From: an uncultured Ruminococcus sp.
GTDB taxonomy: Bacteria > Bacillota > Clostridia > Oscillospirales > Acutalibacteraceae
NCBI GenBank assembly: GCA_902790475.1
Contig: CADASG010000005.1
Location: 1 to 52,847, forward strand
Reading direction: 5' to 3'
Length of the DNA stretch: 52,847 bases
In this document: in pieces, positions 1-52,847 of the stretch
Layout: each line of letters opens with the position of its first letter
How positions within the stretch are numbered: position 1 is the first letter of the stretch
The notes under the pieces: model-generated
What the model was told of the DNA's origin: nothing
Database searches by the model: none
Seen by the model: only the letters and a program-made list of their open reading frames with translations
Made by a program: the position numbers and the translations under genes

Positions 1-1079
1 TTTGGAACATGCTGCGAACGCATTATTGCCGATGGTGGTCACATTGTTGCCGATAACCGCCTTTTCAAGTGCAGCACAGCTGTAAAACGCCTTTGTAGGA
101 ATCTCGGTTATACCGCTGCCGATAGTGATCTCGGTAAGGTTCGGACAGTTAGAGAACGATTCCGCCGCAAGCTCGGTAACGGTATTGGGGATGGTGAATG
201 CGCCTGCCTTGCTCTTGGGATAAAGCAGGATCTTTGTCTTTTCCTTATTGAGCAGAGCGCCGTCGACGCTTGCAAAGGTTTGGCTGTTCTTGTCTACCTC
301 AATGCTTTCAAGCGCTGTATCGTTGGTAAAAGCATTGGTGGGCAGCTTAGCGCATGCCGCGTTGACTTTCACGGTTTTAAGTGATACAGCGTCTGCAAAC
401 GCATATTCACCGACGCTTGTCAGTCCCTTGCCAAAGGTAACGGACTCCAACTTGACCGCACCGGAAAAACCTCTGTTGCCAATGGTTTCAAGTGAATCGG
501 GCAGAGTCAGCGCAGTCAGGCTTCTAAGATCGGTGAACGCTCTTTCGTTGATTGTTTTTATTCCCTCGTGCATGATGATGGTTTCAGCCGCAGGGATAGT
601 GTCAAAGCACCAGGAGTTGTCAGGGCAGTCAGGCTTGTACAGTTATAGAACGCCCAACTGCCGATAATTTTCAGCGAATTGCCGAGATTGATGGATTCCA
701 TATTGGAGCAGCCGTTGAACGCGCTGCCGCCGATGGTTTCTATTGTGTCAGGCAGGATGACGCTTGTAATAAAGCTCATTCCCTGAAAAGCTTTATCGCC
801 GATAGCGGTTACTGTCTTGCCGTCAAGCTTTTTAGGTATGACTAGCTCGGCGTCGCTGCCTTTGTAGGAGACTATTTTAACATTTGCATACTCGTTGATA
901 AGCGAGTACGTATAATCTCCGGCTTCAAATGTTTCTTCGGCGCTTGCTTCGCCTGTGATCAATTCAGCAGCGCTTGCATACCAAGAGTGAAGCACATCGC
1001 CCGGTATGATAGTGAGCGCGCTGAAAACGAGGACAAATACAAGTACCATAGAAACGATACGTTTGACTGTTTTCTTCAT
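1..1079 (-). CDS. BspA-type leucine-rich-repeat surface protein, frameshifted, C-terminus beyond window
   Basis: Secreted leucine-rich-repeat protein of the BspA/Treponema LRR type, presumably surface adhesion; the ligand is unknown. The start at 1079 has an upstream GGAGG and a signal peptide (KK, hydrophobic stretch, then ASAAE near residue 38). LRR units with the pattern LxxIxLPxxLxxIGxxAFxxC begin near residue 90. The N-terminal frame meets a stop at 558-560, but LRR coding continues without a break in another frame from about 600 down to position 1 (for example SLTALTLPDSLETIG and KLPTNAFTNDTALESI). That second frame is closed upstream by a stop at 643-645, so one frameshift lies between about 560 and 645. 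It may be a real mutation or a sequence error. The 3' end lies outside the window. Confidence 0.8.
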
Positions 1080-1431
1080 TAGATTTCCTCCGTTCCGTTG
1101 ATAATCAGATCAAACTGCCATTGTATTATATCATAGGCGATATATGGTTTTCTATGGTAAAATACAATAAAGATATCAGAGGATTATCCCGTTATGTGCA
1201 GAATATGTATAGCAAAAAACGCAGAAGCAAAATCCTTGCTAAAAATATATCATTATCCGTGCAAATACTGTATAATAACAACATGTAACAGTTTTGCGAA
1301 ATACACTCAAAAAAATCCCGGTGCGGAATCGGTATGTCATAGCGTGTACTGATTCTTCTATACAATTTAAAGGAACCTCTAATAATTCTCTGCCGCGCAT
1401 AAGCACGAAATTGAATTATCAGAGGTTCCCT
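1080..1431. other. Intergenic region with no gene seen
   Basis: This 352-base stretch holds the ribosome binding site of the LRR gene and an AT-rich upstream region with a TATAAT-like box near 1124-1130 on the minus strand, but no convincing -35 partner. Its right side carries the long inverted repeat described separately at 1367-1433. No open frame with a ribosome binding site was found. Confidence 0.5.
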
Positions 1432-1433
1432 TT
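1367..1433 (-). terminator. Long imperfect hairpin after the fusion gene
   Basis: Left arm AAAGGAACCTCTAATAATTC (from 1369) pairs with the complement of GAATTATC-AGAGGTTCC (1413-1429), about 18 pairs around a 22-base loop. It sits exactly at the stop of the 1432-3582 gene. There is no U-rich tail, so it may be a terminator, an mRNA-stabilising hairpin or a small palindromic repeat. Confidence 0.4.
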
Positions 1434-3582
1434 ATTCAGATTTCATCCCGGTGGCTTGAAGCCAAGCCGCTACATCATCAGACAGCGTATCTCCGCCCGA
1501 GTAGTGTACGGAAAGGCCTTCGCCGATGTTGGAATCCGGCGCGAGCTTGGCGATGGCTGTCAGGCTTTGTCCAAAGCGGCCGCCGCCGTGCGAACAGAAC
1601 GGCAGGATCGTTTTTCCGCTCAGGTCATATTGCTCGAGGAAGGTCGCGATCGGCATTGGGATCGACGCCCACCAGTTGGGATAACCGAGAATGATGGTGT
1701 CGTACTGTCCGATGTTGTCGATCTTTCCTTTGATTTCAGGTCTGTCTTGATTATGCTGGGCTTCCTGCGCCTGCATCAGCACTGTATTGTAATCGGTTGA
1801 ATAGGGCTTGACAAGCTCGATCTCAAAGATATCCGCGTTTGTCTGCTTCTGTATTTCCTGCGCGACTCCGCGCGTGTTGCCGCTCCATGAATAATAGACA
1901 ATCAGTGCTTTTCCGCCGGAGCCACCCTTCACGGTTTCATCAGATACGGTTACGGCTGAAAGCTTGATGTCACCTGCGTTTCTGACAAGCCGAACGCCGA
2001 GGTTGTAGCTTTTCATATCTGATTCTCCTGCGGCGCGGTAGGCGCTGCGCATATTCTTTCCGAAATCATTCCAACCGCCGCCGCGATATACGTGACGCAT
2101 TCCCGATTCTGCACCGTAAGGGTTTTCGTTCTTGTCAGTGTCATATGCACCGTAGATGTCAAAGCACCACTCGTTGACATTGCCGTGCATATCATATAAC
2201 CCCCATGCGTTGGGAGCAAAGCTGCCGACTGCAACCGTAGTCATTCGGTATTCGCCCGGCTTGGCGGTCAAAGCGGAATCATCAAAGTAGTTTTCCTCGA
2301 TCTCATACGGATAGTGACCGTAGAAGTTCGCTTTCCCGGCGTCGAGAGAATGCTCTGCATTAAAAGGCGTCGTCGTACCTGCGCGGCAGGCATACTCCCA
2401 CTCAGCTTCCGTCGGCAGACGATAGCCGTTTGCTGAGCGGTTCCATGTGACGGTTTGACCGGAAACCGTGTACACAGGGGTCAAACCCTCGATCTCGCTC
2501 TTTTTGTTCGCAAAATTCAGCGCTTCAAGATAGCTGATATTCTCAACGGGCAGTTCTTCGCCTGCAAAGGTACTCGGGTTCTTCCCCATTACCTTCCGAT
2601 ACTCCGCCTGTGTGATTTCATAAGGACTGATATAGAAGTCCGCGACAGTTACTTTATGCTGTGTTTCGTCGTTGCCGCGCCAGTTTTCGGTTTCCGGACT
2701 GCCCATCAAAAAGGAACCTCCTTTGATCAGGACATAATTATCCGAAACCTCCTTATGATCTGTTCCGACCGCCTGAGTTGGCGTATCGCTTTGAATCTGA
2801 TTACTCTGCGGAATAGCCCATGAAGCAGACGGATTCTCTTGCGCAGGGTTGAGCGCCGAGTTTAAAACAATACCGCTCACGATCACGGCAATCAACAGTA
2901 AAGCGTACAGCAGTACCGATTTTCTCTTATCCTTTTTTGTGACCGATCTTAATATCAGCGACAGCAAATACGCTGCGAATCCCCACGCAAGGAGCATTGC
3001 GAGGTTTTCTAAAATGACAAGCCACCATGCTTTAGAGTAGTCGAGAAATGCAAAGGGATTCTTGAACAACATGTAGCTGAGCATATCCACCTTAAAAAAC
3101 AGGCAGAAGCCGAATACGGAAATAGCGCTCATGACTGCACCAAGCGCGATCTTGAGTGCCTTATTTTTCAGCTTTGCGCCGATAATGCCGAAATGCAGAC
3201 CGAGGTGCAGCCCCATCAGCACAAACGCCCAATGCGACAGTGCAAGGTGTCCCTGCCTGACGACAGACGAAGGAAGGATACCGTTCATGAAAGGCGTTGC
3301 GAACCGGCTCATCATCATGCCCGATAGTGCCGTACACACAAAGGACAGTAACAACATGACATTGACTGTCAGCTGAAAAATCCGCAGCGGTTGATACTTT
3401 CCCTTGAAAACCGACGCATAGTATTTCCTGTTCAATACCTGATGAACGATCGTCAGCGCGAACATAGTAACGCCCAGCCACTCGTGCGCGAGCTGCTCAG
3501 TCACCTGAAACGCCATCAAAAGCAGTAACGTAACCGTCAATGCCAAATCTATAACTCGTTTGATTATAGTATTCGTTTTCAT
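1432..3582 (-). CDS. Membrane DUF4405-like / SUMF1-like / flavodoxin three-module fusion protein
   Basis: 716 residues in three parts. Residues 1-240 hold about six hydrophobic segments with repeated histidines (H47, H117, H126, H130), resembling DUF4405 cytochrome-b-like membrane domains. Residues 283-535 are a formylglycine-generating-enzyme-type (SUMF1) domain: GGSFLMGS, YRLPTEAEWEYACRAG, GNVNEW, YRGGGW, NLGVRLVR. Residues 558-714 are a flavodoxin fold with YYSWSGNT (FMN phosphate loop), GYPNWW and a conserved C-terminal half. The cysteine pair that follows GGSW in true formylglycine-generating enzymes is absent, so that activity is unlikely. It lies 68 bases after the aldo/keto reductase gene and is probably co-transcribed from the promoter at 4718-4746. 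The role is inferred: membrane-linked flavin/heme redox chemistry. The fusion is unusual because such parts are normally separate genes. Confidence 0.8.
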   Translation of the reverse strand: MKTNTIIKRVIDLALTVTLLLLMAFQVTEQLAHEWLGVTMFALTIVHQVLNRKYYASVFKGKYQPLRIFQLTVNVMLLLSFVCTALSGMMMSRFATPFMNGILPSSVVRQGHLALSHWAFVLMGLHLGLHFGIIGAKLKNKALKIALGAVMSAISVFGFCLFFKVDMLSYMLFKNPFAFLDYSKAWWLVILENLAMLLAWGFAAYLLSLILRSVTKKDKRKSVLLYALLLIAVIVSGIVLNSALNPAQENPSASWAIPQSNQIQSDTPTQAVGTDHKEVSDNYVLIKGGSFLMGSPETENWRGNDETQHKVTVADFYISPYEITQAEYRKVMGKNPSTFAGEELPVENISYLEALNFANKKSEIEGLTPVYTVSGQTVTWNRSANGYRLPTEAEWEYACRAGTTTPFNAEHSLDAGKANFYGHYPYEIEENYFDDSALTAKPGEYRMTTVAVGSFAPNAWGLYDMHGNVNEWCFDIYGAYDTDKNENPYGAESGMRHVYRGGGWNDFGKNMRSAYRAAGESDMKSYNLGVRLVRNAGDIKLSAVTVSDETVKGGSGGKALIVYYSWSGNTRGVAQEIQKQTNADIFEIELVKPYSTDYNTVLMQAQEAQHNQDRPEIKGKIDNIGQYDTIILGYPNWWASIPMPIATFLEQYDLSGKTILPFCSHGGGRFGQSLTAIAKLAPDSNIGEGLSVHYSGGDTLSDDVAAWLQATGMKSE

Positions 3583-3614
3583 TCAATCCACACCTTTCAA
3601 TTAGAATAGCGTTT

Positions 3615-3640
3615 AAGCTCCGTGCGGTCACACGGAGCTT
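3615..3640 (-). other. Intergenic hairpin between aldo/keto reductase and fusion gene
   Basis: AAGCTCCGTG (3615-3624) pairs perfectly with CACGGAGCTT (3631-3640) around a 6-base loop, just past the stop of the upstream gene. Without a T-run it is more likely an mRNA-processing or partial-attenuation hairpin than a full terminator. Confidence 0.45.
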
Positions 3641-3650
3641 TTGTGTCCGC

Positions 3651-4586
3651 TTATTTCATCTCCTTTTCCCAAAAACGGATCGTGTTGATATTAAGGCTGT
3701 CCGCCACCTTTTCAAGTTCGGCGGTTTCTTCCTGTGTCAATGCGATATTAGCTGCTTTTACAGCGTCCTCAACATGCTTTTCTTTTGTCACTCCGATAAT
3801 CGGTAAAGTGCCTTTGGCGATAGCCCAAGCTACCGGGATCTGCGCGATTTCAACATTGTATTTATCGGCGAGCTTTTTGAGTTCGGCGTTCAGTACTTCT
3901 ATCTTGTCAAGCACGGGATTATACGCGTCTGCTCTCGCCGAACCAGCGGGCATAGGATTAGCAGTATCATATTTGCCCGACAGTGCGCCTTGCTCGAGCA
4001 CCATATAAGAGAAGAAAACGATGTCGTTTTCCTTGCAGTAGTCGAGTATTCCGGAAGTCTCGGAGGAACGGTTGATAAGGCTGTAGTGATTCTGAACCGC
4101 GCCGAGCTTCAAGCCGTGCGATATTAAGATCTCGTTTGCCTGCTTGATCTCCGCAAGGTTATGATTGGAAACGCCGAGAATCGGCACATCTTCCCTTCCC
4201 TCAAAATACTTTGCCATTTCCTCAGTCCACTTAGGCGCGTCCCATACGTTGTGTATCCAGTAAATGTCGAAATGACTTAGCTTCATCAAATCAAGCTGCA
4301 TTTCGATCATATCCTTGAACGCCGTTGCGCTTTCAGGATTCGCGCACTGAGGGGTGAATTTGTCGGATACAAGATAAGAGCCTTCTTCACAGTCTGCGAC
4401 AAAATCAGCGAGTACCTTTTCGCTTGTTCCCATTCCGTAAGCATAAGCAGTATCCCAGAGGTTCAAGCCGTTCTTCATAGCTGTGTCAAAAATCGGACGA
4501 AGCTGCTCTGCGGTCAGGCTGTTTCCAAATGTTCCGTCGTTGCCCCAAGCCCACGCGCCGAGAGCGATTTTAGGTAAGTATTTCAT
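3651..4586 (-). CDS. Aldo/keto reductase
   Basis: 311 residues, the usual length for this NAD(P)H-dependent oxidoreductase family, which reduces aldehydes and ketones in the cytoplasm. Visible family features are LGAWAWGN at the N-terminus, the catalytic aspartate and tyrosine in LWDTAYAYG, the lysine in SDKF, IYWIHN for the active-site histidine strand, and GVSNHNL later. The start at 4586 has AAAGGAG seven bases upstream. It is the first gene of a two-gene unit with the flavodoxin fusion and lies behind a strong promoter flanked by TetR-type palindromes, which suggests induction by a small toxic or redox-active molecule. The substrate cannot be told from sequence. Confidence 0.9.
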   Translation of the reverse strand: MKYLPKIALGAWAWGNDGTFGNSLTAEQLRPIFDTAMKNGLNLWDTAYAYGMGTSEKVLADFVADCEEGSYLVSDKFTPQCANPESATAFKDMIEMQLDLMKLSHFDIYWIHNVWDAPKWTEEMAKYFEGREDVPILGVSNHNLAEIKQANEILISHGLKLGAVQNHYSLINRSSETSGILDYCKENDIVFFSYMVLEQGALSGKYDTANPMPAGSARADAYNPVLDKIEVLNAELKKLADKYNVEIAQIPVAWAIAKGTLPIIGVTKEKHVEDAVKAANIALTQEETAELEKVADSLNINTIRFWEKEMK

Positions 4587-4696
4587 AATTTCATAACTCC
4601 TTTGTATATTTTTCTTTTGATTACAAGTGTAGGCTGTATCACAGATATAATAGAAGTTCTAAAAAACTGAATCATATATCCTTGCAGCACGCATTC

Positions 4697-4709
4697 TGAC
4701 ACTGTGTCA
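4697..4709. promoter_or_regulatory. Palindromic operator, site 1 (TetR-type)
   Basis: Perfect palindrome TGACAC-T-GTGTCA. It falls just downstream of the -10 box at 4718-4723, over the expected transcription start, a classical repressor position. No tetR gene is visible in this window. Confidence 0.7.
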
Positions 4710-4717
4710 GTAACTAT

Positions 4718-4746
4718 ATTATACATGTATTCTGACACGGTGTCAA
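4718..4746 (-). promoter_or_regulatory. Sigma-A promoter of the aldo/keto reductase operon
   Basis: On the minus strand TTGACA (4746-4741), a 17-base spacer and TATAAT (4723-4718), a perfect vegetative consensus. The -35 box overlaps operator site 2. The leader to the ATG at 4586 is about 120 bases. Confidence 0.85.
4733..4745. promoter_or_regulatory. Palindromic operator, site 2 (TetR-type)
   Basis: Perfect palindrome TGACAC-G-GTGTCA, the same half-sites as site 1 and 36 bases from it. It shares bases with the -35 box, so an occupied site would block RNA polymerase. Confidence 0.7.
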
Positions 4747-4750
4747 TACA

Positions 4751-4797
4751 AAATCAAAAAATTTCGCTGTGAATTTTTCAAATCACAATTCACAGCG
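4751..4797 (-). terminator. Rho-independent terminator after exonuclease III gene
   Basis: Minus-strand stem CGCTGTGAATT / AATTCACAGCG (4797-4787 with 4775-4765), followed by AAATTTTTTGATTTT. It separates the xth transcript from the aldo/keto reductase promoter. Confidence 0.7.
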
Positions 4798-5030
4798 TTA
4801 TACTTTTTCTATTCTTTTAATTTTTCTGTGAGTGTGTTGACAAGCAGCTCGGAAATCGGTGTAATAGCTTGATGTTTTCTCCGGATAATCAATCATGAAA
4901 AAGACCACACAATGCAGCACTTGATGCATCTGCAAGCTGAGCGCCTTGAATTATGCGAGTTGCCTTAGAGAAAACCATTCGGCTGTCTGTTTTGATTTTG
5001 TGGGATTAGGCGGCACTATAAATCTGCTGT
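4798..5030. repeat. Spacer with one degenerate AGGCAA-family repeat end
   Basis: No gene seen. Bases 4941-4966 (GCGCCTTGAATTATGCGAGT, then TGCCTT) match the right end of the palindromic repeats at 20844, 22847 and 50036. The left end is not recognisable, so this is a decayed copy. Confidence 0.5.
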
Positions 5031-5789
5031 CTATAAATCTACTGACAATTCGACGGGGCAGTGGTCGGAGCCTAATACTTCGGTGTGGATATCGGCGCTG
5101 ACGAGCTTATCCTTTAGCGAGTCGGAGGTGATAAAATAGTCTATGCGCCAGCCCGCGTTCTTTTCACGCGCACGGAAGCGGTAAGACCACCACGAGTAAA
5201 CGCCCTCGCGGTCAGGATAAAAATATCGGTAGGTATCGGTGAAGCCGCCCGACAACAGCGCAGTCATCTTGGCGCGCTCTTCATCGGTAAAGCCTGCGTT
5301 TTTTCGGTTGGTTTTAGGGTTTTTCAGGTCTATCTCATTGTGAGCCACATTGAGGTCGCCGCAGAGGATGACAGGCTTTTTTTCCGCAAGCGCCTGCAAA
5401 TACTTTAAAAAATCGTCCTCCCACGTCATGCGGTAATCCAGTCGGCGCAGCTCGTTCTGCGAATTTGGGGTGTAGCAGGTGACTACGTAATAGTCGTCAA
5501 ACTCAGCGGTGATCACCCTTCCCTCACGGTCGTGCTCCTCGATCCCTATTCCGTACGCAACGCTCAGAGGTTCGGTCTTTGTGAACAGCGCTGTACCCGA
5601 GTAGCCCTTTTTTTCGGCGTAGTTCCAATACTGATAATAGCCTTCGAGCGGCAGATCTATTTGACCCTCCTGAAGCTTTGTCTCCTGAATGCAAAAAACA
5701 TCCGCGTCGATCTCATTAAAGAAATCCATAAAGCCCTTTGTTACACAGGCACGCAGCCCGTTGACATTCCATGAAATCAGTTTTTTCAT
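5031..5789 (-). CDS. xth: Exodeoxyribonuclease III (AP endonuclease)
   Basis: 252 residues, normal for the ExoIII/APE1 family. It cleaves at abasic sites and degrades 3' ends in base-excision repair. Conserved motifs in order: SWNVNGLRA (N7-type asparagine), CIQETKLQ (metal-binding glutamate), [13 protein letters not shown], the active-site [16 protein letters not shown] segment, and the C-terminal GSDHCPV with the catalytic histidine. The start at 5789 has GGGGGAAG upstream and a promoter at 5813-5841. It is a single-gene unit, divergent from sigK and closed by the terminator at 4751-4797. Confidence 0.95.
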
Positions 5790-5812
5790 TCAACTTCCCC
5801 CTTTACCCTATC

Positions 5813-5841
5813 AGTATACTGTATCGCCGCATTTTTGGCAA
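5813..5841 (-). promoter_or_regulatory. Sigma-A promoter of xth
   Basis: TTGCCA (5841-5836), 17-base spacer, TATACT (5818-5813) on the minus strand, about 25 bases before the start codon. Confidence 0.65.
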
Positions 5842-5873
5842 GAGGTCAGCATAGATTTTATTGAGGTGGTTAT

Positions 5874-6566
5874 ATGCAATTTTTGGGGTTACTGGCGCAT
5901 TATCTGTGTTTTTTTATTCTGCATGTATGCGGCAGCGGCGCATTTCCGAAGCCGCTGTCCGAAAAAAAGGAGCGCGAATACCTTAGCCGTATGTCAGAAG
6001 GAGACGAACAGGCGCGTCAGATACTTATCGAACACAATCTGCGGCTGGTAGCGCATATCGTCAAAAAGTATCACGTTTCCGACGATGAACGCGACGATTT
6101 GGTCTCCATCGGCACCATCGGACTGATAAAGGCGGTCAACACCTTTAAGCCCGATAAAAACATCCGCCTGAGCTCCTACGCGAGCCGTTGTATTGAAAAT
6201 GAGATTTTGATGCACTTTCGCAGCGCCAAAAAAAGCGCTCAGGACGTGTCGCTCAGCGAAACCATCGACACCGATAAGGACGGCAATCAACTGACCCTGC
6301 TGGATATTTTAGCGGTGGAGGACGATATTCTCGACAACCTCGACAGAAAGCTCAACACACAAAAGCTGGGACAGTATATAAAGGATGAGCTAACCGAACG
6401 GGAACAAAGGGTAATCATCATGCGCTACGGGCTTGACGGAAGCAAGCCCGTGACCCAGAAGGACATTGCCAAGCTGATGAATATTTCACGCTCATATGTC
6501 AGCCGAATCGAAACCAAGGCGCTGAAAAAGCTGCGAAAGCGCTATGACAGCAGCTCGAATCTATGA
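5874..6566 (+). CDS. sigK: RNA polymerase sigma-K factor (late mother-cell sporulation sigma)
   Basis: 230 residues, colinear with Bacillus SigK. Residues 1-22 are a hydrophobic pro-sequence of the kind removed by the SpoIVFB intramembrane protease. Next comes AFPKPLS, then region 2 with EHNLRLVAHIVKKY, SIGTIGLIKA and the -10 recognition stretch SYASRCIENEILMHFR, then region 4 with a helix-turn-helix ending in ISRSYVSRIETKALKKL. It directs late mother-cell transcription, including dipicolinate synthesis in known sporeformers, and dpaAB lies about 17 kb away in this window. The start has GAGGTGG nearby. The gene is continuous, with no skin-like prophage interruption. Confidence 0.93.
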   Translation: MQFLGLLAHYLCFFILHVCGSGAFPKPLSEKKEREYLSRMSEGDEQARQILIEHNLRLVAHIVKKYHVSDDERDDLVSIGTIGLIKAVNTFKPDKNIRLSSYASRCIENEILMHFRSAKKSAQDVSLSETIDTDKDGNQLTLLDILAVEDDILDNLDRKLNTQKLGQYIKDELTEREQRVIIMRYGLDGSKPVTQKDIAKLMNISRSYVSRIETKALKKLRKRYDSSSNL

Positions 6567-6579
6567 TCACATATATATA

Positions 6580-6645
6580 GCATCAGGGACTGAAACTGAG
6601 CATCAATAAACAAACTTTTATTGCAGCTTAGTATCAGTCCCTTAT
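6580..6645. terminator. Bidirectional terminator between sigK and rnmV
   Basis: AGGGACTGAAACTGAGCATC (6585-6604) forms an imperfect long hairpin with GCAGCTTAGTATCAGTCCCT (6623-6642), and T-rich bases lie on both sides. It ends two convergent genes and overlaps the 3' end of rnmV. Confidence 0.65.
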
Positions 6646-7224
6646 TTCGGATAATACGTTTTTTAATTCTTCAAGAGAATATAGACAATTGACAGCGGTG
6701 AGCATGGCGTTGGTGGTAAGATAGGTTGGCATATTCAACCGCCGCAGCAGCCTTTGACGAAGGTGTGCGGCGTTTTGCGTACCCGTTAAGCCGAGTGAAT
6801 AAAGATCAGCTTTTGTGATCTTGGGCGATAAAACGGCTTTTTCTCCGATAATTGTCGCTCCGCTGCGCCTGACAGCTTCAATGATAACTTCGTCGGTAAC
6901 ACCCTCAACGCCCAAAAGACCTTCCTTGCCCGGTGCGGACTTGCGCTTTTCTTTACCGCTGATTTGAGGTATATAAGCGTGCCTGATCTGCTCCGACGGG
7001 ATCGAGCCGCGCAGAAAGTTGCGTATAACAAAGCCTGCGGAATCGCTGTCTGTAAACACAAGAATACCGCGGGTCGCGGCGATTTGACGTATCAGACTCT
7101 GCCTTTCCTTATCGGAAAACACACGAAAGCCGTTGGTTTCGATAATCGGAGCGTCGATTATTCCGCTGAGCTTGATTTTATCATATCTGCCCTCAACGAT
7201 CACTGCTTCCTTTAGCTTTATCAT
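6634..7224 (-). CDS. rnmV: Ribonuclease M5 (5S rRNA maturation)
   Basis: 196 residues, a Toprim-domain endonuclease that trims precursor 5S rRNA in low-GC Gram-positive bacteria. The Toprim motifs are the glutamate in AVIVEGRYDK and the acidic pair in LVFTDSDSAG, followed by the family-typical HAYIPQ, KSAPGKEGLLGVEG and the DLYSLGL..G region. I prefer the ATG at 7224 over the TTG at 7227: the ATG overlaps the holA stop as TGATG, a coupled arrangement, with GGGAGGG upstream. It is the last gene of the hit-PRTase-comEC-holA operon. Confidence 0.92.
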   Translation of the reverse strand: MIKLKEAVIVEGRYDKIKLSGIIDAPIIETNGFRVFSDKERQSLIRQIAATRGILVFTDSDSAGFVIRNFLRGSIPSEQIRHAYIPQISGKEKRKSAPGKEGLLGVEGVTDEVIIEAVRRSGATIIGEKAVLSPKITKADLYSLGLTGTQNAAHLRQRLLRRLNMPTYLTTNAMLTAVNCLYSLEELKNVLSEIRD

Positions 7225-8267
7225 CAAACGCCGCCCTCCCTTACTATAAGCAGCAGCCGCGCGATCAGCTGTTCCAAATAAAGCCTGTGATTGACGGTAA
7301 GCGTTTTGAAGCTGCCATCAGCCTCTGTAAGCGCGTCAAGACAATTGCGCAGCGCCTGAGTGCTTACTCGCGAGGTCGAGGAGCGCGCACGTTTCAGCGC
7401 GAACGATCGCCCTTTGTAACTGAAATCCGAAGCAACCTGCGCCATAGTAACGCCGCATTCATCAGCCACGCGCATCCGATAAGCGTCAATGAATGCCATT
7501 GAGAGCACATAGAGCATCATCAAAGGCTCTTCCTTTTGATAAAAAAGCTGATTGAGGATAGCAAACGCTTTTTCGCCTCTGCCCTCCAGCACCGCGTCGG
7601 ACAGCGCGAATACTCTTGTTTCCAAATTGACCGTCGCAAGCTTGTTGATATCGTCCATCGTGATCTCTTCGCCCTTGGCATAGGCGCTGATCTTATCAAT
7701 TTCATTGCGCAGCAGATTCAGATCCGTGCCGCAGTACGAAATAAGCTTGGCGGCATTTACACGCGAGATCATCTTGCCGTTTTCGTTAGCCCATTTCGCC
7801 GCGTACCGCTCCAGAGTGCCTCGGTCAAGCTCCTTGAACTCGCAGACGGAACCGTATTTTTTTGCCTTTTTTATAATCGAAGTCAAAGCGGCTGCGTTCC
7901 TTTTCGGCACGTATGAGGGCATGGAAAGGATAATAACGGTGCCGCTGACCGGTCGGGCGAGGATATCCTTGAAACGCGCAATCTCGTCGGCGTTCATCAA
8001 ATCCAAAAAAACATCGCTGATCAGCACACAGTTGTACTCGCTCATGAAAGGTACTATCTGCACTGCGGCAGCCAGCTCGTCAAGGTCTACCTCACCGCCG
8101 AAGCGATGAAAATAAAAATCGGACGGGTTCTTTCCTGCCACAGCCTCAACCAGTTTTTCGGTGTAGCGCTTGATAAACATCTGTTCCGTGCCGTAAATGA
8201 CATAGATCGGCGAAAAATCCTTTTTCTTTATTTGTTTTTTCAGCTCGGCTTCGGTTATTTCAGGCAT
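7224..8267 (-). CDS. holA: DNA polymerase III subunit delta
   Basis: 347 residues, normal length for the clamp-loader delta subunit, which opens the sliding clamp in the DnaX complex. The N-terminus PIYVIYGTEQMFIKRY is the degenerate AAA+ start typical of HolA, with no functional Walker A. The middle part has VIILSMPSYVPKRNA and LLRNEIDKISAYA, and a helical collar domain follows from about residue 210. It follows comEC by 21 bases, an arrangement common in Firmicutes, and overlaps rnmV by one base. Confidence 0.93.
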   Translation of the reverse strand: MPEITEAELKKQIKKKDFSPIYVIYGTEQMFIKRYTEKLVEAVAGKNPSDFYFHRFGGEVDLDELAAAVQIVPFMSEYNCVLISDVFLDLMNADEIARFKDILARPVSGTVIILSMPSYVPKRNAAALTSIIKKAKKYGSVCEFKELDRGTLERYAAKWANENGKMISRVNAAKLISYCGTDLNLLRNEIDKISAYAKGEEITMDDINKLATVNLETRVFALSDAVLEGRGEKAFAILNQLFYQKEEPLMMLYVLSMAFIDAYRMRVADECGVTMAQVASDFSYKGRSFALKRARSSTSRVSTQALRNCLDALTEADGSFKTLTVNHRLYLEQLIARLLLIVREGGV

Positions 8268-8288
8268 ATATACCTCCGGTTATTCACG

Positions 8289-10571
8289 CTAATTTCTGAC
8301 GGAAAGCGGCAGCTTTAAGTTTTGGTTACGGATAAAATATGCATGGCGGCTTACTTCCGAAAAATCATGCTGTCCGCGTTCCCATACACTCTCGCTTCCC
8401 GTGAAGTACAGGTCTCCGCAACGCAGCAGTGAAAGCTTTTTCGGACTGCCTTCGAGTATCAGCACATCGGGCTCATGCCATGACTCGGGGAGCTTTTGGA
8501 TATCGGCTCCGGTAGTTAGATAAAGCACGCTTCCTGCCGGAGAAGTGAGATACTGGGCGGTGAAGCTTTTCTCGGCAAGGAAACAATCGGTCACCTCGTC
8601 GTTGAGACCAAACCTGTATTCAACGGAGGAGTCAAGGAAACGCGCTTTGTCAGCATCAAAATCATTGGCGTATTTACCGCTATCATATACCAAAATCTTT
8701 TCTACGTCAAATTCTTCCTCGATCGAATAGAGATAACGCGAGTGGGAATAATTCATTTTCGGAATAATAAGCATATCTATAATATCTGAGTTTCTGCCGA
8801 TCTCTCTGACGGTTTCGCTGTATGATCTATAGCTTCCGCCGCAGCTCAACAGAGAGAGGTTGCGCTCCTTGGTTACAGCGACGGTCACGCCGTTTCCGCT
8901 GCTGAACACGGATAGATATGCGTTCTTATCGGCAAGCAGAGCGCTAACGGAATAACCCATCATCAGCACTGCAAGTGAAAACGCCACAGAACATCGGATA
9001 TAGGTTTTGCTGAGCTTACGATTCTCACGAAGAATATAACCTGCCGTCACAAGGACAGCGATAACGGCAAGCCAAATATAATGGTAGGGTTCATCTGTTT
9101 TGACGTATGCAAACGGAAGATCGGCGCAGGCTGATATAATCCCGATAAGTGCGCGGCAGCATGATCCGCACACAGTAGCACAAGCATAAGCAAGCGGAGG
9201 AACAAAGCAAAGACAGACCGTCAGCAGGGACGACCAGAGTATCACAGCGGCAAGCGGTTCGGCAACCACCGAAAGCGGAGCCGCGAGCAGCGCAGTCCTT
9301 CCGAAAAAGATGACAGACAGCGGCATCGTCCATGCGCCGGCTGAAACAGAAACAGCAAGGAGCGACAGGATCAGGTTTGGAATGCGCAGAGCAAATACTG
9401 CCAGCGTCAAACGAAAGCTGTAGCGGTTCCTTCCGTTTTTCAGCGAGGACGATTTGCGCCAACGGGTGTATACGCTTTTGCTCAGCCTGTCGAGACGGGT
9501 AACGCGCCGCATGAAGCCGAGTATCGGAGGCTCCCACAGCACGATCCCGATAGTCGCGGCGAAAGACAGCAGCATACCGATATCTCCCACCGCATAAGGA
9601 TTGAACAACGAAAGACAGAGACCGGCGAAGCCCAGGGAATTCAGGCTGTCGTGCGTTCGTCTGATGCAGTCCCCTCCGAACATAATAATCAGCATTATCC
9701 CCGAGCGCATAACCGAGGGATAAAAACCGGTCAGCGCACAGTAACCGAATATCAGCAGAACCATCAAACAAAAGCGCAGCCGTCTCATATAGAGCTTGCG
9801 CAGCAAAAAGACGAAAAGGCACAGCGTTACGGAAAAGTGCATTCCCGATACCACTACAAGGTGAGAGGTTCCGGTGCGCGTAAAATCCCGCTTGATCTCA
9901 AACGGAAGTCCGCGTTTTTCTCCAAGCAAAATCGCTCTCGCCAAGTAAACGGAGTCCCCGTACATATATCGGTTTATCACCGACTGCGCCCACTGCCTCG
10001 CGCCTACCGCGAAGGCATAGAGTGAAAACTGCTTTTCGCCCGTTTTTTTCACTGTATACGGCTGAGAAGTATCGACGGAAAGAAAGATACGCTCGCTCTT
10101 TCGGTTTGACGCCTCTTCCTCCGTCACCACGGCCGAGCCTTTGATTTTGTCAAACGCCTCCGCATCCTCAGCCCTATACGAACGCAGATAAATCTTTATT
10201 CCGGCAGGCTCATTATTGACGGTATCGGTTTGGATAATGTAATCGACCGCTTTATCGGTCAGCGTTGGCTGATCGCAAATGAAGCCTGTGAAAGATATTT
10301 CTTTATCAGAATAATTATCTATGATCGGTTCGACATAAATATTCTCATAAAGAAATATAGAGAGCATGGCGCACATGACGGTGACCGCAGCGCAAATCAA
10401 AGTCTTGCCGATCATCAGCTTCGGAAACAGCTTTTTCTGAATCAGCGACGCCACAACCACGGCAACACAAATGACGGTGATGACAGCGACGGTGACCGAA
10501 TCGTGCAAATAAAAAACGACTGTAAGTGTTGAAAGGTAAGTCAGTCCAATCAAAGCAAACAGTCGTCTCAT
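8289..10571 (-). CDS. comEC: ComEC/Rec2-family DNA uptake channel-like protein
   Basis: 760 residues. The N-terminal part (1-200) has two membrane segments and a DUF4131-like domain. The central competence domain (about 205-505) opens with GTSHLVVVSGMHFSV, the family hallmark (GxxHLxxxSGxH), and carries many membrane helices. The C-terminal 200 residues occupy the place of the metallo-beta-lactamase domain but lack its HxHxDH motif; only a weak NYSHSRY remains, so the nuclease-like half looks inactive. ComEC normally passes single-stranded DNA across the membrane in transformation. No comEA or pilus gene lies beside it here. It follows the PRTase gene by 12 bases in the operon. Confidence 0.85.
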   Translation of the reverse strand: MRRLFALIGLTYLSTLTVVFYLHDSVTVAVITVICVAVVVASLIQKKLFPKLMIGKTLICAAVTVMCAMLSIFLYENIYVEPIIDNYSDKEISFTGFICDQPTLTDKAVDYIIQTDTVNNEPAGIKIYLRSYRAEDAEAFDKIKGSAVVTEEEASNRKSERIFLSVDTSQPYTVKKTGEKQFSLYAFAVGARQWAQSVINRYMYGDSVYLARAILLGEKRGLPFEIKRDFTRTGTSHLVVVSGMHFSVTLCLFVFLLRKLYMRRLRFCLMVLLIFGYCALTGFYPSVMRSGIMLIIMFGGDCIRRTHDSLNSLGFAGLCLSLFNPYAVGDIGMLLSFAATIGIVLWEPPILGFMRRVTRLDRLSKSVYTRWRKSSSLKNGRNRYSFRLTLAVFALRIPNLILSLLAVSVSAGAWTMPLSVIFFGRTALLAAPLSVVAEPLAAVILWSSLLTVCLCFVPPLAYACATVCGSCCRALIGIISACADLPFAYVKTDEPYHYIWLAVIAVLVTAGYILRENRKLSKTYIRCSVAFSLAVLMMGYSVSALLADKNAYLSVFSSGNGVTVAVTKERNLSLLSCGGSYRSYSETVREIGRNSDIIDMLIIPKMNYSHSRYLYSIEEEFDVEKILVYDSGKYANDFDADKARFLDSSVEYRFGLNDEVTDCFLAEKSFTAQYLTSPAGSVLYLTTGADIQKLPESWHEPDVLILEGSPKKLSLLRCGDLYFTGSESVWERGQHDFSEVSRHAYFIRNQNLKLPLSVRN

Positions 10572-10583
10572 CTTAATACTCCG

Positions 10584-11120
10584 TTATTTCGTAAAAAGCG
10601 GCAGCGGTTCAAGGAAAATGATGTCGTCGCGATTTTTCGCTTCACCCTCCGCCAGCACGCAGGCTTTGCCCACGATTTCAGCGCCGCAGGAATCCATCAG
10701 ATGCTCCAGCGCCGCAAGGCTTTCGCCGGTGGAAACCACATCATCAACAAGCAGCACACGCTTTCCGCGCAAAAACTTAACGTCGTCGTCACCCAGATAC
10801 AGCTTTTGCTCTCTGGCTGTGGTAATTGAATTCACGACCACCTCGGTGCAGTTGCGCATATAAACCTTGACGCTTTTTCTGGCTATGACATACTCGCGGC
10901 AGCCCTGACGCGCCATTTCGTAGCAAAGCGGGATCCCCTTTGCCTCGGCAGACACAACTACATCATGCGCGGGGCATTTTTCCAGCAGAGCAGCGGCAGC
11001 CTTCTCGGTAACCTCTACGTCGCCGAACATAATAAACGCCGCGATACTGACGTTCTCATCAACGGGAAAAAGCTGCAGATCACGCTCTACTCCCGCAATG
11101 CTTATCTTGTAGGTATCCAT
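10584..11120 (-). CDS. Phosphoribosyltransferase, adenine-phosphoribosyltransferase type
   Basis: 178 residues with a type I PRTase fold. The PRPP-binding loop VLLVDDVVSTGESL lies at about 125-138, and the N-terminal half has ISIAAFIMFGD and VVSAEAKGIPLCYEMA. It probably salvages adenine to AMP with PRPP, but the family also includes xanthine enzymes and PurR-like regulators, so the substrate is uncertain. I choose the second ATG (11120), five bases after GGAGG; the first is only two bases from it. It lies between the hit and comEC genes in one operon. Confidence 0.8.
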   Translation of the reverse strand: MDTYKISIAGVERDLQLFPVDENVSIAAFIMFGDVEVTEKAAAALLEKCPAHDVVVSAEAKGIPLCYEMARQGCREYVIARKSVKVYMRNCTEVVVNSITTAREQKLYLGDDDVKFLRGKRVLLVDDVVSTGESLAALEHLMDSCGAEIVGKACVLAEGEAKNRDDIIFLEPLPLFTK

Positions 11121-11130
11121 CATATCCTCC

Positions 11131-11472
11131 TTACGCCATCCTGCCGTTGAGCTGTGTGCCGCCCAAAAGATGGAAGTGGATATGCTTTACGCTTTGGCAG
11201 CCGTCACTGCCGCAGTTGTTGACGATTCGGTAACCGTTTTCAAGCCCCAGCGTCTTTGCGATCTGAGGGATCTTGGTGAAAATATGCGCCACAACAGAAG
11301 AATTGCTTTCATCAATTTCATCAGCGCAGCTGATGTGCTGCTTTGGCACCACAAGCACATGAACGGGCGCCTGCGGCTCCAAATCGTAAAAAGCCACGAT
11401 CATCTCGTCTTCATATACCTTTTTAGACGGAATAGAGCCGTCAACGATTTTGCAGAATATGCAATTGTCCAT
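11131..11472 (-). CDS. HIT-family nucleotide-binding protein (HinT-like)
   Basis: 113 residues with the histidine triad HIHFHLLGG near the C-terminus, the N-terminal zinc-type CIFCKIVDG and the family strand AFYDLEPQAPVHVLVVPKQH. HinT-type proteins hydrolyse adenosine 5'-phosphoramidates. This is the first gene of the operon that continues through the PRTase, comEC, holA and rnmV genes, with a promoter at 11529-11557. The start at 11472 has AGGGGAC upstream. Confidence 0.93.
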   Translation of the reverse strand: MDNCIFCKIVDGSIPSKKVYEDEMIVAFYDLEPQAPVHVLVVPKQHISCADEIDESNSSVVAHIFTKIPQIAKTLGLENGYRIVNNCGSDGCQSVKHIHFHLLGGTQLNGRMA

Positions 11473-11528
11473 ATTATTGTCCCCTATTTAGTTTATTTGA
11501 AATAAATCAACATTTCTCGTATAAGTAT

Positions 11529-11557
11529 ATTTTACATTATTATTCGTAAAAAATCAA
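11529..11557 (-). promoter_or_regulatory. Sigma-A promoter of the hit-PRTase-comEC-holA-rnmV operon
   Basis: TTGATT (11557-11552), 17-base spacer and TAAAAT (11534-11529) on the minus strand. No other promoter is obvious in the tight spacing downstream. Confidence 0.65.
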
Positions 11558-11587
11558 GGCGGTACGGCGCAATATTATTGCGGCAGA

Positions 11588-12724
11588 TCACGGCAGGAAT
11601 TTTCTGAAATCGGGTTCGGTAACGACGCCCTCGTCAAGCTCTCTGCGCACGCCCTTTTTGATAAGGGAGTCGCTGTAATCGTAATAGGCGCGGTAATGAT
11701 CGGCGGCTTCACGCCATTCGCGCTGCTCCGCATCTCCCAAGTCTGAGGGTGAAAGCCCGTAGTTTTTCATCAGCAAGCCTGTGACATAATCGGTAAACTT
11801 TCGCTGACCGTAGATATTTAAGTGATCGAGGTTATAAAAATCCTCGGAAACATCCACGCCCGTTTTTTTCATGTCGCGCTCAAAATTCAGATAATCAAAG
11901 CCGTATTCCCTAACGATGTCCCCCACCGCGTTCGCGCGTTCACCCCTGTCGAAGGTCCTGCGCACCACGATATGCGGAAAACGGGTAAACACAACGTTTT
12001 TCAATCCCTTGTCCTTGCAGAACTGCAGCAGCTCGCGCAGGGATCTCTCGGAATCGGGATTGAGCGGTTTTTTAGCGTCACGGTCAACAAGGTCGTCATT
12101 CATATTTCGCTGACGCGCTTTAAATACATGCGTCTCGTTTTTTATGCCCTTCAGGTAATTGTATCCCCGCGATTGATTGGCGATGATGGTTCCGGCAAGC
12201 TCCATATCCTGCGGTATGTTTTTCCACACGTCATGGTATTTGATGATTGGCATGAGGTATTCCTCCGGATGCTCCGGAGAGAGCTCGCCGAGAAACGCCA
12301 GCTTATTTGCGTTCAGCGGCAGATGGTCAACCAAATGGCGTATATTTGCCTCCTTGGCTTGGTTCTTGTCGTTGGCGTAAAGCACGCTGTTCAGCTCGAC
12401 CAATATCAGCTTTGGGGACTGATGCTTGAGCGTTTCCTGAATTTGAAGCTTTGTGGTGAGGATAGAATTTGCCTCAGTCGCAAAAAGATAGCCCGTGACG
12501 CCGTGACGCTCATACGCGTAACCCGGAGCGAAATCCGAATATACCTCGCTTGCGCCTATCAGCACAACGTCAACGGAATCTTTATCCTCTAAGTAAAAGC
12601 CTTTTACGCGCTCGCGGTTATGATCCGTGCTGCAAAGCACATATTCCTGAAGCAGGAGTGTGGAAAACAGCACCGCCAGCAGCAGCGTCAGCACCTTTGA
12701 AAAGCGCAGCAGCCTTGCCTTCAT
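11588..12724 (-). CDS. Membrane-anchored SGNH/GDSL-hydrolase-like protein
   Basis: 378 residues with an N-terminal membrane anchor (about 10-30) and an extracytoplasmic domain. VVLIGASEVYSDFAP resembles the GxSxxxxxxxP block I of SGNH-fold proteins related to DltD and alginate O-acetylation factors. YNLDHLNIYGQRKF near the C-terminus matches the Asp-x-x-His block V. Esterase or acyl-transfer activity on a cell-wall polymer is an inference. The ATG at 12724 has GAGG nine bases upstream; an earlier ATG at 12739 overlaps the previous stop as TAATG and is also possible. It is the second gene of a pair with the lipoprotein. Confidence 0.7.
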   Translation of the reverse strand: MKARLLRFSKVLTLLLAVLFSTLLLQEYVLCSTDHNRERVKGFYLEDKDSVDVVLIGASEVYSDFAPGYAYERHGVTGYLFATEANSILTTKLQIQETLKHQSPKLILVELNSVLYANDKNQAKEANIRHLVDHLPLNANKLAFLGELSPEHPEEYLMPIIKYHDVWKNIPQDMELAGTIIANQSRGYNYLKGIKNETHVFKARQRNMNDDLVDRDAKKPLNPDSERSLRELLQFCKDKGLKNVVFTRFPHIVVRRTFDRGERANAVGDIVREYGFDYLNFERDMKKTGVDVSEDFYNLDHLNIYGQRKFTDYVTGLLMKNYGLSPSDLGDAEQREWREAADHYRAYYDYSDSLIKKGVRRELDEGVVTEPDFRKFLP

Positions 12725-12738
12725 TGCGGTTCGCCTCA

Positions 12739-13299
12739 TTAAACGCCGTCAAAATAGTAATCGATTTCCTTTACAACGCCGTCCTCTACAAAGAACTGCA
12801 GCGACTTGTCACCGACGGAATAGCTCAGATACTTGCCTGTTTTCTGAACGTCGTCGCCGTATTTTTCTCCTATCTCGGAGTCCTTACTTCCCACGGAAAT
12901 ACCCTTGGGAGTTGCGATCCCCTCGCCTTTGATGGTGATCTCTATAACTCTGTCGATTTCACCGTCGGGATAAGTAAAGACAGAGAAGCCGTCGTACTCA
13001 TAGGTTTTATCCTCGCCCTCGGTGCCGTGGCAGCTTGCCTCGGAGTACACGTTTTTCGCGTCGCCGAGCTTTGAAAGAACCTCGCTCATATCCTCGTTAA
13101 GGTCGATTTTCTTTCCGTTGATCTCACAGGTGAGATCAGCCTCGGTAAAGCCGTCTCCGCTTTTTTTCGCTTCCGTTTGAGAAACGGCGGAGGTATTGCC
13201 GCCGTCGGAGGCTTTTGAATCCGAAGCTCCGCAGCCCGCAAATGAAACCGCGCCGGCAAGCGTCAGCACGGAAAGAATGATCGCCACATGTTTTTTCAT
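12739..13299 (-). CDS. Secreted lipoprotein of unknown function
   Basis: 186 residues. The signal peptide ends in the lipobox SFAGC, followed by a Ser/Asp-rich linker. The folded part (about 45-186) contains two similar halves built around a short glycine-rich turn (LGDAKNVYSE and YGDDVQKTGK), which resembles small PepSY/SmpA-like repeats, although I cannot assign a family. The start at 13299 has GGGAG nine bases before; a TTG at 13308 is less likely. It is translationally coupled to the SGNH-like gene (TAATG), so both may act on the same envelope component. Confidence 0.75.
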   Translation of the reverse strand: MKKHVAIILSVLTLAGAVSFAGCGASDSKASDGGNTSAVSQTEAKKSGDGFTEADLTCEINGKKIDLNEDMSEVLSKLGDAKNVYSEASCHGTEGEDKTYEYDGFSVFTYPDGEIDRVIEITIKGEGIATPKGISVGSKDSEIGEKYGDDVQKTGKYLSYSVGDKSLQFFVEDGVVKEIDYYFDGV

Positions 13300-13331
13300 A
13301 ATAAACAACTCCCTAACAGGTAATATTCTTC

Positions 13332-13363
13332 AGGCAATACCGCATGATTTGCGGGGCATGCCT
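13332..13363. repeat. Degenerate AGGCAA-family repeat remnant in the lipoprotein leader
   Basis: AGGCAATACCGCATGATTTG starts like the left end of the repeat family and ends in GGCATGCCTTG. The core CCGCA-TGATT-TGCGG can fold as a small hairpin in the 5' leader of the lipoprotein mRNA. Confidence 0.5.
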
Positions 13364-13380
13364 TGTTTAATTTTATCATC

Positions 13381-13409
13381 ATTATAGCATTTTATTTATC
13401 TTTTTTCAA
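13381..13409 (-). promoter_or_regulatory. Sigma-A promoter of the lipoprotein/SGNH operon
   Basis: TTGAAA (13409-13404), 17-base spacer and TATAAT (13386-13381) on the minus strand. The leader is about 75 bases and contains the repeat remnant. Confidence 0.75.
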
Positions 13410-13419
13410 CAACTAAACC

Positions 13420-13461
13420 GAAAAAAGACAGATATTCGACATTTTCAGCGAATATCTGTCT
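13420..13461 (-). terminator. Rho-independent terminator of der-plsY
   Basis: Perfect 13-base stem AGACAGATATTCG / CGAATATCTGTCT with a 10-base loop, followed on the minus strand by TTTTTTC. It ends the plsY transcript. Confidence 0.88.
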
Positions 13462-13492
13462 TGAATCAATTGATTTATTAGTGATAATGCGA

Positions 13493-14227
13493 TTATTTTT
13501 TGGCAGTAATTTTCTTTTCCTCTCCTCTGAGCAAACGCTTGATATTATCCTTGTGTTTAACGGTAACAAACACGCCGATTATAAGCGCCGCGCACGTGGA
13601 GATCACCACGTAACTCATTACGATATTATCTCCGTATGGGATACGGTCAAAGAAAAAGGTAGCCAAAAAAGTGTAGGGACCGTACAGCAGCGCGCCGGTT
13701 ATGCTGCCCAGCGAAATGATTTTGAACAGCAGGAACAGGATTAGAAATGTTCCCAACACCATCAGAAAAACGCGCCAGTCCTCAGTGAGCATCAGCGCCG
13801 CCGCAGATACTACTCCCTTGCCGCCTTTAAAATGGAAATAAAGCGGATAGGAATGGCCGAGGATGCAGAAGATACCTGCAAGGTATTTGCCGACATTTAT
13901 CACCATTTCTTTGTATATAGGGTCTGTTACCGAACCGGTAACTACAGAAAACAACATTCCTCCGATCAAAACAGCGATAACGCATTTCAGCGCGTCGCAA
14001 ACGATAGTGATTATCGCCGGAACCTTGCCCACGGAGCGGAGAACATTGGTAAAGCCCGCGTTTCCGCTGCCCATATCACGAATGTCCTTTTTGCCCTTAG
14101 TCCAAATCTTTGTGACGATAACGGCAGGATTGATGCTGCCCAGCAGATAGGCGATAACAGGCGTGAGCAGCCAGCACCACCAGTAGGGAGCAAAGCTGTT
14201 TGACAGCACGGTTAATACAGGATCCAT
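13493..14227 (-). CDS. plsY: Glycerol-3-phosphate acyltransferase PlsY
   Basis: 244 residues, an integral membrane enzyme that transfers the acyl group of acyl-phosphate to glycerol-3-phosphate, the first step of phospholipid synthesis. The three PlsY motifs are visible: the N-terminal YLLGSINPAVIV, DIRDMGSGNAGFTNVLR (phosphate loop), and GHSYPLYFHFKGGKGVVSA. It is slightly longer than typical because of an N-terminal extension and a charged tail. Its ATG overlaps the stop of der as TAATG, so the two are coupled. Confidence 0.94.
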   Translation of the reverse strand: MDPVLTVLSNSFAPYWWCWLLTPVIAYLLGSINPAVIVTKIWTKGKKDIRDMGSGNAGFTNVLRSVGKVPAIITIVCDALKCVIAVLIGGMLFSVVTGSVTDPIYKEMVINVGKYLAGIFCILGHSYPLYFHFKGGKGVVSAAALMLTEDWRVFLMVLGTFLILFLLFKIISLGSITGALLYGPYTFLATFFFDRIPYGDNIVMSYVVISTCAALIIGVFVTVKHKDNIKRLLRGEEKKITAKK

Positions 14228-15549
14228 TACTTCTCTCCCCTTTCGCGGATAATGATCCTTACAGGCGTGCCCTCCAAGCCGAACGCCTCGCGGATACGGT
14301 TTTCAAGATAGCGCTGATAGGAAAAGTGGAACAATTCCTTATCGTTGCAGAAAAACACAAAAGCAGGCGGCTTTACGGAAGCCTGAGTTACATAGAATAC
14401 CTTTAGGCGCTTGCCCTTGTCGGAGGGCGGCTGAACGCGCGTGGTCGCCTGAGCAAGCAGCTCGTTGAGCATTCCGGTCCTGATGCGCAGATTGGCGCTT
14501 TCATTAGCGGTCAGTATCGCTTCAAACAGCTTGTCGAGGCGCAGTCCCGTCTTAGCGGAAATAAACACCTGCGGTGCATAGGACATAAAGGCGAAATCAG
14601 CGTCGAGCTTCTTGCGAAACTCATTCATAGTCTTGTCGTTTTTTTCGATCGCGTCCCACTTGTTGACCGCAAGCACGCAGGCTCGCCCTGCGTCGTGCGC
14701 AAGCCCTGCCACCTTGGTATCCTGCTCGGTAATACCCTCGCAGGCGTCGATCATTATTACGCAGACGTCGCTGCGCTCGATCGCCATTTTAGCGCGGATG
14801 ACGCTGTATTTCTCTATATTATCGTAAATTTTGCTCTGACGGCGCAGACCTGCGGTATCAATAAAATTGAATTTGCCGTATTGATTTTCGATCATGGTGT
14901 CGATAGTGTCGCGCGTGGTTCCTGCGATATCGGACACAATGCAGCGATCCTCGTTGGTGATGCGGTTGACAAGCGAGGATTTTCCCGCGTTAGGCTTGCC
15001 GATCACCGCTACGCTGATAACGGTCTCGTCCTCTTCCATTTCATTGTCAAAGGAGAGATATTCAAAGCAGCGGTCAAGAAGGTCGCCTGTGCCGTGGCCG
15101 TGAACTGCGGAAACCTGAACAGGCTCGCCCAGTCCCAAATTATAGAATTCATAAAAATACATCGACGGGTCGCCGACGGTGTCGCATTTATTGACGCACA
15201 CCACCACAGGCTTGCCGGATTTTTGCAGCATCTGCGCCACGTCCATGTCGGTAGCGACCATACCGCTTTTGCAGTCGGTCACCAGAATGATGACGTTGGC
15301 GGTGTCTATCGCAAGCTGTGCCTGCCTGCGCATTTGTGAAAGGATCACGTCGTCGCTCTTAGGCTCTATGCCGCCCGTGTCCACCACCATGACCGATTTT
15401 CCCAGCCACTCAGCCTCGCCGTAGATCCTGTCGCGGGTCACGCCGGGAGTATCGTCCACAATGGACATGCGCTGACCGATCAGCTTGTTAAAAAGAGTGC
15501 TTTTGCCTACGTTGGGTCTTCCCACGATAGCAATAACAGGTTTGTTCAT
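14227..15549 (-). CDS. der: Ribosome-associated GTPase Der (EngA)
   Basis: 440 residues with two tandem GTPase domains and a C-terminal KH-like domain, the Der signature. Domain 1 has GRPNVGKST, DTPGVTRD, DTGG and NKCD. Domain 2 has GKPNAGKSS, DIAGTTRDT, DTAGL and NKWD. Der is required for 50S subunit assembly. It lies directly upstream of plsY, a pairing common in Firmicutes. Confidence 0.97.
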   Translation of the reverse strand: MNKPVIAIVGRPNVGKSTLFNKLIGQRMSIVDDTPGVTRDRIYGEAEWLGKSVMVVDTGGIEPKSDDVILSQMRRQAQLAIDTANVIILVTDCKSGMVATDMDVAQMLQKSGKPVVVCVNKCDTVGDPSMYFYEFYNLGLGEPVQVSAVHGHGTGDLLDRCFEYLSFDNEMEEDETVISVAVIGKPNAGKSSLVNRITNEDRCIVSDIAGTTRDTIDTMIENQYGKFNFIDTAGLRRQSKIYDNIEKYSVIRAKMAIERSDVCVIMIDACEGITEQDTKVAGLAHDAGRACVLAVNKWDAIEKNDKTMNEFRKKLDADFAFMSYAPQVFISAKTGLRLDKLFEAILTANESANLRIRTGMLNELLAQATTRVQPPSDKGKRLKVFYVTQASVKPPAFVFFCNDKELFHFSYQRYLENRIREAFGLEGTPVRIIIRERGEK

Positions 15550-15577
15550 CGGAATTCACCAGCCTTTAAATAAGGAT

Positions 15578-15608
15578 AGAAAAACAGGGCAACAGCACGC
15601 TGTCGCCC
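15578..15608 (-). terminator. Rho-independent terminator of yceD-rpmF
   Basis: Minus-strand stem GGGCGACAG / CTGTTGCCC with a 4-base loop, followed by TGTTTTTCT. It isolates rpmF from der. Confidence 0.88.
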
Positions 15609-15630
15609 ATTAGGTTCCAAAATAAGAAGC

Positions 15631-15816
15631 TTACGCGTCTTTCTTCTCGATAACCTGTCTGCCGTTGTACATACCGCAGTTGGTGCAGGCTCTGTGAGCC
15701 GCAGTCAGCTCACCGCAGTTGGGGCAGGTTGTGAGAGTGGGAGCGTTGAGCTTCCACACGGTTGAACGTCTTGAGCTCTTTCTTGCGTGAGATGTTTTTC
15801 TTGTAGGTACTGCCAT
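15631..15816 (-). CDS. rpmF: 50S ribosomal protein L32
   Basis: 61 residues, beginning MAVPTRKTSHARKSSRRS as in L32. The zinc-ribbon form has the cysteine pairs CPNCG and CTNCG. The start has AGGAGG upstream. It follows yceD by 25 bases, the conserved yceD-rpmF order of most bacteria. Confidence 0.97.
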   Translation of the reverse strand: MAVPTRKTSHARKSSRRSTVWKLNAPTLTTCPNCGELTAAHRACTNCGMYNGRQVIEKKDA

Positions 15817-15841
15817 TACAAAGACCTCCTTTTATGTGTAT

Positions 15842-16336
15842 TCATTCCATAAGCTGTTTCAGTTTTTCGAGCCGAGGGTCGATCTGCCGCTTTTCACAGG
15901 CGCAGTCACCGAGATTCAGGTTGCTGCCGCACTGCGGACAAAGCCCTTTGCAGTCCTGCCTGCACAAAAACTTTTGCGGCAGGGAAAGCAGTATGTCGGT
16001 AATAACGACATCGTCAAGCTCGAGTGTAAAATCAGGGGTTTCAATATAATCGTCGTTGCCCTCGTCGATCAGCGTCTGCGCAAGCTTGTGAGAAAAGCTT
16101 TGGCGCATTTCGACCGTCCGCAGCTCACCGCAGCGGTCGCAGCTTCGCTGATAATCAAAACAACAGTCAAGCGTCAGTGTGACAAGACTTGCCCTGTTGG
16201 CGGCAACAGCGGTAACGGTGACGGGAGATTTGAATGGAAAAACACCGTCAACGTCTATTTGCGAGATGTCCAGCCGATAGGTCAGCTCTTTTTTTTCACC
16301 GTCATTTAAAAAGACCGATTTCAGTTCAAAAAGCAT
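15842..16336 (-). CDS. yceD: YceD/DUF177 family protein
   Basis: 164 residues. DUF177 proteins sit upstream of rpmF and are linked to 23S rRNA processing or large-subunit assembly in bacteria and plastids. The family cysteines are present: CDRCGE near residue 70, CRQDCKGLCPQCG and CACE near the C-terminus. The start has GAGGTGCGG upstream and a perfect promoter at 16384-16412. It forms an operon with rpmF. Confidence 0.9.
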   Translation of the reverse strand: MLFELKSVFLNDGEKKELTYRLDISQIDVDGVFPFKSPVTVTAVAANRASLVTLTLDCCFDYQRSCDRCGELRTVEMRQSFSHKLAQTLIDEGNDDYIETPDFTLELDDVVITDILLSLPQKFLCRQDCKGLCPQCGSNLNLGDCACEKRQIDPRLEKLKQLME

Positions 16337-16383
16337 CGCCGCACCTCAAAACCGCAAATACGCATATTAAAACGCTGTCTATT

Positions 16384-16412
16384 ATTATACAAAAGGATTC
16401 TTCCTTTGTCAA
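16384..16412 (-). promoter_or_regulatory. Sigma-A promoter of yceD-rpmF
   Basis: TTGACA (16412-16407), 17-base spacer and TATAAT (16389-16384) on the minus strand, a full consensus match as expected for a ribosomal-protein operon. Confidence 0.88.
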
Positions 16413-16504
16413 CTGATAAATTCGATAAATTGAGGAGTTTTTTCTATTTTTATCGTATATATTGTGCAATTATTCCCAACAAGAATTATATCGGACAGCT
16501 CCAA

Positions 16505-16538
16505 GAAAAATCGGCGTAATCTAATGACTACGCCGATT
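16505..16538 (-). terminator. Rho-independent terminator after the P-loop gene
   Basis: Stem AATCGGCGTA / TACGCCGATT (16509-16518 with 16529-16538), followed on the minus strand by TTTTTC. It closes the pgi/P-loop unit. Confidence 0.85.
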
Positions 16539-16560
16539 GATATTTCGATTAAAAGTCAAA

Positions 16561-16977
16561 TCAGATTCTCTGGCAAACCGCGTTTATGGTGTCGGGAATG
16601 TCAGCCTCGTCCGCCGAGATCAGCAGAACGATGTTGGTGGAGGACGCCTCGGAAAGATCCTGCATCTTCTTTGTGAAATCCTCTAAACCGTCGATACCTT
16701 CCTTGCAGATTTTGAAAGTGGAATCAACCAGAATGTCGGTAACGTCATAGTTGCCCGCGCAAATGCCGCTGATGAAGCCGCAAAGCATGTCGTAGCCCGA
16801 AACGCTGTACTGGTCGGTGTCAATGAGTCTTGCCTTGTGAGTTACGTCATAGGTAAGCTTAGCGCCCTTCTCGATGACAACAACGTTGCCCGAAGAAGCA
16901 GCGACAGCCTCGTTGGCAAGCGCAATCAATTTTTTGGTTTTACCTGTGCCTTTTTTACCGATAAGTAAAGAAACCAT
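16561..16977 (-). CDS. Small P-loop protein of unknown function
   Basis: 138 residues beginning MVSLLIGKKGTGKTKKL, a Walker A motif at residues 7-14. A possible Walker B-like strand is DILVDSTF near residue 80, and a late strand is IVLLISADEADIP. It is too short for a full RecA or ABC fold and resembles a minimal nucleoside-triphosphate-binding module. The start has GGAGGTAA upstream. It follows pgi by 35 bases and may be co-transcribed with it. I do not recognise a named function; similar clostridial proteins are sometimes labelled PilT-like without support. Confidence 0.75.
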   Translation of the reverse strand: MVSLLIGKKGTGKTKKLIALANEAVAASSGNVVVIEKGAKLTYDVTHKARLIDTDQYSVSGYDMLCGFISGICAGNYDVTDILVDSTFKICKEGIDGLEDFTKKMQDLSEASSTNIVLLISADEADIPDTINAVCQRI

Positions 16978-17012
16978 TGTTATTACCTCCGAATTTTTCT
17001 TTTTGAAGCCAC

Positions 17013-18350
17013 TCAGCCAAGACGAGCCTCAAGCTCAGCCTTGAGATCCTCAAATTTAGGTTTGCCGAGCAGGGCAAACATATTCTTCTTATAGCTTTCC
17101 ACACCGGGCTGGTTAAAGGGATTTACACCGAGCATATAACCGGAGATCGCGCAAGCCTTTTCGAAGAAATAAATCAGATAGCCGAGTTCTGTCTCGTTCA
17201 TTTCGGGAACATTGATCACAATGTTGGGAACGCCGCCGTCATTGTGAGCCAGCGCGGTACCCTGGAATGCCTTTTGATTGACAAATCCCATTGTCTTGCC
17301 CGAAAGGAAGTTCAAACCGTCAACATTGGTGGGATCGGTGCCGAGAGTAACTTCTTTTTTACATTTATCAAAGAGAACGACAGTTTCAAACATAGTACGT
17401 CTGCCGTCCTGAATGTACTGACCGAGTGAGTGAAGGTCGGTGGAAAAGACTACGCTTGCAGGGAAAATACCCTTGCCGTCTTTGCCCTCGCTTTCACCGT
17501 AAAGCTGCTTGAACCACTCCGCCATCATGGTGTACGCAGGCTCATAGGAAACCATGATCTCCATGGTTTTGCCCTTGCGGTACAGGATATTGCGGATAGC
17601 GGCGTATTTGTAGCAGTCGTTTGTCATTACGTCGTCGTTGTCAAGCTCCTTCTGCGCCTGCTGAGCACCCTGCATGAGAGCGTCGATATCAGCGCCTGAA
17701 ACCGCGATGGGAAGCAGACCGACCGCTGTAAGAACAGAGAAACGGCCGCCGACGTCATCGGGAACAACAAAGGTCTCGTAGCCTTCCTTGTCGGCAAGCT
17801 CCTTTAAGGTGCCCTTTTCCTTGTCGGTGGTGCAGAAGATACGCTCGCGCGCACCGTCCTTACCGTACTTCTGCTCGAGCATTTCACGGAATACGCGGAA
17901 CGCTATTGCAGGCTCAGTAGTTGTGCCCGACTTTGAGATCATATTTATGGAAACGTCCTTGCCCTCGCACAGCTCCATTACCTCAGCGAGTGCGGAAGAG
18001 CTGATGGAATTGCCCGTAAAGAAAATCTGAGGGGTATCCTTGCAGGTAAGGTTATAGTTCTGCGAAGTCAAAAACTCGATCGCAGCGCGTGCGCCGAGAT
18101 AAGAACCGCCGATACCGATAACCACGAGAACGTCGCTGTTCTTTTTGATTTTTTCGGCAGCCGCCTTGATACGGGCGAACTCCTCTTTGTCGTAATCGGT
18201 GGGCAGGTTGAGCCAGCCGATAAAGTCATTGCCGAGACCTGTGCCGTTTTTGAGCGCCTCATGCGCAGCCTTGACCTCGCAGGCAACGCCCTCAAGCTCA
18301 TGGTCGGCAATAAATCCTTTTAAATACTTATCATTAAGCTTTGTTGCCAT
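17013..18350 (-). CDS. pgi: Glucose-6-phosphate isomerase
   Basis: 445 residues, the short form common in Firmicutes. It interconverts glucose-6-phosphate and fructose-6-phosphate in glycolysis. Visible features are [15 protein letters not shown] (sugar-phosphate binding), [17 protein letters not shown], the phosphoglucose isomerase signature around [11 protein letters not shown], and [11 protein letters not shown] choose the ATG at 18350 because GGAGGAAAG lies directly upstream, which excludes a 15-residue upstream extension. The promoter is at 18384-18412. Confidence 0.96.
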
Positions 18351-18383
18351 ATAAACTTTCCTCCATATTACTTTTATTGTTTT

Positions 18384-18412
18384 ATTATACAACAAAGCGC
18401 CGATAATTTCAA
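18384..18412 (-). promoter_or_regulatory. Sigma-A promoter of pgi
   Basis: TTGAAA (18412-18407), 17-base spacer and TATAAT (18389-18384) on the minus strand, 34 bases before the start codon. Confidence 0.8.
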
Positions 18413-18454
18413 GGTTATTTTGTCAATTTCTTAAACTTCTTATTATCTCTTATA

Positions 18455-19594
18455 TCATATAGTAAGCATTGATCGCATCAAAGCGCCGAATACTCTCGGG
18501 AAAGATATCTTCTCAACCTGCTCCGACGCTACTACCGGAAACCGCCGTGTTTCTTTTCCGATGCGGCAGGTAACGCTTCCCACCCTTTGCTGTTCCTTTA
18601 CCGGAGCGTCGATTTCTTCCGGCACGTCCAAATCCACTTGCAGCTCGTCGGTGGTGGCGTTCGGCTTGACTATTTTACCGCCGACCTTACAGCTGAGTTT
18701 CACACTCTTCTCCATTCCGCCGTTCACCTTGACGTCGGAGGGGAGATCTTTCGGCGCTTTTAATTCTACTACAGAATAATCAGCGAAGCCTGAATTCAGC
18801 AGCGCCGCCGCGTCCGAAAAGCGCTGTTTTCCCGTATCCGCTCCCAATACAACAGCTATAAGGCTCATGCCGCCGCGTTCGGCGGTCGCTGAAATACAGC
18901 AGCCTGCGTCGTCGGTGGTTCCCGTTTTCAGTCCTGTGATACCGTTGTAGCTTTTGAGCAGCTTATTGGTATTGACGATCTGGGTCTTGCCGCCTCGCAG
19001 CTGATCCAGCCAGATCGAAGTGTAATCAAAAACCTTTCTGTGCTTGATCAGCTCGCGCGACATCAGCGCAACGTCGTAAGCGGAGGTGATGTGACCTTCC
19101 TCATCGAGCCCGTTGCAGTTTTTGAACACGGTATCCTTCATGCCGAGCTGCTTCGCTTTTTGGTTCATCTGACTGACAAAGGCTTCCTCACTGCCGCTTA
19201 GGTGCTCCGCCAGCGCTACAGCCGCGTCGTTCGCGGAAGCGACCACCGTCGCCTTGATCATATCGTCAGCGCTCATGGTTTCTCCTGGCTCCAGCCAAAT
19301 ATCGCTGCCTCCCATTGAAGCTGCGTGCTCAGACGCGGTGATTTGATCGCTCAGCTTCAGCTTTCCGCTTTCAACCGCCTCAAATACCGGTATCAGCGTC
19401 ATGACCTTGGTTATGGAAGCACAGGGTCGCTTTTCATGCGGATTTTTCTCAAAAAGAATTTTACCTGTAGACGCTTCCATCAGCACCGCCGCAGGAGCGC
19501 TGATTTCTTCCCGGGACAGCGCTCCGACGGGAATAACGGTCGGCACAACCGTAAGAACGGACAAAATGACCGCAGATATAGATTTTTTTATCAT
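18455..19594 (-). CDS. Serine-type D-alanyl-D-alanine carboxypeptidase (PBP5/DacF-like)
   Basis: 379 residues. A signal peptide (ending near ALSREE) is followed by the S11 peptidase domain with SITK (S60-K63), SAN (120-122) and KTG (223-225). A PBP5-type C-terminal beta domain follows, and then an amphipathic helix (FGALMRSML) that can hold the enzyme on the outer membrane face. It trims the terminal D-alanine from peptidoglycan stem peptides. DacF and DacB paralogues act in spore cortex formation, but vegetative roles are equally possible. The start at 19594 has GAGGTG upstream, and that ribosome binding site can be paired in a hairpin (19600-19631). It lies 48 bases after ispF. Confidence 0.92.
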   Translation of the reverse strand: MIKKSISAVILSVLTVVPTVIPVGALSREEISAPAAVLMEASTGKILFEKNPHEKRPCASITKVMTLIPVFEAVESGKLKLSDQITASEHAASMGGSDIWLEPGETMSADDMIKATVVASANDAAVALAEHLSGSEEAFVSQMNQKAKQLGMKDTVFKNCNGLDEEGHITSAYDVALMSRELIKHRKVFDYTSIWLDQLRGGKTQIVNTNKLLKSYNGITGLKTGTTDDAGCCISATAERGGMSLIAVVLGADTGKQRFSDAAALLNSGFADYSVVELKAPKDLPSDVKVNGGMEKSVKLSCKVGGKIVKPNATTDELQVDLDVPEEIDAPVKEQQRVGSVTCRIGKETRRFPVVASEQVEKISFPRVFGALMRSMLTI

Positions 19595-19599
19595 AAAAT

Positions 19600-19631
19600 A
19601 ACACCTCATCCAAGGTTATGAACGAGGCGTT
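19600..19631 (-). promoter_or_regulatory. Hairpin covering the ribosome binding site of the carboxypeptidase gene
   Basis: In the mRNA AACGCCTC (19631-19624) can pair with GAGGTGTT (19607-19600), 8 pairs including one G-U, around a 16-base loop. The right arm is the Shine-Dalgarno sequence. A similar arrangement, also with TTCATAA in the loop, lies before the M23 gene. Confidence 0.4.
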
Positions 19632-19642
19632 TGTTTTATGAA

Positions 19643-20110
19643 TTATTCGATCAGACAAACCGCATGGGCAGAAATGCCCTCAAGTCTGCCTGTGAAGCCG
19701 AGTTTTTCCTCGGTCGTCGCCTTTACGCTGACGCAGGAAATATCCAGTCCGCAGGCGTCGGCGATGTTTTGACGCATTTCGGGTATATGCGCCATCAGCT
19801 TCGGCTTTTGAGCTATCACCGTTGAATCTATGTTTACAACGCGATAATTATTCTTTTTTAGAATATTGCACACTTCTTTTAACAGCATGAGACTGTCCGC
19901 ACCCTTGTAGCGGTCGTCGGTGTCGGGAAAATGGCGGCCGATATCGCCGAGAGCCGCGGCTCCCAGAAGTGCATCGGAAACAGCGTGAAGCAGAACGTCA
20001 GCGTCGGAGTGACCGAGCAGACCGAGTTCATATGGAATCTCAACGCCGCCCAGTATCAGCTTGCGGTTTTGGGCAAAACGGTGTACATCATAGCCGTGTC
20101 CGATCCTCAT
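19643..20110 (-). CDS. ispF: 2-C-methyl-D-erythritol 2,4-cyclodiphosphate synthase
   Basis: 155 residues, full length. It makes the cyclic diphosphate in the MEP isoprenoid pathway. The metal-binding motif is [12 protein letters not shown] (D8, H10), followed by [14 protein letters not shown] (with H42) and the CDP-binding region [17 protein letters not shown]. The start overlaps the ispD stop by 4 bases (ATGA), so the two genes are coupled and supply consecutive parts of one pathway. Confidence 0.97.
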
Positions 20111-20811
20111 GACTGAGCCTGCTCTCTTTTGCGGAGTATGCTTTCCGCAATCAAAACATCAGTGGGCGTGGTGAGCTTGATATTCTCAGCGCTGCCGTCA
20201 ACGACCTCGATCTGCATTCCGAGATTTTCGATAAGCGCACAGTCGTCGGTGAAGCTGTCAAGCTTGTTCCCTGCCTTTTCAAGCGCAAATTCGTACATTT
20301 CGCGGTCAAAGACCTGCGGAGTCTGCACCGCGCGAAGAGTAGAACGTGGAGGAGTGCTGACGATACGGCGGTCGTCGTCTACCACTTTTATAGTATCGGT
20401 AACGAAAGTTCCGAGGGTTGCGGCTTCGGTATCGAAAGCGGCTTCAACCACGGCATTTATTTCTTCTACAGAAATAAGAGGTCTCGCGCCGTCGTGGATA
20501 GCAAGGTATTTTGCCTGCGAATTGACCGCTGCGACTCCGTTTTTAACGCTTTCGGCACGGCTTGCGCCGCCTGCGACGAGGGTTGACAGCTTGCTCACGG
20601 CGTTTTGCTCGGCGATATTACGAATCGCGGCAAAATCCTCTTCCCTGCAAACAACGACGATTTCACTGATGACCTTGCTGCTCTCAAAGGCACGCAGCGT
20701 GTAGGCGATGGCGGGCTGCCCAAGCAGCGGTATAAGCTGCTTTGAAACATCTGAGCCCATGCGTGTAGAGCTGCCTGCGGCAACAATAACGGCGGATACA
20801 AAAGTTGACAT
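20107..20811 (-). CDS. ispD: 2-C-methyl-D-erythritol 4-phosphate cytidylyltransferase
   Basis: 234 residues. It couples CTP to MEP in the isoprenoid pathway. Motifs are [19 protein letters not shown] (nucleotide-binding loop), AIHDGARPL, and the C-terminal EGS-like region [12 protein letters not shown]. The ATG at 20811 is preceded by AGGAGA; in-frame sequence further upstream belongs to the palindromic repeat and is not part of the protein. It forms an operon with ispF. Confidence 0.95.
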
Positions 20812-20843
20812 AATAATCTCTCCTATCGGCAGGATGATGCTAT

Positions 20844-21006
20844 AGGCAATACCGCATAATTCAGGTGTGCGGATTGCGCAGTAAGATTTTTCGTCAGGTT
20901 GTACAAATAAATTGAGGTAAGGCTGTCGCCTTGCCAAGATTTTTTGGGCAAGCTGACGGAATAAGATTCAAGCAAGCCGTGCGCCTTGAATTGTGCGGTG
21001 TTGCCT
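20844..21006. repeat. AGGCAA-family palindromic repeat, copy 1 (163 bp)
   Basis: Ends are inverted: AGGCAATACCGCATAATTCA at the left and, complemented from the right, AGGCAACACCGCACAATTCA. A second internal palindrome is AAGGCTGTCGCCTTG. Flanks TATA suggest a TA target. No transposase is encoded, so it is MITE-like. It begins 6 bases after the metY stop codon. Confidence 0.85.
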
Positions 21007-21012
21007 ATACTG

Positions 21013-22284
21013 TTATATTTTATCAAGCGCCTGCTTAAAATCGGCGATGAGGTCGTCGGCGTTTTCCAAGCCGACAGAAAGACGGATCAAATCGGGAGCG
21101 ATACCCGCTTCGGCAAGCTGTTGGTCGCTGAGCTGACGGTGAGTATGGCTTGCAGGATGCAGCAGACAGGTCCTCGCGTCCGCAACATGCGTAGCGATCG
21201 TCGCAAGCTTGAGGCTGTCCATAAAGGTTATCGCCTTGTCTCTGCCGCCCTTGACCGCGAACGCCATTACGCCGCAGGAGCCGTTGGGCAGATATTTCTT
21301 TGCCAATTCGTTGTATTTATTTCCCTCTAAATCGGGATAATCAAGCCACGCTACTTTTTCGTGCGCACTGAGGAATTCGGCGATTTTCAGGGCGTTTTCG
21401 CAGTGGCGGTTCATGCGGACGTGAAGCGACTCCAGTCCGTTGTTCAGATAAAAGGCGTTCTGGGGCGACTGAATGGAACCGAGGTCGCGCATAAGCTGGG
21501 AGGTAGCCTTTGTTATGTAAGCGAGCTTGCCGAACTTTTCAGCGTATATCAAGCCGTGATAACTCTCGTCGGGAGTAGTAAGACCCGGGTATTTATCGGC
21601 GTGAGCCATCCAGTCAAAGTTGCCGCTGTCAACGATCGCGCCGCCGACGCCGATCGCGTGACCGTCCATGTATTTTGTGGTGGAGTGAGTTACGATATCC
21701 GCTCCCCACTCGATGGGACGGCAGTTTACGGGAGTGGCAAAGGTATTGTCCACTATCAGCGGAACTCCGTGGCTGTGCGCCAAACGGGCAAATTTCTCAA
21801 TATCGAGCACCGAAACGGTGGGATTGGTAACGGTTTCGCCAAACACCGCACGGGTGTTGTCGCGGAACAGTTTGGCAAGCTCCTCCTCGGGCAGATCCTG
21901 ATCGACAAAGGTCACGTCGATACCCATTTTCTTCATGGTAACGCCAAGAAGATTGTAGGTTCCGCCGTAGATCGCGGAGGAAGCGATGATATGGCTGCCT
22001 GTTTCGCAGATGTTGAACAGCGCAAAGAAGTTAGCCGCCTGACCGCTGGAAGTCAGCATACCTGCAACGCCGCCCTCGAGCGCCGCGATTTTTGCGGCTG
22101 TCGCGTCGTTGGTGGGGTTTTGCAGACGGGTATAAAAATATCCGCTTGCTTCCAGATCAAAGAGCTTGCCCATATCGTCGCTGGACGCATATTTCCATGT
22201 GGTGCTCTGGTAAACGGGAAGCTGGCGCGGTTCTCCGTTTTGCGGTTCATAGCCTGCGTGCAGGCATTTGGTTTCAATGTTCAT
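21013..22284 (-). CDS. metY: O-acetylhomoserine sulfhydrylase (PLP-dependent)
   Basis: 423 residues, characteristic of the long O-acetylhomoserine/O-acetylserine sulfhydrylase group, which makes homocysteine (or cysteine) from the acetyl ester and sulfide. Motifs are VYQSTTWKY, FYTRLQNPTNDA, LTSSGQAANFF, the aspartate in IVDNTFATP, and the PLP-binding lysine in THSTTKYMDGHA. Late residues HVADARTCLLHPASHTH match the class. The start at 22284 has AAAGGAATGG upstream. No SAM riboswitch fits in the 44-base space before it. Confidence 0.93.
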   Translation of the reverse strand: MNIETKCLHAGYEPQNGEPRQLPVYQSTTWKYASSDDMGKLFDLEASGYFYTRLQNPTNDATAAKIAALEGGVAGMLTSSGQAANFFALFNICETGSHIIASSAIYGGTYNLLGVTMKKMGIDVTFVDQDLPEEELAKLFRDNTRAVFGETVTNPTVSVLDIEKFARLAHSHGVPLIVDNTFATPVNCRPIEWGADIVTHSTTKYMDGHAIGVGGAIVDSGNFDWMAHADKYPGLTTPDESYHGLIYAEKFGKLAYITKATSQLMRDLGSIQSPQNAFYLNNGLESLHVRMNRHCENALKIAEFLSAHEKVAWLDYPDLEGNKYNELAKKYLPNGSCGVMAFAVKGGRDKAITFMDSLKLATIATHVADARTCLLHPASHTHRQLSDQQLAEAGIAPDLIRLSVGLENADDLIADFKQALDKI

Positions 22285-22328
22285 CTTTAACCATTCCTTT
22301 CTGCTGTTGATTACTGTAATATCACATA

Positions 22329-22826
22329 TTAGTGAAATAATCCTTTAATAAAGCCGGTGATCGCGTCGGTGCCGAAAATAATCAGCGCCGCAACAATAAT
22401 AAACAAAATCGCAGACAATATCTTGACGGTCGTGCGCTTTGCCGGGGGCATGTCCTCAAACTCCTCCGCGGGCGGCTCTTCGTCAATGATCTTTTCCTCA
22501 CCCTCAAGCTTCACCGCACCGATGCCCACGCAGATATCATATGCCTTGTCATACGCGGAGTACGGAACCAAAATGTCGCGCCATGAGCTGCTGTAGCCCT
22601 TGACCGAGGCAGGCATGATGTCCTCCTCAACGATCACGCTGTCGTTTGGGATTCCGTTATCGGTCAGCGCGGTTTGGATGCGCTCGCGCTCGAAGCCGTC
22701 AGCCGAGGTCAAATAAACAGGCGTACTGCTGTCCGTCAGCGGAAGCAGCGGCTTTCGGCTGCGGCAGCTTGTGCAGTATTCCATCTCGTCTTGGTAAACA
22801 CGTTTGCATTTTTTACAATACTTCAT
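22329..22826 (-). CDS. Zinc-ribbon membrane protein of unknown function
   Basis: 165 residues. An N-terminal zinc ribbon has the cysteines CKKC and CTSC. A DUF2007-like middle part carries YLTSADGFERERIQTALTDNGIP, a Glu/Pro-rich linker follows, and one C-terminal membrane helix (about 138-158) puts the rest in the cytoplasm. Function unknown. The start has GGGGAG upstream, and the AGGCAA-family repeat copy 2 ends 20 bases before it. It lies 44 bases upstream of metY and may be co-transcribed with it. Confidence 0.75.
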   Translation of the reverse strand: MKYCKKCKRVYQDEMEYCTSCRSRKPLLPLTDSSTPVYLTSADGFERERIQTALTDNGIPNDSVIVEEDIMPASVKGYSSSWRDILVPYSAYDKAYDICVGIGAVKLEGEEKIIDEEPPAEEFEDMPPAKRTTVKILSAILFIIVAALIIFGTDAITGFIKGLFH

Positions 22827-22846
22827 AGGATGCTCCCCTGATCTTT

Positions 22847-23009
22847 AGGCAACACCGCATAATTCAGGTGTGCGGATTGCGAAGTAGAATTTTTCGTCAG
22901 GTTGGACAAAAAATCGAGTTAAGGCTGGCGCCTTGCCGAGACTTTTTTGGACAACCTGACGGAATAATAATCAAGCAAGGCGTGCGCCTCGAATTGTGCG
23001 GTGTTGCCT
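22847..23009. repeat. AGGCAA-family palindromic repeat, copy 2 (163 bp)
   Basis: The same length and ends as copy 1, with scattered substitutions (for example AGGCAACACCGCATAATTCA at the left). It lies between the dpaB terminator and the zinc-ribbon gene. Confidence 0.85.
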
Positions 23010-23028
23010 TTATAGTTTTATTGTAACA

Positions 23029-23060
23029 CAAAAACGCGGCGGGAGCAATACCCCCGCCGC
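23029..23060 (-). terminator. Rho-independent terminator of dpaA-dpaB
   Basis: Minus-strand stem GCGGCGGG / CCCGCCGC, followed by GTTTTTGTG, 45 bases past the dpaB stop. Confidence 0.85.
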
Positions 23061-23104
23061 AATTATCAGGCGTTTTTTATCAAACGACGGAACAAAAAAC
23101 CGTA

Positions 23105-23677
23105 TTACAAAAAAACAGGCTGTGTTTGTGTGCGCTGCAGCGCGTCGGAAACGCATTTTTCAAGCATGTCAAAGTCAGCCGAAAGAGAGTTGGGCTTGTT
23201 CACCGGGTCGTCCTGACGAAGCGGAACAAAGAAAATGTTTTTAGTATTCAGCAGTTTTCCGATATTTTGCGCGGAAGCTCCGAGCGCGTCGTTGGTCGAA
23301 ACGCAGAGCAGCACCGGCTTGAGCACCCTAAGGTGCGATTTGACCGCCATGGTGACCGCTGTATCGGTCACGCCGTTGCACAGCTTTGACAGGGTGTTGC
23401 CCGTGCAGGGAGCCACCACCAGCAGATCGCACATGCCGCGCGGTCCGATGGGTTCGGTCTGCGTTATCGTTCGCAGCACGGGTCTGCCGCCGATCTGCTC
23501 GGCACGTCTTATCATGTCCTCCGCCCTGCCAAAGCGGGTATCTGTTGACGAAGCGTGCTCCGACATAACGGGTATCAGCTCATATCCGCTGTCCGCAAGC
23601 CGCTGCATCTGCTCAAACGCCTTTGAAAAGGTGCAAAAGGAACCGCACATCGCAAAACCTATGGTTGCCTTTTTCAC
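23105..23677 (-). CDS. dpaB: Dipicolinate synthase subunit B
   Basis: 190 residues, a flavoprotein of the Dfp/UbiX-like fold (SpoVFB). With DpaA it makes dipicolinic acid, which gives spores heat resistance and calcium storage. Features are TIGFAMCGSFCTF near the start, PVMSEHASSTDTRFG, LVVAPCTGNTLSKLCNGV and the CVSTNDALGASAQNIG segment. I choose the GTG at 23677, with GGAGGTG 5-6 bases upstream, over the ATG 78 bases earlier, which lies inside dpaA. It follows dpaA by 17 bases and ends before the strong terminator at 23029-23060. Confidence 0.94.
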   Translation of the reverse strand: MKKATIGFAMCGSFCTFSKAFEQMQRLADSGYELIPVMSEHASSTDTRFGRAEDMIRRAEQIGGRPVLRTITQTEPIGPRGMCDLLVVAPCTGNTLSKLCNGVTDTAVTMAVKSHLRVLKPVLLCVSTNDALGASAQNIGKLLNTKNIFFVPLRQDDPVNKPNSLSADFDMLEKCVSDALQRTQTQPVFL

Positions 23678-23694
23678 CCGTTCACCTCCTTCTT

Positions 23695-24561
23695 TCAGGA
23701 AAGTATATGATAAACAGTAGTTTTTATGATCTCGCCTGCGGTTTTGGGCGCACACCTGCCGGGAAGCGAAAGCGCTCGTACTGCGTCGATCCCCAGCGTC
23801 TTTGCCGCCTCAAAATTCACTCCTCCGGGCAGCGAAGCAAGGTCAATGATAAGAGTATCGGGGTCGGTGTTTTTGAGCAGCTCCCTGTCGAAAATAAGCG
23901 AAGGTACGGTATTGAACACTATATCCGCGCCGTCAACGCCTTTCAGCGCGGCGGTATCTGCCGCTTTATATCCAAGTGCGCGGATCATAGCCAGATCCCC
24001 GGGCTTGCGTGCGGTCACGGTCACATCTGCATTGAGAGCGTGAAGCAGCCGCGCGAGCACCTTGCCGATCCTGCCGAATCCGACAATCAAAACACGACTG
24101 TGAGCTATCGTTCCCTCGTACTCCTCCATGGCGCGCTGTATCGCTCCCTCGGCGGTCGGCACTGCGTTGAGCACCGCAAAATCCTCGCGTCCCGCGTAGT
24201 CGAACACCCTGCCCTTTTGCAAAAACGGATACGCGCGCAGCAGCTTGTCAGCCATGCCTGCACACACGGGTATCTGCGAAAGCAGGTCGCAGTCTTTTTC
24301 ACTCAGATAGCGTTTTTCATCTGAAAACGGAGTGTTTAGACTGTTATCCATCCGCAAACAGGGCAGCGGAAATATCGCTGCGTCACAGCAGCGCAGAGCG
24401 CCTGACACATCGGAAAGCGCGACCGCTCCGACGCTGAGCAGCTTGTCAAAGCCGCCGAGGATAACACGAAAGCCGTCACGCGCAAGCGAATCAGCCAAAT
24501 AAAGCTGCCGTTTGTCGCCGCCGATCACGGCAAAGGTCTTGATCTTGCTTAACTCACTCAT
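23695..24561 (-). CDS. dpaA: Dipicolinate synthase subunit A
   Basis: 288 residues (SpoVFA). It opens with KTFAVIGGDKRQLYLADSL, then carries a Rossmann domain with RVLIVGFGRIGKVLARLL (about 157-174), and later FNTVPSLIFD and DLASLPGGVNF. Its job is the dehydration step giving dipicolinate. The ATG at 24561 is preferred over 24582 because a sigma-K-like promoter at 24592-24618 would start RNA near 24585, leaving the first ATG almost leaderless. This fits with sigK in the same window. Confidence 0.93.
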   Translation of the reverse strand: MSELSKIKTFAVIGGDKRQLYLADSLARDGFRVILGGFDKLLSVGAVALSDVSGALRCCDAAIFPLPCLRMDNSLNTPFSDEKRYLSEKDCDLLSQIPVCAGMADKLLRAYPFLQKGRVFDYAGREDFAVLNAVPTAEGAIQRAMEEYEGTIAHSRVLIVGFGRIGKVLARLLHALNADVTVTARKPGDLAMIRALGYKAADTAALKGVDGADIVFNTVPSLIFDRELLKNTDPDTLIIDLASLPGGVNFEAAKTLGIDAVRALSLPGRCAPKTAGEIIKTTVYHILS

Positions 24562-24591
24562 AAAAACACCAGCCTCAATCATCTTTCCCTA

Positions 24592-24618
24592 TAATATATG
24601 CGGCGTTATTACAAATGT
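24592..24618 (-). promoter_or_regulatory. Sigma-K-like promoter of dpaA-dpaB
   Basis: On the minus strand AC (24618-24617), 16-base spacer and CATATATTA (24600-24592). The known sigma-K consensus is AC, 16-17 bases, CATAnnnTA, so the match is exact in the conserved positions. Confidence 0.7.
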
Positions 24619-24731
24619 GATTCCATAAAGAGACTGCTAATTTTTTTGCTGTTTTTTTCTTTATTTACACTTTTTTTCGCGAAAGCTGTGTTATAATATT
24701 TTTTATATACGGCAAAATCGGAGGTTTTTTG

Positions 24732-26216
24732 ATGAAAATAGGTTTTGACAACAATCAGTATCTGGAAACACAGTCACAGCATATTCGCGACAGAATAGCC
24801 AAATTCGGCGACAAGCTGTATCTGGAATTCGGCGGCAAGCTTTTTGACGATTACCATGCCTCGCGCGTGCTGCCCGGCTTTAAGCCCGACTCCAAGCTTC
24901 AAATGCTGATGCAGCTAAAGGACGAAGCGGAGATCGTGATAGTTATTAATGCCGACGACATTGAAAAGAACAAGGTGCGCGGCGATTTGGGTATCACATA
25001 TGATTTGGACGTACTCAGACTGATCGACGTTTTCCGCAGCCGCGGACTGTATGTAAACTCCGTTGTGCTGACACGATTTGCCGATCAGCCAACCGCGATA
25101 AATTTTGAGAAGATCCTGACCGGAAACGGCTTGAACGTTTATCACCACTATTCCATTCCCAATTATCCCACCGACGTAGACTTAATCGTCAGCGACGAGG
25201 GCTACGGCAAAAACGATTATGTGGAAACCTCGCGCAGGCTGGTGGTGATCACCGCCCCGGGTCCCGGCTCGGGCAAGATGGCAGTATGCCTTTCGCAGCT
25301 GTATCACGAGCACAAGCACGGAGTCAAGGCAGGCTACGCCAAGTTTGAGACCTTCCCGATATGGAACCTGCCGCTCAAGCATCCTGTCAATGTGGCGTAT
25401 GAGGCGGCGACCGCCGATTTGAACGACGTTAACATGATAGACCCCTTCCACCTTGACGCATACGGTAAAACCACTGTCAATTATAACAGAGATATTGAGA
25501 TCTTCCCCGTGCTCAACACAATGTTTGAGCTGATTTTGGGAGAGTCCCCATATAAGTCGCCGACCGACATGGGCGTAAACATGGCAGGCAACTGCATAAT
25601 AGACGACGACGCGGTGTGCGCCGCCGCCAATCAGGAGATCATTCGCCGCTACTACGCCGCTCTTTCAAACCAAACCAAGGGCGTAGGCTCTACAGACGAG
25701 GCGTATAAGATCAGACTGCTGATGAAGCAGAACAAGCTCAGCACCGATGACCGTCCCGTGATCGCTCCCGCGCTTAAAAAAGCGGAGGAAACAGGAGCTC
25801 CTGCCGCCGCGATCGAGCTTGACGACGGAACTATCATCACGGGAAAAACCTCTAACCTGCTGGGAGCATGCTGCGCTATGCTGCTCAACGCGCTGAAGGC
25901 TCTCGCGAATATTCCGGATGACATCGACCTGCTCGAGCCGACGGTCATTGAGCCGATCCAGAAGCTGAAGGTCGAAACCTTCGGCTCGAACAATCCCCGT
26001 CTGCACACTGATGAGATATTGATCGCGCTGGCTATGTCGGCGGTTTCCAATCCCATTGCCAAGCTTGCGATGAAACAGCTGCCTAAGCTGCGCGACACCG
26101 ACGCGCACGCCACTGTCATCCTGTCCGAAACCGACACCAGGACCCTTAAAAAGCTGGGCATACGCCTGACGACCGAGCCGACATACGAAACGGAACGACT
26201 GTATAGAAAGAAATAA
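24732..26216 (+). CDS. DUF1846 family protein
   Basis: 494 residues, the usual size of this conserved Firmicute family. The first 24-50 residues (GFDNNQYLETQSQHIRDRI) are diagnostic, followed by APGPGSGKMAVCLSQLYHE, a P-loop-like motif, near residue 170. Structures of the family show a PPi-binding-like fold, but no pathway is established. The ATG at 24732 follows GGAGG by 7 bases. The gene is alone on the plus strand, convergent with fliB, with a shared terminator at 26219-26255. Function unknown. Confidence 0.88.
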   Translation: MKIGFDNNQYLETQSQHIRDRIAKFGDKLYLEFGGKLFDDYHASRVLPGFKPDSKLQMLMQLKDEAEIVIVINADDIEKNKVRGDLGITYDLDVLRLIDVFRSRGLYVNSVVLTRFADQPTAINFEKILTGNGLNVYHHYSIPNYPTDVDLIVSDEGYGKNDYVETSRRLVVITAPGPGSGKMAVCLSQLYHEHKHGVKAGYAKFETFPIWNLPLKHPVNVAYEAATADLNDVNMIDPFHLDAYGKTTVNYNRDIEIFPVLNTMFELILGESPYKSPTDMGVNMAGNCIIDDDAVCAAANQEIIRRYYAALSNQTKGVGSTDEAYKIRLLMKQNKLSTDDRPVIAPALKKAEETGAPAAAIELDDGTIITGKTSNLLGACCAMLLNALKALANIPDDIDLLEPTVIEPIQKLKVETFGSNNPRLHTDEILIALAMSAVSNPIAKLAMKQLPKLRDTDAHATVILSETDTRTLKKLGIRLTTEPTYETERLYRKK

Positions 26217-26218
26217 TA

Positions 26219-26255
26219 ACAGGGCATACAAGCTACTCAAGCCTGTGTGCCCTGT
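26219..26255. terminator. Bidirectional terminator between DUF1846 gene and fliB
   Basis: ACAGGGCATACAAGC (26219-26233) pairs with GCCTGTGTGCCCTGT (26241-26255) with one or two mismatches and a 7-base loop, and T-rich bases follow on the plus strand. Confidence 0.7.
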
Positions 26256-26266
26256 TCTATTATGTT

Positions 26267-27319
26267 TTATTGAAGCTGCTCCAAAAGAGCTATAAGGCTT
26301 TCAACGGAAAAGCGGTCGTCGGCGTCAAACTCCGAGTTGAGCTTTTCTGTGTTTTCATAGGAGTGCTCAACCTCCTTGGAGTAGCGCTGCAAAATCCTCA
26401 TTCGGGGATAGGGATATCCCTCTTCGGCAAACGCTGCGTCCATCTTTCCCGTCACCAGATAAGCGCAGACAATGCGCTTTATTGAATAGAGCACGTCGTC
26501 GGAACGCACCGCTTCAAGGTAATAGCGATACACATAGTAGAGTGCGAATTTTTCAAAATCGAGTTCAAAGTCACGTGAAATACTCAGAGTATCCGCCTGA
26601 GCCGCAGTTTTTTCAAGCGCGCTCCTCCATTGAGGACTCATGATCTCAAAGTCAAGGTGCATGTCAAAGATGAAGCCGCAGCCGTCAGCCTCCGCGTTTT
26701 CAAGACTAAGCGGACTCGGCTCTTCGCCGTTGAGCAGGCTTTGCACCTGAGCGTTGAATTCCAGACAATCCGCCAGCCGATAGGCAAAGGGTTCTTCTCG
26801 GTTGAGCAAAAAGCCGACGGTGCGTTCACGCGCCTTTATCAAAAAGCTGAGATAATCGTCGTCTTCATCAGCAGCGTCCAGCTCGGTCTCGCCTCCGAAA
26901 TCTCGATAGGCATCATTCTCCGCAAGCATAAGACGCGCCGCCTCAGGACAGGCGAACGAGAGGATATTCTCGCGGAAACCGCCGTATTCCACCCTGACTC
27001 TCGGAAAGTTCGCGCAGGTTTGACTCAGATGCTCCTCGCCTATCCCAATAAAAATATCGCAGAGCATATCATCGTTCCAGAAGGGACAGCGCCCGTTTTC
27101 CGTGCGGAACACGCGCTCGCCGTATTCGTCGGTCACTGCCTTGGAGCGTATCTTATCGCCCAGCGCTCCCTGAACGGTATTGTAGAATCTCTCGGTTTCG
27201 CTGTCAAGGTCAATATCCCAGTCCTTGCAGCAGCTGTCCTCGCAGCGGTTGGCTATACATTTGAATTTTTTATAAAAGGTCGGAAAAATATCGCGCATAT
27301 CATCACTTCCCGAAAGCAT
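26267..27319 (-). CDS. fliB: FliB-family lysine N-methylase
   Basis: 350 residues. Family features are MRDIFPTFYKKFKCIANRC with cysteines CxxxxCxxxCC (zinc or Fe-S cluster), a second Cys-rich segment CPFWNDDMLCDIF, and HLSQTCANFPR. FliB methylates surface-exposed lysines of flagellin in enterobacteria. Relatives are widespread in Clostridia, many without a clear flagellin target, and no flagellin is present here. It is translationally coupled (TAATG) to the DUF5640-like protein and through it to a cohesin protein, which suggests a non-flagellar surface target. A later start at 27298 is possible. Confidence 0.8.
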   Translation of the reverse strand: MLSGSDDMRDIFPTFYKKFKCIANRCEDSCCKDWDIDLDSETERFYNTVQGALGDKIRSKAVTDEYGERVFRTENGRCPFWNDDMLCDIFIGIGEEHLSQTCANFPRVRVEYGGFRENILSFACPEAARLMLAENDAYRDFGGETELDAADEDDDYLSFLIKARERTVGFLLNREEPFAYRLADCLEFNAQVQSLLNGEEPSPLSLENAEADGCGFIFDMHLDFEIMSPQWRSALEKTAAQADTLSISRDFELDFEKFALYYVYRYYLEAVRSDDVLYSIKRIVCAYLVTGKMDAAFAEEGYPYPRMRILQRYSKEVEHSYENTEKLNSEFDADDRFSVESLIALLEQLQ

Positions 27320-27786
27320 TATTTTTGACGTGTCAGCTTATATGTACGGTCAGTTTCATTATCGGATATGGTAAGCTTGTCTCCGTCAAGATAACAGGTG
27401 TAGTCCGCGTCTGAAACACTCGCTGAGCCGGTCTGCTCCGCAAAATCCACATGAAGAGTGCCGTTCTGCAGGGTGTAATCAAAATCATATTCACGAACCG
27501 CCGTTTTCAGTTTACCTGATTTTCCGTCATTAAAAACATAAGAGGTAACATCATCCGCAGCCCAGCTGCCCTGAAGCTTTTTAACATCGGTAACGGCATC
27601 ACCCGACGGCTTATTGTTTTTCGTGTTTTCCGTATTGTCAGACTGTGAAGCAAGGGATACTGTCAGTCCGACAGCGGAGAGCACAAACACTGCCGCGCAC
27701 AAAATCATAACCACGCGGTATTTTGGAAAACGCGGCTTTGAAGCAACTTCCGAACCGCTGAGCGCTGTGTTTTGTTCCATATCCAT
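27319..27786 (-). CDS. Single-pass membrane protein with DUF5640-like domain
   Basis: 155 residues. An N-terminal cytoplasmic tail (1-23) is followed by one membrane helix (about 24-45), then an extracytoplasmic domain with LQGSWAADDVTSYVFNDGKSG, typical of DUF5640-like beta domains of unknown ligand. The start has AAGGAGG upstream. It lies 3 bases after the cohesin gene and overlaps fliB, so all three form one operon. Function unknown. Confidence 0.72.
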   Translation of the reverse strand: MDMEQNTALSGSEVASKPRFPKYRVVMILCAAVFVLSAVGLTVSLASQSDNTENTKNNKPSGDAVTDVKKLQGSWAADDVTSYVFNDGKSGKLKTAVREYDFDYTLQNGTLHVDFAEQTGSASVSDADYTCYLDGDKLTISDNETDRTYKLTRQK

Positions 27787-27789
27787 CGT

Positions 27790-29295
27790 TTATTCCTCCT
27801 TACCGGTTTTACGGCGTTTTCCTATCACAGCGGCTGCCGCAAAGCCTGCGGCGGACAATACCATAAGTGTGATCCACAGCGGGATAAGCGAGCCGCTCTT
27901 TCCGGACGGATCATCGGGCTGAGATACGGTAGCGTCGGTTTTTTTGTCAGTCGTATTGCCGTCTTTGGGAGCGCCGATCTGTATGCGCTCGGTGCTGTCG
28001 GCAAACCTTGCGCCGCAGACCTCGCACTCATAGCAGGGCTTGCCGTTTTCATCCTTTGCTTTGCGAAGCTTGTGACCCGTAGCCGGGATCGCCTCGGTTT
28101 TGGTGTGTTCGGGATTATTGCGGCAGGTAAAGCGGCGCTCTCCCTGCTCAGTACAGGTCGGAGCCTTCACGACCTTGCCGCTGTCCCAGCTGTGGCCGCC
28201 GGCGCAGGAGTTGGAGGAGTTGCCGCCGTTATTTGATTTTTCGGAAGCTTTTCCGTCCTTTGTCAGCACGATCTCGCCGTCTGCGACCGAAGTGTGCAGC
28301 AGGTTGATGTCGCTGTCATATATCTCGCTGCCGCTGAGCTTTACCGTGTAGGACTTTGCCTGCACCTTATCCGTTGTCTCGAAAACCAACGTAAATGCCG
28401 TGCCCGTTCCGGTCATCAGACCGTTTTGAGAACCGAACGAGATCTTGGCGGAGCCGTCGCTTTTTTGCACGCCGCCGAGCGCAGGCGCAAGCTTGGTGTA
28501 TTCAACGTCCTTGAGCTTAAAAGCGCTTTTATCCCACGTAAAATCCAAATAGCCGTAGGCGTAGCCTGTATTTTGAGAGAAGCTCACGGGAAGCCTTACT
28601 TCCTCTCCTTTTTTGCTCTCTGCGGTCACGCTTCCTGTTTCGACGTTAAGCCTACCGTCTTTTACAGGCTGCTGCTTATCGGGGGACTGTGAGGACTGAT
28701 TTGAGGACGAACCGTTCTTAGAATCGCTCTTATTGGTATTATTTGAACTCTCGGTTTTGTCCTTCTTATCTGTCTTATCGGTTTTGTCGGATGAAGCGCC
28801 TGAGCCGCTGAGAGTTACCTCTCCGTTTTTCGTCTCGGACGGAATATCGTTGATATCAAAATCATATACCTCAGACTCGCTGAGGTTGATCGGATAAGTT
28901 CCCGCCTTTGCGCCGTCCGCTATAGTGAATACCAGCGTAAACGCCGTACCGTCGCCCTTGAAGGGCTCGTATGTCATCATATCTCCAAAGGATACCTTGT
29001 AATTGCCTTTTGAAGTAATGGGAGCAGCCGAGGACTGCATTGGCGCAAGCTTGGTGTATTCAACTGATTTTAAAACAAGCGCCGATTCATCCCACGAAGC
29101 GCGTACATAGCCGTATTCGTATGTGGGATTATCGGCAAAGCTCACCGGCACCTTTACGGTATCGCCCGGCTTCAGCGAAGCCTTGACGCTGCCTGCCTTT
29201 ATCGTCATCTTACCTGCCGCCGCTGCGCCGAAAGGTATCAGCATCGACACGATCAGCAAAACAAGCGAGAAGGAAACGATCCTTTTTTTCATCAT
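27790..29295 (-). CDS. Membrane-anchored protein with two cohesin domains (scaffoldin-like)
   Basis: 501 residues. Signal peptide 1-27. Cohesin-type domain 1 is at 29-164 and domain 2 at 215-346; both have LKPGDTVKVPVSF- or KKGEEVRLPVSF-like starts, the EYTKLAP turn, GTAFTLVF and the SGSEIYDxDI / SESEVYDFDI strand. The Ser/Thr/Lys linker at 165-212 is low-complexity. A Cys-rich segment (368-410: GHSW, PTCTEQGERRFTC, IPATGH) precedes a C-terminal membrane helix (470-491) and a basic tail, with no LPXTG. Cohesins bind dockerins in cellulosome and amylosome assembly. Two dockerin proteins lie at 38474 and 40364. It is first in the operon with the DUF5640-like and fliB genes. Confidence 0.85.
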   Translation of the reverse strand: MMKKRIVSFSLVLLIVSMLIPFGAAAAGKMTIKAGSVKASLKPGDTVKVPVSFADNPTYEYGYVRASWDESALVLKSVEYTKLAPMQSSAAPITSKGNYKVSFGDMMTYEPFKGDGTAFTLVFTIADGAKAGTYPINLSESEVYDFDINDIPSETKNGEVTLSGSGASSDKTDKTDKKDKTESSNNTNKSDSKNGSSSNQSSQSPDKQQPVKDGRLNVETGSVTAESKKGEEVRLPVSFSQNTGYAYGYLDFTWDKSAFKLKDVEYTKLAPALGGVQKSDGSAKISFGSQNGLMTGTGTAFTLVFETTDKVQAKSYTVKLSGSEIYDSDINLLHTSVADGEIVLTKDGKASEKSNNGGNSSNSCAGGHSWDSGKVVKAPTCTEQGERRFTCRNNPEHTKTEAIPATGHKLRKAKDENGKPCYECEVCGARFADSTERIQIGAPKDGNTTDKKTDATVSQPDDPSGKSGSLIPLWITLMVLSAAGFAAAAVIGKRRKTGKEE

Positions 29296-29387
29296 TTTGC
29301 CTTCCTTTCGTTTTTGTTTTCTATGTTATTCTATCACAGCGGTCAAAAAATGTCTACTCCCACACCTTCGATTTTTTTAAAAAGGAG

Positions 29388-29416
29388 TTGTATCGCAGCA
29401 AAAAATCCATTATAAT
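29388..29416 (+). promoter_or_regulatory. Promoter of the antiporter gene
   Basis: TTGTAT (29388-29393), 17-base spacer and TATAAT (29411-29416). The -10 is perfect and the -35 is weak. Confidence 0.6.
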
Positions 29417-29447
29417 AGTAGACAGAAAAATCAAGGAGATGTTTTTA

Positions 29448-30425
29448 ATGATGATTTTACTTAATATTCTTTTGTTGCTGCTCGGCTTCGCAGCGCTGAT
29501 AAAGGGCGCGGATTTCTTTGTTGACGGCAGCTCGTCGATAGCGCGTACTTTTAAGGTGCCCGGCGTTATTATCGGACTGACGATAGTCGCAATGGGAACC
29601 AGCGCACCTGAATTGGCGGTCAGTACTTCGGCGGCGCTTAACGGCTCCAACGAGATCGCTCTCAGCAACGTAGTCGGCTCCAACCTGTTCAACTCACTGA
29701 TGGTGCTGGGCGTTTGTGCTCTGATACGCCCCGTTCCGATCGATAACGTGATAAAAAAGCGGGACTTTCCCTTTTCAATTCTGATAACCCTGCTGATGTT
29801 TTTGGCTCTCGGTATCCCTGCGCTCGGCAAAATCAATTTCGGTGCGACCGCATATGCTGACACCGTAAGTGAAATCAGCCGTCCTCTGGGTATAGTTTTA
29901 CTGCTGCTTTTCATCGGTTACATGGTCATGCTGGTTATGGCGGCGAAAAAGAATAAAACCGACGAGCCCGAAAAGGAGCCGCTGCCGGTCTGGAAAGCGC
30001 TGCTGCTGATCGCGGTGGGACTCGCCTGCATCATCATCGGCGGCAACCTGGTAGTAGAAAACGCCAAAAGCATCGCGGCGGCGTTCGGCATGAGCGAAAC
30101 CCTTATCGGTCTGACGGTCGTTGCGCTCGGCACTTCTCTTCCAGAGCTGGTGACCTCGGTCGTTGCTTCGCGCAAGGGTGAAAACGGCATGGCGGTCGGC
30201 AACGTAGTCGGCTCAAACCTTTTTAATCTTATGCTGATTTTGGGCGTTTCGGGCACGATACACCCGATCGCGGTAAACTTTGCTTCGGTGATCGACCTGG
30301 GCATACTTCTTTTTGTATCTGGTCTCATATTCGTTTTCTGCCTGACAAAAAAAATAAGCCGCGTTGAAGGCGGCGTCATGGTGCTGCTTTATATTGCTTC
30401 GATGGTATTTGCCGCTGTAAGGTAA
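29448..30425 (+). CDS. Calcium/sodium antiporter (CaCA family)
   Basis: 325 residues with about ten membrane helices and the two inverted alpha-repeats that define the Na+/Ca2+ exchanger family: GTSAPELAVSTSAA with VVGSNLFN in the first half, and GTSLPELVTSVVAS with VVGSNLFN in the second. It probably exports Ca2+ in exchange for Na+ or H+. The ATG at 29448 has AAGGAG nine bases upstream; in-frame sequence before it covers the promoter and is not coding. It is a monocistronic plus-strand gene, divergent from the cohesin operon. Confidence 0.92.
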   Translation: MMILLNILLLLLGFAALIKGADFFVDGSSSIARTFKVPGVIIGLTIVAMGTSAPELAVSTSAALNGSNEIALSNVVGSNLFNSLMVLGVCALIRPVPIDNVIKKRDFPFSILITLLMFLALGIPALGKINFGATAYADTVSEISRPLGIVLLLLFIGYMVMLVMAAKKNKTDEPEKEPLPVWKALLLIAVGLACIIIGGNLVVENAKSIAAAFGMSETLIGLTVVALGTSLPELVTSVVASRKGENGMAVGNVVGSNLFNLMLILGVSGTIHPIAVNFASVIDLGILLFVSGLIFVFCLTKKISRVEGGVMVLLYIASMVFAAVR

Positions 30426-30456
30426 GAAATCTTTTTGGCAAATTTCCTAAATATTA

Positions 30457-30485
30457 TTGATTATAAGATTTAATTATGATATAAT
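30457..30485 (+). promoter_or_regulatory. Promoter of the flavodiiron protein gene
   Basis: TTGATT (30457-30462), 17-base spacer and TATAAT (30480-30485), 33 bases before the ATG. Confidence 0.75.
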
Positions 30486-30518
30486 CAATACAACTAATAA
30501 AATCGGAGGTATGCATTC

Positions 30519-32309
30519 ATGAACATAACAAAAGACATCCGCTATATCGGCGTAAACGACCACGAGATCGATCTTTTTGAGGGTCAATATATCGTTCCGA
30601 ACGGTATGGCGTACAATTCCTATGTCATTATGGACGATAAGATCGCGGTAATGGATACCGTTGACCGCAGATTTACTCAGGAATGGCTGGACAATTTGGA
30701 CAACGTTCTCGACGGCAAAAAGCCCGATTACCTTGTCGTACAGCATATGGAGCCCGATCACTCCGCCAACATCAAGAACTTTATGACCAACTTTCCCGAG
30801 GCTGTTATCGTGTCCTCCGCCAAGGCGTTTACCATGATGCAAAACTTCTTCGGCACTGCCTTTGAGGACAGACAGATCGTGATAAAGGAAGGCGACACAC
30901 TGGAGCTGGGCGCTCATACGCTGAACTTTGTGGCGGCTCCAATGGTTCACTGGCCGGAAGTAATGGTGACCTATGACAGCACCGACAAGGTGCTCTTCTC
31001 CGCTGACGGCTTCGGAAAGTTCGGCGCACTGGACGTTGAAGAGGACTGGGCATGTGAAGCAAGGCGCTACTACATCGGCATCGTCGGAAAGTACGGCGCA
31101 CAGGTGCAGAACCTGCTGAAAAAAGCCGCAAATCTCGACATTGAGATCATCTGTCCGCTGCACGGTCCCGTTCTCAGTGAAAACTTAGTCTATTACCTTA
31201 ACCTGTACAACACCTGGTCCGGCTACGGCGTGGAGACCGAGGGCATAATGATCGCGTACACCTCCGTATACGGCAACACCAAAAAAGCGGTTGAAACTCT
31301 TGCGGAAAAGCTTCGAGTTAAGGGCTGTCCCAAGGTCGTTGTCAATGATTTGGCGCGCTGCGACATGGCTGAGGCTGTTGAGGACGCGTTCCGCTACGGA
31401 AGGATAGTTCTCGCCACCACCACTTATAACGCCGAGATCTTCCCCTTTATGCGCGAGTTCATCAATCACCTCACTGAGCGCAACTTCCAAAACAAGACCA
31501 TCGGCTTGATAGAAAACGGCTCATGGGCTCCGCTTGCCGCCAAAGTTATGAAGAAAATGCTGGAGGGCTGCAAGAATATTACATACACCGACACCACCGT
31601 TAAAATCATGTCAGCGCTCAACGATCAGAGCAGCGAGCAGCTTGAAAAGCTTGCAGACGAGCTGTGCATGGATTATTTGGCTCAGCACGATGAGACCGCA
31701 AACAAGAACGACATGACCGCTTTGTTTAACATCGGCTACGGTCTGTATGTAGTCACTTCCAACGACGGCAAAAAAGACAACGGTTTGATCGTCAACACCG
31801 TTTCGCAGGTCACCAACTCCCCCAACAGAATCGCGGTCTGCATCAACAAGCAGAACTACTCGCATCACGTTATCAAAAACACGGGCATTATGAACGTCAA
31901 CTGTCTGTCTGTGGAAGCGCCGTTCAAGGTGTTTGAGACCTTCGGCTTCCAAAGCGGCAGAACCGTTGACAAGTTCGCGGGTCTCGAAAAGCTGAAATCC
32001 GACAACGGTCTGGTGTTCCTGTCCAAGTACATAAACAGCTTTATGTCGCTTAAGGTCGAGGATTACATCGACCTCGACACCCACGGCATGTTTATTTGCA
32101 GCGTGACGGAAGCGCGCGTGCTCAGCGATAAGGAAACCATGACCTACACCTATTACCAGAACAACGTTAAGCCCAAGCCCGAAACCGAAGGCAAAAAGGG
32201 CTGGGTCTGCAAGGTCTGCGGATACATCTACGAAGGCGACGAGCTTCCCGACGATTTCATTTGTCCCCTGTGCAAGCACGGAGTCGCAGACTTTGAACCA
32301 ATTGAATAA
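30519..32309 (+). CDS. Flavodiiron protein with flavin-reductase and rubredoxin modules
   Basis: 596 residues, four modules in one chain. The metallo-beta-lactamase diiron domain (1-245) has ligands H76, E78, D80, H81, H144, D163 and H215, all present. The flavodoxin domain (about 243-390) has YTSVYGNTKKA for FMN. A flavin-reductase-like domain (about 398-545) opens with IGYGLYVVTSNDG. The rubredoxin domain at the C-terminus has C564, C567, C582 and C585. Such proteins reduce O2 to water or NO to N2O and protect anaerobes; the appended modules let electrons reach the diiron site within one protein. The start has GGAGG. It is monocistronic, with terminator 32324-32359. Confidence 0.93.
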   Translation: MNITKDIRYIGVNDHEIDLFEGQYIVPNGMAYNSYVIMDDKIAVMDTVDRRFTQEWLDNLDNVLDGKKPDYLVVQHMEPDHSANIKNFMTNFPEAVIVSSAKAFTMMQNFFGTAFEDRQIVIKEGDTLELGAHTLNFVAAPMVHWPEVMVTYDSTDKVLFSADGFGKFGALDVEEDWACEARRYYIGIVGKYGAQVQNLLKKAANLDIEIICPLHGPVLSENLVYYLNLYNTWSGYGVETEGIMIAYTSVYGNTKKAVETLAEKLRVKGCPKVVVNDLARCDMAEAVEDAFRYGRIVLATTTYNAEIFPFMREFINHLTERNFQNKTIGLIENGSWAPLAAKVMKKMLEGCKNITYTDTTVKIMSALNDQSSEQLEKLADELCMDYLAQHDETANKNDMTALFNIGYGLYVVTSNDGKKDNGLIVNTVSQVTNSPNRIAVCINKQNYSHHVIKNTGIMNVNCLSVEAPFKVFETFGFQSGRTVDKFAGLEKLKSDNGLVFLSKYINSFMSLKVEDYIDLDTHGMFICSVTEARVLSDKETMTYTYYQNNVKPKPETEGKKGWVCKVCGYIYEGDELPDDFICPLCKHGVADFEPIE

Positions 32310-32323
32310 TACTCCTGAACCAA

Positions 32324-32359
32324 AAGAGGTCGGCACCGCCGACCTCTTCTCTTTATTTT
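32324..32359 (+). terminator. Terminator of the flavodiiron gene (also usable on minus strand)
   Basis: AGAGGTCGGC / GCCGACCTCT with a short loop, followed by TCTCTTTATTTT on the plus strand. It lies between convergent genes, so it may serve both. Confidence 0.82.
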
Positions 32360-32367
32360 GGGAAATC

Positions 32368-33537
32368 CTATTCACTAACTGCCTTTTTCACGATCCTGCT
32401 TTTTATCGCTTTACAGGCTGCTGAGGCTGCCTTGCCCATCAGGATAGAAACCGCAATGGCGCCTATCCAATATACCACTGCGAACTGCGTTAGGTTTTTC
32501 GGAAAATAATAAAACCAAAACTCCCCAAAATACATCCCGATATTGAAATCACCAAACCTGCCGAACATATCGCTCAAAAGGAAAAACACCGATTTTACAC
32601 AGAAAAAACCAAACATGTGGTGGATCATAATGTTATAGGTGTTGTCGGCGATCAGCATCACCGGCCGGCGATCCCTGACAGCCGGAGCAAGTATCCGCGT
32701 TACGCGAAGCCAAAACGCGATACCCGTAACAGACATAACAAACGGGAGCACAAAGCCGTTGTTAAAATTCTTCATGGACGACGGTGTATAGTCCAGATTG
32801 GTAAAGAAAAAGATAATGACCAGCTGAACTGCGAAAATGACAGCGAAATACGCAGCGCTGTTAAGATTGTCGCGCCGTTCAAGCCTGGAGCGGTAAAGCC
32901 GGCCGAACTGGTAGAGCGGCAGCATAAACATCACTCGCAGCAACAGCTTCATTGCGCCAGTGTTTATCTCCTGATGATTTATTGACAGCCAAACGGAAAT
33001 CATACCGAAAAACAGATACAGCGCCGTGAGGAAATAATCATTATCCGCCTTTATCAGCTTTAGCAGCTTGCGGAGCAAAACGTTTAATGCGCAGACAAAA
33101 AACAGAGGATATACAAACCACGAGCCGAGGTTGATTTTCAGTGCCTCGCCGTCGAAAAATGGCATAATCAACAGATTGTACGGCGTTACCTCTCCAAAGC
33201 AGGTATAATCGCTTTGCTGAAAAATATACACCAGCAGACCGTAAAAAAGATTCCACAGGTAAGCCGGAACAACCAGCCTCGTAAAGCGTTTGAAAATATA
33301 TCGAAGTGCGTTGTCCTCGTGTTTCGGCTTGTAAAAATAGCCGGAAATAAACACGAACAGTGAGATATTGAATGTGTAAGCCGGAAACCAATTGTACAGA
33401 AGCGGCAGTGCTTCACTGTAACAGTGGCCGGATACAATGATTATGATTCCGATTGCCGAAAGCAATTTGAACTGAAAATTTACTCCTTCCTCACGATTTT
33501 CGGGGAACGTAAGGGTTTTAGAATTTGCTTTATCCAT
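32368..33537 (-). CDS. Acyltransferase 3 family membrane protein
   Basis: 389 residues with about ten membrane helices and the acyltransferase-3 pattern: the catalytic-type histidine in IIVSGHCYSEA near the first helix, FVFISGYFY, and FKRFTRLVVPAYLW with the conserved arginine. Family members O-acetylate peptidoglycan, polysaccharides or lipids. Its placement near an ECF sigma pair and a polysaccharide exporter suggests envelope sugar modification, but the substrate is unknown. The start has AGGAG upstream. Confidence 0.82.
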   Translation of the reverse strand: MDKANSKTLTFPENREEGVNFQFKLLSAIGIIIIVSGHCYSEALPLLYNWFPAYTFNISLFVFISGYFYKPKHEDNALRYIFKRFTRLVVPAYLWNLFYGLLVYIFQQSDYTCFGEVTPYNLLIMPFFDGEALKINLGSWFVYPLFFVCALNVLLRKLLKLIKADNDYFLTALYLFFGMISVWLSINHQEINTGAMKLLLRVMFMLPLYQFGRLYRSRLERRDNLNSAAYFAVIFAVQLVIIFFFTNLDYTPSSMKNFNNGFVLPFVMSVTGIAFWLRVTRILAPAVRDRRPVMLIADNTYNIMIHHMFGFFCVKSVFFLLSDMFGRFGDFNIGMYFGEFWFYYFPKNLTQFAVVYWIGAIAVSILMGKAASAACKAIKSRIVKKAVSE

Positions 33538-33585
33538 TATTATGCTCCTGTAATCCTCTTTGACGTTGTTTGCATTTTATGAACG

Positions 33586-34572
33586 TCAGCCCCGTATCAC
33601 CGGAATATAAAAGGCCGACGGAGAATTGTCTGTCACGGTAAAAGCTCCCTGCGCCGCAACTGCGCCGTTTACATCACGAAATACCGCAGTATAGGTTCCG
33701 CAGGGCAGTTTAACACCGCGCGCCGACGGGGTATAATACACCGTGACTTCTCCTACTCCGTTATTGACGAGTACGATCGAAGTTGCACGATCACCCCCGT
33801 AATTGTTTCCGCGGCTGTCGTATATTGTGCAGTAAAGCTCAACCGGATAATCGCCCATTTTAAACGTCGTTTGAAGCTTTCCGCGAAAATAGTTTTTTTG
33901 GGCTGTTGTTGTATTTTCTGCCGGAGGCTTTTCCTCACAAGGATCCGTAGTGGGAATCGTTGCAGGGTCGGTGAAAGCACAGGGCTCCGTAAGCGGCTCG
34001 GTAAATGCGCACGGCTCTGTAAGCGGCTCGGTAAACGCGCCCTGGACTGTTGTTTCCGCAGGTTCAGTGAATGATGAAACAGACGTCGGAATCTCCTGCG
34101 CAGCAGTCGCCGCAGCACTGCCGTTATGACGGGAGCTTTGATCCTCGGAAGGATCAGACACAGCCTGATTTGATACACGCGATTCAGAAGCAGACGGAAA
34201 AACCGTATAAACCCTGCCGTCGCGAATAACGGTAACCGGCTGGACACCTGAAGGAGTGGTTTCTCCGTCGGCGGCGGAGTGAAGCTCTCCGTTTGTTTCC
34301 GAAACAATGCGCGTTTTGTCTGCTCCGTCTTTCATCTGCTGCGTGGTTTCAAGCTGCGGTCTTACCGCGACGGGGTCGCCTCCGAATACTCCTGTAAACA
34401 GGCTCAGCCCAACCAGAAGCATAAGCACCGCTGCTGCTGCGGAAACCGCGAAGGGTGACAGGAACCACGGACGGGTACTCGGCGGCGTCTGCTCGGGGAT
34501 TCGCAGCGCGTTTTGCACAAAGCTTTCGGGAGCTCTGAGGTTTTTCAGCTGTTCAAAATTGAATTCATCCAC
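33586..34572 (-). CDS. Membrane partner of the ECF sigma factor (anti-sigma-like) with FTEP repeats
   Basis: 328 residues. The short cytoplasmic N-terminus (1-37) lacks the HxxxCxxC zinc anti-sigma motif. A membrane helix follows (38-62), then a long Ser/Thr/Glu-rich extracellular stalk with tandem FTEPLTEPCA units, and an Ig-like C-terminal domain (about 225-328). It is encoded one base after the sigma gene. The GTG at 34572 lies eight bases after GGAGG, whereas the GTG at 34581 overlaps the Shine-Dalgarno sequence and cannot use it. It is likely a sensor or tether for the sigma factor, by position only. Confidence 0.72.
   Translation of the reverse strand: MDEFNFEQLKNLRAPESFVQNALRIPEQTPPSTRPWFLSPFAVSAAAAVLMLLVGLSLFTGVFGGDPVAVRPQLETTQQMKDGADKTRIVSETNGELHSAADGETTPSGVQPVTVIRDGRVYTVFPSASESRVSNQAVSDPSEDQSSRHNGSAAATAAQEIPTSVSSFTEPAETTVQGAFTEPLTEPCAFTEPLTEPCAFTDPATIPTTDPCEEKPPAENTTTAQKNYFRGKLQTTFKMGDYPVELYCTIYDSRGNNYGGDRATSIVLVNNGVGEVTVYYTPSARGVKLPCGTYTAVFRDVNGAVAAQGAFTVTDNSPSAFYIPVIRG
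33971..34040. repeat. 30-bp tandem repeat encoding FTEPLTEPCA
   Basis: Two nearly identical 30-base units (33971-34000 and 34001-34030) plus a partial third, in frame inside the anti-sigma-like gene. Copy number may vary between strains. Confidence 0.7.
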
Positions 34573-34573
34573 C

Positions 34574-35050
34574 TTACTCACCTCCGTAAATCTCTTTCAG
34601 CTTTTCCCTGCCACGTCTCAGCCGGGTTTTGACCGTGTTCTCGTTCAGCCGCAGGATTTTGGATATCTCCGACACGGGATAATCAAGAACATAGTACAGA
34701 TGGAGCACCTCACGGTATTTAAGAGGGGTTTTCAGCAGCGCCCACGACATGTCGGCGCTGTCCTCGTCAAACGATATTGACTGTTCACAGACAGCCGACA
34801 GCGATACGATACGGCGGTTTTTGCGGATATAGTTCTTGCATTCGTTGATCGCGACGCGGATAAGCCAAGCCTTTAGATGCTCCTCGTCGTTAAATTCCGG
34901 AGAACGAAAATACAGCGCAGCAAACACATTTTGAAAGCAGTCCTCCGCGTCCGCACGGTTTTGAAGGTGGGTCACGCACACGGAAAAGACAGTTTGGGTA
35001 TATGAAATCACAACCTGTTCATATGTCAACCCGGCAAACTGTTTTTCCAT
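34574..35050 (-). CDS. ECF-type RNA polymerase sigma factor
   Basis: 158 residues, typical for the group. Region 2 is at about 15-80 with DAEDCFQNVFAALY and EEHLKAWLIRVAINECKNYIRK, and region 4 at about 100-155 with LHLYYVLDYPVSEISKILRLNENTVKTRLRRGREKLK. It directs transcription of a stress or envelope regulon that is unknown here. The start has GAGGGG upstream. It is coupled to the downstream membrane partner, the usual sigma/anti-sigma gene order. Confidence 0.92.
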   Translation of the reverse strand: MEKQFAGLTYEQVVISYTQTVFSVCVTHLQNRADAEDCFQNVFAALYFRSPEFNDEEHLKAWLIRVAINECKNYIRKNRRIVSLSAVCEQSISFDEDSADMSWALLKTPLKYREVLHLYYVLDYPVSEISKILRLNENTVKTRLRRGREKLKEIYGGE

Positions 35051-35102
35051 TTCATCATCCCCTCACTGATAACACACGCCAAACTCTCAAAAGGTTTCAC
35101 CG

Positions 35103-35144
35103 AAAATAAAAAATTGACAGACAAACCTTTCGTCTGTCTGTCAA
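35103..35144 (-). terminator. Rho-independent terminator of the polysaccharide exporter operon
   Basis: Stem TTGACAGACA / TGTCTGTCAA, followed on the minus strand by TTTTTTATTTT. Confidence 0.85.
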
Positions 35145-35164
35145 ACCTATGGAAAAAATTGCAA

Positions 35165-36430
35165 TTATTTCAATTCCGCTTTGCCTGCCATTACACTGCC
35201 CCATGAGCTGTTCCAGCGGCGTGAGGTCGCGTCGTTCATCTGCTTTCTGAACACCAGACCGGCGCAGATCTCAACATCCTCAAATGCCTTTGAATCACTG
35301 CGGCGGGTGTAGAACACATAACGCGTATAGTAGCGTCCGCGCGTCAGGCGGCTTATGTCGAGCTCCAGCCGCTGAGAATGTACCTTTCCGCGTTTTCCGC
35401 TGTAAAAGTCCTCAACGATAAAGGAAGTTACGGGATAACGGTAGGAGTCGTATACCTCTATGCGCAGGCAAAGACCGTTTACATCGGCGTTGTTTTTCCA
35501 TGTCAGTTCAAGCGGCAGCTTTTCGTCGTCGATAAAAAGGTTGGACGTCCTGCCGTTGAACTTTGCATTCATAAGCGTCACATCATTGCGGCGTACCTGC
35601 TCGCGAAACTTCTTGTCTATGTAATCATAGCTGTAGAACTCTTCCCTGCTGCCGTCCAGATAGTAACGGATCGCCTCTTCAACGCTTCCGTCATAGATTT
35701 TTTTACCCTTTTCCAAAACGACACAGCGGCTGCAAAGCTCCTGAATAGTGTTCATATTGTGAGACACATAGAGGATCGTGCGGTTTTCTTCCTCGGCAAG
35801 CTCGCGCATTTTTTTGACACATTTTCTCTGGAAACGCATATCGCCCACCGCGAGCACCTCGTCCATGATAAGGATCTCCGCGTCAAGGTGAGCCGCGACC
35901 GCGAACGCCAGCTTGACAAACATGCCTGAGGAATATCGCTTAACGGGGGTGTCGATAAACTCGCGCACCTCAGAAAACTCAATGATATCCTCCTCTTTGG
36001 CTGCGATCTCCGCCTTCGTCATGCCCAAAATCGCGCCGTTCAGATAAATATTCTCCCGTCCCGTCAACTCGGCACTGAAACCTGTACCCACCTCGAGCAT
36101 ACTCGCGATACGTCCGCGAAAGGAAAACTTTCCTTCGCTGGGCGAGGTGATGCGCGCAAGCAGCTTTAAAAAAGTGGATTTTCCCGCGCCGTTCGGTCCG
36201 ATTATACCCACGCGCTCGCCGCGCATGATCTCTATATTCATTTTGTTGAGCGCCAAAAAGGTCTCGCCTTTTTCATAGGAAACCGCGCCGATCCTGCGGT
36301 TAGGGTCTTCCCTGCCGCGCATTTTTGCGTATTTGCTCTGCAAATCGCGCCGCAGCGTACCTGAGCCTATAATACCGAGGCGGTATTCCTTTGACAAATT
36401 TTCAACCTGAATTACACAGTTTTCCTTCAT
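35165..36430 (-). CDS. Polysaccharide/teichoic acid export ABC transporter ATP-binding protein
   Basis: 421 residues. An ABC ATPase domain (1-245) has Walker A GPNGAGKST, signature YSSGM, Walker B ILIMDEVLAVGD and an H-loop in VSHN. A C-terminal Wzt-like carbohydrate-binding domain (about 270-415, starting after YYLDGSREEFYS) follows, as in TagH/Wzt proteins that recognise the non-reducing end of the exported polymer. It is coupled to the permease gene with a 2-base gap. It exports a cell-surface glycan or teichoic-acid-like polymer; the cargo is unknown because no glycosyltransferases are present here. Confidence 0.9.
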   Translation of the reverse strand: MKENCVIQVENLSKEYRLGIIGSGTLRRDLQSKYAKMRGREDPNRRIGAVSYEKGETFLALNKMNIEIMRGERVGIIGPNGAGKSTFLKLLARITSPSEGKFSFRGRIASMLEVGTGFSAELTGRENIYLNGAILGMTKAEIAAKEEDIIEFSEVREFIDTPVKRYSSGMFVKLAFAVAAHLDAEILIMDEVLAVGDMRFQRKCVKKMRELAEEENRTILYVSHNMNTIQELCSRCVVLEKGKKIYDGSVEEAIRYYLDGSREEFYSYDYIDKKFREQVRRNDVTLMNAKFNGRTSNLFIDDEKLPLELTWKNNADVNGLCLRIEVYDSYRYPVTSFIVEDFYSGKRGKVHSQRLELDISRLTRGRYYTRYVFYTRRSDSKAFEDVEICAGLVFRKQMNDATSRRWNSSWGSVMAGKAELK

Positions 36431-36432
36431 AG

Positions 36433-37275
36433 CTACACCGTATCAATAAAGTTTTTCTCGACCCTGTGGAACACAAGCAGTCCCAAAAAGACCACCACCG
36501 CCGTCACGGCGATGCTCAGCAGCCAGTACTGCCATACAAATACTCCGCTTCCCAAAAAAGCGTAGCGGTAGCATTCCACTATAGGCGCTACCGGATTCAG
36601 CAGCATTATCCAGCGGTAGTCGGGCGGCACCTGAGAGATCGGATATACAACGGGCGTTATATACATCAGCAGCGACAAACCGAAGGAAACCAAAATATTG
36701 AGGTCGCGGTACTTGGCTGTGACGGAGGACACGATCAGCCCTATACCCGTTCCCAGTGCTGCGGTATGGATCACCATCAGCGGCGCAAAAGCGATAAATA
36801 TGTTAGGGTGAATATTAGCGCCGATTATAACGTAGATAATGATAAGCACAACAAACAGCAGCGTTTGCAGCATAAAATTGACCAAATTATAAATAATGCC
36901 TGCCACCGGAACTACCAAACGGGGAAAATACACCTTGCCGAACAGCCTCGCGTTACCCAAAAAGGTTGACGACGCTCGGCTGAGGCACGACGAGAAAAAG
37001 CCCCATAAGATATTTCCCGACATATAAAACAAAAACTGCGGCATCCCGTCGGTGGAAATGCCGGCTATCACTCCGAAGATCACGGTGAAAACCAGCGTGG
37101 AAAGCAGCGGATTTATCAAAATCCAAATCGGTCCCAATACAGTTTGCTTGAAGGAATTTACCAGATCGCGCTTGACAAAGAGCAACGCGAGATCGCGGTA
37201 ACGCCAAAGCTCGCTGAGATTAAAGCCGAACCAGCTCTTTTCAGCGGAAACAGTAGTGATACGCTCGTCCTGCAT
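36433..37275 (-). CDS. Polysaccharide/teichoic acid ABC transporter permease
   Basis: 280 residues with six membrane helices, of the ABC-2 type (TagG/Wzm). It opens with an amphipathic region and LALLFVKRDLVNSFKQTVLGPIWILINPLLST, which is typical of the family, and later has PVVYPISQVP and LLNPVAPIVECYRYA. The start has GGGAGTG upstream. It forms the channel partner of the ATPase encoded immediately after it. Confidence 0.92.
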   Translation of the reverse strand: MQDERITTVSAEKSWFGFNLSELWRYRDLALLFVKRDLVNSFKQTVLGPIWILINPLLSTLVFTVIFGVIAGISTDGMPQFLFYMSGNILWGFFSSCLSRASSTFLGNARLFGKVYFPRLVVPVAGIIYNLVNFMLQTLLFVVLIIIYVIIGANIHPNIFIAFAPLMVIHTAALGTGIGLIVSSVTAKYRDLNILVSFGLSLLMYITPVVYPISQVPPDYRWIMLLNPVAPIVECYRYAFLGSGVFVWQYWLLSIAVTAVVVFLGLLVFHRVEKNFIDTV

Positions 37276-37400
37276 TTATTTCACTCCCAAAAAGACATAC
37301 TGATTATAATATATCACAAAGTAAAATTGATGTCAATTTGCATTTTATAGCCGTACATGCCAATTTTATTTGTTAATACTATTGCAACAATTAGCAAAGA

Positions 37401-37537
37401 TGTCATTTCGAGCGGTCGGCGCAAGCCGAATTCGCGTCAGCGAATAGCCGAGGAATCTCCCTGAAAGGTAACAATGCTGCATCGCTGAAGGAGATTTCTC
37501 CACGCGTTCCGCTTCGCTGCACTTGGTCGAAATGACA
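37401..37537. repeat. MITE-like palindromic element with TGTCATTTCGA ends
   Basis: Perfect 11-base inverted ends (TGTCATTTCGA / TCGAAATGACA), with an internal inverted pair AGGAATCTCC and GGAGATTTCT. This resembles a repeat seen across many anaerobic bacteria. It carries no coding capacity. Confidence 0.8.
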
Positions 37538-37650
37538 TTTTATAATTATGATGACTGTTTTATTACAAAAACAGATTAACGCGTATAACCGTATTACGGA
37601 TACCAAACCGCTAATATTGTCTATTTTTTCTTTGAATTTAGTATTTATAG

Positions 37651-37679
37651 TTGATTTCTTCCGAAAATAGTGATACAAT
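37651..37679 (+). promoter_or_regulatory. Promoter of the cyclophilin lipoprotein gene
   Basis: TTGATT (37651-37656), 17-base spacer and TACAAT (37674-37679), 33 bases before the TTG start. Confidence 0.72.
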
Positions 37680-37712
37680 GATTAGGAAAAATTTTTGAAA
37701 GGAAGGATTCAT

Positions 37713-38396
37713 TTGAACCATACCAAAACAAATGTAAAAGTACTCAGCCTGATTATGGCTATCTTACTCGGACTGTCTGTCCTCTCCATGGCAGGCTGCG
37801 GCAACAATAACACGTCATCAACCAAGGAAAGCAGCAACACCGAAAGTTCACAGATCGTTGAGACGACCTCTACGGCGGACTCCGCACCGTTCACCTACAC
37901 GGGCAAGAAAACAGGCATTGTCATCAACGTAAAGGATTACGGCACCATCGAGGCTGACCTCTATGACGAGCTGGCACCCATCACCGTTGAAAATATTAAG
38001 AAGCTTATCGGCGAAAAGTTCTATGACGGACTCACCTTCCACCGCATTATCAAGGGCTTCATGATCCAGGGCGGCGATCCCAAGGGCGACGGTACAGGCG
38101 GCGCTCCCGACACCATCAAAGGCGAGTTCGCTCAGAACGGCGTAGAAAACAACCTCAGCCACACCAGAGGCGTGCTGAGCATGGCGAGATCATCCGCTCC
38201 CGACAGCGCAAGCTCTCAGTTCTTCATCGTTCATCAGGACAGCACCTTCTTAGACGGTCAGTATGCCGGCTTCGGCATGGTTACCAAGGGTATGGAGGTA
38301 GTTGACAAGATCGCGGAGGAAACTCCCGTTACCGACGGTAACGGCACCGTTATCAAGTCAAACCAGCCCGTTATCGAAAGCATCACACTCAAATAA
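37713..38396 (+). CDS. Peptidyl-prolyl cis-trans isomerase, cyclophilin-type lipoprotein
   Basis: 227 residues. The signal peptide ends at lipobox SMAGC, followed by a Ser/Thr-rich linker. The cyclophilin domain (from about 65) has FYDGLTFHRIIKGFMIQGGDP with the catalytic arginine, LSMARSSAPDSASSQFFI, and FLDGQYAGFG. It helps fold secreted proteins at the outer membrane face. The start is a TTG at 37713: AGGAAGG lies six bases before it, whereas the TTG at 37695 would overlap that site. It is monocistronic, with terminator 38411-38452. Confidence 0.92.
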   Translation: MNHTKTNVKVLSLIMAILLGLSVLSMAGCGNNNTSSTKESSNTESSQIVETTSTADSAPFTYTGKKTGIVINVKDYGTIEADLYDELAPITVENIKKLIGEKFYDGLTFHRIIKGFMIQGGDPKGDGTGGAPDTIKGEFAQNGVENNLSHTRGVLSMARSSAPDSASSQFFIVHQDSTFLDGQYAGFGMVTKGMEVVDKIAEETPVTDGNGTVIKSNQPVIESITLK

Positions 38397-38410
38397 TCAT
38401 TGACAAGTCA

Positions 38411-38452
38411 AGGCTGACTCAAAAACATTTGTTTTGAGTCAGCCTCTTTTAT
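38411..38452 (+). terminator. Rho-independent terminator of the cyclophilin gene
   Basis: AGGCTGACTCAAAA / TTTTGAGTCAGCCT stem followed by CTTTTATT. It also separates the gene from the convergent dockerin gene. Confidence 0.88.
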
Positions 38453-38473
38453 TACCTATTCATCATTAAATGA

Positions 38474-39937
38474 TCACTGCATTTTAGCGGCAATTCTTTG
38501 AACAGCGGTCGCGTCTCCGATATCCCTTCTGCCGTTTCTGTTTACATCGGACAGATAGGAAAGCTGAGGAGTATCACCCAAAAAAGCGTTGCCGCGACCC
38601 TCCGCGATATTATCGAATTCCGGGAAATCGGTCAGGCACGCCAGCGATTTCTGGATCATTGTAGCGTCCTTGATGTTGACTTCGTTATCATTATTCATAT
38701 CGCCGATCTTCATACCGATATCCAGTGCCTCAACAGCATCCTGCAAGCCCACGTAACGTTCGTCGCCGTAAGCCTTGCCCAAGTCAGTAAAGGTATCGGC
38801 TTTCACATCATAAACACCGTATCCGAGGACAAACGGAACATATCCGGAATTCTGTGTGATGACCCTGTCACCCAATACGGCATAGACTTCCTGCGCAGTT
38901 TCATACCATGTTGTTCCGTAAACAAGCGCCCAATCCACGTTGTTGTCCGCGTCATAGTGACAGAACAGCTCGTCATAGGAAAGGACATCCTCATAATTCC
39001 TCTCTGCGCCTTCCCATGAAGCAAAGTCATAGAATTTATCCTTGAACAATAATCCTCCCGGTTCATCGGACAAACCGAGAATTTTGGCAATATAGCTACT
39101 GTCTGCAATATATTTGCCGTTATACAAAACAGCGGAAACTTCCTGACCGCTTAACGTCAACTGCTGCTTCTCACCCTCGGCAAGAGCCTTGGCGTTGTCC
39201 TTGGTATACTGCGCGAGGACATCGGCAGGTACAATACCTAATTTTTGGCAGTTTGCCAGATTCTTTTGCACATCAGCATAATTGGTATTCAGTTTGGGTT
39301 CTTTGCTGCCGTTTATCAACAAATACTTATTCAGCGCGTCGGAAATAAATGTCGCTTTCGGAGCGTAAACCGGAAGCTTATCGCAGCCCTTATTCTCGCA
39401 CCACAGCGTGTTGTCGGCAAGCAGCTGAGCACGCATTCCGCACTGCGGATTGTTTTTCCAATCAGCGAAATAAACGGTATCGCCGTCGGCGTTCATTACA
39501 GACTCATCTGCTACAACAACGGTATCGCCTAAGCAATCCGAGGTCATTGTTAATGTCCACGTCATTGCATTTGTGAAGAATTGCAACACATAATCGGCGT
39601 TTTCTTCAATCGTACCTACCTTGGAAATATCGGCGGAGAACATCAAATAATCGCCTTGCTCACCTTCAAACTGACATTTGAAAGCAGGCATTTTCCACGG
39701 ATCGTTGTTTTTAAACTCTACGGTCGCTCCGTATCCCTGCCAGCAGGCTGCATACAATACATAGTCGCCTGTCTTGCTTTTCTGAACAAGCGGAAACGTC
39801 TTATTCAAATTATCCTTCGGACAAGCCATATAGACTACCTGCGGCTGTTCCTCTTCGGCAAAAACAGTGACGCCCGAAGCCGCTATGCATGACAGAAGCA
39901 TACAAAAAACCAGAATGACAGATATTGTTTTCTTCAT
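38474..39937 (-). CDS. Secreted dockerin-bearing protein of unknown function
   Basis: 487 residues. The signal peptide ends near TVFAEE. The middle (about 30-410) shows no enzyme motif I recognise; it is rich in aromatic and acidic residues with several cysteines. The C-terminus (about 415-487) is a type I dockerin with two calcium-loop repeats: DMNNDNEVNIKDATMIQKSL and DVNRNGRRDIGDATAVQRI. It should dock on a cohesin such as those of the 27790-29295 protein. The start has GAGGTGATC upstream and a promoter at 40043-40071. What the cargo does is unknown. Confidence 0.82.
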   Translation of the reverse strand: MKKTISVILVFCMLLSCIAASGVTVFAEEEQPQVVYMACPKDNLNKTFPLVQKSKTGDYVLYAACWQGYGATVEFKNNDPWKMPAFKCQFEGEQGDYLMFSADISKVGTIEENADYVLQFFTNAMTWTLTMTSDCLGDTVVVADESVMNADGDTVYFADWKNNPQCGMRAQLLADNTLWCENKGCDKLPVYAPKATFISDALNKYLLINGSKEPKLNTNYADVQKNLANCQKLGIVPADVLAQYTKDNAKALAEGEKQQLTLSGQEVSAVLYNGKYIADSSYIAKILGLSDEPGGLLFKDKFYDFASWEGAERNYEDVLSYDELFCHYDADNNVDWALVYGTTWYETAQEVYAVLGDRVITQNSGYVPFVLGYGVYDVKADTFTDLGKAYGDERYVGLQDAVEALDIGMKIGDMNNDNEVNIKDATMIQKSLACLTDFPEFDNIAEGRGNAFLGDTPQLSYLSDVNRNGRRDIGDATAVQRIAAKMQ

Positions 39938-40363
39938 AACAGATCACCTCTATGTTTTTGAAAAATAATTCGGAAACAGAATTAAACAATACATCGCTGT
40001 CACCCGCTTTCGTGAAAAAGCACATCTTTTACTTTATAATATATTATAGCATAACACCCACAAAATGTCCAGTAAAATAACAGCCTGCCAAACAGCAAAT
40101 ATTTGTGCATTCTATATAGATTTTATCAATATCGCCATATACTTTTTTGCAGAGCTAATATAAATTTAAAGCAAAAACTCGCGAAATCGGACGGTTTAGA
40201 GTTAGAATGATAATTGATTTCTATTCGGGTGTCACCTATGCAGTGAGGCTTTCATTTTAGTACTTTGTGCAAATCAAACAAACATTTTTTTGTTTTTTTG
40301 TACACCTCTATTTCCTGTTTTATGGTATACTGTATTTATACCAATTTGAGGAGGAATGTTTTT
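39938..40363. other. Intergenic region between divergent dockerin genes
   Basis: No gene seen. It holds the minus-strand promoter at 40043-40071 and an AT-rich right half leading to the plus-strand dockerin gene, in which I found no consensus promoter apart from a TATACT box at 40326-40331. Confidence 0.5.
40043..40071 (-). promoter_or_regulatory. Promoter of the dockerin protein gene
   Basis: TGGACA (40071-40066), 17-base spacer and TATAAT (40048-40043) on the minus strand. Confidence 0.7.
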
Positions 40364-43300
40364 ATGAAAGCAATCAGAAAATCCCTCAGCATTTTGCTGT
40401 GTGTTCTCATTACGGCGGGTATGCTGACCGCGCTGCCGTTTTCGGCAGGAGCTGCGGAAATCACAGAGAGCGCTCCGGGCGCGGAAGTGACGTTCAATTA
40501 CAACGTGGATTCCGGCGACGACCTCAACACGCTGAAGGCATATCTGGAAATGGATTACAACATCAAAATCAACATAGTCAGCAACATGGACGCTCGTATC
40601 GGCAAAAAGGGCGACAGAAACTCCGAATATGTCCCCTACTGGTGTACCTTGGGAAAAGGTACCAAGGTTATAAACCTCAACGGTCACGATCTCACGCTCT
40701 ACAATGACCGCGAGGAAATGACCGGCAAAATGACCATGTTCCGCGTACCCGAGGGCGCCGAGCTGGTTATCAACGACAGCAAAAACAGCGGCGAGATCAA
40801 CTACAACGGTATGCTTGCCGACGGTCCCGATTACAAGGGCGTGACTTACCAAAACAATCACAACATTATCGAAGTGAGCGGCGGAAAGCTCACGCTGAAC
40901 AGCGGTAATCTGATAGCCGGCAAATCCAACAAAAAATATCTCTCTCAGGACGCGAGGTACGTTTACCGTCAGATCAACGGAACAGCTGTCACCATGTCGA
41001 GCGGCGAAACCGTTATCAACGGCGGCAAAGTTTGCGGACGCGGCTACAGAAAATTCAAAAGCGGCGAACGTGAAAGAGCCTCCGCGGTAAAGACCACAGG
41101 CGGAACACTGACCATCAATGACGGTGAATTCTGGGGCATGGGCTGCGCCGATGTATTGCAGATAGGCGCACAAACGTATATCCAGATCAACGCGGGCTAT
41201 TTCAACACCCATAAGCAGGATTACGATTTATCATACGCGATAACCGCCGTAGGCGCTATCGCCACCAGCTCCTACATCATCTTATCATCTTACGGTAAGA
41301 TCGGCATTCCGTCGCGTGAGAGCAACCGCGCCTTTTATAAAATCAAATACCTCTTGGACGGCAAGGAAATGACCTCTGAACAACGTGCCGGCAACACCGC
41401 CTACAGCACATCAAAGTGTATCAAGGTGCTTCCTCACAACAGCGATTCCGCACCGCTGGGTTACGAAACGGCTGACACCTCTAAAACTACCACATACGAA
41501 ACGGGAAGTATGACTTTTTCATGGGACAAAACGACCATGCTGCGCCTTGGCGTGATGACATCAGCCTACTTCCCGGAGCTGCGCAGCTATGATATAATAA
41601 AATCTCACACCTTTCCCGAAAACACTGTAACGATATCGACCTCTCCAAACGGCAAGGGAGTGAGCAAAAGCCTGACCGACATCAAAGCGGATTCAAGCAA
41701 CAAAACAGACATGGGCGGATGGTTTTCTTACGACGATATGCTCAACCTCGCAAAGCTGCCGGAAAGCGCTCTCAGCGAGCTTAAGGTAGGACAAACCTAT
41801 TATGTTCAGATCACCGCTCACGAGAGATGGCAAAGCCAAAACACCTATGACCGTGTGCTCAAGCCGCGCTTAACGATAAAAATCACCATTACGCCGCCTG
41901 ACACAACCGTTCCGGATTACAGCGTCGGCTTCAACTGGGCAAATGAGATAAACTCCTCGGGTCTTTACACCATGCACATTTCAGGCTCCGGTCAAGGCTC
42001 CGACAGCTATCTTAACGAACAGATCGAAAAGGGCAAGATCACAGGCTTTGACACTTCTCTGCGCTATCTTGATTCAAGCGGCGTCAAAACCACCTATCAA
42101 CCTTCCCACAACAAAGGCGTAAACGCGATATTTACCAATTTCCGTCACGGCGGAAGTGAGGTCGAATACACGGTCACGGCAACAAAAGGCGCACTTTCAA
42201 AAACAAGTAAAAAAACTTCTACAGTAGTCTACTTCCCCGATTTAAAATCAAGCGTCATACCGGACAGCAGCAAGCGTGTAATATTTGACGTAAACGCCTC
42301 TTATAAAACCGTTACATTTTCCTGCAATGCAAACAACTATCAAAACATCTTCTGGGCGCGTGACGGAAGAAAGATAAGCGGCTCGGATAATCAGAAATAT
42401 TACACCGTCAATGTAAAAGGCTACTCGGACCTCGGCTCGTACAGTTTAGGCTACACCGTAAACGGCAAGGAGTATTACAGCGACCAAAGCATTTACGTCG
42501 GCTTGAAGGACGGCACGCGCACAGTTTCTCTGTCCTCCTCGGCTTCCTCCTGCACCATCTCCAAGGACGGCGACTCTACTCCTACGCTGACCGCTAATGT
42601 CTCCGGCACGGGCTGGGGAAAAATCAGCCAGTACAAGTGGAAAATGGTAAGCTGGCCGAGCGGATATCAGCCCACAGCCAAGCTTCACGGCGACAGCACT
42701 ACAACCAACTCCGTCAGCCGCAGTCTGGCGTGGATCCTGTCAAGGACAGGCAACGAAACCGAGCTTTATCAGGGAACCTATCAAATTGCCTGCATCGCCT
42801 ATGACGTTTACGGCAATCAAACGACATCTCCCGCCGTCAATATCACCGTCAGCAGACCCGCAACAGGCATAAAGCTTTATACTCATGAGATACCTTCAAG
42901 CTACAGCGACAGCTTTGATATCACTGATAAATTCGTTGTGTTAAAGGATGAAAAGGGCAGCGATGCATATGAGATAAATTCCGAATTTACTCCCAAAAAC
43001 AGCGTTGGAGGAACAGTAAGCTACACTTCTTCCGACACCGGCATAGCCAAGGTTTCCTCATCAGGCGTTATCAAGGGGTACAAAGCAGGCAGAGCCACCG
43101 TTAAGGCAACATGGAACGGTCGTTCAGCATCTACAACGGTGCTGGTTCCGAAAACCAAATACGACATTACAATTCCCGACGAATGGCTGCATGTTGAGGC
43201 GCGCGGCAAGGTCCACCGCGGCGCATTGAGCGTACCGTCCTCAGCAGATTTCACAGCAGAGCTGATATGGAACAGCGGCGACCGCGAGTACACCGCCGAC

Positions 43301-44203
43301 ACCTTTGCGGGCAATCTTGTGTATTACCCCACACTGCGCATTTATCCGAAAAAGGGCGTGTGCTATCCCGTCAGCGCCGAGGATAATTACAACAGCATCT
43401 ACTATACGGTAGACAGCGACCGTTTTGAGATCAGCGTAAACGGCAACACTTATTACGGCGGCGTTTACTGCGGCAGAGATACCTTCTATGACAGCGAGCC
43501 TGTTTCTCAAGGCGACAAGTACAGTGATTTTATCGACCTCGACCTGGACTCAACGGGCGAGATCATTGATCCGCGCGACGAGTACATCGGCAATGTTGTT
43601 TTCCTTCTTGACACACCTCTCGCGGGACAGCCTAAGGATGTGACCTCTGACGAGATCTCTCAGCTCAACTGCACCATCGTCACAAAAGGAGTTACCTTCA
43701 GCGGAGACAGCGTGCGTCATGTTACCGACCTCTCCTCCGTTTCGGACAACGACATCAAAAATGACAAAACCGAGGACTTTACAAAATACTCAGGCGGCGA
43801 AACTTACCGCTATACAGTGTGGCTTAATATTGACAGCAAATACAAAACCTCCGCAGGAGGCAGGGCTTACTTTGCCGATACGGTCAAGGCTGTTGATCCT
43901 GAGCTGAAAACAATAACTGACGACAGCAATACAAAATACAATTTAGTTTTGGCATATGCATATTTCACGGTTCCTATGTCCGACATGCTCATAGGAGACG
44001 TCAACAACGACGGCAAGGTGAACGGTGCAGACGCAGGTATCCTCAACCGCTACACCTCCGGATGGAGCGGATATGCCGAAAAAATCAAAAACATGGACGC
44101 TGCCGACATCAACCGCGACGGCAAAGTAAACGGCGCGGACGCAGGTATCCTCAACCGCTACACCTCCGGCTGGGACAGCGTTAAGCATTATTTCACCGCA
44201 TGA
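40364..44203 (+). CDS. Large secreted beta-helix/Ig-like protein with C-terminal dockerin
   Basis: 1279 residues. Signal peptide 1-32. Residues about 85-320 show repeated short strands with Gly/Asn turns (GGKLTLNSGN, SGETVINGGKV, GGTLTINDGEF), as in right-handed parallel beta-helices. The middle has several Ig-like stretches, including a BIG2-type domain (SYTSSDTGIAKVSSSGVIKG with AGRATVKATW). The last 60 residues are a dockerin with two near-identical loops (DVNNDGKVNGADAGILNRY and DINRDGKVNGADAGILNRY). No catalytic motif was recognised. The ATG at 40364 follows GAGGAGG; in-frame sequence upstream is not preceded by a site. Likely a surface-displayed adhesin or binding component. Confidence 0.88.
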   Translation: MKAIRKSLSILLCVLITAGMLTALPFSAGAAEITESAPGAEVTFNYNVDSGDDLNTLKAYLEMDYNIKINIVSNMDARIGKKGDRNSEYVPYWCTLGKGTKVINLNGHDLTLYNDREEMTGKMTMFRVPEGAELVINDSKNSGEINYNGMLADGPDYKGVTYQNNHNIIEVSGGKLTLNSGNLIAGKSNKKYLSQDARYVYRQINGTAVTMSSGETVINGGKVCGRGYRKFKSGERERASAVKTTGGTLTINDGEFWGMGCADVLQIGAQTYIQINAGYFNTHKQDYDLSYAITAVGAIATSSYIILSSYGKIGIPSRESNRAFYKIKYLLDGKEMTSEQRAGNTAYSTSKCIKVLPHNSDSAPLGYETADTSKTTTYETGSMTFSWDKTTMLRLGVMTSAYFPELRSYDIIKSHTFPENTVTISTSPNGKGVSKSLTDIKADSSNKTDMGGWFSYDDMLNLAKLPESALSELKVGQTYYVQITAHERWQSQNTYDRVLKPRLTIKITITPPDTTVPDYSVGFNWANEINSSGLYTMHISGSGQGSDSYLNEQIEKGKITGFDTSLRYLDSSGVKTTYQPSHNKGVNAIFTNFRHGGSEVEYTVTATKGALSKTSKKTSTVVYFPDLKSSVIPDSSKRVIFDVNASYKTVTFSCNANNYQNIFWARDGRKISGSDNQKYYTVNVKGYSDLGSYSLGYTVNGKEYYSDQSIYVGLKDGTRTVSLSSSASSCTISKDGDSTPTLTANVSGTGWGKISQYKWKMVSWPSGYQPTAKLHGDSTTTNSVSRSLAWILSRTGNETELYQGTYQIACIAYDVYGNQTTSPAVNITVSRPATGIKLYTHEIPSSYSDSFDITDKFVVLKDEKGSDAYEINSEFTPKNSVGGTVSYTSSDTGIAKVSSSGVIKGYKAGRATVKATWNGRSASTTVLVPKTKYDITIPDEWLHVEARGKVHRGALSVPSSADFTAELIWNSGDREYTADTFAGNLVYYPTLRIYPKKGVCYPVSAEDNYNSIYYTVDSDRFEISVNGNTYYGGVYCGRDTFYDSEPVSQGDKYSDFIDLDLDSTGEIIDPRDEYIGNVVFLLDTPLAGQPKDVTSDEISQLNCTIVTKGVTFSGDSVRHVTDLSSVSDNDIKNDKTEDFTKYSGGETYRYTVWLNIDSKYKTSAGGRAYFADTVKAVDPELKTITDDSNTKYNLVLAYAYFTVPMSDMLIGDVNNDGKVNGADAGILNRYTSGWSGYAEKIKNMDAADINRDGKVNGADAGILNRYTSGWDSVKHYFTA

Positions 44204-44235
44204 TCGTTTTGCGCGTATAATAAAAAAGTGTAAAA

Positions 44236-44275
44236 GGCGGACAGGTTTGAAATCATCAAACCTGTCCGCTTTGAT
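44236..44275 (+). terminator. Rho-independent terminator of the large dockerin gene
   Basis: GCGGACAGGTTTGA / TCAAACCTGTCCGC perfect stem, followed by TTTGATTT. Confidence 0.87.
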
Positions 44276-44287
44276 TTATCTGATATA

Positions 44288-44392
44288 ATACTAATCTCAG
44301 ATAAAAAGTGGACAAAGATTTGCGAGGATATTTTTCGCAAGACGAGGCGGAGGACGCCGCAAGGCTGTCGCCTTGCAAGGACGATTTAGTAT
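44288..44392. repeat. MITE-like element with ATACTAA ends (105 bp)
   Basis: Ends ATACTAATC and GATTTAGTAT are inverted. The interior contains TTGCGAGGATATTTTTCGCAA and AAGGCTGTCGCCTTG palindromes, the second shared with the AGGCAA family. It begins 8 bases after the stop of the zinc-operon lipoprotein gene. Confidence 0.65.
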
Positions 44393-44400
44393 AAAATTGC

Positions 44401-44976
44401 CTAAACTTTTCCTATTGCGACCTCGGCGTTTTTCAGGCGGATATACTGCTTGTCGCCCTCCTTGTAGGTTTCAAACTCGCCGCCTATTGCTATGGGAGTT
44501 CCCACCTCGGGGAAATCGTCGGGATACTTCATATCCTTTTTGGGAACAAACTCAATGCCCTGAGAACAGCAGGCGGTCGCGTCCTGAATAATACAGGCGT
44601 AGTAGTAGGTATCTGTTTTGGGATCTACATACACGTCAAAGGTTCCGTTTGTCTTGACGGTCTTGCCGTTGTAATCATTCGGAGTTGTCATCATATTGCT
44701 GACCTCAGAGTATATCAATGTGTTGCTCATGGAGGTCAAATCAAGCTCAGCCTTATAGTCGAGCTTTGGGTAGGTCAGGTTTGCCTGCGGAACCTGAGTG
44801 GGTATTTGTGTTGCAGTCGTACCGGGAGCAGTAGTTTCCTTCGCTGCCGAGAGTACGTCGCTGACGGTTTTTGTTTTATTACCTGCCGCTTTTGCGTCAG
44901 TGGTCTGTGAAGCGCCGCAGCCTGCCGCGGAAAGCGCAAGCAGTATAGCTGTCATCAATACGGATAAGCGTTTCAT
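44401..44976 (-). CDS. Zinc-operon lipoprotein of unknown function
   Basis: 191 residues. The signal peptide ends at lipobox SAAGC, followed by a Thr/Ala/Gln-rich linker. The folded domain (about 75-191) looks like an OB-fold-type beta barrel (YNGKTVKTNGTFDVYVDP and the cysteine-containing IIQDATACCSQGIEFV). The pair of adjacent cysteines could bind metal. Its start overlaps the znuB stop as ATGA and has GGGAGGAG upstream, so it is the last gene of the zinc uptake operon. A role in zinc capture or sensing at the surface is inferred from position only. Confidence 0.78.
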   Translation of the reverse strand: MKRLSVLMTAILLALSAAGCGASQTTDAKAAGNKTKTVSDVLSAAKETTAPGTTATQIPTQVPQANLTYPKLDYKAELDLTSMSNTLIYSEVSNMMTTPNDYNGKTVKTNGTFDVYVDPKTDTYYYACIIQDATACCSQGIEFVPKKDMKYPDDFPEVGTPIAIGGEFETYKEGDKQYIRLKNAEVAIGKV

Positions 44977-45839
44977 TTTCTTACTCCTCCCTTGATCAAG
45001 CCTATCAGCCAGAATACCGCGAAAACCGCGATATCCACCGCTACGATGGTGGAGCCGACGGGCGTTCCGTCGATAATGGAAATTATGATGCCCGTGCAGG
45101 CGCAGCAGACCGACACGCACGCGGCGCACACCGTTACGGACTTAAAGCTTTTGAATACGCGCATTGCCGAAAGCGCAGGGAATATTATCAGCGCCGAAAT
45201 CAGCAGCGAACCGACAACGTTCATTGCAAGCACGATCACAACCGCGATAATAACCGCGATTATCAGGTTATAAAGCCCTGCCTTGGTACCCGTGGCTCTG
45301 GCGAAGGTTTCGTCGAAGGTCACGGCAAAGATCTTGTGATAGAACAAAATGAACATCACGAGCACAAGCAGCGACAAAATGACCGTTACCCACACGTCCA
45401 GCGGAGTGAGCGACAAGATAGAAGTGGAACCGAAGAGCGTGGAACAGACGTCGCCCGAGATATTGCCCGAGCCGCCGCGAATGGGAAACTTGTTCATCAG
45501 CAGGTAGCCTATTGCAAGCGCCCCTACCGAGATCATCGCCACGGAAGCGTCGCCCTTGATTTTGGTGTTTTTTCCCGAAGCGAGCAGCAGTACCGCGCAA
45601 ATCACTGTGACAGGCATCACCAGCAGCATATTGTCGGTGAGTCCCACGACCGCGGCGACTGCCATAGCTCCGAAAGCTACGTGAGACAAACCGTCACCAA
45701 TAAACGAAAACCGTCTGAGCACCAGCGTCACGCCCAGAAGCGAGGAACACAGCGCGATCAGCACGCCGACGATAAAGGCGTAGCGCACAGCCGGAACATT
45801 TTGAAAATAGTCCGCCAACTTTGAAAAAACCTCAGCCAT
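44973..45839 (-). CDS. znuB: Zinc ABC transporter permease ZnuB
   Basis: 288 residues with eight or nine membrane helices (ABC-3 family). Typical family stretches are LVLRRFSFIGDGLSHVAFGAMA, with the conserved DxLSH segment, and ALIIFPALSAMRVFKS near the end. It forms the membrane pore for Zn2+ delivered by ZnuA. The ATG at 45839 is eight bases after GGAGG; a GTG at 45848 overlaps that site and is less likely. It overlaps znuC by 8 bases. Confidence 0.93.
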   Translation of the reverse strand: MAEVFSKLADYFQNVPAVRYAFIVGVLIALCSSLLGVTLVLRRFSFIGDGLSHVAFGAMAVAAVVGLTDNMLLVMPVTVICAVLLLASGKNTKIKGDASVAMISVGALAIGYLLMNKFPIRGGSGNISGDVCSTLFGSTSILSLTPLDVWVTVILSLLVLVMFILFYHKIFAVTFDETFARATGTKAGLYNLIIAVIIAVVIVLAMNVVGSLLISALIIFPALSAMRVFKSFKSVTVCAACVSVCCACTGIIISIIDGTPVGSTIVAVDIAVFAVFWLIGLIKGGVRK

Positions 45840-46545
45840 TGCGCTCACCTCCGGTCACGGCGGAATAGCTGCCCAAAAACATTCCGCGCTTAAAGGTCTC
45901 CTTTGAGCCGAAGAACACTTCCCTGCCGATATGCAGGATATGGGTGGCGTATCGCAGGGCAGCCTCGATATCGTGTGAAATCATGATGACAGTGATACCC
46001 TCCTTGTGCAGCTGCGAGATCATGCTGTACATCTCGGCAGTCACCCGAGGGTCAAGTCCTGCTACGGGCTCGTCGAGCAGAAGCATACTTTTGGTTGCGC
46101 AGAGAGCTCGTGCCAAAAGCACGCGCTGCTGCTGACCGCCTGAAAGCTCACGGTAGCAGCGCTTTTGCAAATCATCTATGCGCATTTTTTTCATGTTTTC
46201 AAGCGCCTGACGCTTTTCTTCCTTTGTATAGAAGGGGCGCAGACCGCATTTGCCCTGAAAGCCGGAAATCACGATCTCGCGGACAGACGCCGGGAAGTCC
46301 TTTTGCACCAGAGTTTGCTGCGGAAGGTAGCCGATTTCCGTCTGCTTTAGTCCGTCGCCCGTGGTGATTTTTCCCTTCATGGGACTGTGCAGCCCAAGAA
46401 TAGTTTTCATGAGTGTGGATTTGCCCGAGCCGTTTTCACCGACGATGCAAAGATAGTCTCCGCTGTTGACCGAAAAGCTCAGGTCTGATATTATCTCTCT
46501 GCCCTCGTATCCGAGAGTCAGGTTTTCACAGGTAAGCTGTGCCAT
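45832..46545 (-). CDS. znuC: Zinc ABC transporter ATP-binding protein ZnuC
   Basis: 237 residues. Walker A GENGSGKST, Q-loop LPQQ, signature LSGGQQQRVLLARAL, Walker B LLLDEPVAGLD and H-loop ISHD are all present. It powers ZnuB. AAGGAG lies upstream of the ATG. It is encoded between znuA and znuB in the operon. Confidence 0.94.
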   Translation of the reverse strand: MAQLTCENLTLGYEGREIISDLSFSVNSGDYLCIVGENGSGKSTLMKTILGLHSPMKGKITTGDGLKQTEIGYLPQQTLVQKDFPASVREIVISGFQGKCGLRPFYTKEEKRQALENMKKMRIDDLQKRCYRELSGGQQQRVLLARALCATKSMLLLDEPVAGLDPRVTAEMYSMISQLHKEGITVIMISHDIEAALRYATHILHIGREVFFGSKETFKRGMFLGSYSAVTGGERNG

Positions 46546-46554
46546 TTCTTCTCC

Positions 46555-47532
46555 TTAATACAGCGCCTGCTTCAGCGCGTTCAAATTATCTTTCATTATT
46601 TCAAGGTAGCTGTTGTTTTTCGCACCGTCGGATAAATCCACCGACTGAATGGAATTCAAGGTCACTATCTGCGTGTTTTCAGCGCCTGCGGTTTGAATGA
46701 CGGTTTTTGCAATCTTCTTGTCTGAGCCCTCTATGGTACACAGCGCAGGCAGCTTTAGCTCCGTAAGCTTATCCGCAAGGAACTTGACCGTCTCAAAGCT
46801 CGCTTCCGTTTCTGCGGAACAGCCGGCAAAAGCCGCGTAATACTTTAGATTATAGTCGTCTGTGAGATATCGAAACGGAAAACGGTCGGCAAAAATCAGC
46901 GTATCAAATTTGGCGCCCTTGACTGCCGAGGCGTAATCGGAGTCAAGCTTGTCCAGTGAAGCGATATACGCCTTGGTGTTGGCGGCGTATGCGCTTTTAT
47001 GCGCACTGTCAAACTCGGTCAGCTTATCGCAAAGGCTTTGACACAGATGCTTCGCGTTTTTAAGCGACAGCCAGATATGCTCGTCGTACTCCGGCTCTTC
47101 TTCACCTTCGCCTTCGCCTTCCTCTTCTTCCTCACTTTCCATGCCTTCAACAACTTCTTCCTGCTTTGCCTTTTCTCCCAGCGTTTCCATGAGATCCACA
47201 GCCTTTACGCCGGGAGCGGTTTTGAGCACGTCGGCAACCCATTTGTCGGATTCACCGCCCGTATAGACGAACATATCGCAGGAGGATATCTTATATATAT
47301 CGTCCGCCGTTGGCTGGAAGCTGTGCATATCCGTGCTTGAATCCATCAGCAAGGTCAGTTCAACACCGTCAACGTCCTTGGTTATGTTTTTCAGCCAATC
47401 GTATTCGGAAAAAAGCGCGGCGATGATTTTAAACTTACCGTTTTTATCGGTTGCGTTTTTTCCTCCGGCGCAGCCTGAAAAAGCAGTCAGAACCAACACA
47501 GCGGTCATAATAACGGAAAACAGTCTTTTCAT
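46555..47532 (-). CDS. znuA: Zinc ABC transporter substrate-binding lipoprotein ZnuA
   Basis: 325 residues. Lipobox FSGC (C21) anchors it on the outer membrane face. Cluster 9 ligands visible are H70 in MHSFQPTADD and H152 in DEHIWLS. The third usual histidine is replaced in FADRFPFRYL, as in many Firmicute relatives. Between them residues 125-151 form a loop dominated by glutamate instead of the common His-rich stretch. It captures extracellular Zn2+ for ZnuBC. The start has AGGAG upstream. It is the second gene of the zur operon. Confidence 0.93.
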   Translation of the reverse strand: MKRLFSVIMTAVLVLTAFSGCAGGKNATDKNGKFKIIAALFSEYDWLKNITKDVDGVELTLLMDSSTDMHSFQPTADDIYKISSCDMFVYTGGESDKWVADVLKTAPGVKAVDLMETLGEKAKQEEVVEGMESEEEEEGEGEGEEEPEYDEHIWLSLKNAKHLCQSLCDKLTEFDSAHKSAYAANTKAYIASLDKLDSDYASAVKGAKFDTLIFADRFPFRYLTDDYNLKYYAAFAGCSAETEASFETVKFLADKLTELKLPALCTIEGSDKKIAKTVIQTAGAENTQIVTLNSIQSVDLSDGAKNNSYLEIMKDNLNALKQALY

Positions 47533-47541
47533 TTTCTTCTC

Positions 47542-47940
47542 CTAACTTTTCTGCTTGCAGTGTTTGCATACGCCGTACAAAACGGTCGCGGAACGGTCGA
47601 TCGAGAATTCATCGTTCATCGCAAGCGTCTGTGCCAGCCGTTCGGCATCGGGCATATTCATATGGTAGGTTTTGCCGCATTTTTCACAGGATAGGTGCAG
47701 ACAATCGCGGCATTCGTGACAGTCAGTGTATTGGTAGAATACCTCGCGGCTGCCGCTTTTTGGAACCCTGCGAATCTTGCCCTCCTGCTCAAGAGCGGAC
47801 AAATTGCGGTACACTGCGCTGATGCTGATGCTGTCGTCGTTGAGAAGCTCGGCTATTTTTTTCGCGGAAAGCTCCTCGTCAGCGTGCCGCGACAAAAACT
47901 CGAGCAAAGCTTTTCTTTGCTTTGTCATATATTTGGGCAT
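47542..47940 (-). CDS. zur: Fur-family zinc uptake regulator (Zur-like)
   Basis: 132 residues. A winged-helix DNA-binding half (about 1-75, ISAVYRNLSALEQEG) and a dimerisation half with structural-zinc cysteines C85-x2-C88 and C125-x2-C128 and histidines in HECRDCLHLSC and YHMNMP. Fur-family regulators with zinc repress uptake genes when zinc is plentiful. Two perfect palindromes flank its own promoter (47954-47974 and 48008-48028), so it probably represses itself and the whole zur-znuACB-lipoprotein operon. The start has GGAGG upstream. The exact metal is inferred from the znu genes. Confidence 0.92.
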   Translation of the reverse strand: MPKYMTKQRKALLEFLSRHADEELSAKKIAELLNDDSISISAVYRNLSALEQEGKIRRVPKSGSREVFYQYTDCHECRDCLHLSCEKCGKTYHMNMPDAERLAQTLAMNDEFSIDRSATVLYGVCKHCKQKS

Positions 47941-47953
47941 GGCAAAACCTCCG

Positions 47954-47974
47954 ATTTGCGAATGTTTCGCAAAT
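47954..47974. promoter_or_regulatory. Zur-like operator, downstream site
   Basis: Perfect palindrome ATTTGCGAA-N3-TTCGCAAAT lying directly after the -10 box, over the transcription start. Confidence 0.82.
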
Positions 47975-47975
47975 T

Positions 47976-48004
47976 ATTATATCAGGGCAGACTGGATATG
48001 TCAA
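47976..48004 (-). promoter_or_regulatory. Sigma-A promoter of the zinc operon
   Basis: TTGACA (48004-47999), 17-base spacer and TATAAT (47981-47976) on the minus strand, a full consensus match sandwiched between the two operators. Confidence 0.88.
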
Positions 48005-48007
48005 TAG

Positions 48008-48028
48008 ATTTGCGAATATTTCGCAAAT
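48008..48028. promoter_or_regulatory. Zur-like operator, upstream site
   Basis: A second perfect copy of ATTTGCGAA-N3-TTCGCAAAT, just before the -35 box. The centres of the two sites are 54 bases apart, about five helical turns. Confidence 0.82.
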
Positions 48029-48226
48029 CTGCGCGATTTTACAGCAGAATTCAATTATGCAAATTGTATAAAAAATTCATACTAAAACAAGCGATTTAAA
48101 CAAAAATAAAATTATTGACAAAAAAGTGTAGATTTTTTTCGTTTTTATGCTATTATATAATCACGCAAAGGAATAAAAAATTTAAATTATATGTTGTTTC
48201 TTTGCAGCATATTTCGAGGTGCTATT

Positions 48227-48853
48227 ATGAGCTGCAACAAAATCATTACCATCACAAGACAATACGGCTCCGGCGGTCATGAAATCGGCAAAAAGCTTTC
48301 CGAGCGTTTAGGCATCGGTTTTTATGACAAGGAGTTGATTTCGCTTGCAGCGAAGGAAAGCGGAACAGCTCCCGAAATATTTGCGCAGGCTGATGAAAAG
48401 GTCGCGAACAGCCTGCTTTACTCGCTTTCTACCGGTCTGTATAATTACGGCAACGGTTTTTCAACCGGCGGAATGGGCGATCTTCCCGTTAATGACAAGC
48501 TCTATATCTATCAGCATAAGATCATCAAGGAAAAAGCGGAAAAAGAATGTTTTGTAGTTGTCGGAAGGTGTGCCGACTACATGCTGCGTCATTTTGACAA
48601 CGTTGTGAAGGTATATATTTACGCGGATATAGAGACAAGGGTAAGACGCGCGATCGCAAGGAATGAGATCAACCCCTCCCGCGCCAAGCAGGCGGTTTTG
48701 AAAGCAGACAAAAACAGAGCAAATTATTACAGTTTTTATTCAGGACAAAAATGGGGCGCTCCCGGCAACTATGATCTGTGCCTCAACACAACAAAGCTCG
48801 CTGTTGATCAGTCGGTCGATATTTTGGAAAGTTACGTTAATTGGCTGGGGTAA
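48227..48853 (+). CDS. Cytidylate-kinase-like family protein
   Basis: 208 residues. P-loop-type start ITITRQYGSGGHEIGKKLSE and the phrase RLGIGFYDKELISLAA are hallmarks of the cytidylate-kinase-like group common in Clostridia. Later VVVGRCADYMLR and RVRRAIARNE, probably a lid region, follow. True Cmk proteins are slightly longer; the substrate of this group is not established. The ATG at 48227 has GAGGTG five bases upstream, which excludes the 12-residue upstream extension. Confidence 0.85.
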   Translation: MSCNKIITITRQYGSGGHEIGKKLSERLGIGFYDKELISLAAKESGTAPEIFAQADEKVANSLLYSLSTGLYNYGNGFSTGGMGDLPVNDKLYIYQHKIIKEKAEKECFVVVGRCADYMLRHFDNVVKVYIYADIETRVRRAIARNEINPSRAKQAVLKADKNRANYYSFYSGQKWGAPGNYDLCLNTTKLAVDQSVDILESYVNWLG

Positions 48854-48912
48854 AGGAATAATTGAGACCGCTCCTGAATATACTGGTACAGTAGACTTAG
48901 GAGGTGTTATGC

Positions 48913-48984
48913 ATGAAATTCGTTGTAATGGATATTGATGATTTTATCTTTGGCAATGAGGAATGGCATGAGAGCGAAAGATAA
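48913..48984 (+). CDS. Possible 23-residue peptide
   Basis: ATG at 48913 lies six bases after a strong AGGAGGTG. The 23-codon frame has nine acidic residues (Asp/Glu) and ends with TAA, followed by a terminator at 49056-49086. It may be a real small protein or the remnant start of a lost gene. It lies 59 bases after the cytidylate-kinase-like gene, with no terminator between them. No family is recognised. Confidence 0.35.
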   Translation: MKFVVMDIDDFIFGNEEWHESER

Positions 48985-49055
48985 ATATTTTTAAAGCGTA
49001 TACGTATCACAGAAAGATAAAATTGTCAGAGCATTTTGCTTTTCAGCATAAATCA

Positions 49056-49086
49056 GGGATCGACCGAATCGGCCGATCCCCTTTTT
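49056..49086 (+). terminator. Rho-independent terminator on the plus strand
   Basis: GGGATCG / CGATCCC arms (49056-49062 with 49074-49080) with further internal pairing, then CTTTTTG. It ends the cytidylate-kinase-like/small ORF transcript. Confidence 0.8.
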
Positions 49087-49090
49087 GTAT

Positions 49091-49114
49091 AGGCAATGCC
49101 AAATAATTCAAGTT
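49091..49114. repeat. Partial AGGCAA-family repeat end
   Basis: AGGCAATGCC, then AATAATTCAAGTT, matches the left end of the full repeats with a few changes. The rest is missing and replaced by a terminator hairpin. Confidence 0.45.
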
Positions 49115-49154
49115 AAAAAAAGCCGGGTCGGCGATAATCACCGACCCGGCTTTT
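49112..49154 (-). terminator. Rho-independent terminator of the M23 gene
   Basis: AAGCCGGGTCGG / CCGACCCGGCTT stem with a 9-base loop and seven T on the minus strand. The plus strand also has a T-run, so it can work both ways. Confidence 0.87.
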
Positions 49155-49212
49155 GTTGCCCCTAAAACGGTTCGAGGGCTTGCACTAATACGATATGCTA
49201 TCACATACGGTT

Positions 49213-49968
49213 TTATTCGTTTCCCGTGAAATTGAGCGGATCGGCATTTTTGCCGTCAACGCGCAGCGACACATGGATATGATTTTTCTCGTCCGCTTCG
49301 CACGGAACTGCGCCCGACGACGCTATAACCTCGCCGCGGTCTACGCTGTCACCCTTTTTCACCTTAACGTCGCCGAGTCCGCTGTAGCTTACCACGGCTG
49401 AGCCTGAGGATATCTCGACGGTTTTTCCGTACATTTTGTCGTCGCGCACGCGGGTGACCTCGCCGTTTACCATTGCCTTTACCTCATCGCCCAGCTCACA
49501 TTCATAGTCAACACCCATGTGCGGCTTCCACACGTTGATGGTCTTGAAATAGACGCTTTCCTTGCTGTATTCACGAAGAACCTTTCCGCTTTTTGTCGGC
49601 GGTGATAGGCTTAAATCGACCGAAAGAAGCGTCTGCATGGCTTCGCCCATCTCTCCCCCGACGCTCGGTTCGGTCGGCTCTGAAGTCAATGCAGGCTCGG
49701 TCACTACGGCTTCTTCCTCCTGCTTTACCGCAGGAGTGTCTATTCTCGGCTCAGGCACGGTTATGCCGGTGACGGGCTGCGCCACCATTTGGGAATCTGT
49801 AGCCGCCTGAGTTACGGCTGTTTCTATAGTTTGTTTTGAAACGGTGTTGTATGTGGAATAGACTGCCATACAAACCGCGATAAGGCAGATCGAAAACGCT
49901 GTGTAAAAACCGATTTTTTCTTTCAGGCTTCTTTTACCGCGTCTGCCCGTAGTGTAATATCTGCTCAT
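49213..49968 (-). CDS. Membrane-anchored M23 (LytM) peptidase, SpoIIQ-like
   Basis: 251 residues: short cytoplasmic tail, one membrane helix (about 23-43), a Glu/Pro/Thr-rich stalk, then an M23 domain (about 135-245). Zinc ligands are present: HMGVD (H and D) and HIHVSL (HxH), so it could cut peptidoglycan cross-bridges. The build and size match SpoIIQ of clostridia, the forespore half of the engulfment channel, but other M23 envelope enzymes look alike. The ATG at 49968 follows GGAGGTG; the in-frame extension upstream is repeat sequence. The Shine-Dalgarno sequence can be hidden in a perfect hairpin (49975-50003). Confidence 0.82.
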   Translation of the reverse strand: MSRYYTTGRRGKRSLKEKIGFYTAFSICLIAVCMAVYSTYNTVSKQTIETAVTQAATDSQMVAQPVTGITVPEPRIDTPAVKQEEEAVVTEPALTSEPTEPSVGGEMGEAMQTLLSVDLSLSPPTKSGKVLREYSKESVYFKTINVWKPHMGVDYECELGDEVKAMVNGEVTRVRDDKMYGKTVEISSGSAVVSYSGLGDVKVKKGDSVDRGEVIASSGAVPCEADEKNHIHVSLRVDGKNADPLNFTGNE

Positions 49969-49974
49969 AAAAAG

Positions 49975-50003
49975 CACCTCCGCTCTTATTATGAACGGAG
50001 GTG
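49975..50003 (-). promoter_or_regulatory. Perfect hairpin hiding the ribosome binding site of the M23 gene
   Basis: CACCTCCG (50003-49996) pairs perfectly with CGGAGGTG (49982-49975) around a 13-base loop. The right arm is the Shine-Dalgarno sequence. A transcript reading in from copA would carry both arms, while one starting inside the loop would not. Confidence 0.6.
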
Positions 50004-50015
50004 ACTGATTTATTC
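49987..50015 (-). promoter_or_regulatory. Candidate forespore (sigma-F/G-like) promoter of the M23 gene
   Basis: GAATA (50015-50011), 17-base spacer and CATAATA (49993-49987) on the minus strand resemble sigma-G boxes. RNA would start almost at the Shine-Dalgarno sequence, which weakens the call. Confidence 0.35.
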
Positions 50016-50035
50016 GCTCGTCTTTAGGCAATACC

Positions 50036-50143
50036 GCATAATTCAGGTGTGCGGATTGCGCAGTAAGATTTTTCGTCAGGTTGTTCAAATAAATTGAGGT
50101 AAGGCTGTCGCCTTGCCGAGCCTTGAATTGTGCGGTGTTGCCT
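50036..50143. repeat. AGGCAA-family palindromic repeat, copy 3 (108 bp, internally deleted)
   Basis: The same ends as copies 1 and 2 and nearly identical to copy 1 on the left 80 bases, but with about 55 bases lost before the right end. It begins 6 bases after the copA stop codon, as copy 1 does after metY. Confidence 0.85.
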
Positions 50144-50149
50144 TTATAA

Positions 50150-50353
50150 TTATGATACTACCTTATAGCCTTCTTCCTCAACAGCTGTTTTGAGGGTATC
50201 AAAGGGGATCTCGGCGCTCAGCTTTACCTTTGCGACGCCCTTTTTGTGGCTGACCTCAGCGCTTTCCACCTCGGGGACAGCCTCAAGCGCAGCTTTTACA
50301 CGTGCCTCACAGTGCGGACACATCATGCCTTCGATGTTGATTTTTGTTTTCAT
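50150..50353 (-). CDS. Candidate CopZ copper chaperone from an internal start inside copA
   Basis: ATG at 50353, in frame with copA, has AAGGAG nine bases upstream (50368-50363). The product would be 67 residues with one HMA domain (GMMCPHCEARV), the normal size of a CopZ chaperone. Whether the site is used is unknown; the E. coli copA gene also yields a separate chaperone, by frameshift. This is an overlapping prediction, not a separate gene on current evidence. Confidence 0.4.
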   Translation of the reverse strand: MKTKINIEGMMCPHCEARVKAALEAVPEVESAEVSHKKGVAKVKLSAEIPFDTLKTAVEEEGYKVVS

Positions 50354-52642
50354 ACTGTCATTCTCCTTTTCTTCCGTCTCGGTAACGGTCACGGTTTTTT
50401 CAGCCGAGGCTGCTTCTTTCGGATGGATACGAACAAGGTTAAGCCTCAAAGCGTTGGTTACTACGCAGAAGCTGGACAGGCTCATTGCCGCAGCACCGAA
50501 CATGGGATTCATCTGCCATCCCGTCAACGGTATCAAAGCGCCTGCTGCCAAGGGAATTCCGATCATATTATAGATAAACGCCCAGAACAGATTTTCGCGG
50601 ATGTTGCGCAGCGTTGCCCTGCCGAGACGGATCGCCGCCGGCACATCACTCAGACGGCTGTTGACCAGAACCACATCGGCGGCTTCGATAGCCACGTCAG
50701 TACCGGCACCGATAGCAATACCCACATCGGCGGTCGTCAGTGCAGGCGCGTCGTTGATGCCGTCGCCGACCATAGCGACCTTTCCGCGCTCCTTTAGCCT
50801 GCGGATGACCTCTTCCTTGCCGTCGGGCAGTACGCCTGCGACAACTTCGTCTACCCCTGTCTGTTTTCCGATCGCCTGTGCGGTGCGCTCATTATCACCC
50901 GTAAGCATTACGACCTGCATACCCATAGCGCGCAGATCTGCGACCGCTGCGGCGCTGTCGGGTTTTATCACGTCGGCAACAGCGATAACGCCGAGGATTT
51001 TATTTCCTTTTGAGAAATATAAAGGAGTTTTACCTTCCATCGCCCACTGCTCGGCACGAGAGATAACAGCTTGCGGCACCTCGCAGAATCGCGTTATAAA
51101 TCTTCGGTTGCCGCCTGCAAGCGTTTCGCCGTCTATCTCGGCAGACAAGCCGCTGCCCGGGATCGCCTTGAAGGACTCGGTGCCGAGCGGCTCGAGCTTC
51201 ATCTCCCGGGCGTATTCCATGATCGCCTGAGCCAGAGGATGCTCGCTTTTGCTCTCAAGAGAAACGGCAAAGCGCAGCAGCTCACTTTCCCCGATATCCT
51301 GTGCAAGAATATCCGTTACCACGGGCTTGCCCTGCGTGACTGTGCCCGTTTTATCAAGCGCCACGACCTTGATTTTGCCTGTTTCCTCCAGCGAAACGGC
51401 AGTTTTGAATAAAATTCCGTTTCGGGCTCCTACGCCGCTGCCGACCATTATCGCAACAGGCGTTGCCAGTCCCAGCGCGCACGGGCAGCTTATGACCAGT
51501 ACGGAGATCGCCCTTGCGACAGCTGTGCCGACAGGAGCGCCGATAATCAGCCATACAGCGAAGGTTATCATTGCTATACCTATAACTGTGGGTACAAAGA
51601 TCCCGGACACCTTGTCGGCTATTTTTGCTATCGGCGCCTTGGTAGCCGCAGCGTCGCCGACCATCTTTATGATCTGTGAAAGGGTGGTGTCCTCCCCAAC
51701 TCTGACCGCCTCGCAGCGAATATAACCTGAACGGTTCACTGTGGCTGCGGAAACCGCGCTGCCTGTTTCCTTGTCTACCGGAATGCTCTCGCCGGTTAGC
51801 GCCGACTCATCCACAGCGGTTGTACCCTCGAGTACCACTCCGTCCACGGGGATGCGTTCACCGGGGCGCACGACGAAAATATCGCCTCTGCGCACCGATT
51901 CGACATTTACCTCGGTTTCAACTCCGTCGCGCAAAACAACTGCGGTTTTCGGAGAAAGATCCATCAAGCTTTTAAGCGCGTCGGTGGTTCTGCCCTTTGA
52001 TCTCGCCTCCAGCAGCTTGCCTACGGTGATAAGCGTGAGTATCATAGCGGCGGACTCAAAATAGAAATCATGGCTGTATACAGAGGGATCCGCAGCAGCC
52101 GTCATCAAAAACAAAACAGCGGTGCTGTAGACAAAGGCTGCGCCTGAGCCGAGCGCGACAAGCGTATCCATATTCGGCGCACGGTGCAGCAAGCCTTTGA
52201 AACCGCTTATAAAAAACTTTTGATTGATAACCATGACGACCGCAGACAATAAAAGCTGCAGCAAGCCCATGGCGACCGGATTATTATGAAAAAACGGAGG
52301 TACGGGCAGTCCCAGCATGGAATGACCCATGGAAAAATACATAAGCACGAGCAAAAATCCCAGCGACGCTGACAGGCGCTTGAGGATTTTGGGGGATTCA
52401 GTATCGCGAAGCGCGTCGGAATCGGCGTGTTTGACTGCTTCGCCGCCCTTTAAGGACGCTGTGTAGCCTGCGTTTTGTACAGCGGCTATTATCTTCTGCG
52501 GCTCGGCGCTTCCCTCAACTCCCATTGAATTTGTCAAAAGACTGACCGAACAGGAGGTAACGCCGTCAACCTGTGAAACGGCTTTTTCCACACGCGCACT
52601 GCACGCGGCACAGCTCATTCCCCCTACATTATACTGTTCCAT
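50150..52642 (-). CDS. copA: Copper-translocating P-type ATPase with appended CopZ-like domain
   Basis: 830 residues. An N-terminal metal-binding domain carries GMSCAACSARV (C11, C14). The P1B-type core has TGES (284-287), the CPC metal site (386-388), DKTGT with phosphorylated D430, SEHPL (466-470) and GDGIND (626-631). A linker at about 745-763 leads to a second metal-binding domain at 764-830 with GMMCPHCEARV (C775, C778), the size of a free CopZ chaperone. It exports Cu+ from the cytoplasm. The start at 52642 has GGTG near it and a promoter at 52672-52699. Residue 764 is a methionine preceded by AAGGAG (50363-50368), so CopZ may also be made separately. Confidence 0.95.
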   Translation of the reverse strand: MEQYNVGGMSCAACSARVEKAVSQVDGVTSCSVSLLTNSMGVEGSAEPQKIIAAVQNAGYTASLKGGEAVKHADSDALRDTESPKILKRLSASLGFLLVLMYFSMGHSMLGLPVPPFFHNNPVAMGLLQLLLSAVVMVINQKFFISGFKGLLHRAPNMDTLVALGSGAAFVYSTAVLFLMTAAADPSVYSHDFYFESAAMILTLITVGKLLEARSKGRTTDALKSLMDLSPKTAVVLRDGVETEVNVESVRRGDIFVVRPGERIPVDGVVLEGTTAVDESALTGESIPVDKETGSAVSAATVNRSGYIRCEAVRVGEDTTLSQIIKMVGDAAATKAPIAKIADKVSGIFVPTVIGIAMITFAVWLIIGAPVGTAVARAISVLVISCPCALGLATPVAIMVGSGVGARNGILFKTAVSLEETGKIKVVALDKTGTVTQGKPVVTDILAQDIGESELLRFAVSLESKSEHPLAQAIMEYAREMKLEPLGTESFKAIPGSGLSAEIDGETLAGGNRRFITRFCEVPQAVISRAEQWAMEGKTPLYFSKGNKILGVIAVADVIKPDSAAAVADLRAMGMQVVMLTGDNERTAQAIGKQTGVDEVVAGVLPDGKEEVIRRLKERGKVAMVGDGINDAPALTTADVGIAIGAGTDVAIEAADVVLVNSRLSDVPAAIRLGRATLRNIRENLFWAFIYNMIGIPLAAGALIPLTGWQMNPMFGAAAMSLSSFCVVTNALRLNLVRIHPKEAASAEKTVTVTETEEKENDSMKTKINIEGMMCPHCEARVKAALEAVPEVESAEVSHKKGVAKVKLSAEIPFDTLKTAVEEEGYKVVS

Positions 52643-52671
52643 AAATTCACCTGCCTTATTCAGCTAATACT

Positions 52672-52699
52672 ATTATATACCACTTGCGGCATTTGTCAA
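52672..52699 (-). promoter_or_regulatory. Promoter of copA
   Basis: TTGACA (52699-52694), 16-base spacer and TATAAT (52677-52672) on the minus strand, 29 bases before the ATG. No CopY or CsoR palindrome was recognised. Confidence 0.78.
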
Positions 52700-52750
52700 C
52701 CGCGCCGAAATCAGCTGATCCGTGAGTACAGCATAATACCGTTTTTACAA

Positions 52751-52847
52751 ATCGAGTAGGGTGAAATTTCTCCGCCCTCTCACACCACCGTACGTGCCGT
52801 TCGGCATACGGCGGTTCAATTCAATTTCAAAGTATGCTGTCTAAGAT
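52751..52847 (-). mobile_element. 3' end of a group II intron, continuing beyond the window
   Basis: On the minus strand the sequence GAACCGCCGTATGCCGAACG, then GCACGTACGGTGGTGTGAGAG, folds like group II intron domain V. It is followed by a short domain VI-like stem and CCTACTCGAT, the usual 3' terminus, near 52751. The triad position reads CGC-like, as in bacterial class C introns. The body and any ltrA reverse transcriptase lie to the right, outside the window. It sits about 50 bases upstream of the copA promoter in the same orientation. Confidence 0.72.

Follow-up and report, generated by a model that had tools for sequence, protein, structure and literature searches.

A fusion of a DUF4405 membrane core, a cysteine-less FGE-like domain and a flavodoxin in an uncultured Ruminococcus, and its palindrome-marked regulon

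The closest known systems are the DUF4405 cytochromes with Flavodoxin_4 described by Huang, Meheust, Barquera and Light (2024, PMC11334425). According to that paper, a DUF4405 protein was purified with heme b, DUF4405 genes adjoin apbE and Flavodoxin_4 genes, and the family is tied to apbE and covalent flavin. The systems presented there have separate genes, apbE in the vicinity, an insert for flavinylation and a protein of six helices; the terms FGE, formylglycine and sulfatase do not occur in the text of the paper. Membrane cytochromes of the MsrPQ or ferric-reductase-like kind work similarly, with heme pairs feeding a redox domain on the outside. A PF03781 domain that is exported, by prediction in the protein studied here, is shared with the cysteine-less FGE/SUMF1 members PorK/GldK, TvpA and PvdO. 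In NemR-type electrophile regulons, a TetR-type repressor with a conserved cysteine controls reductases.

The window analyzed here is a stretch of 52,847 nucleotides from an uncultured Ruminococcus sp., and all coordinates in Table 1 are window positions. It encodes a fusion protein that resembles the systems in PMC11334425 in its DUF4405 core with conserved histidines, its Flavodoxin_4 partner, its association with exported flavodoxins and its occurrence in Clostridia. Unlike those systems, it has both parts in one chain with an FGE-like domain between them, a seventh helix and no insert, and no apbE was found nearby: the window genome has one ApbE elsewhere, and a BLAST search with that one protein against the frames of 98 loci gave no match. 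Its FGE-like domain differs from PorK/GldK, TvpA and PvdO in being fused to a flavodoxin and in scoring far under the GldK and PvdO cut-offs (103 bits of 350 and 82 of 500, respectively), and the protein differs from MsrPQ in having a flavodoxin in place of the MsrP domain. An earlier note on this DNA knew of no description of the combination; our literature search likewise found none for the three-domain fusion.

Table 1. Features of the fusion locus in the window
Feature	Position	Strand	Remarks
Hairpin, 20-bp, 3' of the stop codon	1369..1432	minus	likely operon end; fold z -6.6
Fusion gene, DUF4405 + FGE-like + Flavodoxin_4	1432..3582	minus	716 aa, ATG start
Flavodoxin_4, aa 558-708	1459..1911	minus	FMN loops SWSGNT, YPNWW and PFCSHGGG retained
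FGE/SUMF1-like domain, aa 282-534	1981..2739	minus	without catalytic cysteine pair; Pfam
Membrane part, aa 1-243	2854..3582	minus	seven hydrophobic segments, limits hand-set
Seventh hydrophobic segment, aa 222-243	2854..2919	minus	predicted to carry the C-terminal domains outside
DUF4405 Pfam match, aa 73-131	3190-3366	minus	28.2 bits vs cut-off 26.7
Aldo/keto reductase, 311 aa	3651..4586	minus	first gene of the apparent two-gene operon
Palindrome TGACACTGTGTCA	4697..4709		immediately downstream of the -10 box; 36 bp away from palindrome TGACACGGTGTCA
Promoter TTGACA-17-TATAAT	4718..4746	minus	12/12 consensus letters
Palindrome TGACACGGTGTCA	4733..4745		overlaps the -35 box

The earlier note, which was silent on the strand, had placed the three domains in one chain, and this reading held. 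The frame has no internal stop codon and all three domains exceed their Pfam cut-offs, with 159.3 bits against 23.3 for FGE-sulfatase (PF03781), 93.8 against 24 for Flavodoxin_4 (PF12682), and a score only just above the cut-off for DUF4405 (PF14358), which reached 34.2 bits in the genome search. A scan of genome contigs yielded 165 relatives, and the analysis continued with the best 80. All three domains were found in one open frame in 39 of these best 80 of 165; the other 41 comprised split frames (in 3 loci the domains lie across two adjacent frames), contig ends, deleted copies, membrane-only copies and FGE-only proteins. Three additional full fusions (L101, L121 and L122) came from other genomes. 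This recurrence of the one-frame fusion among relatives rules out an assembly error joining neighboring genes, the doubt that the earlier note had raised, and agrees with its expectation of a conserved fusion. Relatives do not have separate genes only, as fused and separate forms coexist in the same kind of cluster. The fusion is thus repeated, and it is rare: full-length coverage was found in 3/101 genomes of the genus sample, in two genomes of the class sample of 391 (the window genome and G539), and in the same two genomes of the phylum sample of 398. At E 1e-90, 17 of the 391 class genomes were matched, namely these two, 13 that have FGE-flavodoxin but no membrane part, and 2 that have nothing but the membrane part. 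The carriers are mostly titled rumen or gut Clostridia, with one named culture, Sarcina sp. DSM 11001 (L060); phylum labels outside Bacillota (L041, L054, L067 and L068) are those of the MAG titles.

The histidines that the earlier note had pointed out in the membrane part proved to be strongly conserved: H33, H47, H112, H126 and H130 were each present in 40 or 41 of the 41 aligned fusions, and of 74 membrane rows all but L087, a broken copy, have the spacing HX13H + HX13HX3H (73 rows). In cytochrome b, a pair of HX13H helices is the classical arrangement that carries two b hemes stacked across the membrane. The DUF4405 core, with its two stacked histidine pairs, is likely to bind two b hemes. 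When the segments were delimited by hand on the basis of hydropathy, the loops predicted to lie inside had more K/R than those outside in 41/41 fusions, and a seventh hydrophobic stretch followed the six-helix core in 41/41. Given these loop charges and the seventh segment, the FGE-flavodoxin part is predicted to lie outside the cell. Among the membrane-only copies (n = 12), 8 stop before the seventh segment and 4 retain it. The membrane core had a median dN/dS of 0.10 (100 of 105 pairs), a rough value, with dS near saturation (median 1.3).

In the FGE-like domain, D506 and M511 occupy what we take to be the positions of the catalytic cysteines of FGE. Position 506 was D in all 41 aligned fusions and position 511 was M (32) or L (9), bearing out the absence of the cysteine pair reported earlier; the FGE-like domains of 24/24 other rows have RGGGWND or RGGAWND in its place. 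With no catalytic cysteines in fusions or module rows, an active formylglycine enzyme is ruled out. The closest solved structures for this domain include the non-enzymatic PorK/GldK lipoproteins. Its match to TvpA raised the possibility of a variable domain of a diversity-generating retroelement. In proteins from Treponema/Spirochaetaceae (L091-L098; 368-427 aa), an FGE-like domain shares about 50% identity with that of the window, and no flavodoxin is present in the same frame. For the flavodoxin domain, covalent flavinylation was rejected: the ApbE flavinylation motif, taken as [DNS]xx[ST]G[AS][ST], occurred in 0 of 41 fusions and 0 of 50 cluster flavodoxins, and the window flavodoxin, compared with 4ici, has no insert between strand 1 and helix 1.

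The cysteine-less FGE-like domain and flavodoxin also occur together without the membrane part, with a lipobox start (L010, L011, L012, L102 and L103), a plain signal-like start (L067 and L068), or Cu_amine_oxidN1 (Cu-amine-oxidase-N), extra flavodoxin or SLH N-termini; L111 (1000-4143; 1048 aa) combines three SLH domains with three flavodoxins and a single cysteine-less FGE-like domain. Judging from these architectures, FGE-flavodoxin is a new module of its own, with several putative surface anchors. In a tree of 71 such modules, the 47 DUF4405-fused rows require at least 3 architecture changes (shuffled mean 20.2). Of 14 unfused loci, 6 have a separate DUF4405-like gene (BLAST, 36-39%) no more than about 3 kb away and on the same strand (L138, L139, L140, L142, L143 and L151); none was detected by BLAST in the sequence covered for the other 8. 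The two parts are thus separate in some loci and fused in others, within similar clusters, and we regard this as strong evidence from gene arrangement that they cooperate.

The aldo/keto reductase neighbor expected from the earlier note directly precedes the fusion gene, on the same strand and with 68 bases between them, and the two appear to form a two-gene operon. The promoter was the only 12/12 match within positions 1100-5000. None of 200 shuffles was as stable as the hairpin beyond the stop codon, which was missed by the pattern scan for terminators because the stem-loop exceeds the length allowed in that scan. In the 67 loci with placeable neighbors, a Flavodoxin_4 gene lay directly upstream in 36, with a lipobox-like start in 30 of these, and genes nearby encoded CMD/cupin (25), TetR (24), aldo/keto reductase (20), DUF362 (12), ArsP-type permease (10), FMN_red (9), ABM (5) and Flavin_Reduct (5). 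The upstream flavodoxin has a dockerin-like stretch in L079 and L085 (confirmed by Pfam in L079), and contig C15 of the window genome encodes a flavodoxin of the same kind. A signal-like start and dockerin-like repeats were seen in all three (L136:2876-3679, on C15; L079:7662-8462; L085:7671-8462), suggesting that such flavodoxins may attach to a cellulosome-like scaffold or to the cell surface.

Two palindromes accompany the promoter of the window operon. The pattern CTGACACNGTGTCA, with one mismatch allowed, was found in three places in the 2.7-Mb genome (reversed pattern: 0), twice before the window operon and once before a TetR operon on C15. The latter encodes TetR, a shortened aldo/keto reductase frame, CMD/cupin, the dockerin-flavodoxin and a cytosolic-type flavodoxin, and its promoter is arranged in the same way, here with a weaker palindrome at a distance of 36 bp from the first. 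The aldo/keto reductase frame (L136:4410-5033; 207 aa) lacks its N-terminal part. Of the 71 loci that have a membrane part, 42 showed twin palindromes upstream, and 33 of 43 pairs were exactly 36 bp apart; the pattern was derived from the same sequences in which it was then counted, and fairer tests are the reversed control and shuffles in two-base blocks (0/1420 shuffled loci). Many of the 29 loci without twin palindromes have short flanks and 5 have more than 5.5 kb upstream; of all loci with more than 5.5 kb upstream, 32/37 have the pair. Palindromes were also located before TetR genes in relatives, as before the TetR gene of the window genome. The pair is found, too, in front of copies that are membrane-only or scarred (L070, L081, L083 and L086), which would make the cytochrome itself a regulon member.

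By its promoter sequence, then, the fusion gene is a member of a palindrome-marked regulon with putatively secreted flavodoxins, whose make-up points to reactive electrophiles or quinones. A TetR-type repressor with a conserved cysteine and reductases under control would be shared with NemR-type regulons; the window regulon differs in its twin operators 36 bp apart and in its membrane cytochrome and surface flavodoxin targets. Cys20 was present in all 25 TetR sequences, and no histidine was among the positions kept in at least 90% of them, which argues weakly against a heme-sensing TetR. The unfused lipobox loci L138-L143 had no twin palindromes; on inspection of the sequences, LysR-like genes were near 4 of these 6 (L138, L140, L142 and L143).

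In the clade of membrane parts to which the window protein belongs, one of 17 rows is full (that of the window), 7 keep remnants of the tail and 9 are membrane-only; among these nine, L083 and L128 are identical. Each of the seven scarred copies breaks at a different place. Tail deletions were found in L070, L074, L076, L077, L082, L087 and L073 within this clade and in L015, L075, L080, L089 and L090 outside it; they rest on metagenome assemblies, and several recur as L123-L126, evidently the same assemblies and thus non-independent. Because most copies in the clade have no FGE-flavodoxin tail, the tail is not required for the function of the core. In the window lineage it is useful yet dispensable, and its place may be taken by other regulon flavodoxins.

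Neither ALAD (HemB) nor ferrochelatase was found in the window genome (94% complete), and a survey of 22 further carriers, with the system either fused or unfused, showed ALAD in the genome of L054 and not in the remaining 21; completeness is known for 9 of the 22, all without ALAD. This was unexpected and counts against the heme reading: if the core binds heme, most carriers must scavenge it. No UbiA-type prenyltransferase was matched in the window genome (the control set matched 14/14); menaquinone is therefore probably absent, making menaquinol unlikely as a donor.

We propose, with a probability of about 0.55, that the protein carries electrons from the membrane to the surface, a DUF4405 cytochrome serving surface flavodoxins under the control of a stress-type switch. 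The domains, histidines, topology pattern, regulon and recurrent loss are established by sequence; heme and FMN binding in this protein, the direction of the electrons, binding by TetR and the substrate we infer. The core would take electrons on the inner side of the membrane, most likely from the cytosolic flavodoxin or the flavin reductases of the same regulon, donors favored by the probable absence of menaquinone. The recipients would be the FMN of the extracytoplasmic flavodoxin in the same chain and the secreted flavodoxins of the regulon (lipoprotein or dockerin-bearing). The cysteine-less FGE-like domain, no oxidase, most likely holds or presents a substrate or partner beside the flavin. 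A TetR-type repressor would switch the operon via the twin palindromes, and the aldo/keto reductase, carboxymuconolactone-decarboxylase/cupin protein and flavin reductase of the regulon point to reactive electrophiles or quinones. The passage of electrons between heme and FMN suggested in the earlier note fits the published DUF4405 relative with heme b (PMC11334425), with both cofactors presumed here. That note had the domains, missing cysteines, neighbor, histidines and fusion right, and omitted the predicted outside location, the module nature, the regulon and the loss of the tail.

The membrane part might instead be a mere anchor or signal, the FGE-flavodoxin module doing the work and being reduced from elsewhere like the lipoprotein and SLH forms. 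At least four other N-termini, all of them plain surface anchors, do occur on the module. However, the near-invariant core histidines, the purifying selection on the core, its retention in a clade that loses the tail, and the separate DUF4405-like gene in 6 of the 14 unfused loci make this explanation unlikely. That clade, with its single full copy, could also be taken to mean that the window copy is a decaying relic, with a C-terminal part of no present function; the frame is nevertheless intact over 716 codons and the FGE-flavodoxin part is 77% identical to L019, and we consider a relic very unlikely.

Two further explanations accept electron transfer and differ in its purpose. In an MsrPQ-like repair system, the cytochrome would feed a surface flavoprotein that mends exported proteins after oxidation, and the FGE-like domain would serve to grip the peptide. 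FGE relatives bind peptides, and true FGE grips its substrate. The non-enzymatic PorK/GldK lipoproteins among the closest structures are in line with this, as is the resemblance of DUF4405 models to MsrQ (PMC11334425). We nonetheless find repair quite improbable, as no methionine-sulfoxide reductase (MsrP) domain was present in the chain or in the representative neighbor proteins scanned, and the regulon resembles small-molecule chemistry more. Disposal of fermentation electrons to an acceptor outside the cell (anaerobic respiration), carried out by extracytosolic flavoproteins in other gut anaerobes and a theme of PMC11334425, would dispense with stress defense; it too seems unlikely to us, given that the TetR-type palindrome pair and the aldo/keto reductase and carboxymuconolactone-decarboxylase/cupin partners suggest an inducible response and that no acceptor reductase was recognized among the neighbors scanned.

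The proposed membrane-to-surface electron transfer could be extended to a new class of composite surface oxidoreductase, a doubtful step, in which the cysteine-less FGE fold would present substrate to an extracellular FMN on at least five mounts in Clostridia, the window type being hard-wired to a cytochrome with scavenged heme and heme availability gating electron export. What we consider real is a conserved, regulated and presumably extracytoplasmic redox system akin to DUF4405/flavodoxin electron export. Abundant Clostridia of gut and rumen, most of them without HemB, would thereby connect a recently recognized cytochrome family with a new flavodoxin module outside the cell and with a regulon of sharp definition. 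It would be of interest to determine the role of a cysteine-less FGE fold beside a flavin, the place of a heme protein in heme-auxotrophic fermenters, and the signal that opens the twin-palindrome operon.

Elsewhere in the window genome, contig C54 (L137) has a further cluster rich in lipoprotein and cytosolic flavodoxins and aldo/keto reductases, with a dockerin-bearing esterase-like protein. In the window itself, positions 558-1079 and the sequence upstream encode a BspA-type leucine-rich-repeat protein with a frame break near 560, past which the repeats run on toward position 1.
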